A stretch of DNA of 37,528 bases from Bacteroidales bacterium (GTDB lineage: Bacteria > Bacteroidota > Bacteroidia > Bacteroidales > FEN-979). Position numbers and translations under genes: made by a program. Within the stretch, counting starts at the first letter, position 1, and each line of letters begins with the position of its first letter. A model generated the notes under the pieces. That model was not told the origin of the DNA. It worked only from the letters and a program-made list of their open reading frames with translations, and did no database searches. This document shows, in pieces, positions 1-37,528 of this stretch. Location of the stretch: NCBI GenBank assembly GCA_017882335.1, contig JADGPR010000024.1:1-37528 (forward strand), written 5' to 3'.

Positions 1-64
1 AAACGCAAAAGGAAGGTCGTTGATTATATTTACGGCCACCTGAGTCCATGGTGGGGCTGGAAGT

Positions 65-297
65 TAGGTCGCAGGTGGACCAGATGTTTGTCGATGGCGG
101 GGGTTTGGAATTCACTCTACCCCCTGGAATCAAAAAATTTTTTTTGGATTTTTTCCCAGGATAATTACCCCCTCTGGCTATTGAAATCTAATGCCCCCTC
201 TGTAGAAAACAGTAAAATAGACCTCTGTGATTTTATAACGTGCAGATATATAGCAACATGCTTTTCGACTTCCATTATTTTATAATTGACGTTGGTC
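65..297. repeat. Direct repeat, left copy (233 bp)
   Basis: This stretch recurs in the same orientation at 5558-5792. The last ~84 bp before the right edge are identical in both copies, and the rest differs by scattered substitutions and small indels. It carries three short C-rich boxes (around 120, 168 and 192) of the form ACCCCCT or GCCCCCT. Multiple short boxes of this kind occur near the ends of some IS elements, so an eroded IS end is possible, but no transposase is readable. Positions 1-64 may belong to the same element; I see no recognisable gene there. Confidence 0.85.
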
Positions 298-402
298 TCA
301 GCCTGTTAAATCACCTATCAGTTTTACCGATTTCTATCCTGTTTTCATCGGGAGTTAACCCCGTTCAACCGAAGAACCATATCCCAGCCGTGCCCACTAG
401 CC
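298..402. other. Leader region between repeat and small secreted gene
   Basis: An open frame runs through here from 240 into the downstream gene, but it has no signal-peptide-like start and precedes a good -7 promoter element. I treat it as untranslated. No other feature is seen. Confidence 0.5.
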
Positions 403-410
403 TATCTTTG
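403..410 (+). promoter_or_regulatory. Bacteroidota -7 promoter element
   Basis: TATCTTTG matches the Bacteroidota -7 consensus TAnnTTTG. It predicts transcription from about 417 and a ~21-nt leader to the ATG at 438. No TTTG is found at the expected -33 spacing. Confidence 0.5.
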
Positions 411-437
411 CTTCATCAAACGATAAACAACAAAAAA

Positions 438-803
438 ATGAAAGCAACAACGACAATCTTAGCAGCAGTTCTGACACTCTCAATGAATGTTCTTTTCGCC
501 AGTAATGACGGCACGGTAGTAAATAACAATATCAACTCCTCAACATTCACCACACTAGCACCCAGCACCCCAGCAGAAGCAACATTTGAAGATATGACTG
601 TAGCAACTATTAATCTTGCACCAATTGCACCGATTGAAGCAGATTTCTCTGATGTTGCTCCTGAAGTGGTTATTGATTTTTCAATCATGGCACCAGTTAC
701 ACCAAGTGAAGCCGACTTCTCAAATGAAGAAATTCTGACTGATAGCATTACCACACTTGCTCCTGTAACTCCTGATTTTGCAGATTTTACTGAAAACATT
801 TAA
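438..803 (+). CDS. Small secreted protein with four APxTPxEADF repeats
   Basis: I do not recognise a named family. The 121-aa product starts with a clear Sec signal peptide (residues 1-21, ending near LFAS), so it is probably exported to the periplasm or beyond. The mature part is almost entirely four imperfect repeats at residues 40-51, 60-71, 84-95 and 107-118, each like L/M-A-P-x-T-P-x-E-A-D-F-x, spaced 20-24 residues apart. There is no cysteine and the chain is acidic. I chose the ATG at 438 over an in-frame codon at 240 because a signal peptide begins there and a -7 element lies 28 bp upstream. A terminator follows. No function is proposed. Confidence 0.7.
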   Translation: MKATTTILAAVLTLSMNVLFASNDGTVVNNNINSSTFTTLAPSTPAEATFEDMTVATINLAPIAPIEADFSDVAPEVVIDFSIMAPVTPSEADFSNEEILTDSITTLAPVTPDFADFTENI

Positions 804-830
804 ACTCAACATATATCTTGTCTTGCTTTC

Positions 831-862
831 AGAAGTCGCTCCAAAAGGGTGGCTTCTTTTGT
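831..862. terminator. Terminator between convergent genes
   Basis: A 9-bp stem (831-839 with 849-857, including G-U pairs) is followed by TTTT on the plus strand, 28 bp after the small secreted gene. The convergent phosphoesterase gene ends at 892, so it may serve both directions. Confidence 0.6.
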
Positions 863-891
863 TTTAGCTGATTAATGATTAATCGGTAAAA

Positions 892-2004
892 TTATTTGAA
901 ATCGATATCAACCAGCATGATTTCCGATTTTCCGGCTGTTTTAACCGGAGGACCCCATAAACGTAAGCCACTGGTCACAAAGAAATGAGTATTCCTGATT
1001 TTCTTATATCCCCAGCTCAGTTCGTAAACACTCTGTGTGATCAGGTTGATTGGAAACATCTGTCCATTATGGGTGTGTCCTGAAAACTGCACATCTACAG
1101 CTGTGAGGCTTATCTTCTGCAAATCGATGGGACGGTGATCCATTAGAATTATCGGCAGATCCGTGGAATCTATGCTCAAAACTTCGTTAATGGTTTTTCG
1201 CTTTCTGAAATGTTGATCATATCTTCCTGCTATATAAAATGAATTGTCGATCCTCACCAGCGTATCGCCAAGAAGCATAATACCTGCCTTTTTAAAAAAG
1301 TTTCCTTGCTGCTGCCCTCCATAGAATTCATGATTACCGGTAACACCAAATACTCCATATTTGGCATGTATCGTCCTCATTATCGATTCAATTGCTTCTG
1401 TGGTCTCGTTTTCTCTGTCACCTTCTACAATATCACCACCATAGAGCATAAGATCTGGCTGAAGAGCATTTACCTTTCTTGCCAGCTGCTCAATAAAACT
1501 CAAACTGGTATTTTGCTGTATGTGGATGTCAGCCACGAATGCAATCCGCAAGTGATCAATATTGGAATGTTTTCGGGGAACTTCCACCCGGTATTTTGAT
1601 ATTCGAATTGTGTTTAGATTAATGGCACCGGCTGCAACCACTGCAATAGATAGAATGATCATGGTGGAAATCGTATAAAACCTGAATGAAAAAGTTTTTC
1701 TTGTTTCAGCAGACACAATTTTGAAAAGGAGATTGAGTAATAAAAACAGATCGAAAAGAAGTACACAAAGGAAAAGATACAGAAAGAATGGCAAGATATA
1801 ACCTGAAATTGTGGACATTAAGCCGATAAAAAAATTCATCTCCTGATGAGAGAAACTTTCGGTAAGCGGATAGATAGCGACGATCAGGATGTACAAAGGA
1901 ATATACCAGACTCTGTAGCCTTTACTGATGAACAGGTTCTTTATCCGGGAAAAGAGATAAATATTAGGAATGATATAAGCCAGAGCGATATAAAGATGGA
2001 ACAT
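892..2004 (-). CDS. Membrane-anchored calcineurin-like metallophosphoesterase (YkuE/YaeI type)
   Basis: The 370-aa protein has about four hydrophobic helices in residues 1-130, then a cytoplasm- or periplasm-facing metallophosphoesterase domain from ~150. All metal-binding motifs are visible: D159-x-H161, GGD (D191), GNHE (N224, H225), H290, and GHTHNGQ (H310, H312). The YkuE/YaeI branch hydrolyses phosphodiester bonds in phospholipid-related substrates, but the substrate here cannot be told from sequence. The gene is convergent with the small secreted protein and has no operon partner. The N-terminal membrane region is typical of Bacteroidota members. Confidence 0.88.
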   Translation of the reverse strand: MFHLYIALAYIIPNIYLFSRIKNLFISKGYRVWYIPLYILIVAIYPLTESFSHQEMNFFIGLMSTISGYILPFFLYLFLCVLLFDLFLLLNLLFKIVSAETRKTFSFRFYTISTMIILSIAVVAAGAINLNTIRISKYRVEVPRKHSNIDHLRIAFVADIHIQQNTSLSFIEQLARKVNALQPDLMLYGGDIVEGDRENETTEAIESIMRTIHAKYGVFGVTGNHEFYGGQQQGNFFKKAGIMLLGDTLVRIDNSFYIAGRYDQHFRKRKTINEVLSIDSTDLPIILMDHRPIDLQKISLTAVDVQFSGHTHNGQMFPINLITQSVYELSWGYKKIRNTHFFVTSGLRLWGPPVKTAGKSEIMLVDIDFK

Positions 2005-2447
2005 CGAACAAACATTTAGGATTTAAACCGGCATGAAGATATGAAATTCCGTGATAGACTTTCAGGCTCAATATGAACCTTGATAAGATATAGTGATGAT
2101 CGAATGATACTATTTTCGAAAACTAATAATAGACCAGATTTACGAAACCTGATGTCCTTTTATTCGTGAGACTCAAATTTTTAGAACGAAGTGATAAAAA
2201 ATTTGTTTGTCGAACAATTCCGACGAAGTCGGAGAGTATAATACCCCGCCCCTCTGGGGCGGAATTCGGGTCCAGGGCTTGCCCTGGGGTTCATACCCGT
2301 GATTCCCAGAAAATCATGAAATTTATCTTTTCAAGAAAAAGCTAACGGTTTTAAAATTGATCCTTAAATTAGCCTTTAGGAAGGAGAAAGGCCAGTACCC
2401 ATGACATTCAAAAGAGAGGGATTAAAACTCTTAATCTATGGGCAAAA

Positions 2448-2594
2448 TGTACAAATTGTGCTCATTTAAAAGCAAAAAGAAGCAAGTAAAAACCTGCTTC
2501 TTTCGCATGATTCGTTCGTAATTTCGTGCGTAGGCCTCAGAAACAACCAGTCATTTAACTGATTTATAACCTTTTACTATGCACAACTTGTACA
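2448..2594. repeat. Inverted repeat pair bracketing ~120 bp
   Basis: TGTACAAATTGTGC (2448-2461) and GCACAACTTGTACA (2581-2594) are inverted copies with one mismatch. They enclose a strong hairpin and no gene, an arrangement seen in MITE-like or recombination-site relics. No target-site duplication was identified. Confidence 0.5.
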
Positions 2595-2627
2595 CTTAAC
2601 TGACCAATTATCTAACTTTAGAATCAT
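2590..2627 (+). repeat. 38-bp direct repeat, copy 1
   Basis: Identical to 5521-5558, where it runs directly into the 235-bp repeat. Here it stands alone. Confidence 0.9.
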
Positions 2628-2979
2628 TCCAGATTACATGAAGGTGGTTGATTTTATTGAGGAAATAATTTAGTTTCAATCCTGTCAATTTTAAGGTTTG
2701 GCCAATTAAAGGAATAATCTTCCTGCGCCCTTAAGATTGGTTTGAGGCTTCTTTATTTGGAGCTATTCCCCAACTAATGCCAATATATACCGGGTATCAA
2801 ATAAATCCTAAGATTGATTCTTCCCTTTTCTATTTACTTTCTTCCCGGCCTACTTTCGTTTTATTCAAATTCAGGGAATTCGATTATTTAACTGGTTTCT
2901 CAATTAAACAGAAAACATGAAACAATTTTATCTTGCTTATCATGAAAAAAATTGTGATAACTTCCTTGCTTCTTTTTGA

Positions 2980-2987
2980 TATCTTTG
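2980..2987 (+). promoter_or_regulatory. Bacteroidota -7 promoter element
   Basis: TATCTTTG fits TAnnTTTG and predicts a start near 2994, giving a ~26-nt leader before the ATG at 3020. The -33 box is not recognisable. Confidence 0.5.
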
Positions 2988-3019
2988 TATAGCATTCCAT
3001 CATTGAAAGATCCTATCCT

Positions 3020-4354
3020 ATGATCAGATGCTTTAGCATTGTTTTCCTGGGCATTCTGTTTCAGTCATGTTACGGAAGTAATGTTATATCATTGCCCTAC
3101 ATCACAAACGACATAGAATATGCCAGTACACGCGGAAAGCTGTATGCGCTGATTGGTGACCTGGATCCGGATTTTGGAAACCGGATTATCGAGATCGACA
3201 TCAGTACCGGTACTGTTGAGAGATCGCTGTATGTTGGTACAGAACCCCGGCTGATGAGAATTACTTCTGACGAAAACTATGCCTGGATTTCATTCCAGAA
3301 GATCCCGTTTATCCGGAGAATTAATCTTAACACTTTTGAAATCGATAAGGATATTTACCTGGGACCTTCAAAACAGCAATACCCTCCTAAGACAATTTTC
3401 TCTACTATTCTCACAACTAATTTCTCCGTCTTTCCTGATCAGGACAATCAGCTTGCCCTCTCATTGCGAGAACCCTTTGATTTCGAATTTGAATCGTTAT
3501 CACTTTATAAGAACGATTCCATCCTGCCGGTCAGGATCATGGGGCCCGGGATACAGTATTACCCTTTTTGTGTTGAACCGATCCTGAACGGAAAATACCT
3601 GATCAGTCATTACCAGACCAATTGGGAATCTGAATACTCGACAATAAAAGTACAATCCAATGGTCTTGAATTACGGAAAGAAGATGTGACCAATCTGAAT
3701 GGAATGCATACTTACAGGAACTGGTTCAAAGTGATGAATGACACACTTTACACTGCCACAGGAGAGATTCTGGATGCAACCGACAGTTTGGGACTCAAAG
3801 TGATAGGTGTCTGCGAAAATGATGTCATCGGCGACAAGTACGGCTTTGCATTTTCACCTGGTCACGATGCATTTATCTATCCTAACATGACGTTTTATTC
3901 CTTGTTCCTGACATTTTACGATAGGCAGACTTTAACTGCGTTCGATTCCGTATATCTGTTCGATTATCATTATAATGAGATCATGCTTATCCTCGAGCTG
4001 GAAGTTATCGACAACACACGGTTTGCACTGTTGATCGGAAAAGATTATGGCGATTTTTTTATCCGGATCGTCGATACGAAAAACAATGGCATAGAATCAA
4101 ATGGATCTGAAGACAAGATCCGGATATACCCCAATCCCGCTTCCGATAAAATCTGGGTCAACGGTGGCCCCCTGAACAAGAAAATAAGCATTTACGATAT
4201 GATGGGGAACCTGGTCGGGACATGTCAGCGTTCCGGAATAAGGGCTGAAATGTATTTAAGCAATTATCCTCCGGGGGTTTATACCGTGAAAATTGCCGAT
4301 TGCGATCACCGGAATAATAAAGATGCCATCAGTAAAATAGTTGTGCAAAGATGA
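3020..4354 (+). CDS. Exported propeller-like protein with T9SS C-terminal sorting domain
   Basis: The 444-aa protein has an N-terminal signal sequence (about residues 1-19), then a region of repeated short beta-rich segments resembling YVTN/propeller-type surface proteins. It ends in a type A T9SS sorting domain at ~366-444, marked by YPNP near its start, YDMMGN, and PPGVYTVKI near the end. T9SS tails of this family direct cargo through the outer membrane, where the tail is removed and the protein is released or attached. Its biological target is unknown. The stop overlaps the next gene's start (ATGA), so the two are co-transcribed. The next gene is a paralog: both share a TGTVER motif and a similar N-terminal half. 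Confidence 0.75.
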   Translation: MIRCFSIVFLGILFQSCYGSNVISLPYITNDIEYASTRGKLYALIGDLDPDFGNRIIEIDISTGTVERSLYVGTEPRLMRITSDENYAWISFQKIPFIRRINLNTFEIDKDIYLGPSKQQYPPKTIFSTILTTNFSVFPDQDNQLALSLREPFDFEFESLSLYKNDSILPVRIMGPGIQYYPFCVEPILNGKYLISHYQTNWESEYSTIKVQSNGLELRKEDVTNLNGMHTYRNWFKVMNDTLYTATGEILDATDSLGLKVIGVCENDVIGDKYGFAFSPGHDAFIYPNMTFYSLFLTFYDRQTLTAFDSVYLFDYHYNEIMLILELEVIDNTRFALLIGKDYGDFFIRIVDTKNNGIESNGSEDKIRIYPNPASDKIWVNGGPLNKKISIYDMMGNLVGTCQRSGIRAEMYLSNYPPGVYTVKIADCDHRNNKDAISKIVVQR

Positions 4355-5400
4355 AAAGAATAGTTCTTCTTCCACTTGCCATGATTTATTCCCTTGTCTG
4401 GGGGCAAACGATTAAAATCCCGATGGATGCCGTTTCCCTTGAATACAATAATTATTTCAATAAGGCATATGCCGCTGTCGGGTCTTACGATCAAAATTAT
4501 CCGAACACCCTGATCCAGATGGATCCATACAATGGAACCGTGGAAAGGCAACTGCAGTTAAACGGCGAGCCATCTGTAATAAAAACCACACTGGATAAAA
4601 AACACATGTACCTCTCTTTTCTGTCGGTTCCCCGGATTTTGAAAATCGACCTGACAACATTCTCTGTTGTTGATACGATTGATACCGGGGGGGGAGCTGT
4701 TATCAGTTTTGACATAATACCCACAAACGAGAATAATCTCGTGGTGGTCAGAGACGGGGAGCCCTATCCTACCGTGTGCTTGTATAAAGATGGAGTTCTC
4801 ATGACAAAACAAGTCCAAACCGGGATTGATTATCCATCGGAGATATGCATCAAATCAGACGGAACGAGACTTTTCGGATATTCACCCAGCGGTGACGGAT
4901 GGATAATGAATGTTGTCGATACGGGTATTGAATATGATAGCATCCTATGGGATTACATTTTTCCTTCAAGCGGTGAAATCAAGCTCCACAACGATTTGAT
5001 ATATGGCCGGTTTGGGATATTGCTGGATGCTTTTTCCGATTCGATACCCAAAATTGTTGCATGGATGCCGATCTATAAATTTCTCTATGTCTATTGTACC
5101 GGATTGGAGTATTCGGAAATACACGGATGTTATCTTTACGGACATGAAAACACCATGCATGCCTACATCAGTTTTTTTGACGCACAAAATTTCAATTATC
5201 TCGGTTCGATGGATGTTGATGATAATAGCGACGCTGTTCATGATGTAACGGTTGTAGACTATGATGATTTCATATTGCGTTCTTTCGATACTCAAAATTA
5301 TATGTGCCTGCTTTTTCACCATGAAACCAAGAAAAGCAGGGTTTTCCTGGAATGGAAAAACAATAAGGAGAAATGGGGTAACGACGGAATAGTGAGATAG
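4351..5400 (+). CDS. Paralog of the upstream T9SS cargo, lacking the sorting domain
   Basis: The 349-aa product has its own signal peptide (MKRIVLLPLAMIYSLVWGQ) and aligns by eye with the upstream protein over most of its length (shared GTVER, FxxVPRIxKIDLxTF-like segments). It stops just where the upstream protein enters its sorting domain. The last ~15 codons run into low-complexity DNA (from about 5370) that resembles other intergenic tracts in this window. The natural 3' end was probably lost by rearrangement beside the direct repeat at 5558. If translated it should reach the periplasm but not be a T9SS substrate. It may instead be a functional shortened form. Confidence 0.65.
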   Translation: MKRIVLLPLAMIYSLVWGQTIKIPMDAVSLEYNNYFNKAYAAVGSYDQNYPNTLIQMDPYNGTVERQLQLNGEPSVIKTTLDKKHMYLSFLSVPRILKIDLTTFSVVDTIDTGGGAVISFDIIPTNENNLVVVRDGEPYPTVCLYKDGVLMTKQVQTGIDYPSEICIKSDGTRLFGYSPSGDGWIMNVVDTGIEYDSILWDYIFPSSGEIKLHNDLIYGRFGILLDAFSDSIPKIVAWMPIYKFLYVYCTGLEYSEIHGCYLYGHENTMHAYISFFDAQNFNYLGSMDVDDNSDAVHDVTVVDYDDFILRSFDTQNYMCLLFHHETKKSRVFLEWKNNKEKWGNDGIVR

Positions 5401-5464
5401 CGAAGCAGCGATTCGGAGATACAGCAATAAGTCCGACCCAAGGAGTGCGATGAACTGAGTGTGC

Positions 5465-5511
5465 AGTGTAAAGTGCAAATTAATTACACTTTGCACCTTG
5501 CACTTTACACT
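5465..5511. repeat. Perfect 14-bp inverted repeat (hairpin)
   Basis: AGTGTAAAGTGCAA (5465-5478) and its exact complement (5498-5511) flank a 19-nt loop that itself holds a related word. No U-run follows, so it is not an obvious intrinsic terminator, though it is the only candidate downstream of the truncated paralog. Confidence 0.75.
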
Positions 5512-5520
5512 TGAACGGGG

Positions 5521-5558
5521 GTACACTTAACTGACCAATTATCTAACTTTAGAATCAT
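5521..5558 (+). repeat. 38-bp direct repeat, copy 2
   Basis: Identical to 2590-2627, and contiguous with the 235-bp repeat that starts at 5558. Confidence 0.9.
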
Positions 5559-5792
5559 AGGGCGCAGGTGGACAAGATGTTTGTCGATGGCGTGGGTTTG
5601 GAATTACTCCTACCCCCTGGAATCAAAAATTTTTTTTGGGGGATTTTTTTCCAGGAAAGTTACCCCCTCTGACTATTGAAATCTAATGCCCCCTCTGTGA
5701 AAAAAAGTAAAATAGACCTCTGTGATTTTATAACGTGCAGATATATAGCAACATGCTTTTCGACTTCCATTATTTTATAATTGACGTTAGTC
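5558..5792. repeat. Direct repeat, right copy (235 bp)
   Basis: Same orientation as 65-297 and about 90 percent identical by eye, with a perfectly conserved ~84-bp right part. The pair brackets 5.3 kb of accessory genes, so recombination between the copies could delete the block. Confidence 0.85.
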
Positions 5793-5990
5793 ACAACTCA
5801 TCAAAACCGCTGATCATTTTCCATCACTTGCTTGGAGGAAAACTACGGTTTTTGCTTCTGACCACTCCTGTAAAGATGAATATCTCGTAAAAGCTATGAA
5901 TAGCAAAAAACGCCATTTTTCGATGCCCTATGGCATATTTGCCGTTTTTATGTGCAGATTTGAGTCTTGAAATTTGGCAATTTGACTAGT

Positions 5991-6031
5991 GGAAACTGTT
6001 CGGTTAAATTATGAGGAAAACTGTTCGGTTC
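5991..6031. repeat. Tandem pair of an ACTGTTCGGTT word
   Basis: GGAAACTGTTCGGTT (5991-6005) and GGAAAACTGTTCGGTT (6015-6030) are direct repeats 24 bp apart. Short tandem binding-site-like words of this kind occur at the ends of IS21-like and similar elements, but no transposase remains here. Confidence 0.5.
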
Positions 6032-6085
6032 AACAATAAGGCGAAATGAAATAGGGTAGGAGGGCTTTAGGATAAACCAGCTATG

Positions 6086-6460
6086 TTAGCTATTCCCTTT
6101 CTTTATCCTGTCGATTTCACTTTGAGGAATTTTAACAGCATCCTTTAAACCTGTACCTGTTTTAACGGAGCGAATATCACCTTTCTTTATTTTATTGTAA
6201 ATTGTCTGACGGGTCAGGCCTAATTGTGTTGCAGCATCTATAGGCGAAATCAACGGATCATCACCTTTATCTTGAGCAGCAGCAATATCTTTAATATGGT
6301 GCCATTTGTCTTTTTTCTCAAGCATTTCTTTACGGATAGTGAAAATTTCTTTCAATTCCTCTATCGTTTCTAAAATCTCAATTGCCTCCTTTACATTTTT
6401 AACCTTTTTTACAAGTTTTTTCAACTTGCCAAACGCTATAACAGTTTCTGGTTTAGCCAT
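6086..6460 (-). CDS. Small HTH protein, excisionase-like DNA-binding domain
   Basis: The 124-aa protein has a lysine/glutamate-rich, probably coiled-coil N-terminal half (residues ~10-55) and a C-terminal HTH_17/excisionase-type domain at ~70-120 (AATQLGLTRQTIYNKIKKGD followed by a basic beta-wing and IPQSEIDR). Such domains bind DNA in Xis recombination directionality factors and small regulators. The gene stands alone, 160 bp from the 3' end of tRNA-Gln, with no integrase beside it. It could be the residue of a tRNA-integrated element or a stand-alone regulator. A near-perfect Bacteroidota promoter lies upstream. Confidence 0.7.
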   Translation of the reverse strand: MAKPETVIAFGKLKKLVKKVKNVKEAIEILETIEELKEIFTIRKEMLEKKDKWHHIKDIAAAQDKGDDPLISPIDAATQLGLTRQTIYNKIKKGDIRSVKTGTGLKDAVKIPQSEIDRIKKGNS

Positions 6461-6493
6461 TTTGATAATGTTTTATAACGATTATACAAGAAT

Positions 6494-6501
6494 CAAAGGT
6501 A
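6494..6501 (-). promoter_or_regulatory. -7 promoter element for the HTH gene
   Basis: On the minus strand this reads TACCTTTG, a full TAnnTTTG match, with TTTC 19 bp upstream (one mismatch to the -33 TTTG). The predicted leader is ~27 nt. Confidence 0.6.
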
Positions 6502-6573
6502 CAAACATTAAAACTTGTGTGAAATAAGTGATTTAGGAACAGAATAGGAACAAAATGAAAAAATGTGCAATAA

Positions 6574-6605
6574 AAAAACCTGAATAATCTAATATTCAGG
6601 TTTTT
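6574..6605 (-). terminator. Intrinsic terminator after tRNA-Gln
   Basis: A 12-bp perfect stem (AAAAACCTGAAT with ATTCAGGTTTTT) has an 8-nt loop and ends in a T-run on the minus strand. It lies 15 bp beyond the tRNA 3' end. Confidence 0.8.
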
Positions 6606-6620
6606 ACAATTTTAAAGATG

Positions 6621-6691
6621 TTGTCCCACCAGGATTCGAACCTGAACCGAGAGAACCAAAATCTCTTGTGCTACCTTTACACCATGGGACA
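6621..6691 (-). tRNA. tRNA-Gln (anticodon UUG)
   Basis: The minus strand folds as a complete cloverleaf of 71 nt: 7-bp acceptor stem TGTCCCA/TGGGACA, anticodon loop TTTTGGT inside an AGAGA/TCTCT stem giving UUG, and a GGTTCGAATCC T-arm. Discriminator base is A and CCA is not encoded. It reads CAA and, by wobble, CAG glutamine codons. It has its own promoter (6753-6783) and terminator. Confidence 0.95.
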
Positions 6692-6714
6692 AAGCGGGTG
6701 TGTGTTTGAGTATT

Positions 6715-6750
6715 GGCTCGTAACGCGTCACGCGTGACGCGTCACGAGCC
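6715..6750. repeat. 36-bp near-perfect palindrome at the tRNA-Gln start site
   Basis: From GGCTCGT to ACGAGCC the sequence is its own reverse complement except at one symmetric position pair; the central 20 bp (ACGCGTCACGCGTGACGCGT) is perfect. It is far more GC-rich than its surroundings. It sits 2 bp downstream of the minus-strand -7 box, so the predicted start (~6746) lies inside it. It could be an operator or a 5'-end RNA hairpin. Confidence 0.9.
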
Positions 6751-6752
6751 CG

Positions 6753-6783
6753 CAAAGGTAGAATTTTTTTTAATCTCAACAAA
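6753..6783 (-). promoter_or_regulatory. Consensus Bacteroidota promoter for tRNA-Gln
   Basis: The minus strand has TTTG (6780-6783), 19 bp, then TACCTTTG (6753-6760), an exact match to the TTTG-N19-TAnnTTTG pattern. Predicted start is ~6746. Confidence 0.8.
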
Positions 6784-6788
6784 TTTTG

Positions 6789-6796
6789 TACTTTCG
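6789..6796 (+). promoter_or_regulatory. Divergent -7-like element for the DUF2723 gene
   Basis: TACTTTCG is one base from TAnnTTTG, with a T-run (6763-6770) near the -33 position. It overlaps the tRNA-Gln promoter on the other strand. Predicted leader ~27 nt. Confidence 0.45.
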
Positions 6797-6829
6797 CCTT
6801 TTGAATCTTAGTCGCTAATTCCTTACCAA

Positions 6830-9800
6830 ATGAACCAATATAAAAAGCTTAACAATCTGCTCGGGTGGATAGTTTTTGCCACTGCAGCGATTGTCTTTTT
6901 GCTTACACTCGAACCCACCGCAAGCTGGTGGGATCCGGGTGAGTTTATTTCCACCACCTATAAATTGCAGGTGGGGCACCCTCCCGGGGCGCCTACCATG
7001 CAGATGATCGGCAGGGTGATCTCGCTGCTGACATTCGGCGATACTTCAAAAGTAGCCCTGATGATCAACGGAATGTCGGGGATCTGCAGCGCTTTTGCCG
7101 TGTTGTTCCTGTTCTGGTCAATCACCATCTTCGCACGCAAGATCGTTGTTGGCGACAGTGAAATGACTCAGGGGAAAATGTATACTATCTTCGCTGCCGG
7201 CATTATCGGTGCACTAACTTTCACATTCACCGACTCTTTCTGGTTCTCTGCTGTGGAAGGTGAAGTTTATGCTATGTCGGCGTTTTTTACTGCACTGGTT
7301 TTCTGGTCTATTCTGAAATGGGAAGAAGAAGCCGATTCGGCACATTCCAATCGCTGGCTGGTCTTTATCATGTTCATGGTCGGACTTGCAATCGGGGTAC
7401 ACCTCCTGAACCTGTTAACCATTCCTGCAATTGCATTTGTCATTTACTTCAAAAAATACAAACCCACGCGCAAGGGGATACTCCTGACGCTGATACTTTC
7501 CGTTATTGTCCTGGCCTTTATCATGTACATCGTGATCCCCTGGATTCCCACCCTGGCCGGGAAATTTGAATTGCTTTTTGTCAATGGATGGGGTTTACCG
7601 TTCAACACCGGGATGATCTTTTATTTTCTGCTTATTATGAGCCTGATAGTTTTCGGGCTGATCTATACCAAAAGGAAAGGGAAACCCTTGCTTAACACCA
7701 TTATCCTTTGTTTTACCTTTTTGCTTATCGGGTATACTACCTTCATTATGCTGGTCATCCGTGCCAATGCCGGAACCCCGATCAACGAAAATGCACCGAA
7801 GGACGTGGTGGGCCTGGTTACCTATCTCAACCGCGAACAATATGGAACCTGGCCGATCTTTCACGGGCAATATTACGATGCCCCGATCGTGGATTATGAG
7901 GATGGAAATCCCATTTACAGAAGAGATGATAAAGCAGGTAAATACGTGATTCTTGATGACCGGAAAGGAACGATCCCCATATTTGATCCCCGGTTTACCA
8001 CCATCTTCCCACGCATGTGGAGCAATGAGCGAAGAGGCTCGGCGCAGTTTTTCAAAGACTGGGGAGGACCAGGAGTGCCAATTGAGGTGACCAATAACGA
8101 TGGGAAAATAGAGACCCTGAATAAGCCTACATTCGGTGAAAACCTGAAATATTTCTTTAATTACCAGGTGGGTGTGATGTATTTTCGTTATTTCATGTGG
8201 AACTTTGCCGGCCGGCAAAACGATGTCCAGGGATACGGCGGGCCACAGGATGGAAACTGGATCACAGGGATCCCATTCATCGATAAGATGCTGACAGGCC
8301 ATCCGCAGACCTATATGCCCGACAGCATGAAGAATCGGGGAACGAACAGATATTTCATGCTTCCTTTTATCCTTGGTTTGATCGGCTTTTTCTTTCAACT
8401 TAAAAAAGAATACAAAGGAACTATCGTGATTACCCTGCTGTTCCTCATGACCGGCCTGGCCATCGTCATTTTCCTGAATCAGAAACCCTTTGAACCCCGC
8501 GAACGCGACTATTCCTATTGCGGTTCAACCTATGCATTTGCAATCTGGATCGGACTGGGCGTGATCTACCTGATCAACCTTGTTAAGAAATTCCTTAAGC
8601 GGGAGAATATATCGATCTTGCTGGTTACTTCTTTATGCCTTATCCTTGTCCCGGGCATCATGGCACAGCAGAACTGGAATGACCATGACCGTTCCGGGAA
8701 ATATGCCTGCCGCGATTATGCTGCAAACTACCTGAATTCCTGCGACAAACAGGGAATTCTTTTCACCAACGGGGATAATGACACGTTCCCGCTCTGGTAC
8801 GACCAGGAAGTTGAGGGCATACGCACGGATGTCCGGGTTGTAAACCTGATGCTTGCCTCCGGGTCCTGGTACATCGACATGCTGTTCAAAAAGGCCTATG
8901 AATCTGACCCCATTCCATTTCACATCCCGCAGGAGAAGTATAAGCCCGGATCCAATGATATTGTTCCTTTTTATGATATAGGTTTCAAAGGATATGTTGA
9001 CCTTAAATACCTCGTTGATTTTATCAAGAGCGATGACCCACGCACTTTCCTGCCTCTGCAAAACGGAGATAAGATGAAATTCTTCCCTTCGAAAAAGGTC
9101 AAGCTGGCGGTCGATTCAGCTGCCTGTATCAAATATGGCATCGTGCCGAAATACCTCGCAGGAAAGATGGTGGATACGATCTATTGGACCATCAAATCCA
9201 ACCAGCTTTACAAAAACGATGTGATGCTTCTCGACCTTATTGCAAACAACAATTGGCGCAGGGGCTTGTATTTTGCCTCACCCGCCAGTGTAAGTCACTG
9301 CTTTAATGTCGATTCTTTCTGCCTTGTGCAGGGATGGGTTTACAAATTCATGCCCGTCAAAGCCACCAAGGAGGATTTTATCCCCAACATGGGAGGAGTT
9401 GATCCGGTCACTTCCTATGATCTCCTGATGAACAAATGTGCCTGGGGGAACCTGAATGACCCGCATGTATACGTGGATCCGGAAAGTTTAAATAACCAGG
9501 CAAGGCCGAAGACCAATATGCTTCGTACAGCCCAATCGCTGATCGAAATGGGGAGAAACAAAGATGCCATTAAACTCATGGACAAATATTTTGAATTGTT
9601 TCCCGATTCCAAGTTCTCCTATGATATGTACACCATGCCTTTCGCGGAAATGTACTACAAAGTGGGAGAGACGGCCAAGGCGAATAAGATCATGGTTCGG
9701 CTCAGCGAGATCTACTCACAGAACCTTGATTATTACTATATGTTCAAGGGGAAGTACAGGGACTATTTTACAAAAGACATCGAACAGGCCCTGGGTATCC

Positions 9801-9898
9801 TGAGAAGGATGAATTATGTTGCACAGGAACATAAGCAGCCCAAACTGGCAGCTGACCTCGATAAGCTGTTTCAGCAGGAACTTAAAAAATATCAGTAA
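6830..9898 (+). CDS. DUF2723 family GT-C glycosyltransferase (TMEM260-related)
   Basis: The 1022-aa protein belongs to the DUF2723 family. It has about ten or more membrane helices in residues 10-320 and 510-620, and then a large soluble C-terminal part with TPR-like helices at ~930-1020. The first exoplasmic loop carries WWDPGEF (33-39), the acidic motif expected of GT-C enzymes, and QKPFEPRERDY lies in the later loop. The eukaryotic relative TMEM260 is a protein O-mannosyltransferase, so a role in lipid-linked sugar transfer to exported proteins is a fair inference; donor and acceptor are unknown. The gene is monocistronic or leads into lgt after a 157-bp low-complexity spacer. Confidence 0.85.
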   Translation: MNQYKKLNNLLGWIVFATAAIVFLLTLEPTASWWDPGEFISTTYKLQVGHPPGAPTMQMIGRVISLLTFGDTSKVALMINGMSGICSAFAVLFLFWSITIFARKIVVGDSEMTQGKMYTIFAAGIIGALTFTFTDSFWFSAVEGEVYAMSAFFTALVFWSILKWEEEADSAHSNRWLVFIMFMVGLAIGVHLLNLLTIPAIAFVIYFKKYKPTRKGILLTLILSVIVLAFIMYIVIPWIPTLAGKFELLFVNGWGLPFNTGMIFYFLLIMSLIVFGLIYTKRKGKPLLNTIILCFTFLLIGYTTFIMLVIRANAGTPINENAPKDVVGLVTYLNREQYGTWPIFHGQYYDAPIVDYEDGNPIYRRDDKAGKYVILDDRKGTIPIFDPRFTTIFPRMWSNERRGSAQFFKDWGGPGVPIEVTNNDGKIETLNKPTFGENLKYFFNYQVGVMYFRYFMWNFAGRQNDVQGYGGPQDGNWITGIPFIDKMLTGHPQTYMPDSMKNRGTNRYFMLPFILGLIGFFFQLKKEYKGTIVITLLFLMTGLAIVIFLNQKPFEPRERDYSYCGSTYAFAIWIGLGVIYLINLVKKFLKRENISILLVTSLCLILVPGIMAQQNWNDHDRSGKYACRDYAANYLNSCDKQGILFTNGDNDTFPLWYDQEVEGIRTDVRVVNLMLASGSWYIDMLFKKAYESDPIPFHIPQEKYKPGSNDIVPFYDIGFKGYVDLKYLVDFIKSDDPRTFLPLQNGDKMKFFPSKKVKLAVDSAACIKYGIVPKYLAGKMVDTIYWTIKSNQLYKNDVMLLDLIANNNWRRGLYFASPASVSHCFNVDSFCLVQGWVYKFMPVKATKEDFIPNMGGVDPVTSYDLLMNKCAWGNLNDPHVYVDPESLNNQARPKTNMLRTAQSLIEMGRNKDAIKLMDKYFELFPDSKFSYDMYTMPFAEMYYKVGETAKANKIMVRLSEIYSQNLDYYYMFKGKYRDYFTKDIEQALGILRRMNYVAQEHKQPKLAADLDKLFQQELKKYQ

Positions 9899-10055
9899 TG
9901 CAGGAATTCAGAATGCAGGAATGCAGGAATGAAGAGTGGAAAATGGAGGAATTTAATTGAAAATTGATAATGGAGGATGGAAGCCAGAGATCAGAGATCA
10001 AAGGTCGGAGGTAAAAGAATAGCGAAAAGCGAACAGCGAATTTATTTTGGTGTAA
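9899..10055. other. Low-complexity spacer
   Basis: Short near-repeated words (GCAGGAAT three times, GGAGGATGG, CAGAGATCAGAGATC, AGCGAAAAGCGAACAGCGAA) fill the gap before lgt. No gene or terminator is seen. Confidence 0.6.
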
Positions 10056-10868
10056 ATGTTAGGTATGATGCTAAATTATATTAACTGGAATGTTGATCCC
10101 GAGATCTTTCGGGTCGGGAGTTTTGCCGTTCGTTGGTATGGGTTGCTCTTTGCTTCATCCTTCTTCTTCGGCTATTTTATCATGCTTAGAATTTTCAAAA
10201 AAGAAAATATCCCTGTCAGCGTGCTGGATACCCTGACAACCTATATGGTTATCGGAACCATTGTAGGCGCACGCCTCGGCCATTGTCTCTTTTATGAACC
10301 TGCCTATTACCTAGCTCACCCGCTCCAGATCCTGATGGTCTGGGAAGGTGGATTGGCCAGTCATGGCGCAGCCGTCGGGATCATTATCACCATTTTGATC
10401 TTTGGACGGGTTAAAAAACTTCCGTTTCTCTGGGTGATGGACCGGGTAGTGATCGTGGTGGCCCTCTCCGGACTTTTTATCCGTTTCGGCAATCTTATGA
10501 ATTCCGAGATCTTCGGCCATATCACATCACTACCATGGGGATTCAGATTCCTCCGGGCAGGACATCCTATGGATCTTGATCCACGGCATCCCACCCAGCT
10601 TTACGAAGGACTATCCTACTTGTTGATTTTTCTTTTTCTTTGGTGGTATTATTACAAGAAAAACGGGAAACCTGCACAGGGGATGATCTTTGGAATGTTC
10701 CTGATCCTGGTTTTCGGAATGCGTTTCCTGATTGAATTCGCAAAAGAGCCCCAGGAAAGTTTTGAGAAGACGATGTTCCTTAATCTTGGGCAGCTGCTGA
10801 GTATTCCATTGATTATTGCCGGTGCAGTGCTGGTTTGGAAGGCGGGGAGAAGTAAAGTGGTGAAGTAG
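10056..10868 (+). CDS. lgt: Prolipoprotein diacylglyceryl transferase
   Basis: Lgt transfers diacylglycerol from phosphatidylglycerol to the lipobox cysteine of prolipoproteins in the inner membrane. The 270-aa protein has seven-helix topology and the family signatures: FAVRWYGLLF near residue 25, GARLGHCLFYEP (~70), WEGGLASHGA (~97), RFGNLMNSEIFG (~140, containing the Lgt signature arginine and asparagine) and HPTQLYE (~175). Length is normal. ATGs at 10065 and 10068 are alternative starts. It pairs with a following hairpin that separates it from a convergent glycosyltransferase. Confidence 0.95.
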   Translation: MLGMMLNYINWNVDPEIFRVGSFAVRWYGLLFASSFFFGYFIMLRIFKKENIPVSVLDTLTTYMVIGTIVGARLGHCLFYEPAYYLAHPLQILMVWEGGLASHGAAVGIIITILIFGRVKKLPFLWVMDRVVIVVALSGLFIRFGNLMNSEIFGHITSLPWGFRFLRAGHPMDLDPRHPTQLYEGLSYLLIFLFLWWYYYKKNGKPAQGMIFGMFLILVFGMRFLIEFAKEPQESFEKTMFLNLGQLLSIPLIIAGAVLVWKAGRSKVVK

Positions 10869-10874
10869 TGAATT

Positions 10875-10910
10875 GGTGAAGTGGTGAGTTAAAAAACTCG
10901 CCAGTTCGCC
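10875..10910. terminator. Hairpin between convergent lgt and glycosyltransferase genes
   Basis: A 16-bp stem (10875-10890 with 10895-10910; two G-U-capable pairs and one mismatch) has an AAAA loop. It sits 6 bp after lgt and 2 bp after the opposing stop codon. There is no long U-run outside the stem. Confidence 0.45.
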
Positions 10911-10912
10911 AG

Positions 10913-12004
10913 CTATATAACGCCTAACCCATTACGGATATCCCTTATCCTCTCCTCCAGGATCTTATAGTCGTTCGACATCACAAGTCCCGGGAAATTG
11001 CGTGTCATCTCGATGGCATAGAGAAGGTCGAAATGACGCTGGGACATGGAGAAGTAGATCTTTTTTTCCATGAGATAACGTGCAAGGTACTCCTGTTCGG
11101 TTTGCCCGGGTGTAGGAATAAGGATGGCATTTTTTCCCAGTGTTACCAGGTCCATCAGGCTTGAATACCCCGACCGGCAGATCACGATGTGTGAACGCAT
11201 CATAAACTCTTTCATCTTTGCCGTTTCAAGGTGTGAGAATACACGGATCTTATCCGTGAGATCCCACTCTTCCATTGATTCTGTTAGCCCTCTGACAATG
11301 ATTCCGGTCAGTCCTGAGTTTATCAGCTGTTCAAAAACCATCTCCTCAAGTATGGTTCGCTGTGGCTCCGGCCCTGAAAGCGCAACCATGATATCATAAT
11401 CGCAGGGAAGGGGAATATCACGTTGCCCGGCAGGAATCGAAAAACGCGACAAGGTGCCAATATAATGCGTGTTTGCGGGTAACCGGGGTGGATGTGACAG
11501 CTGCCCTGCCAGTCCATAATGCAACTCGAAGTCGGGGATCCAGCACTCATCGAATTTTTCTACCTGGCGATGAATCATCCGGTTGAGCGTTCCCGAAAGA
11601 AAACGGATTGAAGGAGGAAGAATGATCCTGAGCTGGTGTGTTATTATGATGCTGAACCGATCCCGGTTCCAAAGCCCATACCGGTTATCGGAAATGATTA
11701 TAGTGGGATCTTCCAACCGGATCAGCTTTTTAAGGTCTCTTCGCTCAAGGTAATAACTCAAGAGAAGGAAAGGGGAGAGCCCGAGGATTTTTACAAAGAA
11801 TCCCCCCCGTTTTGAATATGTGACCCGGGCCCCTTTCAACCGGATAAACCGGCATTCGGGAAATTCCTTTTTTAGGAAAGCGTAGGGCATGCTGTCGGCG
11901 GCAATAACAACCTCATCTCCAAATTCCATAAATTTACGGATGACCGGAACACACCGTGTTGCATGACCGATTCCCCAATCGAGGGGACACACCAGGACCT
12001 TCAA
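10913..12004 (-). CDS. MurG-like (GT28-type) glycosyltransferase
   Basis: The 363-aa protein opens with MKVLVCPLDWGIGHATR, the glycine/histidine loop at the start of GT-B enzymes, and has a C-terminal donor site ICRSGYSSLMDLVTLGK ... PTPGQTEQEYLA typical of GT28/MurG relatives. No membrane helix is clear, so it is likely a cytoplasmic or peripheral enzyme using a nucleotide sugar; the acceptor is unknown. The start is TTG: no ATG precedes the conserved N-terminus in frame. A -7 element 26 bp upstream agrees with this. It converges with lgt. Confidence 0.8.
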   Translation of the reverse strand: MKVLVCPLDWGIGHATRCVPVIRKFMEFGDEVVIAADSMPYAFLKKEFPECRFIRLKGARVTYSKRGGFFVKILGLSPFLLLSYYLERRDLKKLIRLEDPTIIISDNRYGLWNRDRFSIIITHQLRIILPPSIRFLSGTLNRMIHRQVEKFDECWIPDFELHYGLAGQLSHPPRLPANTHYIGTLSRFSIPAGQRDIPLPCDYDIMVALSGPEPQRTILEEMVFEQLINSGLTGIIVRGLTESMEEWDLTDKIRVFSHLETAKMKEFMMRSHIVICRSGYSSLMDLVTLGKNAILIPTPGQTEQEYLARYLMEKKIYFSMSQRHFDLLYAIEMTRNFPGLVMSNDYKILEERIRDIRNGLGVI

Positions 12005-12029
12005 AACCCCAACCTGCCTTTCTTTTTTA

Positions 12030-12037
12030 CAAAAATA
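12030..12037 (-). promoter_or_regulatory. -7 element for the glycosyltransferase
   Basis: Minus strand TATTTTTG fits TAnnTTTG. The predicted leader is ~19 nt before the TTG start at 12004. Confidence 0.5.
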
Positions 12038-12193
12038 CCGAATATTGAAGGCGTTTACGGATAAATAATTTCAACTTTTCATATTACTTTTTCACATTTC
12101 AGCCGATTAATGGTATTTCTTTCAGGTTTTCCGGTTTTCTGTGGTTATCTAAAATAGTTGCAAGTTGAGAGGCTGTCTCAAAAAGTAAAAAGC

Positions 12194-12206
12194 ACCGCAA
12201 AGACGC
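12194..12206 (+). repeat. Left arm of 13-bp inverted repeat around the GxxExxY gene
   Basis: ACCGCAAAGACGC is an exact reverse complement of 12680-12692. Similar words occur at 29785-29882 and 33531-33556. Confidence 0.85.
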
Positions 12207-12242
12207 AAAAAACATCTCTTTTAATATTACCTATTTATTTAA

Positions 12243-12269
12243 AAGCTGATGAAGGGTTAAAATCAGCTT
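12243..12269. other. Hairpin upstream of the GxxExxY gene
   Basis: An 8-bp stem AAGCTGAT/ATCAGCTT with an 11-nt loop lies 16 bp before the start codon. It may affect translation; no promoter is recognisable. Confidence 0.35.
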
Positions 12270-12285
12270 AATCAGTTATGGGAAA

Positions 12286-12672
12286 ATGGAAAAACAAGCA
12301 ATTGAATACTGTGCAAAGCAATTAGTTGATGCTGGTTACAGAGTTCATAAAGAACTTGGCCCAGGACTGCTGGAATCGGTTTACCTCTTTTGCTTTATGG
12401 AAGAATTGAATCTCAGAGGGATTAAAGCCAAGCAAGAGGTAGTCCAACCACTTTATTACCGGGGTAGTAAACTGGATAAGGAGTTTCGACTTGATATTCT
12501 TGTTGAAAATGAAATAATTATTGAAATCAAAGCAGTCGAGATACTCTTACCTATCCACATAGCACAGCTAATCTCATATTTAAAATTATCAGATAAAAGG
12601 TTAGGATTTCTAATCAATTTTAATGTACCAGTTTTTAAGGATGGAATCCATCGTTATGTTAATAATTATTAG
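12286..12672 (+). CDS. GxxExxY family protein (PD-(D/E)XK nuclease fold)
   Basis: The 128-aa protein carries the family motif GPGLLESVY (G-x-x-E-x-x-Y) near residue 26 and the nuclease-fold core FRLDILVENEIIIEIKAVE (D ... E-x-K, ~residues 68-85), followed by QLISYLKL and GFLINFNV. These small proteins are assigned to the PDDEXK superfamily, but their biochemical role is not established. The gene sits between MurG-like and dprA genes, framed 80 bp upstream and 8 bp downstream by a 13-bp inverted repeat, which suggests an inserted unit. The catalytic residues look intact. Confidence 0.85.
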   Translation: MEKQAIEYCAKQLVDAGYRVHKELGPGLLESVYLFCFMEELNLRGIKAKQEVVQPLYYRGSKLDKEFRLDILVENEIIIEIKAVEILLPIHIAQLISYLKLSDKRLGFLINFNVPVFKDGIHRYVNNY

Positions 12673-12679
12673 CGTCTTC

Positions 12680-12692
12680 GCGTCTTTGCGGT
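12680..12692 (-). repeat. Right arm of 13-bp inverted repeat
   Basis: GCGTCTTTGCGGT mirrors 12194-12206 exactly; a second partial GCGTCTT word lies just before it at 12672. Confidence 0.85.
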
Positions 12693-12722
12693 AAAAGAAT
12701 TTAAAGGAAAATATCATTAACC

Positions 12723-13826
12723 GTGAGTGAAAAAATGGTTCTTTATCAAATTGCTTTGACACTGGTTCCGGGAATAGGCGATGTTCTTGGGAAAAAACTG
12801 GTAACCTATTGCGGCAGCGCCGAAGCAGTATTCAGGGAAAAGAACAAGTTGTTGGCGAAAATTCCTAGAGTCGGAGGAAAGATTCTAGAGGCCTTGTCAG
12901 GTAAAACGATCCTTGAACGTGCCGCTAAGGAACTGGCCTTCATTGAGAAATTCCGGATCCGCACCTTGTTCTTCCTGGATAAAGATTATCCGTTCCGATT
13001 AAAAAATTGCATTGACAGCCCGGTAATGCTGTATTACAAAGGCACGGCCGACCTGAATGGCTCACGGATCGTCGGCGTTGTGGGAACACGAAATGCCACC
13101 GATTATGGCAGGAGCGCCTGTCACAGGATCATTTCTGACCTTGCACAGGATAAGGTGATAATCGTGAGCGGCCTTGCATATGGGATCGATAGTTGCGCCC
13201 ACCGGGCTGCCCTCGAAAACAACCTCGCGACCATTGGAGTACTGGGTCATGGCCTCGACAGGATCTATCCTTATCAGAATAAGATTCTTGCGGAAAAAAT
13301 GATGAATAATGGCGGACTGTTGACCGAATTCATGAGCGATACCCAGCCCGATCGCGAGAATTTCCCCAAACGGAACCGCATCATTGCAGGCATCTGCGAT
13401 GCCATCCTCGTGGTGGAAGCTGCCGATAAGGGAGGGGCGCTGATCACCGCTGAAATCGGAAATTCTTACAACCGCGATGTTTTTGCCATTCCCGGGAGGA
13501 TCAACGACCCGTATTCGGAAGGAACAAATCGCCTGATCCGGAAAAATATTGCTGCACTGGTGCAATCGGCCGGCGATATCCGCTACCTGATGGGATGGGA
13601 AGAACAAGGTAAAAAGCCGGACGGGTTCCAGAAAAAAATCTTCCTTGAAATGACAACGGATGAGAAAGTACTTGTAGATTACCTGAACAACAATGGTCCT
13701 TCCGGGATCGATGACATCTGCATCCTGTGCCGGCTGAGCATGAGCACTACCTCCGCGGCCCTGCTCAACCTCGAATTCGAAGGAATCGTAAAAAGTATGC
13801 CAGGTAAGATCTATGCCCTGACCTGA
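12723..13826 (+). CDS. dprA: DNA processing protein DprA
   Basis: DprA binds incoming single-stranded DNA in the cytoplasm and loads RecA during natural transformation. The 367-aa protein has an N-terminal helical region, a Rossmann-like core with GTRNATDYGR (~118), SGLAYGIDSCAHR (~147), NGGLLTEF, FPKRNRIIAG and KGGALITAE, and a C-terminal winged-helix domain (~305-367). All are standard for the family and the length is normal. GTG at 12723 or ATG at 12735 could be the start. Whether the organism is competent cannot be judged here. Confidence 0.95.
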   Translation: MSEKMVLYQIALTLVPGIGDVLGKKLVTYCGSAEAVFREKNKLLAKIPRVGGKILEALSGKTILERAAKELAFIEKFRIRTLFFLDKDYPFRLKNCIDSPVMLYYKGTADLNGSRIVGVVGTRNATDYGRSACHRIISDLAQDKVIIVSGLAYGIDSCAHRAALENNLATIGVLGHGLDRIYPYQNKILAEKMMNNGGLLTEFMSDTQPDRENFPKRNRIIAGICDAILVVEAADKGGALITAEIGNSYNRDVFAIPGRINDPYSEGTNRLIRKNIAALVQSAGDIRYLMGWEEQGKKPDGFQKKIFLEMTTDEKVLVDYLNNNGPSGIDDICILCRLSMSTTSAALLNLEFEGIVKSMPGKIYALT

Positions 13827-13878
13827 AAAAGTATCTGGGGGGCCATCCAAAATTCTGAGGTTCCTTCTATGATTTTGT

Positions 13879-13886
13879 TATCTTTA
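13879..13886 (+). promoter_or_regulatory. Possible -7 element for the cupin/rsgA genes
   Basis: TATCTTTA is one base from TAnnTTTG, with a predicted ~20-nt leader to the ATG at 13913. Confidence 0.3.
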
Positions 13887-13912
13887 CAACTTCATTTTTG
13901 TATTTGGGATTT

Positions 13913-14182
13913 ATGGAAAAAGTGATCATTCAGAAGCTGGCCGACTCAGAGATTGAAGTTCGCCAGATCCGGAAATGGCCCATTTGGGAAAAAGAAGTTT
14001 CCCGCTTTAGTCATACCTATGATGGCGACGAAGAATGCCTCTTCCTGGAAGGGGAGGTGGTCATCGAATCTGGGGAAGGAAACTATACGATCTCTCCGGG
14101 CGATTTCGTGATCTTTAAAGATGGACTGGAATGCACCTGGGACATTAAAAAACCCGTCAAAAAACATTATAATTTTCCCTGA
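13913..14182 (+). CDS. Small cupin-domain protein (DUF861/Cupin_3 type)
   Basis: The 89-aa protein is a single cupin barrel: DGDEECLFLEGEVVIES (first motif with E and short turn), then ISPGDFVIFKDGLECTWDI and KKHYNFP at the end, as in DUF861 proteins. No enzymatic role is known for such small members. The start ATG at 13913 was chosen over an upstream in-frame TTG (13898). It precedes rsgA by 21 bp and is probably co-transcribed with it. Confidence 0.8.
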   Translation: MEKVIIQKLADSEIEVRQIRKWPIWEKEVSRFSHTYDGDEECLFLEGEVVIESGEGNYTISPGDFVIFKDGLECTWDIKKPVKKHYNFP

Positions 14183-14203
14183 TCTGTTACTTGAAATATA
14201 GTA

Positions 14204-15115
14204 TTGAAAGGCGTTGTAACAAAATCGACAGGCAGTTGGATCACAGTTCGTTCGGAAGATGGCATGAGAACCGAATGCAGACTGAAGGGGCAGTTCCGGA
14301 TCCGGGGATTACGATCCACCAATCCGGTTGCCATTGGTGACAGGGTGGAATTCGAAAAACAGCCGGATGAGGACACCGGCGTGATTACCCACATACTGGA
14401 AAGAGATAATTACATCATCCGCAAATCCATTAATTTATCCCGGACTACTCAAATCCTTGCTGCCAACCTCGATCATGCTTTCCTGATCGTTACCCTTGCA
14501 CGCCCCAAAACATCGACCGGTTTCATCGACCGGTTTCTGGTAACCGCAACCGGATATTACATTCCTGCCAGCATTATTTTTAATAAGATCGACCTATATG
14601 ATGAAGCGCTTGCCTCGCGTGAGGTTAAGTTGAAAACGATCTATGAGCATGCCGGTTATCCTTGTTACTCCGTTTCTGCTTTAAGAGGAGACCATGTTGA
14701 CAGGGTCAGCAATCTCCTGAAAGGAAAAACCAGTCTTTTTTCCGGGCATTCGGGAGCCGGAAAATCGGCGCTCATAACAGCCATTCAGCCGAACCTGAAA
14801 CTAAAGACAGGTTTGATTTCGGAAATTCATCTGAAAGGCAAGCATACAACGACATTTGCAGAGATGTTCGAGCTGACCGATGGCGGATTTATTATTGATA
14901 CCCCGGGAATAAGGGAGTTTGGGCTGATCGATTTTGAAAAAAATGAAGTTCACCGTTGTTTCCCGGAAATGGAAAGGCTTTTGCCGCAATGCAGGTATAA
15001 GAACTGCACCCATACACATGAACCCGGGTGTGCCGTGAAGGATGCTTTGGAGACCGGGGATGTCAGCCGGATGAGATATAATAGTTATCTTAGCATCCTG
15101 AATGATAAACCCTGA
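14204..15115 (+). CDS. rsgA: Ribosome small-subunit GTPase RsgA
   Basis: RsgA is a late-acting 30S maturation GTPase. The 303-aa protein shows an N-terminal OB fold, then the circularly permuted GTPase order: NKID (G4), GHSGAGKSAL (G1), DTPGIREFG (G3). The C-terminal zinc-binding tail follows with C-F-P-E ... CRYKNCTHTHEPGC. The start is TTG at 14204; the family's N-terminus MKG-V-TKSTGSW begins exactly there and no ATG is available, so the TTG call is firm. It is followed after 3 bp by the CBS gene. Confidence 0.95.
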   Translation: MKGVVTKSTGSWITVRSEDGMRTECRLKGQFRIRGLRSTNPVAIGDRVEFEKQPDEDTGVITHILERDNYIIRKSINLSRTTQILAANLDHAFLIVTLARPKTSTGFIDRFLVTATGYYIPASIIFNKIDLYDEALASREVKLKTIYEHAGYPCYSVSALRGDHVDRVSNLLKGKTSLFSGHSGAGKSALITAIQPNLKLKTGLISEIHLKGKHTTTFAEMFELTDGGFIIDTPGIREFGLIDFEKNEVHRCFPEMERLLPQCRYKNCTHTHEPGCAVKDALETGDVSRMRYNSYLSILNDKP

Positions 15116-15118
15116 ATC

Positions 15119-15781
15119 ATGATCGCCCGGCAACTAATATCTGAAACCATCACCCCCATGAGATCTTCTGAAACCGGAGCCGGTGCCCTCGGGATCATGG
15201 ATGAATTGCGGGTTTCACATCTGCCCATCGTGGATAATGAGGAGTTTCGTGGCCTGATTTCAGATACCGATATCCTTACATTTGACAATTTTGCTGAAAC
15301 CGTCGGAAGCCATCCTCTTTCCCTCTCCAATGCGTATGTCATGGAAAACCAGCACATCTACGATGTCATACGGATTGTTGATGCCATGAAACTGACCTTG
15401 TTGCCGGTACTGGATGAAAATAAACATTACCTCGGTTCGATCACACTGTCCAGCCTTAGCCATCACCTATCGGGACTAATGGCCCTGAACAACCCGGGTG
15501 GGATCATCATCCTCGAGCTCAACGACAAGGATTATCTTCTCACCGAGATCGCGCAGATCGTTGAATCGAACGATGCCAAGATCCTCGGGATGTACATCAC
15601 CACCTTTCCCGACTCAACCCGGATGGAGGTCACTTTGAAGGTAAACAAGATCGATGTCGGGCCTATCCTTCAGACCTTTACCCGGTACAATTACAACATC
15701 AAGGCTTCATTTTCCGAAGATTCCTACACGGAAAACCTGCAGGAACGGTATAATTCGCTGATGAATTACCTTAATATCTGA
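15119..15781 (+). CDS. CBS-pair protein with C-terminal ACT-like domain
   Basis: The 220-aa protein has two CBS motifs in residues ~1-125 (HLPIVDNEEFRGLISDTDIL; TLLPVLDENKHYLGSI) and an ACT-like segment at ~130-205. CBS pairs bind adenine nucleotides and act as energy or ligand sensors. This protein regularly precedes NAD kinase in Bacteroidota, hinting at a nucleotide-linked role, but its partner is unknown. It is packed tightly between rsgA (3 bp) and the outer-membrane gene (3 bp). Confidence 0.8.
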   Translation: MIARQLISETITPMRSSETGAGALGIMDELRVSHLPIVDNEEFRGLISDTDILTFDNFAETVGSHPLSLSNAYVMENQHIYDVIRIVDAMKLTLLPVLDENKHYLGSITLSSLSHHLSGLMALNNPGGIIILELNDKDYLLTEIAQIVESNDAKILGMYITTFPDSTRMEVTLKVNKIDVGPILQTFTRYNYNIKASFSEDSYTENLQERYNSLMNYLNI

Positions 15782-15784
15782 TTC

Positions 15785-17239
15785 ATGATGATATTTGTTC
15801 CCATCGTGAAAGGATCTCCTGCGATCGTTCTTTTCCTGTTTGTTCTTCTTATCATTTTCAACCTGCCTTTAAAGGCCGGGGATAATTCATATGGTAATGC
15901 ACAAGATACTTCCCGGCTGATCGTGATCCATTCGATCACGATCGATGGGAACCTGAGGACCCGAAACTCCATCATCCTGAGGGAACTCCCGTTTCATGAA
16001 CAGGATACGATCCGGCAAACACTTTTCCGGCAGATGCTCATTGCAGGCAAGGAGAATATCTTCAATACGGCCCTGTTTAACTTTGTCATCCTCGATACGG
16101 TTTCTTTGGGTGGATCGCCAGTGCAAATTGATTTGGTGATCCATGTGCTTGAACGCTGGTACGTTTGGCCATGGCCCTTTTTCGAGATCTCAGACCGGAA
16201 TTTCAATACCTGGGTCGAGACAACCGATTTCAGCCGTCTTTCTTATGGGATCGACCTGACCATACAGAATGTCAGGGGCCGGAATGAGACACTGAAGTTT
16301 CCTGTCCATTATGGATTTAACCAGAAATTCGGCTTCAGTTACCGGATCCCCTACCTTGACCGCAAGAAAATCGTTGGGATCGCTTTTGGTGCAGAATACA
16401 GCCGGAATCATGAAGTCATCGTCGAAACCCATAACAATAAAACAGTTTATTACAAAAATCCCGATCATTTTCCAAGGCAGAACCTCTATGCCTTCACCGA
16501 ATTGTTGTTACGTCCTACATTTTATGTCCGTCATACTTTCCGCGTGGGCTTTAATTCATGGTTTTTTTCGGATTCATTGCTGAAGATTCCCGGTTATACG
16601 GCCAACAGCTCCCACGAACTCAATTACTTCAGCATCTATTACCAATACAAGAACGATCACAGGAATGTACAGTTTTATCCACTGAAAGGTTCCTATTTTG
16701 ATGTTGAACTGGATCAGAACGGACTCTTGTTTTCGCCGGTAAATGAATTTTTTATCAAGTCCAATTTACGTGAATACATGCAAATCCATAACCGTTGGTA
16801 TTTCGCTTTAGGATTTACGCTGAAAGTCACCCTTACACCTCAACCTCCCTATTTTCTGCAACGAGGACTTGGTTATGGCAGGGATTTCGTGAGAGGATAT
16901 GAGTATTATGTGATCGATGGAAGGAATTTCATTCTGTGGAAGAACAACTTAAAGTTTGCATTAGTTCCCCAGCGTGATTTCAGCATAGATTTCATCCGAA
17001 GCCCGAAGTTCAACAGGGTTCCTTATGCACTTTATCTCAATTTGTTCAGTGATGTTGGTTATGTTTGGTATGACGGTGACCAGACCGACAAATCGAATGA
17101 CCTGAGAAACAGCTTGTTGGTAGGTTATGGCGCCGGGCTTGACCTGACGACCTATTATGATATCGTGATCCGCCTTGAGGTATCGATGAACAGGAAAGGC
17201 ATCCCGGGGATTTACCTCCATTTTATGGCTCCGATATAG
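15785..17239 (+). CDS. POTRA-containing outer-membrane beta-barrel protein (BamA/TamA superfamily)
   Basis: The 484-aa protein has an N-terminal hydrophobic export signal (~residues 10-33) and a POTRA-like module at ~45-120 (IHSITIDGNLRTRNSIILREL). A surface-antigen-type barrel follows, with many alternating aromatic strands and RGLGYGRDFVRGYEYY, which resembles the conserved RGF/Y segment of Omp85 proteins. It is shorter than BamA, with only one clear POTRA. It is probably an accessory Omp85 protein; its substrate is unknown. It lies in the envelope gene block 3 bp after the CBS gene. Confidence 0.75.
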   Translation: MMIFVPIVKGSPAIVLFLFVLLIIFNLPLKAGDNSYGNAQDTSRLIVIHSITIDGNLRTRNSIILRELPFHEQDTIRQTLFRQMLIAGKENIFNTALFNFVILDTVSLGGSPVQIDLVIHVLERWYVWPWPFFEISDRNFNTWVETTDFSRLSYGIDLTIQNVRGRNETLKFPVHYGFNQKFGFSYRIPYLDRKKIVGIAFGAEYSRNHEVIVETHNNKTVYYKNPDHFPRQNLYAFTELLLRPTFYVRHTFRVGFNSWFFSDSLLKIPGYTANSSHELNYFSIYYQYKNDHRNVQFYPLKGSYFDVELDQNGLLFSPVNEFFIKSNLREYMQIHNRWYFALGFTLKVTLTPQPPYFLQRGLGYGRDFVRGYEYYVIDGRNFILWKNNLKFALVPQRDFSIDFIRSPKFNRVPYALYLNLFSDVGYVWYDGDQTDKSNDLRNSLLVGYGAGLDLTTYYDIVIRLEVSMNRKGIPGIYLHFMAPI

Positions 17240-17307
17240 GTAAATTGGGGTTGCTCAATAAAAAATGGACTATCTTTATCCCCGTATTTTTATTAATTCT
17301 TGATGCC

Positions 17308-18186
17308 ATGAAGGTTGCCCTGTTTGGAAAAACGATTTCCGCAAACGATGTTCCATACCTGCAGGAATTTATCGACAGGCTTGGGAGCCTCAACGGGATT
17401 GTATACTTATATGAACCCTTTTTTAATGCCATCCGGGAAAAAGTCCGTTTCAACCGGCAACCTTTGACGTTTACGACCCAGCAGGAGATCCGTGGAAAGG
17501 TAGAATATCTTTTTTCCATTGGCGGAGATGGTACTTTGCTTGATACCATTACCCTGGTGGGAGATTCGGGGATCCCTGTGATCGGGATCAACATGGGAAA
17601 GCTAGGGTTTTTATCCGGAATTTCAAAGGAAGAGATCCTCCCGGCCCTGGATGAGATCATCGGGAAGAGATACTCGATTGATGAGCGGACGTTACTTCGC
17701 TTGGAAACGACCGGAAAACTTTTCGGCCAATTGAACTATGCCTTGAATGATTTTACGATCTACAAAAGCCGTCCGAATTCACTGCTTGCCATCAAGACAT
17801 TCGTGAACGATGAGTTTCTTAACACCTATTGGGCGGATGGATTGATCGTTGCCACACCGACCGGTTCCACTGCTTATTCTTTGAGTTGCACCGGCCCTAT
17901 CCTTTCCCCTGATTCTGAAAATTTCGTGATCACGCCTATTGCCAGCCATAACCTCACGGTACGCCCCATCGTTATCCCGGATACGTCCATCATCCGGATC
18001 ATGGTCGAATCAAGAGATATTGAATGTTATATCGGGTTGGACTCACGTATCCTGAAATTAGATGTCCCGATGGAATTGGTGATAAAAAAAGAAGATTTCA
18101 AGATCCATCTTCTTCGGATGACGGGAAGAAATTTCTTCGAAACCATTCGTGCAAAGCTGAAATGGGGACTGGATATTCGGAACTGA
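17308..18186 (+). CDS. nadK: NAD kinase
   Basis: NadK phosphorylates NAD to NADP in the cytoplasm. The 292-aa protein starts MKVALFGKTIS and has GGDGTLLDTI (the GGDG catalytic/ATP motif, ~residue 75), NMGKLGFLS, and DGLIVATPTGSTAYSLSCTGP (NAD-binding, ~180-200). I chose ATG 17308 rather than an in-frame TTG at 17245, because the extra N-terminal 21 residues are hydrophobic and not part of the family. Confidence 0.95.
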   Translation: MKVALFGKTISANDVPYLQEFIDRLGSLNGIVYLYEPFFNAIREKVRFNRQPLTFTTQQEIRGKVEYLFSIGGDGTLLDTITLVGDSGIPVIGINMGKLGFLSGISKEEILPALDEIIGKRYSIDERTLLRLETTGKLFGQLNYALNDFTIYKSRPNSLLAIKTFVNDEFLNTYWADGLIVATPTGSTAYSLSCTGPILSPDSENFVITPIASHNLTVRPIVIPDTSIIRIMVESRDIECYIGLDSRILKLDVPMELVIKKEDFKIHLLRMTGRNFFETIRAKLKWGLDIRN

Positions 18187-18319
18187 TCAAATTTTCATGG
18201 TATATTCCGTTGACCCTCCAATAAAAAGAGAGAAACTGCGTTATGTATCTGATAAATTTCTATAGCTGTTAATGCATTCTAAAATCGCTACCCAATCCAT
18301 CCTTTTATCAGGGCCAAAA

Positions 18320-19126
18320 ATGAGGGTTTTTTTCATTCCCTTCTTTCTACTGTTTTGCTTGTGGGTGAACCTGCCCGCCAAGGCACAGACCAACCTGGAG
18401 GTGGGCTTATTTATAGGAGATGCTTATTACCTTGGCGACCTGAACCCGGATGTCCATTTCCGGATGGCACAACTGGCTTATGGCGCCCTGGCAAGATATA
18501 ACATAGATGACCGCTGGTCGGTGAAACTCGGAGTGACCAGGGGAAAGGTGAAAGGAAATTCGGAAAAGTCGAATTTTCTTCCGGGCCGTAACCTCAATTT
18601 TGAGAGTTCGATCACCGATTTCTCGCTGATGGCCGAATTTAATTTTTTCCCATATTTTACCGGTAGTCGATGGAATTGGATAACGCCGTATCTTTACGCC
18701 GGCGTTGGGGGTTTTGTGTTTCAGCCTACTTCAGGAGGACAAAAATTGCAGCCTTTGGGAACGGAAGGACAAAAAATCGGTTTTGATGGCCGCAAGCCAT
18801 ATAAAACGTTGGGCGTGAACATCCCTTTCGGATTGGGTGTTAAGGTGAGCATAGGCAGAAAGATTGGCCTAACGGCATTCTGGGAAATGCACAAGACATT
18901 TACCGATTATATCGATGATGTAAGCAGTACTTATTACCTGAATGGCTCTGCAATTAATCCAAATGATGCCAGTGGAATATTGTCAGACCCAACGCGGAAT
19001 CATTTGGCGGGAATGCAGCGCGGAAACCCGAAATCGGATGACTGGTATTCTTTTTCAGGAGTTACCGTTAGCTATAGATTTGAACTGAGGGGAAGCCGCA
19101 AATGTAAGGAAAATAAACATTTCTGA
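18320..19126 (+). CDS. DUF6089-type outer-membrane protein
   Basis: The 268-aa protein has a signal peptide (MRVFFIPFFLLFCLWVNLPAKAQ). A small beta-barrel follows, opening LEVGLFIGDAYYLGDLN and ending YSFSGVTVSYRFEL, as in Bacteroidota DUF6089 proteins. An upstream in-frame ATG at 18272 is possible, but the signal peptide starts at 18320. No function is established. It lies 24 bp before uppS in the conserved envelope block. Confidence 0.8.
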   Translation: MRVFFIPFFLLFCLWVNLPAKAQTNLEVGLFIGDAYYLGDLNPDVHFRMAQLAYGALARYNIDDRWSVKLGVTRGKVKGNSEKSNFLPGRNLNFESSITDFSLMAEFNFFPYFTGSRWNWITPYLYAGVGGFVFQPTSGGQKLQPLGTEGQKIGFDGRKPYKTLGVNIPFGLGVKVSIGRKIGLTAFWEMHKTFTDYIDDVSSTYYLNGSAINPNDASGILSDPTRNHLAGMQRGNPKSDDWYSFSGVTVSYRFELRGSRKCKENKHF

Positions 19127-19150
19127 ACAATTCGTCCACATTATACCTGA

Positions 19151-19915
19151 ATGAGCCTGAAAGAAAAGATAATTAGAGACCGCGTACCTGTCCATATCGC
19201 CATCATCATGGATGGAAATGGCCGTTGGGCAAAGAAAAGAGGCTTTGTGCGGACGCTGGGCCATGAAAAAGGGGTGGATGCAGTGAGGGAAACGGTTGAG
19301 GCCGCCACTGAACTCGGGATCAGGTATCTTACGTTATATGCTTTTTCGACCGAAAACTGGAACCGGCCGAAATATGAGATCGATGCATTGATGAAACTAT
19401 TGGTAAAATCTGTAAATAAGGAACGAAAGACATTTATGGATAACAACATCTCCTTGATGGCCATTGGCGATCTCGGGAATCTTCCTTCCAAAAGCTACCA
19501 CGAACTCATGAAAACCATTGAAGATACTTCAGGGAATACAGGATTGCGGCTGGTGCTTGCGCTGAACTATAGTTCCCGCTGGGAGATTGTAGAGGCTGCC
19601 CGTTCACTGGCACGGAAAGTAAGTGATGGAACCCTGAAGGCGGATGAGATCAATATCGATTCTTTTGTAAGCCTCCTTACCACTTCCTCCATTCCTGATC
19701 CTGAACTACTGATCCGGACCAGCGGCGAATACAGGGTCAGCAATTTTCTGCTTTGGCAGATCGCTTACACTGAATTGTATTTTACGCCTACCTTGTGGCC
19801 TGATTTTTCAAAAGAAGAATTTTACAAGGCCGTGGTTGATTACCAGGGAAGGGAAAGAAGATTCGGAATGACCAGTGAACAATTAAAACAACAGAAAAAC
19901 CGCCATCTCAACTAA
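19151..19915 (+). CDS. uppS: Undecaprenyl diphosphate synthase
   Basis: UppS (cis-prenyltransferase) makes the C55 lipid carrier used for peptidoglycan and surface glycans. The 254-aa protein has IMDGNGRWAKKRG (catalytic Asp, residues ~20-33), FSTENWNRP (~75), and the C-terminal DPELLIRTSGEYRVSNFLLWQ and YTELYFTPTLWPDF signatures. Normal length and intact. It is followed by bamA after 5 bp. Confidence 0.96.
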   Translation: MSLKEKIIRDRVPVHIAIIMDGNGRWAKKRGFVRTLGHEKGVDAVRETVEAATELGIRYLTLYAFSTENWNRPKYEIDALMKLLVKSVNKERKTFMDNNISLMAIGDLGNLPSKSYHELMKTIEDTSGNTGLRLVLALNYSSRWEIVEAARSLARKVSDGTLKADEINIDSFVSLLTTSSIPDPELLIRTSGEYRVSNFLLWQIAYTELYFTPTLWPDFSKEEFYKAVVDYQGRERRFGMTSEQLKQQKNRHLN

Positions 19916-19920
19916 ACCGG

Positions 19921-22542
19921 ATGAAATTTAAATTTCTTATTTTGCTTTTTGTCACTACCTGGTTTTTCCACCCGGTGAAAGCCCAGATACCATCGGGAGA
20001 TGCAGTGAATGTTGATTACTCTTCACCAAAAGAGTATATTATTGCAGGGATCACCATATCGGGTGTGAAATACCTCGATAACAATGTATTGATCATGCTT
20101 TCCGGTCTTACGATCGGGGATAAGGTGAAAATACCTGGCGATAAGATCACCCAGGCTATCCGGAAACTCTGGGACCAGGGGTTATTTGAAGATGTGAAAA
20201 TATCCATCTCACAAATTGTCGACAATCAACTCTACGTGAATATCTACCTGAAGGAGCGGCCGAGACTTTCCCACTTCTCGTTTAATGGAATAAAGAAATC
20301 GGATGCCGATAATATCAGGGAAAAGATACATATTTCCAAAGGGGAGTATGTAACCGACAATATGATCATGCGGACCAAAAATATTATCCGGAAATATTAT
20401 ACGGATAAAGGATACCTGAATGCAGAAGTGGAAATTCTTCCTAAAAAAGACTCCTCATCTTCCAATGAAGTCAGCCTGATGATCAATATACAACGGAACG
20501 GGAAAGTCAAAGTCTATAACATCACCATTCATGGGAATCATAATCTGACGACCGAGCAGATCAAGTCCACCCTGAAAAAAACCAAAGAGAAAGGGGTCTT
20601 CAACCCGATGAATGACCTTGATAAAATGATTTATCAAATAGCGACTGCAGTTTTTCATATTGATTTCGACGAGATTGCCAACGTCATCGAGAAACACGCA
20701 TACAACAATATTCGTTTCCGCATCTTTAAATCTGCTAAATTTATTCGGGAAGATTATAACGAGGATAAGAACCTGCTGATCACAAAGTACAATACCCAGG
20801 GTTACCGGGATGCAAAAATCATCCGGGATTCCATCTCGAAAAACGATGATAATACGGTTTCGATCGATATTTGGGTGGAGGAAGGGCCAAAATATTATTT
20901 CAGAAACATCACCTGGGTTGGCAATACCAAGTATCCGGATGACTTCCTGAACCGTATCCTGCGAATCAGAAAAGGAGATATTTATGACCAGAGTGCCCTT
21001 GAAACCGCGTTGACCTATAACCCGAACGGCACCGATATCCGTTCGTTATACATGGATGACGGCTACCTTTTCTTTGACGTGCAGCCGGTGGAAGTGAATG
21101 TGGACAAAGATTCCATCGATATTGAGATCAGGATGCGTGAAGGGAAACAAGCTACGGTGAATAAAGTCACCCTTATTGGAAATACCAAAACCAACGATCA
21201 TGTTGCCTTGCGCCAGGTTCAAACGCGTCCCGGGCAATTGTTCAGCCGCGATAAATTGATCCGCTCCCAGCGTGAACTGATGCAGCTGAAATATTTCAAT
21301 GCTGAAAAACTTTCTCCCGACGTTTCTCCGAACCCGGATGACGGAACCGTGGATATAAATTACAACGTGGAAGAGACCTCCGCCGATCAGATTGAATTAT
21401 CCGGAGGGTGGGGATATGGAAGGATTGTCGGAACGCTCGGGTTATCGTTCAATAACTTTTCTCTCCGGAACATTTTTAAATTCAAGACCTGGAGACCCAT
21501 TCCTTCGGGTGATGGACAAAAACTAAGTTTGCGATTACAGACATACGGGCAGGGATATATCAGTTACAGTTTTTCTTTCACCGAACCCTGGGTGGGCGGA
21601 AGGAAACCACTTGCCCTGAGCTTGTCGTATATGCACTCAAAGTATACCAATGGGGTTGCCAAATCTGATACCAACTATGCCTATTTCAAGATCGATGGGA
21701 TTTCTGTTGGTTTGGGTACAACCCTCAAATGGCCGGATGATTATTTCGTTCTTTATCAGACCCTAAATTACAACCGCTATAATACGCATAAATATACCCA
21801 GATCTTTTCGTTCGGCGGAGGAAACGGGGTGTACAATGCAATCAGTTATGGCATCAACCTTTCCCGAAGCTCCATCGATCAGGAGATCTATCCAAAAACG
21901 GGATCGCAAGTCAGTATTAACCTCGAACTCACACCGCCGTATTCACTGTTCCGCGGAAACGTTGATTATGCCACGATGGATGTGGCTAAAAAATACGAGT
22001 GGGTGGAATATTACAAATGGAAGTTCAAGGGCTCATGGTACATCAACCTGATCGATAAACTTGTTCTGACGCCACGATTACAGTTCGCGGTCCTGGGGGC
22101 ATACAACAACAGAATCGGGATTACACCTTTCCAACGGTTCTACCTTGGGGGCGATGGACTTACCGGGTACAACAACATGGATGGACGTGACCTGATCGGT
22201 TTCCGCGGGTATGTGAACAATGCGCTGACCCCCAATTACCCGAACAGCGCGGGTGGAACCGCGTATGAGAAATTTACCCTTGAATTGCGTTACCCGATCT
22301 CGCTGAACCCCAGCGCAACCATCTATGGGCTTACTTTTATGGAAGCAGGACATGACTGGTTAAACTGGAAAGATGTGAACCCTTTTGATGTCTACCGGTC
22401 GGTCGGTGTAGGTATCCGTGTGTTCCTGCCGATGTTCGGGCTCCTTGGATTAGACTGGGGTTATGGACTTGACCCGCTCAGGGGTGTGCCCGGCGTGAAT
22501 GGCAGCCAGTTCCATTTTTCGATCAATTCATCTATCGATTAG
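19921..22542 (+). CDS. bamA: Outer-membrane protein assembly factor BamA
   Basis: BamA folds outer-membrane beta-barrels. The 873-aa protein has a signal peptide (residues 1-21, ending KAQ), five POTRA-like repeats (~30-480) and a C-terminal barrel (~480-873) with IGFRGYV (the conserved RGF/Y lock motif) near residue 760. It is in the same block as the Skp-like chaperones that follow, which deliver substrates to it. It is the largest gene in that block. Confidence 0.93.
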   Translation: MKFKFLILLFVTTWFFHPVKAQIPSGDAVNVDYSSPKEYIIAGITISGVKYLDNNVLIMLSGLTIGDKVKIPGDKITQAIRKLWDQGLFEDVKISISQIVDNQLYVNIYLKERPRLSHFSFNGIKKSDADNIREKIHISKGEYVTDNMIMRTKNIIRKYYTDKGYLNAEVEILPKKDSSSSNEVSLMINIQRNGKVKVYNITIHGNHNLTTEQIKSTLKKTKEKGVFNPMNDLDKMIYQIATAVFHIDFDEIANVIEKHAYNNIRFRIFKSAKFIREDYNEDKNLLITKYNTQGYRDAKIIRDSISKNDDNTVSIDIWVEEGPKYYFRNITWVGNTKYPDDFLNRILRIRKGDIYDQSALETALTYNPNGTDIRSLYMDDGYLFFDVQPVEVNVDKDSIDIEIRMREGKQATVNKVTLIGNTKTNDHVALRQVQTRPGQLFSRDKLIRSQRELMQLKYFNAEKLSPDVSPNPDDGTVDINYNVEETSADQIELSGGWGYGRIVGTLGLSFNNFSLRNIFKFKTWRPIPSGDGQKLSLRLQTYGQGYISYSFSFTEPWVGGRKPLALSLSYMHSKYTNGVAKSDTNYAYFKIDGISVGLGTTLKWPDDYFVLYQTLNYNRYNTHKYTQIFSFGGGNGVYNAISYGINLSRSSIDQEIYPKTGSQVSINLELTPPYSLFRGNVDYATMDVAKKYEWVEYYKWKFKGSWYINLIDKLVLTPRLQFAVLGAYNNRIGITPFQRFYLGGDGLTGYNNMDGRDLIGFRGYVNNALTPNYPNSAGGTAYEKFTLELRYPISLNPSATIYGLTFMEAGHDWLNWKDVNPFDVYRSVGVGIRVFLPMFGLLGLDWGYGLDPLRGVPGVNGSQFHFSINSSID

Positions 22543-22581
22543 TGAAGAGTGAAGGGTGAGGAGTGAAGAGTAAAAATATAT
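22543..22581 (+). other. Low-complexity GTGAAGAG tract
   Basis: Near-repeats of GTGAAGAG/GTGAAGGG lie between bamA and the first OmpH gene. Confidence 0.55.
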
Positions 22582-22587
22582 AGGAGG
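22582..22587 (+). promoter_or_regulatory. Perfect Shine-Dalgarno site AGGAGG
   Basis: AGGAGG lies 7 nt before the ATG at 22595. Bacteroidota genes seldom use strong SD sites, and none of the neighbours has one as good, so it stands out. Confidence 0.75.
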
Positions 22588-22594
22588 AAGTATT

Positions 22595-23245
22595 ATGAAA
22601 AAAGTAATCATTACAGCGGTTGTCCTCTTCTTTTCTGTTGTTATGGTGCATGCGCAGAAATTTGCCTATGTCGACAGCCAGTATATTCTTGATAACCTTC
22701 CGGAATATACGGAAGCCCAGGCGCAGTTGGATGAGGTATCGGCACAATGGCAAAAGGAGATCGAGACAAAATTTGCAGAAGTTGATAAGATGTACCAGGA
22801 CTACCAGGCGCAGGCTGTATTATTGCCTGAAGATATGAAGAAGAAGAAGGAACAGGAGATCATTGACAAGGAGAAAGAATCAAAGAATTTACAACGGCAA
22901 CGATTCGGCCAGAATGGCGACCTGATGAAGAAACGCCAGGAACTGGTGAAACCGATTCAGGAAAAGGTGTACAATGCGATCCAGGAAATAGCAACCAGTA
23001 ATAATTATTCTGTGATCTTCGATAAAGCCGGCGCACTGACGATCCTCTTTGGTAACCCGAAATATGATATCAGCGATGAGGTTCTGGATAACCTGGGTGC
23101 GGCATCCGCAGGAAGGAAAGGACGTTCAACAACAGCGGGACAGAAAGGGATTGAACCTGGCTCCGGAACCTCAAAAGGAAGTCAGCAAGGTGACATCAAA
23201 TCCGACAAGTCTCCTGCCAACCCTCCCAAGAGGGAAAAGAAATAG
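22595..23245 (+). CDS. Skp/OmpH-family periplasmic chaperone (first copy)
   Basis: The 216-aa protein has a signal peptide (residues 1-22, HAQ) and the OmpH pattern: KFAYVDSQYILDNLPEY, a long charged coiled-coil (~residues 40-125), and a C-terminal VIFDKAG segment. Skp proteins hold unfolded outer-membrane proteins in the periplasm. This copy has an extra lysine/glycine/serine-rich tail (~165-216), unlike the second copy, with no clear function. It is likely co-transcribed with bamA. Confidence 0.88.
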   Translation: MKKVIITAVVLFFSVVMVHAQKFAYVDSQYILDNLPEYTEAQAQLDEVSAQWQKEIETKFAEVDKMYQDYQAQAVLLPEDMKKKKEQEIIDKEKESKNLQRQRFGQNGDLMKKRQELVKPIQEKVYNAIQEIATSNNYSVIFDKAGALTILFGNPKYDISDEVLDNLGAASAGRKGRSTTAGQKGIEPGSGTSKGSQQGDIKSDKSPANPPKREKK

Positions 23246-23279
23246 AACCAATTTGACATTAGGATTTCATAAATATTTA

Positions 23280-23287
23280 TAATTTTG
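23280..23287 (+). promoter_or_regulatory. -7 element before the second OmpH gene
   Basis: TAATTTTG fits TAnnTTTG. A TTTG at 23252-23255 is 24 bp upstream, longer than the usual spacing, so this is a weak call. Predicted leader ~28 nt. Confidence 0.4.
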
Positions 23288-23321
23288 CAGTCTTAAGAAT
23301 TATTAACCATAAATAACGAAA

Positions 23322-23840
23322 ATGAAAAACGTAGTAAAAATCTTTGCGGTTTTTTCCTTCATCCTTGTTCTTTCAACATCTGCTCAATCTCAGACGGTCC
23401 AGAAAATCGGATATGTGGATTTCAATGGCCTTGTGGCTGCCATGCCGGGAGTTGACTCGGTGAAAATCAAATTGCAGACCTACCAGAAAACACTTTCAGA
23501 CCAGCTGGATGCCATGCGCGCTGAATTTGAAAACAAATATCTTGAATATCAGCAGGCATCGTCAGGAATGTCGGACCTGATCAAACAAACAAAAGAAAAA
23601 GAATTACAGGATCTGCAAGGCAGGATTGATGCATTTCAACAGAAAGCCCAGACCGACCTGCAGGCGAAACAGCAGGAACTCTTACAACCTATTGTTCTGA
23701 AGGCAAAAGCAGCGATTAAAGAAGTCGCTAAAGAAAATAAATACACCTATATCATCAATTCCATTGAAGACATCGTGCTCTATTCAGAGCCTGCTGATGA
23801 TGTTCTTCCATTGGTCAAGAAAAAACTGGGAATTCTGTAA
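23322..23840 (+). CDS. Skp/OmpH-family periplasmic chaperone (second copy)
   Basis: The 172-aa protein has a signal peptide (residues 1-23, SAQSQ), KIGYVDFNGLVAAMPG, a glutamine/lysine-rich coiled-coil (~45-125), and the family end YTYIINSIEDIVLYSEPADDV. It is a shorter, more typical Skp than the preceding copy. Tandem OmpH genes after bamA are usual in Bacteroidota. Confidence 0.9.
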   Translation: MKNVVKIFAVFSFILVLSTSAQSQTVQKIGYVDFNGLVAAMPGVDSVKIKLQTYQKTLSDQLDAMRAEFENKYLEYQQASSGMSDLIKQTKEKELQDLQGRIDAFQQKAQTDLQAKQQELLQPIVLKAKAAIKEVAKENKYTYIINSIEDIVLYSEPADDVLPLVKKKLGIL

Positions 23841-23864
23841 GAATTTCACCTTTTAAAAATTAAT

Positions 23865-23901
23865 GAGGCTGCCTCGAAAGTTTGAGATAGCCTCTTTTTT
23901 T
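23865..23901 (+). terminator. Terminator after the bamA-ompH block
   Basis: GAGGCTGCCTC (23865-23875) pairs with GAGATAGCCTC (23884-23894), followed by a seven-T run. A few internal positions mismatch or wobble. Confidence 0.75.
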
Positions 23902-23919
23902 ATAGTCCCTCCTCCTACT

Positions 23920-23941
23920 CCCCTCCCCAATTGGGGAGGGG
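23920..23941. repeat. 22-bp perfect GC palindrome (terminator-like)
   Basis: CCCCTCCCCAATTGGGGAGGGG reads the same on both strands and lies 13 bp after the nadB stop on the minus strand. Similar C/G-run palindromes are common dispersed repeats in Bacteroidota spacers. It may end nadB transcription. Confidence 0.8.
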
Positions 23942-23954
23942 ATGGGGGTGGGGC

Positions 23955-25529
23955 TCATCTCTTTTCAATGGTCCTGGGAAAATCAAGTGAATAATGCAGT
24001 CCGCGGCTTTCCTTTCGGTTGATGGCTGCCTTTATGATCAGGTACCCGACATTGATCAGGTTCCGGAGTTCACAGATGCGCGGGGTCAGGATGGATTTGT
24101 TGTAAAGCGCTTCTGTCTCCTCGTAAAGGATCTCCAGCCTGTCAAACGCCCTTTTCAACCTGAGGTTCGACCTGACGATACCGACATAGCTGCTCATGAT
24201 CGACTGCAGCTCCCTGAGCGATTGTGTGATCAGGATCATCTCTTCATTGTAAACCATCCCTTCCGCATTCCAGTCGGGGATATTTTCGTTGTATTCGATG
24301 TTCTTTGCAGTTTCTATGGCATCTATACTCGCCCGGTTCGAAAACACCAGGGATTCCAACAGCGAGTTGGATGCCAGGCGGTTGGCGCCATGCAATCCCG
24401 TGCAGGAACATTCTCCGGAAGCATAGAGATGGTGGATCGAACTTCTTCCGAACTCATCCACTTTGATCCCTCCGCAGGTGTAATGCGCTGCAGGCACAAC
24501 GGGGATCATATCACGGGTGATGTCGATGCCTATGCTGAGGCATTTCGCATAAATGGTCGGAAAATGATTGATCAATTCGTTTTTCGGTAAATGACGGCAA
24601 TCGAGGTAAACATAATCATCACCAAGGATCTTCAGTTCATTGTCGATGGCGCGTGCTACGATATCCCTGGGGGCAAGGGCGAGGCGCGCATCATATTTCT
24701 GCATGAACTCCTTGCCTTCGGAATTTTTTAAGAGACCCCCGAATCCACGCAGCGCTTCGGTAATCAGGAAAGAATGTTTTTCCAGTGGATTATAAAGGGC
24801 GGTGGGATGAAATTGCATGAATTCCATGTTTTCGATGGTCCCCTTTGCCCGGTAAACCATGGCGATTCCGTCGCCTGTCGATATGGGTGGATTGGTGGTG
24901 GTGCTGTAAACCTGTCCGGCGCCTCCTGTAGCAAGCAGGGTGGTTTTCGAAAGAATGGTATCCACGAGGTGCGTGCGTGGATTTAACAGATAAGCGCCAA
25001 AGCAAGTAATATGCTCTGTCCGGCGGTTCACTTCAATACCAAGGTGATGTTCGGTAATGATATCGATCGCAAAATTATTTTCGATCACTTCGATCTTCGG
25101 ATGCCTCCTGACCTGCTCCACCAGCGTATTTTCAATTTCCCTCCCGGTGCTGTCCTTGTGATGTAGCACACGGTATTCGGAATGTCCCGCTTCCTTGGCA
25201 AGATCGAACTTTCCAGATGTTGTCTTGTCAAACTTGATACCCCAGCGGATCAGTTCCCTGATCCGTTCGGTGGATTCCTTAATGGTAATACGGACAATAT
25301 TTTCGTCACACAGTCCGTCACCGGCAATCAGGGTGTCCTGGATATGTTTTTCGTAAGAGTCGGGGTTATAGGTCACAGCAGCAATGCCACCCTGTGCATA
25401 GCTGGTGGCTGTGTCGTCAAGGTTAGCCTTTGTGACGATGCAAACCTTTCCGTGTTTTGCTACTTTCAGGGCATAAGTCAGGCCTGCAATACCTGAACCA
25501 ATCACCAGAAAATCAACATTCTTTCTCAT
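23955..25529 (-). CDS. nadB: L-aspartate oxidase
   Basis: NadB oxidises L-aspartate to iminoaspartate, the first step of de novo NAD synthesis, in the cytoplasm. The 524-aa protein has the FAD loop VIGSGIAGL near residue 7, the active-site region TATSYAQGGIAAV, HHKDSTGREI, ATGGAGQVY, MQFHPTAL, and the C-terminal substrate loop GLHGANRLASNSLLE. An in-frame TTG upstream (25562) is less likely than the ATG at 25529. NadA is not in the window. It follows sucB by 64 bp on the same strand. Confidence 0.95.
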   Translation of the reverse strand: MRKNVDFLVIGSGIAGLTYALKVAKHGKVCIVTKANLDDTATSYAQGGIAAVTYNPDSYEKHIQDTLIAGDGLCDENIVRITIKESTERIRELIRWGIKFDKTTSGKFDLAKEAGHSEYRVLHHKDSTGREIENTLVEQVRRHPKIEVIENNFAIDIITEHHLGIEVNRRTEHITCFGAYLLNPRTHLVDTILSKTTLLATGGAGQVYSTTTNPPISTGDGIAMVYRAKGTIENMEFMQFHPTALYNPLEKHSFLITEALRGFGGLLKNSEGKEFMQKYDARLALAPRDIVARAIDNELKILGDDYVYLDCRHLPKNELINHFPTIYAKCLSIGIDITRDMIPVVPAAHYTCGGIKVDEFGRSSIHHLYASGECSCTGLHGANRLASNSLLESLVFSNRASIDAIETAKNIEYNENIPDWNAEGMVYNEEMILITQSLRELQSIMSSYVGIVRSNLRLKRAFDRLEILYEETEALYNKSILTPRICELRNLINVGYLIIKAAINRKESRGLHYSLDFPRTIEKR

Positions 25530-25593
25530 CTGTTCTTGCCCTCTCCCTTGTTTATCTCCCAATTACAGGGGGAATATATCCTGTTTAATTCGT

Positions 25594-26823
25594 TTACAAT
25601 CCCATTAACATCAATACAGGATCTTCACCTTCCATCTCCATCTTCAACGGATCCTCGATATACTCCTTTACTTTCACCAGGAAACTGACGGATTCCTTTC
25701 CGTCGATCACCCGGTGGTCGTAAGATAGAGCAATGTACATCATCGGATGGATCTCCACATTTCCGTTTACGGCAATCGGTCTCTCCATGATCTTATGCAT
25801 TCCCAAAATAGCGCTTTGTGGAGGATTCAGGATGGGTGTCGACATCATGGAACCAAAAACACCCCCGTTGGTGATGGTAAAGGTGCCGCCTTTCATGTCC
25901 TCAATCGTGATGTGGTTGTCTCTTGCTTTCACCGCCAGTTCCTTGATCTTAACCTCAAGTTCGGGAATGCTCATTTTTTCTGCATTCCGGATCACCGGCA
26001 CAACCAGCCCCTTCGGGGCGCTGACTGCAATGCCAATGTCAACATAGTCAGGAATGACGAGTTCATCTTTATCCAGCATGGAATTGACTTGTGGAAATTC
26101 CCTGAGCGCCAGGGTTACGGCCTTTGTAAAAAATGACATGAACCCGATGCCAACCCCGAATTTTTCCTTAAAAGCATCGTTGTGTTTTTCTTTGATATCG
26201 AGAATATTCCGCATGTTTACCTCGTTGAACGTGGTCAGCATGGCGGTCTCGTTTTTCACGGCAACAAGCCTTTCGGCAAGTTTCAGACGGAGGGTGGAAA
26301 GTTTCCTGCGTTCGAGGTTTCGTGAACCTATCGGATTCCCGGTTTTTCCCTGACTTTCGGTCCTGGAAATGTAGGATTCAATATCCTTCTTCCCGATGCG
26401 TTTCCCTTCAAAGGCAGCGAACACATCTTCTTTCTGAATATTTTTTTCCGTGCGGATCTTTTCTGCCAGTGGTGATATATGCGTTCCGGTCTTTGAGTTT
26501 TCTGACGGGTTTTTATCCTTAATGATAACAGGAACTTTCTTTTCCGGGACTACGGCAGTCTTTTCACGCGAAGGTTTTGTTCCTCCGGGGGAGGGTTCAA
26601 TCCGGGCAATAGTGACACCAACGGCAACGGTTTCTCCCTCAGCAACGAGGATTCTGAGAATGCCATCTTCCGGAGCTGACAAAGGAAATGACGCTTTATC
26701 GGAATCTATTTCCACCACTTCCTGGTCTTTATCCACTTCTTCACCGTCGCTTACGAGCCACTTCGCCACCTGTACCTGCGTGATCGATTCCCCCGGGCTC
26801 GGAATAATTATCTCTGATGCCAT
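25594..26823 (-). CDS. sucB: 2-oxoglutarate dehydrogenase E2 (dihydrolipoyl succinyltransferase)
   Basis: The 409-aa protein starts MASEIIIPSPGESI and contains a lipoyl domain (residues 1-75, lipoyl-lysine K43 in EIDSDKAS). An E3/E1-binding domain lies at ~125-160 (HISPLAEKIRTEK). A catalytic acyltransferase core follows (~185-409) with SYDHRVIDGKESV (the HxxxDG catalytic motif). It moves the succinyl group to CoA in the TCA cycle. The ATG at 26823 replaces an upstream TTG. It lies 79 bp after sucA, probably co-transcribed. Confidence 0.94.
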   Translation of the reverse strand: MASEIIIPSPGESITQVQVAKWLVSDGEEVDKDQEVVEIDSDKASFPLSAPEDGILRILVAEGETVAVGVTIARIEPSPGGTKPSREKTAVVPEKKVPVIIKDKNPSENSKTGTHISPLAEKIRTEKNIQKEDVFAAFEGKRIGKKDIESYISRTESQGKTGNPIGSRNLERRKLSTLRLKLAERLVAVKNETAMLTTFNEVNMRNILDIKEKHNDAFKEKFGVGIGFMSFFTKAVTLALREFPQVNSMLDKDELVIPDYVDIGIAVSAPKGLVVPVIRNAEKMSIPELEVKIKELAVKARDNHITIEDMKGGTFTITNGGVFGSMMSTPILNPPQSAILGMHKIMERPIAVNGNVEIHPMMYIALSYDHRVIDGKESVSFLVKVKEYIEDPLKMEMEGEDPVLMLMGL

Positions 26824-26902
26824 TTTCCTCTGTTCTTTCAATGATTTGATAAAATTCCCTTCACAAAATTACAACTATCTGAAAAACTTCCTTAATGATT
26901 GT

Positions 26903-29692
26903 TTATTGTATTTCCCGGCCCTCATCCTCCTTTTCAGAACAATGCAACCTGCAGGATTCATTCGCTACCTCACAGCTGCACTTTCCCATTGCTTTATCCA
27001 CGAGCAATTGTTGCTGGATCTTATGCAGACGCAAGGATCCGGTGGCAGGACTTCCGCTTGGCGGACGTGCTGTGAACTTCAGCGGGACTTCCTTGAAATT
27101 CCGGAGAAGGAAATCACATGCTCCCATATTGGCAGGTTCTTCCTGTATCCAGTGCCATATTGTGGCCTTGGTGTAGCGTTTGATAACTTCCCTGAGTTGG
27201 ACCAACGGCAGAGGATAAAGCTGTTCAATCCTGATGAGCGCTACTTCTTGTTGTTGTAATTTTTCTTTTGCTTCAAGGAGATCATAGTAGAGTTTTCCGC
27301 AGCAAAAAACGACTTTCCTGATTTTTTTAGGATCGGCTGAAGGATCATCGATCACTTCCTTGAAACCACCGTTGGTGAACTCCGAAAGGGGAGAAATACA
27401 CCGGGGATGCCGCAGCAGGCTTTTGGGAGTGAAGATCACAAGCGGTTTCCGGAATGGCCGGTGCATCTGCCTTCGGAGTACATGGAAAAAATTTGCAGGA
27501 GTGGTACAATTAACCACCTGGATATTGGTATGTCCGCTGATCGCAAGGAACCGTTCAAGCCTGGCGCTCGAATGTTCAGGTCCCTGACCTTCATAACCGT
27601 GGGGAAGCAGCAATACCAGCCCGTTCATCACTTTCCATTTTTCCTCGGCGCTGCTGATATACTGATCAATGATGACCTGCGCGCCGTTGCTGAAATCCCC
27701 GAATTGCGCCTCCCATAAAGTGAGGGTTTGCGGCGAAGTGAGTGCAAAACCATACTCAAATCCCAGAGCACCATACTCGGAAAGCAGGGAATTGATCACC
27801 TCAAACGTTGCTTGTTCTTCGGAAACGGTGGAAAGAGGAATGTATGTTTGTTCGGAATCTTCAACGGTCAGTACGGAATGACGATGCGAGAAAGTTCCCC
27901 GCTGTGTATCCTGCCCTGTTAACCTGACAGGGTATCCTTCCTTCAGCAAGGTCCCGTAAGCCAGCAATTCCCCCATGGCCCAATCCAGCGTGCCTTTCTT
28001 TTCGATCATTTCCCTTCGTTCATCCTGCAATTTGATGATCTTCCTGAAAAAAGATACTCCCTCCGGAAGTGAGGTGATCTGATGCCCGATCTGGTTCAAT
28101 GTTTTTTCATCAACAGCCGTGACAGGCGAAGAAGTGAAATCATCAGTATTCGCTTTCCGGATCTCATTCCAGAGGTTGCCAAGAAATGGCGAGATGTCTC
28201 CTTTCTCAATGGTCTTTGAGCTTTCCAGTCCCTGCTCCAGTTTTTCATTGATTGCAATCTTCATGGCTGCGAGGTCAAGTGAGGGGAGCGTTTGTTCTTC
28301 TTCCAGCTTTTTTGCATAGATCTCAAGCGAATCCGGGTGATTTTCAATGATCTTGTAAAGGATGGGTTGCGTGAAGCGGGGTTCATCACTTTCATTATGT
28401 CCGTATTTCCGGTATCCGAGAAGGTCGATGAATACATCCTTGTGAAATTGCTGGCGGAATTTTGTTGCAAGCTGAACGGTATAAACAACGGCTTCAACGT
28501 CATCGGCATTCACGTGAAAGACCGGCGACAGGATGGTCTTTCCGACATCGGTGCAGTAAGTACTGGAACGGCCATCTAAATAGTTCGTGGTAAAGCCAAG
28601 CTGGTTATTTGTGACTAAGTGAATGGTTCCCCCGGTTTTATATCCTGTGAGTTCCGACATCTGCAATAGTTCATAAACGATTCCCTGTCCTGAAATGGAT
28701 GCATCTCCATGGATCAGGATGGGGATAATTTGTTCGTTATTTCCTTCGTATTCCTGTTCAATCCGGGCACGGGCAATGCCTTCCACTACCGGATCAACAG
28801 CTTCGAGGTGGGAAGGATTCGGCGCCAGGATCAGGGAAATCGGTTCCCCTTCCTTCGCCGGGATCGTGCTGGAATAACCCAGGTGATATTTCACATCGCC
28901 GAGAAGGTCTGAATCCTGGTATTCCTTGCCTTCAAATTCGGAGAAGATGGACGAAACAGGTTTGTGCATGATATTTGCCAGGGTGTTGAGACGTCCCCGG
29001 TGGGCCATGCCAATCACAAATTCTTTTACACCCATTCCGGAGCCTGTCTCAATGATGGCATCCAGTGCAGGGATCAGCGATTCTACTCCTTCCAGCGAAA
29101 AAGACTTGTGTCCCGGGAATTTCTTATGGATAAATTTCTCAAAGAGAACTGCTTCCGCGAGTTTGCGAAGAATTTTTTCTTTCTGATCAAGATTGTAATC
29201 GGGCGTATTCCTCGTGACTTCCATGTGTAACTTCATCCATCCGATGATCTCCGGGCTCCGGATATACTGAAATTCCACACCGATCGACTGGCAATAGGTT
29301 TGGTTGAGGTGATCGAGTATTTGTTGCAGGGTGGTCTTTCCCAATCCCAGTTCGTTTCCTGCCTGGAAAGATTTTGGAAGATCTTCTTTTGTAAGTCCGA
29401 AATTTTCGATGTCCAGCGTTGGGGTGTATTGTCTGCGGGTCCTGACGGGATTTGTCCGGGTAAAAAGATGTCCCCTTGAACGGTATCCGTTAATCAGATT
29501 TATCACCTTGAATTCTTCCGGATAAACAGGGATTCCATCCTTTGTTTTTTTATAATTCTGCAAAGCGAATTCAAATCCGTCAAAGAATTCCCGCCAGTTG
29601 CCATCAATCGATCCCGGATCTTCCTTATATTTTGAAAACAATTCCTCGAAAACGGAATTATCCATATTATTCAAATACGAATATTTGTCCAT
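26903..29692 (-). CDS. sucA: 2-oxoglutarate dehydrogenase E1 component
   Basis: SucA is the thiamine-diphosphate-dependent decarboxylase of the 2-oxoglutarate dehydrogenase complex. The 929-aa protein has the short N-terminal E2-interaction segment (NWREFFDGFE), HRGRLNTLANIM, HGDASISGQGIVYE (cofactor region, ~330), TNNQLGFTT, and the C-terminal transketolase-like half with RGTFSHRHSVL and LPHGYEGQGPEHSS. Length is normal. The start at 29692 agrees with a -7 element 26 bp upstream. E2 follows; E3 (lpd) is not in the window. Confidence 0.95.
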   Translation of the reverse strand: MDKYSYLNNMDNSVFEELFSKYKEDPGSIDGNWREFFDGFEFALQNYKKTKDGIPVYPEEFKVINLINGYRSRGHLFTRTNPVRTRRQYTPTLDIENFGLTKEDLPKSFQAGNELGLGKTTLQQILDHLNQTYCQSIGVEFQYIRSPEIIGWMKLHMEVTRNTPDYNLDQKEKILRKLAEAVLFEKFIHKKFPGHKSFSLEGVESLIPALDAIIETGSGMGVKEFVIGMAHRGRLNTLANIMHKPVSSIFSEFEGKEYQDSDLLGDVKYHLGYSSTIPAKEGEPISLILAPNPSHLEAVDPVVEGIARARIEQEYEGNNEQIIPILIHGDASISGQGIVYELLQMSELTGYKTGGTIHLVTNNQLGFTTNYLDGRSSTYCTDVGKTILSPVFHVNADDVEAVVYTVQLATKFRQQFHKDVFIDLLGYRKYGHNESDEPRFTQPILYKIIENHPDSLEIYAKKLEEEQTLPSLDLAAMKIAINEKLEQGLESSKTIEKGDISPFLGNLWNEIRKANTDDFTSSPVTAVDEKTLNQIGHQITSLPEGVSFFRKIIKLQDERREMIEKKGTLDWAMGELLAYGTLLKEGYPVRLTGQDTQRGTFSHRHSVLTVEDSEQTYIPLSTVSEEQATFEVINSLLSEYGALGFEYGFALTSPQTLTLWEAQFGDFSNGAQVIIDQYISSAEEKWKVMNGLVLLLPHGYEGQGPEHSSARLERFLAISGHTNIQVVNCTTPANFFHVLRRQMHRPFRKPLVIFTPKSLLRHPRCISPLSEFTNGGFKEVIDDPSADPKKIRKVVFCCGKLYYDLLEAKEKLQQQEVALIRIEQLYPLPLVQLREVIKRYTKATIWHWIQEEPANMGACDFLLRNFKEVPLKFTARPPSGSPATGSLRLHKIQQQLLVDKAMGKCSCEVANESCRLHCSEKEDEGREIQ

Positions 29693-29717
29693 AGGGCTGT
29701 TGCTATACCATATCTAC

Positions 29718-29725
29718 AAAGTTAG
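29718..29725 (-). promoter_or_regulatory. -7 element for sucA-sucB-nadB
   Basis: Minus strand TAACTTTG fits TAnnTTTG. TTTA lies 19 bp upstream within a 9-bp tandem array. Predicted leader ~19 nt. Confidence 0.55.
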
Positions 29726-29759
29726 TAAAGTTCTTAAAGTTTGTAAAGTTTATAAAGTC
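29719..29759. repeat. 9-bp tandem repeat (AAAGTTnnT), ~4.5 units
   Basis: Units AAAGTTAGT, AAAGTTCTT, AAAGTTTGT, AAAGTTTAT, AAAGTC run head to tail. The last unit in the minus direction forms the -7 box of sucA. Confidence 0.8.
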
Positions 29760-29784
29760 GAGGGAAAGCCTGAAACGAATTTAC

Positions 29785-29882
29785 ACCGCAATGTCGCAAA
29801 CCTGCCTGCCGGTAGGCAGGGACGCAAATTTTTGCAAAGAAGTGATTTTGCGCTTTTTTTAGCGCCTTAGCGTCTTGGCGGT
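29785..29882. repeat. ACCGC-flanked inverted segment with nested hairpin
   Basis: ACCGCAATGTCGC (29785-29797) and GCGTCTTGGCGGT (29870-29882) are imperfect inverted arms resembling those around the GxxExxY gene. They enclose a CCTGCCT-loop-AGGCAGG stem (29801-29820) and a GCGCT/AGCGC stem, but no gene. Confidence 0.6.
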
Positions 29883-29967
29883 AAAAAAAATTTAACTAAC
29901 AAAGTTTTTGAATGAAGCAGGATAAAATTGCAGGTAAGATCAATAAAATTTGATTCATGAAATTAGG

Positions 29968-32049
29968 TTATTTTTTCTGTTGTTTCTGGAAATTCCGCAC
30001 TCCTGTATCTAAGAATTTGATGAAACTGTCTACATTCAGGTCATAAGCTTTCGGTATGGTGAGCAGGTTCCCGGTTGTATCAAGCAACACATAGTAAGGC
30101 TGTGCATTTACGTTGAACCGGGAGATCTGAAGGTCGGCATAGATTTTTCCGATGCTCTTTTTCACCTTCCCGTCATATTTTGAGGTGATCCATTCATTCT
30201 GCGGTACTTCGGTTTTATCGTCGACATAAAGAGCCGTAACAATAAAGTTCTCACGGAGCCGCTTGAGCACCTGCGGGTCAGCCCAGACGCGTGCTTCCAT
30301 CTCCCGGCAATTTACACACCCGTGGCCGGTAAAATCAATAAACAAAGGTTTGTTCTGTTTCCGTGCACAGACCAATGCCTGGTTATAATCGAAATAGCCT
30401 TCCAGCTGGTGGGGCAATTCCAGGAATTCCCCGTACTTCGGCACATCACACTGGGAAGTGTTGTTTGCTCTTGCACTCCCGGATACGGCTTTTACCTCGT
30501 TATGGATGATCGTGGTCAGGTCAAAATCAAGGGACTGCTGCGGGGGAAGATAACCGGCCAGGGCTTTTAACGGTGCACCCCACATGCCAGGGATCAAATA
30601 AACCACAAAGGTAAATGTGATGATGGCAAAGGTCAGTCTTGGCACGCTGATGAAAGGAACATCGGAATCATGGTTAAATTTTAGTTTTCCCAGCAGGTAC
30701 AATCCCATAAGGGTGAAAATCACGATCCAGAAAGCCAGGTAGACTTCACGGTCGAGGATGTGCCAGTGGTAGGTCTGATCGGCAATGCTCAGGAACTTTA
30801 ATCCGAGTGCAAGTTCAAGAAATCCAAGCACCACCTTCACGGAATTCAGCCATCCTCCCGATTTTGGCAGGCTTGCCAGCCAGGAAGGAAAAAATGCGAA
30901 CAGTCCAAAGGGAAGGGCAAAGGCAATCGAAAACCCGAGCATCCCGATGATCGGCTGGATGACTTCTCCGCCTGCAGATTTTACCAGGATGGCACCAACA
31001 ATAGGGCCGGTGCAGGAGAAGGAAACCAGCACCAGTGTGAACGCCATGAAGAAAGCCCCGGTGAATCCGCCTTTGTCGGCTTGTTTATCGGCCTTTGAAA
31101 CCATCCAGCCGGGGAGCGTGATTTCGAACATCCCCAGGAAAGATGCAGCAAAGACTATAAAAATCATGAAAAAGAAAACATTCGGGATCCAATGTGTGCT
31201 GAGGAAATTTGCAAAATTAGCGCCCAGGGTGACTGCTACAAGCGTACCGATAACGGTATAGATAAGAATTATGGAGAGACTGTAAACTATTGCCTGGAAC
31301 CTCGCCTTCCGTGTGTTCACACTGTCGTGCATGAAAAAAGTTACGGTCATCGGGATCATCGGGAAAACGCAGGGTGTTAATATAGCCAGGAAACCTGCAA
31401 GGAGCGAAAATAGGAAAAACATCAGAAGTGATTTCTTTTCCTCTTTATCCATCCCGGTCGCTTTCCCGATTGTCTTCGTAGGAGTAGTGCTTGCGGTTAT
31501 TACTTTTCCTGTATCCGACTTCTTACCAATGATATCGGAATTTTTAGCGACTGTATTTACGGCTGCAATCTCATTTCCGCCCGGATTTCCTTTGATATCA
31601 AATCCGAATTCAACATCATCGGGCGGAATGCACTTGCCATTGTCGCAACACATAAATTCAAGCGACCCCTTGACCTGGAAATCATTTTTTCCGAGAATCT
31701 TGATTTTTTGCTTGAAGACCGCTTTAATATCAAAATATCTTAATGTCTGGTTGTCAAACTGGGAATCTTTCTCTTCAATGGGTTTGGGCTCGGTCACATT
31801 CCCGATGAGTTGAAAATCCTTGCTTTTGTTGAACGTAAAAGTTGTTCCGACCGGTCCATTGGGGGGGAGCGGGTTATTTCGTGAATAGATATGCCAGCCA
31901 TGGTCGATCTTTGCGATGAGTAACAGCGTTGCTTCGTCGGGTTTTGTTTGTTCAACTTTGAAAGACCATGTGACAGGAGTTAGCACCTGTGAAAAAGTAA
32001 ATAATGGAATGAAAATCAACGCGAGGAAACAGGCAGGAAGTTTTTTCAT
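29968..32049 (-). CDS. DsbD-like thiol:disulfide interchange protein
   Basis: The 693-aa protein has a signal peptide (residues 1-20) and an N-terminal DsbD-alpha-like domain (~25-150, CCDNGKCIPP). Eight or so membrane helices (~205-500) follow, with the cysteine motifs TPCVFPMIP and SCTGPIVG. A C-terminal thioredoxin-fold domain (~555-690) carries GCVNC. This is the architecture that passes electrons from cytoplasmic thioredoxin to periplasmic proteins. It lies 43 bp downstream of tilS on the same strand and may have its own promoter over the tilS stop codon. Confidence 0.9.
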   Translation of the reverse strand: MKKLPACFLALIFIPLFTFSQVLTPVTWSFKVEQTKPDEATLLLIAKIDHGWHIYSRNNPLPPNGPVGTTFTFNKSKDFQLIGNVTEPKPIEEKDSQFDNQTLRYFDIKAVFKQKIKILGKNDFQVKGSLEFMCCDNGKCIPPDDVEFGFDIKGNPGGNEIAAVNTVAKNSDIIGKKSDTGKVITASTTPTKTIGKATGMDKEEKKSLLMFFLFSLLAGFLAILTPCVFPMIPMTVTFFMHDSVNTRKARFQAIVYSLSIILIYTVIGTLVAVTLGANFANFLSTHWIPNVFFFMIFIVFAASFLGMFEITLPGWMVSKADKQADKGGFTGAFFMAFTLVLVSFSCTGPIVGAILVKSAGGEVIQPIIGMLGFSIAFALPFGLFAFFPSWLASLPKSGGWLNSVKVVLGFLELALGLKFLSIADQTYHWHILDREVYLAFWIVIFTLMGLYLLGKLKFNHDSDVPFISVPRLTFAIITFTFVVYLIPGMWGAPLKALAGYLPPQQSLDFDLTTIIHNEVKAVSGSARANNTSQCDVPKYGEFLELPHQLEGYFDYNQALVCARKQNKPLFIDFTGHGCVNCREMEARVWADPQVLKRLRENFIVTALYVDDKTEVPQNEWITSKYDGKVKKSIGKIYADLQISRFNVNAQPYYVLLDTTGNLLTIPKAYDLNVDSFIKFLDTGVRNFQKQQKK

Positions 32050-32087
32050 CGGGCTTGCAGAGGTTTGAAATAAGTATGATTAAGTCG

Positions 32088-32095
32088 CAAATTTA
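32088..32095 (-). promoter_or_regulatory. Possible -7 element for the dsbD-like gene
   Basis: Minus strand TAAATTTG fits TAnnTTTG and overlaps the tilS stop codon; no -33 box. Predicted leader ~31 nt. Confidence 0.35.
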
Positions 32096-33445
32096 ACGAT
32101 TTTTTCCCTTCAACCATCGTACCTGGAATACCTCTTTTGTTTGGGAGGTAACCCTGAAGCGGTGATCGATCCTGTACCCGACGATCCATAGGATATGGGT
32201 TCCGGAACAGAGCAGCCAGGTGTTTTCTTTCTCCGGGATGGAAAGCTTACTGTCGATGAAGTAATCGCTCAGTTTTTTCTTTTTATTCATCCCAAAAGGA
32301 TAAAAGGAATCTCCTTTTTTCCACCGTCGCAGGATGAGCGGGAATACGATCTTCCGGAGGTCAAGATTGGCAATCTCTTTCGAAGGATCGATGACGAATC
32401 TTTTTATTGTAGCTGTTATTGTAAAAGAAAGGTGAATGGGTTTTCTGATTTCTTTTTTGTTTTCCGGGATGGAGATCCCGGCGTTTTTTAAACTGGATTC
32501 TTTTTTATCAGGAAGAGGATTCAGTATCAGTTCCTCACGATTCTTGATCAGCCGGTGGGTAGAAGAATAAAAAAAATTTCCTGAAGAATCATCATGTGAA
32601 TGAAGAATATCACGGATAACGGCTTCATTAAAGCCAAAAGGAGACAACAACTCGAATGCATAAATATCAACCGGCGTAAGTTTTTTCAGGTCCTCGATCC
32701 GGATATGCATTCCGTTTTTATCGTTCCTGAAGATCTTTTTTTTTGTTGCTTCGATCGATTTCCTGAAAACGACCTCGGTTTCTCTCATCCGCAGGATGGT
32801 TTCGGTAAGGATGTGCGGGAATGCCGGATTCAGTTCGCGGAAAAAGGGAATCACTTCATGCCGGATTTTGTTTCGCAGGTATTTTGTTTCCAGGTTGCTG
32901 CTGTCTTCCCGGAAGATCAGTTTGTGTTTCCGGGCAAAACCTTCAATGCTTTCCCGGTAAGTAAAAAGCAGCGGACGTACCAGGTTCCCCTGCCTTGGAA
33001 GGATCCCGTGAAACCCGGCAATCCCGGTGCTTCTCAGCAGGTTGATGAAAAATGTCTCAACCTGGTCGTCGAGGTGATGTGCGGTGGCAATGGAATGGTA
33101 TTTCTCTTTCAACCGGAGTTCCTCAAACCATTGGTAGCGCAATTCCCGTGCTGCCATCTGGATAGAGATCCCTTTTCCCTTTGCGTCCTTTGTTGTCAAA
33201 AATCGTTTAGTATAGAACGGAACTTTGTATTTGCCTGCCAGCTTTTCCACAAATGTTTCATCCGCATCCGATTCCATTCCCCGGAGCCCGAAATTGCAAT
33301 GTGCGATGCCGAATAAGTATCCTGCCCGGTGAAAGAGTTCACTCATGACAACAGAATCAATTCCCCCGCTCACGGCCAGGAGTATCCGGTCGGCGGGGTT
33401 AAAAAGGTTCTGGTCAGCGATATAGGTCTTGAATTCCTGGAGCAT
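32093..33445 (-). CDS. tilS: tRNA(Ile)-lysidine synthase
   Basis: TilS converts C34 of the CAU-anticodon tRNA-Ile to lysidine so it reads AUA. The protein has the ATP-PPase loop LAVSGGIDSVV near residue 23, AHHLDDQVETFFINLLRSTG (~105), and the C-terminal TilS_C domain with RRWKKGDSFYPFGMNKKKKLSDYF (split here as a known basic segment). I chose the ATG at 33445 (450 aa) over one at 33472: a -7 box lies between them, so the upstream ATG would not be transcribed, and MLQEF fits the family start. Confidence 0.92.
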   Translation of the reverse strand: MLQEFKTYIADQNLFNPADRILLAVSGGIDSVVMSELFHRAGYLFGIAHCNFGLRGMESDADETFVEKLAGKYKVPFYTKRFLTTKDAKGKGISIQMAARELRYQWFEELRLKEKYHSIATAHHLDDQVETFFINLLRSTGIAGFHGILPRQGNLVRPLLFTYRESIEGFARKHKLIFREDSSNLETKYLRNKIRHEVIPFFRELNPAFPHILTETILRMRETEVVFRKSIEATKKKIFRNDKNGMHIRIEDLKKLTPVDIYAFELLSPFGFNEAVIRDILHSHDDSSGNFFYSSTHRLIKNREELILNPLPDKKESSLKNAGISIPENKKEIRKPIHLSFTITATIKRFVIDPSKEIANLDLRKIVFPLILRRWKKGDSFYPFGMNKKKKLSDYFIDSKLSIPEKENTWLLCSGTHILWIVGYRIDHRFRVTSQTKEVFQVRWLKGKNR

Positions 33446-33449
33446 AGGA

Positions 33450-33457
33450 CAAAGGTA
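33450..33457 (-). promoter_or_regulatory. -7 element giving a leaderless tilS mRNA
   Basis: Minus strand TACCTTTG is an exact TAnnTTTG match. The predicted start (~33443) coincides with the ATG at 33445. No -33 TTTG is seen. Confidence 0.5.
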
Positions 33458-33472
33458 GATTTTCTTATTCAT

Positions 33473-33843
33473 TCTTCATTCTACATTTTTCATTTCCACT
33501 TTGTGACTTTGTCACTCTGTGGCTCTTTTTCACCGCTAAGATTCGAAGACGCTAAGAAAGCAAAGGGATTACAACACATTAATCTCTCTTGACCTAATAC
33601 CTAATGCCCAATACCCAAAACCTGAATAATTATCCATTATCAAAATATTTTTTGCAAATTTGTATTTGATGTTTAAAGGTACCAGTTAATTTCGCTATAA
33701 CCCGCTGAATTGAAATCCTGTATTAAATTTAATTTCGATTAGTGTGAAAATAGATTTCGGTTATTATCTATCTATCTGCGCTTTTAACCGACTGCTGCCA
33801 AACAGATAACTGCCCGACAATTTGTCCTGGTCTTAAAAAATAG
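33473..33843. other. Spacer between tilS and the toxin gene
   Basis: Low-complexity CATTCTTCATT-like words (33471-33500) are followed by an ACCGC/GACGC half-repeat (33531-33556) and then AT-rich sequence with no gene or clear structure. Confidence 0.55.
33531..33556. repeat. Solo copy of the ACCGC...GACGC repeat word
   Basis: CACCGCTAAG plus GAAGACGCTAAG resembles the arms at 12194, 12680 and 29785-29882. Confidence 0.5.
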
Positions 33844-33866
33844 TTGCACTTTCGGACAACATTTCA

Positions 33867-33874
33867 TATCTTTG
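33867..33874 (+). promoter_or_regulatory. -7 element of the toxin-antitoxin operon
   Basis: TATCTTTG fits TAnnTTTG, with GTTG (3 of 4 to TTTG) 20 bp upstream at 33843-33846. The predicted start (~33881) falls at an ATG (33879) that is out of frame with the toxin. Confidence 0.5.
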
Positions 33875-34228
33875 CCTCATGGGCCAAAAACAGAACACCG
33901 AACTGTCATTTTTTACAAAGGATACTTTCAGGCGTTCTTCGTAAAACAGCGGGACAAAGTGAAAGATAAAATTATGTGGACTTTGGACTTAATAGAAGAA
34001 CTTCCGAGGGTTCCTGAAACGTATCTCAAATACTTTGAGAACACAGATGGACTTTTTGAAATTCGGGTGCAACATGGAAGCGATATTTTTCGGATATTCT
34101 GTTTTTTCGACCAGGGACAATTGGTGGTTTTAGCAAACAGTTTTCAAAAGAAAACACAAAAGACACCGAAACAAGAAATTGAAAAGGCACTTAAAATCAA
34201 GGAAGAATATGAAAACGAAAAAAAATAA
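33872..34228 (+). CDS. higB: HigB/RelE-type toxin, N-terminus apparently frameshifted
   Basis: From residue ~12 this is a clear HigB-type RNase toxin of the Gp49 family: RTVIFYKGYF, KIMWTLDLIEELPRVP, LKYFENTDGLFEIRV, FRIFCFFDQGQLVVLANSFQKKTQKTPKQEI. Family members cleave mRNA on the ribosome. The open frame has only a TTG (33872) upstream, and that TTG lies inside the -7 box. The better-placed ATG at 33879 is in another frame and stops at 33944. Adding one A to the A-run at 33886-33890 would give MGQKTEHRTVIFYKGYF, a normal N-terminus. The gene is therefore either disrupted, misassembled or frameshifted. The antitoxin gene overlaps its 3' end. Confidence 0.8.
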   Translation: MPHGPKTEHRTVIFYKGYFQAFFVKQRDKVKDKIMWTLDLIEELPRVPETYLKYFENTDGLFEIRVQHGSDIFRIFCFFDQGQLVVLANSFQKKTQKTPKQEIEKALKIKEEYENEKK

Positions 34229-34514
34229 CGTTGTGACACTTGACCAATTCAAGGACAAACACTATGGCAAACCTGGGACTACAAAGCGTGATCAACTTGA
34301 AGCAGGTTACGAGAACTTTAAGATCGGGGCTTTAATCCATGAAGCCCGACTTGAAAAAGGCATGACACAAGAAGAACTTGCTGAGAAAGTAGGGACAACA
34401 AAGTCATACATTTCAAAAATCGAGAACAACATTAAAGAAGCTCGTATTTCGACACTTCAAAAAATTGTTGAACTTGGTTTTGGTGGAAAGTTACAACTAT
34501 CAATCAAACTTTGA
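34209..34514 (+). CDS. higA: HigA-type antitoxin, Xre-family HTH
   Basis: The 101-aa protein has a lysine-rich N-terminus and an Xre HTH domain at ~40-95 (GALIHEARLEKGMTQEELAEKVGTTKSYISKIENN, quoted in part as its helix pair). HigA antitoxins neutralise HigB and repress the operon. The ATG at 34209 overlaps the toxin's last 20 bp. An upstream in-frame ATG (34179) is less likely. The order toxin then antitoxin is the HigBA order. Confidence 0.88.
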   Translation: MKTKKNNVVTLDQFKDKHYGKPGTTKRDQLEAGYENFKIGALIHEARLEKGMTQEELAEKVGTTKSYISKIENNIKEARISTLQKIVELGFGGKLQLSIKL

Positions 34515-34541
34515 CATCTTAGACAACAGAAAAAACCGCAT

Positions 34542-34600
34542 TTAACAAGCCGGCAGCTGAGCGGCATTTATAATGCCGCTCAGCAAATGTAGTTAGTTAC
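34542..34600. repeat. attC-like hairpin after higA
   Basis: A perfect 12-bp stem (CTGAGCGGCATT with its complement, 34559-34570 and 34574-34585) has a 3-nt loop. It is flanked by ATTTAAC (34542-34548, fits RYYYAAC) and GTTAGTT (34594-34600, one mismatch to GTTRRRY). This layout resembles an integron attC site, but the outer arms pair only partly and no integrase is present. A plain transcription hairpin is the alternative; no T-run follows. Confidence 0.35.
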
Positions 34601-34624
34601 AAGCAGTTTAAATACACATTTCTC

Positions 34625-34861
34625 ATGAAACATAATGAAATTTTACGAGATCAAATATTTGAAATAATCAGGAATCAGATTAAGGATAATGATCCGCCCG
34701 AGACGAAGATTACCTATAATCGGTTAATAAAACAAGGATATGGTGATTTTGAAACGAAACAATTGATTGGCCAATGCATTGCTGTTGAATTATTCCAGGT
34801 TTTAAAATTTCAAAAACCATTTGATGAAAATAGATATATTAAAACTAACACTGCTATATGA
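34625..34861 (+). CDS. Hypothetical 78-aa protein
   Basis: I do not recognise a family. It is a small charged, helical-looking protein (EILRDQIFEIIRNQIKDNDPPETKITYNRL near the start) with no signal peptide or membrane segment. Its stop overlaps the next gene's start (ATGA), so the two are translated together. Codon use is AT-rich like the toxin-antitoxin neighbours. Confidence 0.6.
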   Translation: MKHNEILRDQIFEIIRNQIKDNDPPETKITYNRLIKQGYGDFETKQLIGQCIAVELFQVLKFQKPFDENRYIKTNTAI

Positions 34862-35274
34862 AAGTAATCGGCATTGACATTGACAAAACAAAGGCAATTT
34901 TCTATGCCGTTGAAAAGAATGCAGGCGGAAACGTCATTAACCTGACAGGTGACTTCAAGTATGTTATTTTAAATAATGATACAGACAACTCAAAAGTGAG
35001 AGCATTTCAATCCACGGTTCATTCTTTTTTTGAAACCATTCATCCTGATAGAATTGCAATACTAAAAAGGCAAACAAAAGGACGTTTTAAAGCTGCACCA
35101 TTGTCTTTTAAAATTGAAGGACTTATTCAATGCTACGAAAAACTTGAAATAGAATTTTTACCGCCTATAACAATTTCCACTTATTTCAAAAAGAATGATT
35201 TCAATCTTCAGCTTGAACATAATTATCAGGAAGGGGCAGCTAAACTTGCTTACTTCCTGGTTTCAGCTAAATGA
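34858..35274 (+). CDS. DUF3010-like protein with RNase H-like fold
   Basis: The 138-aa protein begins MKVIGIDIDKTKAIF, an RNase H/RuvC-like first strand with D-x-D. It continues VRAFQSTVHSFFETI and ILKRQTKGRFKAAPLSFKIEG, which match by eye the conserved (K)ERxxKGKFAGGAxxFKMEA block of DUF3010 proteins. Nuclease activity is not shown for that family. It overlaps the 78-aa gene by 4 bp. The adjacent toxin-antitoxin pair suggests an accessory or defence-like cassette region, but that is inference. Confidence 0.6.
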   Translation: MKVIGIDIDKTKAIFYAVEKNAGGNVINLTGDFKYVILNNDTDNSKVRAFQSTVHSFFETIHPDRIAILKRQTKGRFKAAPLSFKIEGLIQCYEKLEIEFLPPITISTYFKKNDFNLQLEHNYQEGAAKLAYFLVSAK

Positions 35275-35443
35275 CATGCAATTTCTAAATCCAATTATAA
35301 GATAATGCAAATTATCCGGTGTTCCGGCCGGTCCTGAATATTTGGAAGAATTATCATAACTTCGCTGAGCCGGTATGGATGCGCCACAACCGCTCATCAA
35401 TGAAGAAAAACAAAAAAAGTAGGAACCAAATAACAACAAACAA

Positions 35444-35839
35444 ATGAAAACAACGATGTTTATTTCAAAGTATGAAACACAGATTTATGCTATCCTTCGG
35501 ATTGTTGCAGGATTTCTTTTCCTATGGCACGGTTCACAAAAGCTTTTCGGTTTCCCGCCGGCAGGACATGAGATTCCTTCATACATAATGTTTATTGCAG
35601 GTCCTATAGAGTTCTTCGGTGGCCTTCTTGTCATGATTGGTCTTTGGACTCGTTGGGTAGCATTCATTTGTAGCGGAGAGATGGCTTATGCCTACTGGAC
35701 AGTTCACGGTACACACATATTACTCCCCTTCCTGAATGGTGGTGAGTTGGCAATAATTTATTGCTTTCTGTTTTTGTTCATTTCAGCCAGGGGTTCTGGT
35801 GAATTCAGCATTGACCATTTAATGGAAAAGAAAAGTTAG
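35444..35839 (+). CDS. DoxX family membrane protein
   Basis: The 131-aa protein has four hydrophobic helices (~15-32, 47-67, 72-95, 100-120) and the DoxX pattern LRIVAGFLFLWHGSQKLFG ... GPIEFFGGLLVMIGLWTRWVA. The family is linked to redox or sulfur metabolism in some bacteria; here no function can be assigned. It stands alone, 170 bp after the DUF3010-like gene, without a clear promoter. Confidence 0.85.
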   Translation: MKTTMFISKYETQIYAILRIVAGFLFLWHGSQKLFGFPPAGHEIPSYIMFIAGPIEFFGGLLVMIGLWTRWVAFICSGEMAYAYWTVHGTHILLPFLNGGELAIIYCFLFLFISARGSGEFSIDHLMEKKS

Positions 35840-36219
35840 TAAAAAAGTCTGAAGCATTCTTGAATCGGAAGTCATTTTTATTATTGACCAGGTTAATAGG
35901 TGTTCGGGTATGCTCTCTTTATGTTAAAGCATATTCCATCTATCTGAGTTAATTCTTGGGTGGGTGGATTTTTTTAAAAAATCGACTATCGACAGCTACA
36001 TGAAAAATAATGGTATGTGTGGAAATGCAAGCAAGATAAATTGACCTTATATTGGTGACTAACTTGCTGATATATATCATCATTTAATAATTAATCCATG
36101 CATTATTCTAAATTGCGTGTAAATAAGAGCCTGTAATCATGGATGAGACAGCAAATATTTCACAGGGGAGTTCTTTGTTAATGGCTATTCATCGGACTGT
36201 AGTTATCACATGAAGGGTG
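35840..36219. other. Gene-free spacer with dispersed repeat
   Basis: Contains the A-B repeat at 35897-35962 and AT-rich sequence; no gene is seen. Confidence 0.55.
35897..35962 (+). repeat. Dispersed direct repeat, copy left of the lipoprotein gene
   Basis: Word A (TAGGTGTTCGGGTATGCT...) and word B (CATATTCCATCTATCTGAG...) occur side by side here. They recur as B then A at 37197-37261, preceded by a degraded A copy. Confidence 0.8.
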
Positions 36220-36227
36220 TATTTTTG
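36220..36227 (+). promoter_or_regulatory. -7 element for the lipoprotein gene
   Basis: TATTTTTG fits TAnnTTTG; predicted leader ~40 nt. No -33 box seen. Confidence 0.4.
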
Positions 36228-36273
36228 AAAGTAACCCAATGTTCTGTTTTAATAAAAACTAACAATCACAAAA

Positions 36274-37095
36274 ATGAAAAAGCTCGTTTATCTTTTTTTG
36301 GTAATTGTTTTTGTAGTAGCAGGCTGTAAGAACAAAAAACAAGTCGTTTTCACTGTACTTGGAGTTTTTACACCATATCAAACGAATATGGAAAAACTCA
36401 ATGGAAAAGTTGAAAAGGTAATTGAAACCAATTACTGGACTGTTCCTGATGCAGAGTCATTTAAGAAAGGAGACAAAATGACTAAGAAAGAGTTAGATAG
36501 TCTTAATTATACTGGTGATTTTGAAGCCACATTTGATGAAGCCGGAGATCTCGTTTCCTGTGCCATAATGGATGAAAACAAAAAGATTAATAATAAATGG
36601 GAACTCACCAAGGAGAACAACATTTTAGTCAGGGCAAATTATACTTACAATGACACACTCAGGAGATATCAGAAGCTAAAATGTGATAAAAACGGTGATA
36701 TTATTGAGTATGCCAGTTTCAAGGCTGTGGTTGATACTCTGCTTGAAAGGTGGGTTGTTGAAAGGAACACCAGAGGAGATACAGTCATTTACAAGGTCAT
36801 TAACTACAAGGGCGAGCTAATCTTCAAAGCGCTATTCCTTTATAATGATTTAGAACAATTCATTGGCTATCAGGGATATGATAAAGATGGCAATTACAGT
36901 GGCGGAAATGAGTTTAAGTATGATGATCTGGGAAAAGTATCAGAATTAATATTGTATAACAAAGATAAAAAGCCTACCTCTGAAAATAATTTTATCAATG
37001 AATATGACTCCAAAGGCAACTGGGTTAAACAAATCTGTAAGGATAAGAAAGGTTTTGCAATAATCGGAGAAAGAGTATATAAATACTTTGAGTAA
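36274..37095 (+). CDS. Putative lipoprotein with beta-hairpin repeats
   Basis: The 273-aa protein has a lipoprotein signal (MKKLVYLFLVIVFVVAGC, lipobox VAGC, C18), so it is probably membrane-anchored after Lgt action. The rest is charged and beta-rich, with recurring Y/F-D-x-x-G-x-hydrophobic turns (FDEAGDLV, CDKNGDIIEY, YDKDGNYSG, YDDLGKVSE, YDSKGNWVK) like YD/MORN-type hairpin repeats. No named family or function is recognised. It is flanked by copies of a dispersed repeat and is AT-richer than the core genes. Confidence 0.75.
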   Translation: MKKLVYLFLVIVFVVAGCKNKKQVVFTVLGVFTPYQTNMEKLNGKVEKVIETNYWTVPDAESFKKGDKMTKKELDSLNYTGDFEATFDEAGDLVSCAIMDENKKINNKWELTKENNILVRANYTYNDTLRRYQKLKCDKNGDIIEYASFKAVVDTLLERWVVERNTRGDTVIYKVINYKGELIFKALFLYNDLEQFIGYQGYDKDGNYSGGNEFKYDDLGKVSELILYNKDKKPTSENNFINEYDSKGNWVKQICKDKKGFAIIGERVYKYFE

Positions 37096-37120
37096 TCATT
37101 GACAAAAATCCTTTGAGAAA

Positions 37121-37143
37121 ACCCCGGAGTTTATTTCCGGGGT
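37121..37143 (+). terminator. Hairpin terminator after the lipoprotein gene
   Basis: ACCCCGGA pairs exactly with TCCGGGGT, plus a G-U pair, with a short loop 26 bp after the stop. It lacks a T-run. Confidence 0.5.
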
Positions 37144-37162
37144 CTACCCTCGCTGAATCATA

Positions 37163-37310
37163 TGTGTTCAGTTTGCTCTCTTAAAGTTTATTTAATCATA
37201 TTCCATCCATCTAGGTTGATTCCTGGGTATATTAGGTGTTCGGGTATGCTCCCTTTATGTTGCATTGCATAATATATGGGTCTAGGATGTGCAACTCACA
37301 TGACAACTCT
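37163..37310 (+). repeat. Dispersed repeat cluster right of the lipoprotein gene
   Basis: A degraded A word (37163-37190), a B word (37197-37228), an A word (37233-37261) and a degraded B-like word (~37268-37291) form about two tandem units with a ~70-bp period. Confidence 0.65.
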
Positions 37311-37358
37311 ATCTATATCTCAAGAACCACTGAAAATCAACAATGCTAATTACATTCA

Positions 37359-37382
37359 CCAGGTCCCCATGGGGGGACTTGG
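37359..37382. other. GC hairpin
   Basis: CCAGGTCCCC pairs with GGGGACTTGG (one G-U pair) around a 4-nt loop. No gene is adjacent. Confidence 0.5.
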
Positions 37383-37528
37383 GTGAGTGGTTTTTAATTA
37401 ATCAGATAAGAGTGAAAAATAACGTGTTAAAATAAAATTGATTTCAGCTTAAACAAGATGAAAATTTGGTTACAAGAAAAGAAAAATCCTGGTGGACTTT
37501 TATCCACGTATTTTATTATGTATATTAG

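Follow-up and report, generated by a model that had tools for sequence, protein, structure and literature searches.

The window analysed here is a stretch of 37,528 nucleotides from a Bacteroidales bacterium (contig JADGPR010000024.1, genome G000). Between a murG-like ORF and dprA (12723-13826, + strand, GTG start; PF02481, 261.6 bits) lies a unit (12194-12692) that consists of one PF13366 gene between inverted arms. The left arm begins with ACCGCAAAGACGC at 12194-12206 (+ strand), the exact reverse complement of which is found at 12680-12692. This exact 13 nt pairing can be extended to 16 nt at 94% complementarity (left arm 12194-12209, + strand; right arm 12677-12692, - strand). The gene, a member of the GxxExxY family (12286-12672, + strand), encodes a protein of 128 aa, and the 13 nt right arm begins at the eighth base past its stop. 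Because a second sub-repeat, CGCGAAGACGC, is present at 12672-12682 on the same strand as the right arm (-), the right arm extends to the stop codon. When ORFs of at least 100 aa were listed between the arms, only the GxxExxY gene was found, with no transposase gene. The outer side of the left arm is abutted by GAGGCTGTCTCAAAAAGT (12168-12186, + strand), which resembles an insertion-sequence end and is missing in the related genome G001. A preliminary reading of the window made without database searches (the sequence-only reading) had described an exact 13-bp inverted repeat around the GxxExxY gene in a unit of approximately 500 bp, and this held at every coordinate.

The same reading had claimed that similar arms occur elsewhere in the window, and this also held: a palindrome without a gene, its degenerate arms being of the window type, is located at 29785-29882 (no strand assigned), upstream of a sucA-like ORF. 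Five matches to the 13-mer with up to two mismatches lie in the window, where 0.36 would be expected; all of 100 shuffles gave fewer. Two of the three matches other than the arms are the ends of this palindrome, while the match at 11467-11479 is inside the murG-like ORF and looks coincidental. G001 carries a gene-less palindrome at the same place as that at 29785-29882. Beside it in the window, at 29720-29765, are tandem AAAGTTNNT-like repeats that are expanded in G004. Under a general inverted-repeat test the window unit is among the weaker ones (score 27 versus 26 for the best shuffle), and it was not outstanding under an earlier inverted-repeat scoring scheme.

The window protein matches both PF13366 (124.8 bits, cut-off 22) and TIGR04256, the GxxExxY family (131.7 bits, cut-off 35), and it contains both the GxxExxY motif and a D..ExK active site of the PD-(D/E)XK nuclease fold (D70, E80 and K82 retained). 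Residues G27, E30, Y33, D70, E80, K82 and Q94 are invariant in 30/30 and 45/45 aligned proteins. The genes are under purifying selection, with a median dN/dS of 0.09 (range 0.044-0.25) over 50 unsaturated pairs, 16 saturated pairs having been excluded. The structure model (pLDDT 96.3) has as its top fold match 4ic1, the Cas4 protein SSO0001 (VIA Z 9.5, with an rmsd of 3.6 over 99 residues); Foldseek also links the model to SSO0001 (1.0e-3 with chain B and 6.3e-3 with chain G). Further down the list, many PD-(D/E)XK nucleases at Z 6-8 do not discriminate between groups. No solved structure related by sequence to GxxExxY was found up to E 1, and the window protein has no match to Y1_Tnp. Based on the model, the GxxExxY protein is predicted to be a single-domain Cas4-like PD-(D/E)XK nuclease. 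In the open-licence literature searched, passages naming GxxExxY are silent on arms and no GxxExxY-arm link was found, nor were six arm sequences that were looked for.

PF13366 was found in 34 of 61 genomes (G000 and its relatives), giving 87 loci, of which two were cut by contig ends and 85 were scored. To pass the arm test, an inverted repeat pairing the 200 bases ahead of the gene with the region from -25 to +150 around its stop had to beat 100/100 dinucleotide shuffles. Sixty-eight of the 85 units passed and 17 failed, including the own-genome unit L001, which only ties the best shuffle. Neighbour ORFs at the same loci passed in 2/78 cases, of which one, in L044, is itself a second GxxExxY unit. 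A many-phylum sample was then drawn from more than 573 candidate loci by taking the best 80, picked by likeness to one clade; three were cut, and 59 of the 77 scored units beat all 100 shuffles, compared to 1/59 neighbour ORFs. Judged by their record titles, these loci include Bacteroidota, Acidobacteria, Verrucomicrobia, Planctomycetes, Proteobacteria, Chloroflexota, Cyanobacteria and Cloacimonadota, while the sole archaeal locus in the sample (Methanothrix) failed the test. According to the sequence-only reading, arms scattered at random relative to GxxExxY genes would have refuted it, and the counts above show that they are not. The arms accompany the GxxExxY gene across many phyla, and the arms of one unit match each other.

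The arms are built from tandem CRCNRAG-like motifs, and their motif is alike across phyla: an outer ACC(A/G)C followed by NRAG(A/G)C(A/G)CNRAG, oriented inward from either end. Of the 64 units of the relatives with clear arms, 46 have an inward and one an outward motif polarity, and the best motif period was 8, 9 or 10 in 51/60 scored units. Arm likeness increases with protein identity (Mantel rho 0.31, maximum of 500 permutations 0.19), and the window's clade (L004, L045 and L153) has ACCGC(T/A/C)AAG arms in every case. Arms within one unit were more alike than arms between related units in 196/202 comparisons, with the caveat that arms were excised via their own left-right alignment, which biases this count towards within-unit likeness. 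Over 106 units, the median length is 492 bp (quartiles 468-561).

A 16-base arm pattern, CCRCWRAGRCRCWRAG, follows the gene from genome to genome. Among the relatives, 397 copies were found in the 34 genomes with the gene versus five in the 27 without it (reversed control: seven in all). In a 198-genome phylum sample, the corresponding counts were 245 copies in 101 genomes with the gene and eight in 97 without (reversed control: 20); at least one copy was present in 39/101 and 8/97 of these genomes, respectively, with the caveat that species in this sample are not independent. The exact pattern is missing from 62 of the 101 phylum genomes that carry the gene because other arm types exist.

Units are often present in several copies. 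Five PF13366 matches were found in G000, one of them containing an internal stop, and inspection by eye placed each between arms of differing sequence (ACCGCAAAGACGC, ACCGCAGAGGCGCAGAG, AACCGCAAAG, TCTCGCAGATTTTACGC and AACCACATTAGGCACAATAG). Allowing one free base in the 13-mer (ACCGCAAAGNCGC), 12 sites occur in the G000 genome (reversed control: 0), and several of them are gene-less palindromes. Gene-less inward pairs, 47-130 bases apart, are likewise common among the CCRCWRAGRCRCWRAG sites of relatives. Up to 12-13 PF13366 matches are found per genome, fragments and stop-containing genes included. One many-copy family in G001 has approximately 10 copies, several of which have lost the middle of the gene through differing deletions while keeping both ends, and its unit is found in both orientations inside an outer repeat. 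It is thus shown that multi-copy units are near-identical in differing surroundings and that internally deleted and gene-less forms exist.

The dprA junction provides a direct comparison at one orthologous site. Where the window has arms and a GxxExxY gene, G001 (DprA 92% identical) has arms of the window type with no gene and a nested CACAGAG palindrome, G003 has the CACAGAG palindrome only, and G004 has 22 bases in place of the window's 603; the junction of G002 is empty too, as judged by eye. GxxExxY units are therefore present or absent at this site. The sequence-only reading had also named, as a result that would refute it, conservation of the gene at this locus in the absence of arms; this was not seen, as the GxxExxY gene is there in 0/4 congeners.

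Another family has units that share 83-93% DNA identity among G001, G002, G004 and G012, the last of which belongs to another genus, as compared to 67% protein identity between the DprA of G002 and that of G000. In inter-genus pairs, the left end of the likeness falls 44-46 nt before the profile match in 9/9 pairs (within the longer arm of L068 and L069), while the right end falls 44 nt past the stop in six of nine, which is where the right arm has its outer edge, and 54-113 nt past it in the other three. No clear excess of target duplication over shuffled pairings was found at the arms of 106 units for k from 2 to 9; the best counts at k 4-6 were slightly above the shuffles (6 versus ≤5, 4 versus ≤3 and 3 versus ≤2), an excess too weak to claim. 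In the G000/G001 family, units are enclosed by outer inverted repeats (GGCTATATC../..GAATTACCC), and of the four G001 copies with both outer ends, one is flanked by an exact 8-bp duplication, one by a 7/8 duplication and two by none (by eye). Since this many-copy family ends in an outer inverted repeat, in some cases with a duplication, some of the spread occurred via other machinery. The outer element without the gene unit was not found in the four genomes searched. G001 also contains four near-identical gene-less elements (C190, C148, C121 and C20; L140-L143), in which an arm palindrome is located inside outer repeats GGGGTGACTAAAAAGTA.

Few GxxExxY genes were found on carriers: 7/72,556 plasmid records and 0/50,697 phage records at the thresholds used, and one locus in viral contigs. 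These searches used one protein or one clade as the query, so that distant members may be missed. The near-absence from plasmids, phages and viral contigs indicates that GxxExxY is a chromosomal resident. The sequence-only reading had proposed a compact mobile or domesticated unit tied to its repeats, and this is supported; we consider it very likely that this is a mobile unit with matched arms. That reading contained neither the gene-less derivatives nor the spread over phyla, nor the competence-type motif described below.

Outside the left arm, at 12083-12110 (+ strand), is a candidate competence-regulon promoter motif of dprA, ATTACTTTTT-N10-CCGATTAA, which occurs once in the 37.5 kb window (0.00 expected). 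G001, G003 and G004 share it at their dprA junctions, whether the unit is present or not. In its general form, TATTAC[CT]TTTT-N9/10-CCGATTAA, the motif precedes comEC, dprA, ssb, radC, topA, recJ-like and comM-like genes. In G000, G001, G003, G004, G012, G013 and G019, 120 motif sites were found (8-28 each; reversed control: 0), some of those in G001 and G019 being members of a single repeat family. Pfam was run on 55 proteins: 53 encoded by the first ORF behind a motif site, plus DprA and one GxxExxY protein. The families identified were SSB (4), ComEC (4, one each in G000, G003, G004 and G012), RadC (3), topoisomerase (2), DHH (RecJ-like; 2), Mg-chelatase/ComM-like (2), Exo_endo_phos_3 (2), DprA (1), PIF1 (1), sigma-70 region 2 (1) and phosphoribosyltransferase (ComF-like, slightly below cut-off; 1). 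Mobile or odd families were also represented, namely four-helix bundle (7), Y1 transposase (6), ORF6N (3), DUF559 (1), RhuM (1) and GxxExxY (1), and 13 of the 55 proteins had no Pfam family. In 35 cases, the median distance from the motif to the first usable start codon was 26 bases.

Because of their families, the genes behind the motif are read as competence genes. In Riemerella anatipestifer, another member of the Bacteroidota, dprA and YifB-type ComM mutants lose or lower transformation (PMC8459023). It is likely that the motif is a competence-type promoter, an inference from motif and gene content made without expression data; no competence promoter in Bacteroidota was found in the open-licence literature searched. 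A sigma-70-type gene is located behind the motif in G004 (L321:1546-2124, PF04542) and is possibly an autoregulated competence sigma factor. A G000 gene (L346:137-448) resembles it by eye, with no Pfam match up to 1e-5. In 4/4 fully inspected genomes, a secreted-looking protein (..FSDDFTDGDF..) is also encoded behind the motif (L351:3-989, L355:143-1234, L373:1-990 and L381:169-1245); Pfam gave no match for those of L351 and L381.

A matrix was built from the sites before 23 core genes and used with a threshold of 16 bits. As three of these genes are dprA copies, the window's own matrix score is circular. At or above this threshold, 39/85 GxxExxY genes have the motif in sense and none in antisense, compared to 0/81 (sense) and one (antisense) for neighbour ORFs and 0/425 for shuffled sequences; four-helix-bundle genes reach it in 7/29 cases. 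Of the 39 sites, 25 are outside the left arm, six are inside it and eight belong to units without called arms. Motif and gene content thus show that, in this order, many GxxExxY genes are preceded in sense by the promoter-like motif that a set of genes for DNA uptake and single-strand DNA carries. As the window unit is in sense between the dprA motif and dprA, it would be transcribed with dprA. The motif does not by itself entail arms, which were found around 0/13 other motif genes (SSB, RadC and six others), 1/7 Y1 and 0/3 ORF6N genes, compared to 5/7 four-helix-bundle genes and the single DUF559 gene (1/1).

A parallel design is found in genes for four-helix-bundle proteins (PF05635). These are arm-framed in 26/30 cases in the same genomes (L162-L191) and in 14/30 cases in the phylum sample (L286-L315), with a unit length of 498 as compared to 492 for GxxExxY. 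Their arms belong to other motif classes with a period of 7-8 (period 7 in 24/35 scored pairs, versus 8-10 for GxxExxY), and inward tandem CRCNRA is present in 45/64 GxxExxY arm pairs versus 1/40 four-helix-bundle arm pairs. That two unrelated proteins share one design, each with its own site classes, favours a protein-site relation over generic hairpins. No four-helix-bundle genes with inverted repeats were found in the open-licence literature searched. The DUF559 gene under the motif (L358:154-591) is framed by a 36-base inverted repeat and may represent a third family.

We lean towards the view that the GxxExxY unit is a selfish or semi-domesticated cassette of approximately 0.5 kb, REPIN/RAYT-like in nature, that carries a Cas4-like nuclease and is co-expressed with natural competence. 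In this view, the motif would be a competence promoter, and the nuclease would be produced upon entry of single-stranded DNA. A GxxExxY multimer would bind the repeated arm sites, 8-10 bp apart, and the nuclease would cut DNA at these sites or in hairpins that they form. Cutting would lead to the copying of the unit, or of a gene-less arm pair, to a new place, with imported copies favoured; the whole would work like a REPIN/RAYT pair with an unrelated nuclease. The sequence-only reading had suggested that the PD-(D/E)XK protein may act on its flanking repeat. This remains an inference, as no experiment links protein and arm, although on balance we think that the protein does act on the arms. 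Several points count against this explanation: the 106 units share no target duplication at the arms, 17/85 units fail the arm test, 62/101 phylum genomes with the gene are without the exact arm pattern, the many-copy G001 family may, given its outer repeat, have been moved by another transposase, and Y1 transposases under the same motif are mostly without arms (6/7).

Of the rival explanations, the strongest is that gene and arms are passengers, cargo in MITEs moved in trans by ordinary transposases, with the arms no more than favoured hairpins. This remains possible, and it is supported by the outer inverted repeats of the G000/G001 family with an 8-bp duplication in 2/4 two-ended copies (one of them 7/8), by the four-copy gene-less element (C190, C148, C121 and C20), which has its arm palindrome inside different outer repeats, and by the IS-like end that abuts the window unit. 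However, one arm motif is bound to one protein family across many phyla, outer repeats vary between families and genomes without the gene are almost free of arm copies. Alternatively, the arms could pair in the transcript, as in the intervening sequences (IVS) of 23S rRNA, and function in processing or protection, not in movement. The anatomy is the same as that of IVS elements (PMC4990558), and the IVS protein family PF05635 is itself arm-framed here (26/30, and 14/30 in the phylum sample). We consider this RNA-level device unlikely, as arm mismatches in the sense transcript show no G-U-preserving bias (125 versus 136, 109 units) and the arms are fixed-motif arrays of one polarity (46 versus 1 of 64), which is more like protein sites.

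A domesticated competence nuclease, used by the host in uptake to trim or police imported DNA and with arms that are relics or sites for its own control, would fit the competence-type motif, the strong purifying selection, the intact active site and the near-absence from plasmids (7/72,556) and phages (0/50,697). It is nevertheless improbable given that the gene is patchy (34/61 relatives), multi-copy with fragments and stop-containing genes, and missing from the orthologous dprA site in 4/4 congeners. A small, horizontally patchy nuclease gene might also suggest an anti-phage or toxin-antitoxin module. This is very unlikely: PADLOC defence models gave no matching family up to E 1, the gene is single, and it is scarcely found on phages or plasmids.

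The preferred reading, a REPIN/RAYT-like cassette co-expressed with competence, can be extended to the spread of the units. That this spread is coupled to transformation is an inference that we consider possible but less likely than not. A bolder version, to which we give the same weight, is that GxxExxY units would represent a class of selfish element coupled to transformation, the first of its kind to be described. The nuclease, switched on with the uptake machinery, would open the recipient chromosome or process incoming single strands at arm-like sites, so that the half-kilobase unit and its gene-less arm pairs would home between cells without plasmid, phage or transposase. The arm-framed four-helix-bundle and DUF559 genes behind the same motif would then be parallel inventions of the same strategy. 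If units are indeed expressed on DNA entry, transformation would be a route for very small selfish elements that lack transfer genes. GxxExxY is a large protein family without known function, and its own DNA sites, together with a likely competence switch, make that function testable. The motif is also a first handle on the possible control of DNA uptake in this Bacteroidota order. More generally, a design in which matched inverted arrays of motifs specific to the family enclose one small ORF is repeated in two unrelated families and one DUF559 gene.

Several known systems can be compared with the GxxExxY unit. It is not an insertion sequence with a DDE transposase, as there is no transposase gene inside it and no duplication of fixed length at its arms. 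Like MITEs of insertion sequences, the units have internally deleted, gene-less derivatives, but MITE-type fixed target duplications are lacking at the arms and GxxExxY is not a known transposase. A 23S rRNA intervening sequence was likewise rejected for the window, the locus being murG-like/dprA and the protein PF13366. IVS elements carry an ORF between complementary arms (PMC4990558), and those with an S23/four-helix-bundle ORF (PF05635) share with the unit a size of approximately 0.4-0.5 kb, a single ORF and complementary arms, whereas the unit has another protein and another arm class and is found outside rRNA.

With respect to the protein, the Cas4/RecB/lambda-exonuclease branch, labelled by QxxxY, provides the best fold matches, and its D, ExK and QxxxY residues are retained in GxxExxY. 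Unlike Cas4, GxxExxY is a single 128-aa domain, and the window shows neither a helicase nor a CRISPR partner for it. As cysteine is neither invariant nor nearly invariant in any column of the 45-protein alignment, a Cas4-type Fe-S cluster is not expected.

A parallel in organization is provided by REPIN/RAYT systems (REPtrons) and TIRtrons, which are vertical, chromosomal residents (PMC3116915, PMC3733652). RAYTs are HUH/Y1 single-strand transposases, whereas GxxExxY is a PD-(D/E)XK nuclease, so the unit is not a RAYT system in this respect; its arms consist of CRCNRAG in tandem, where REPIN/RAYT systems have GTAG-tagged palindromes, and the units are multi-copy. As in REPIN/RAYT systems and TIRtrons, however, one small nuclease-type gene is flanked by short inverted repeats, and, as in REPIN/RAYT systems, the inverted repeats of GxxExxY units recur as gene-less doublets in extragenic DNA.
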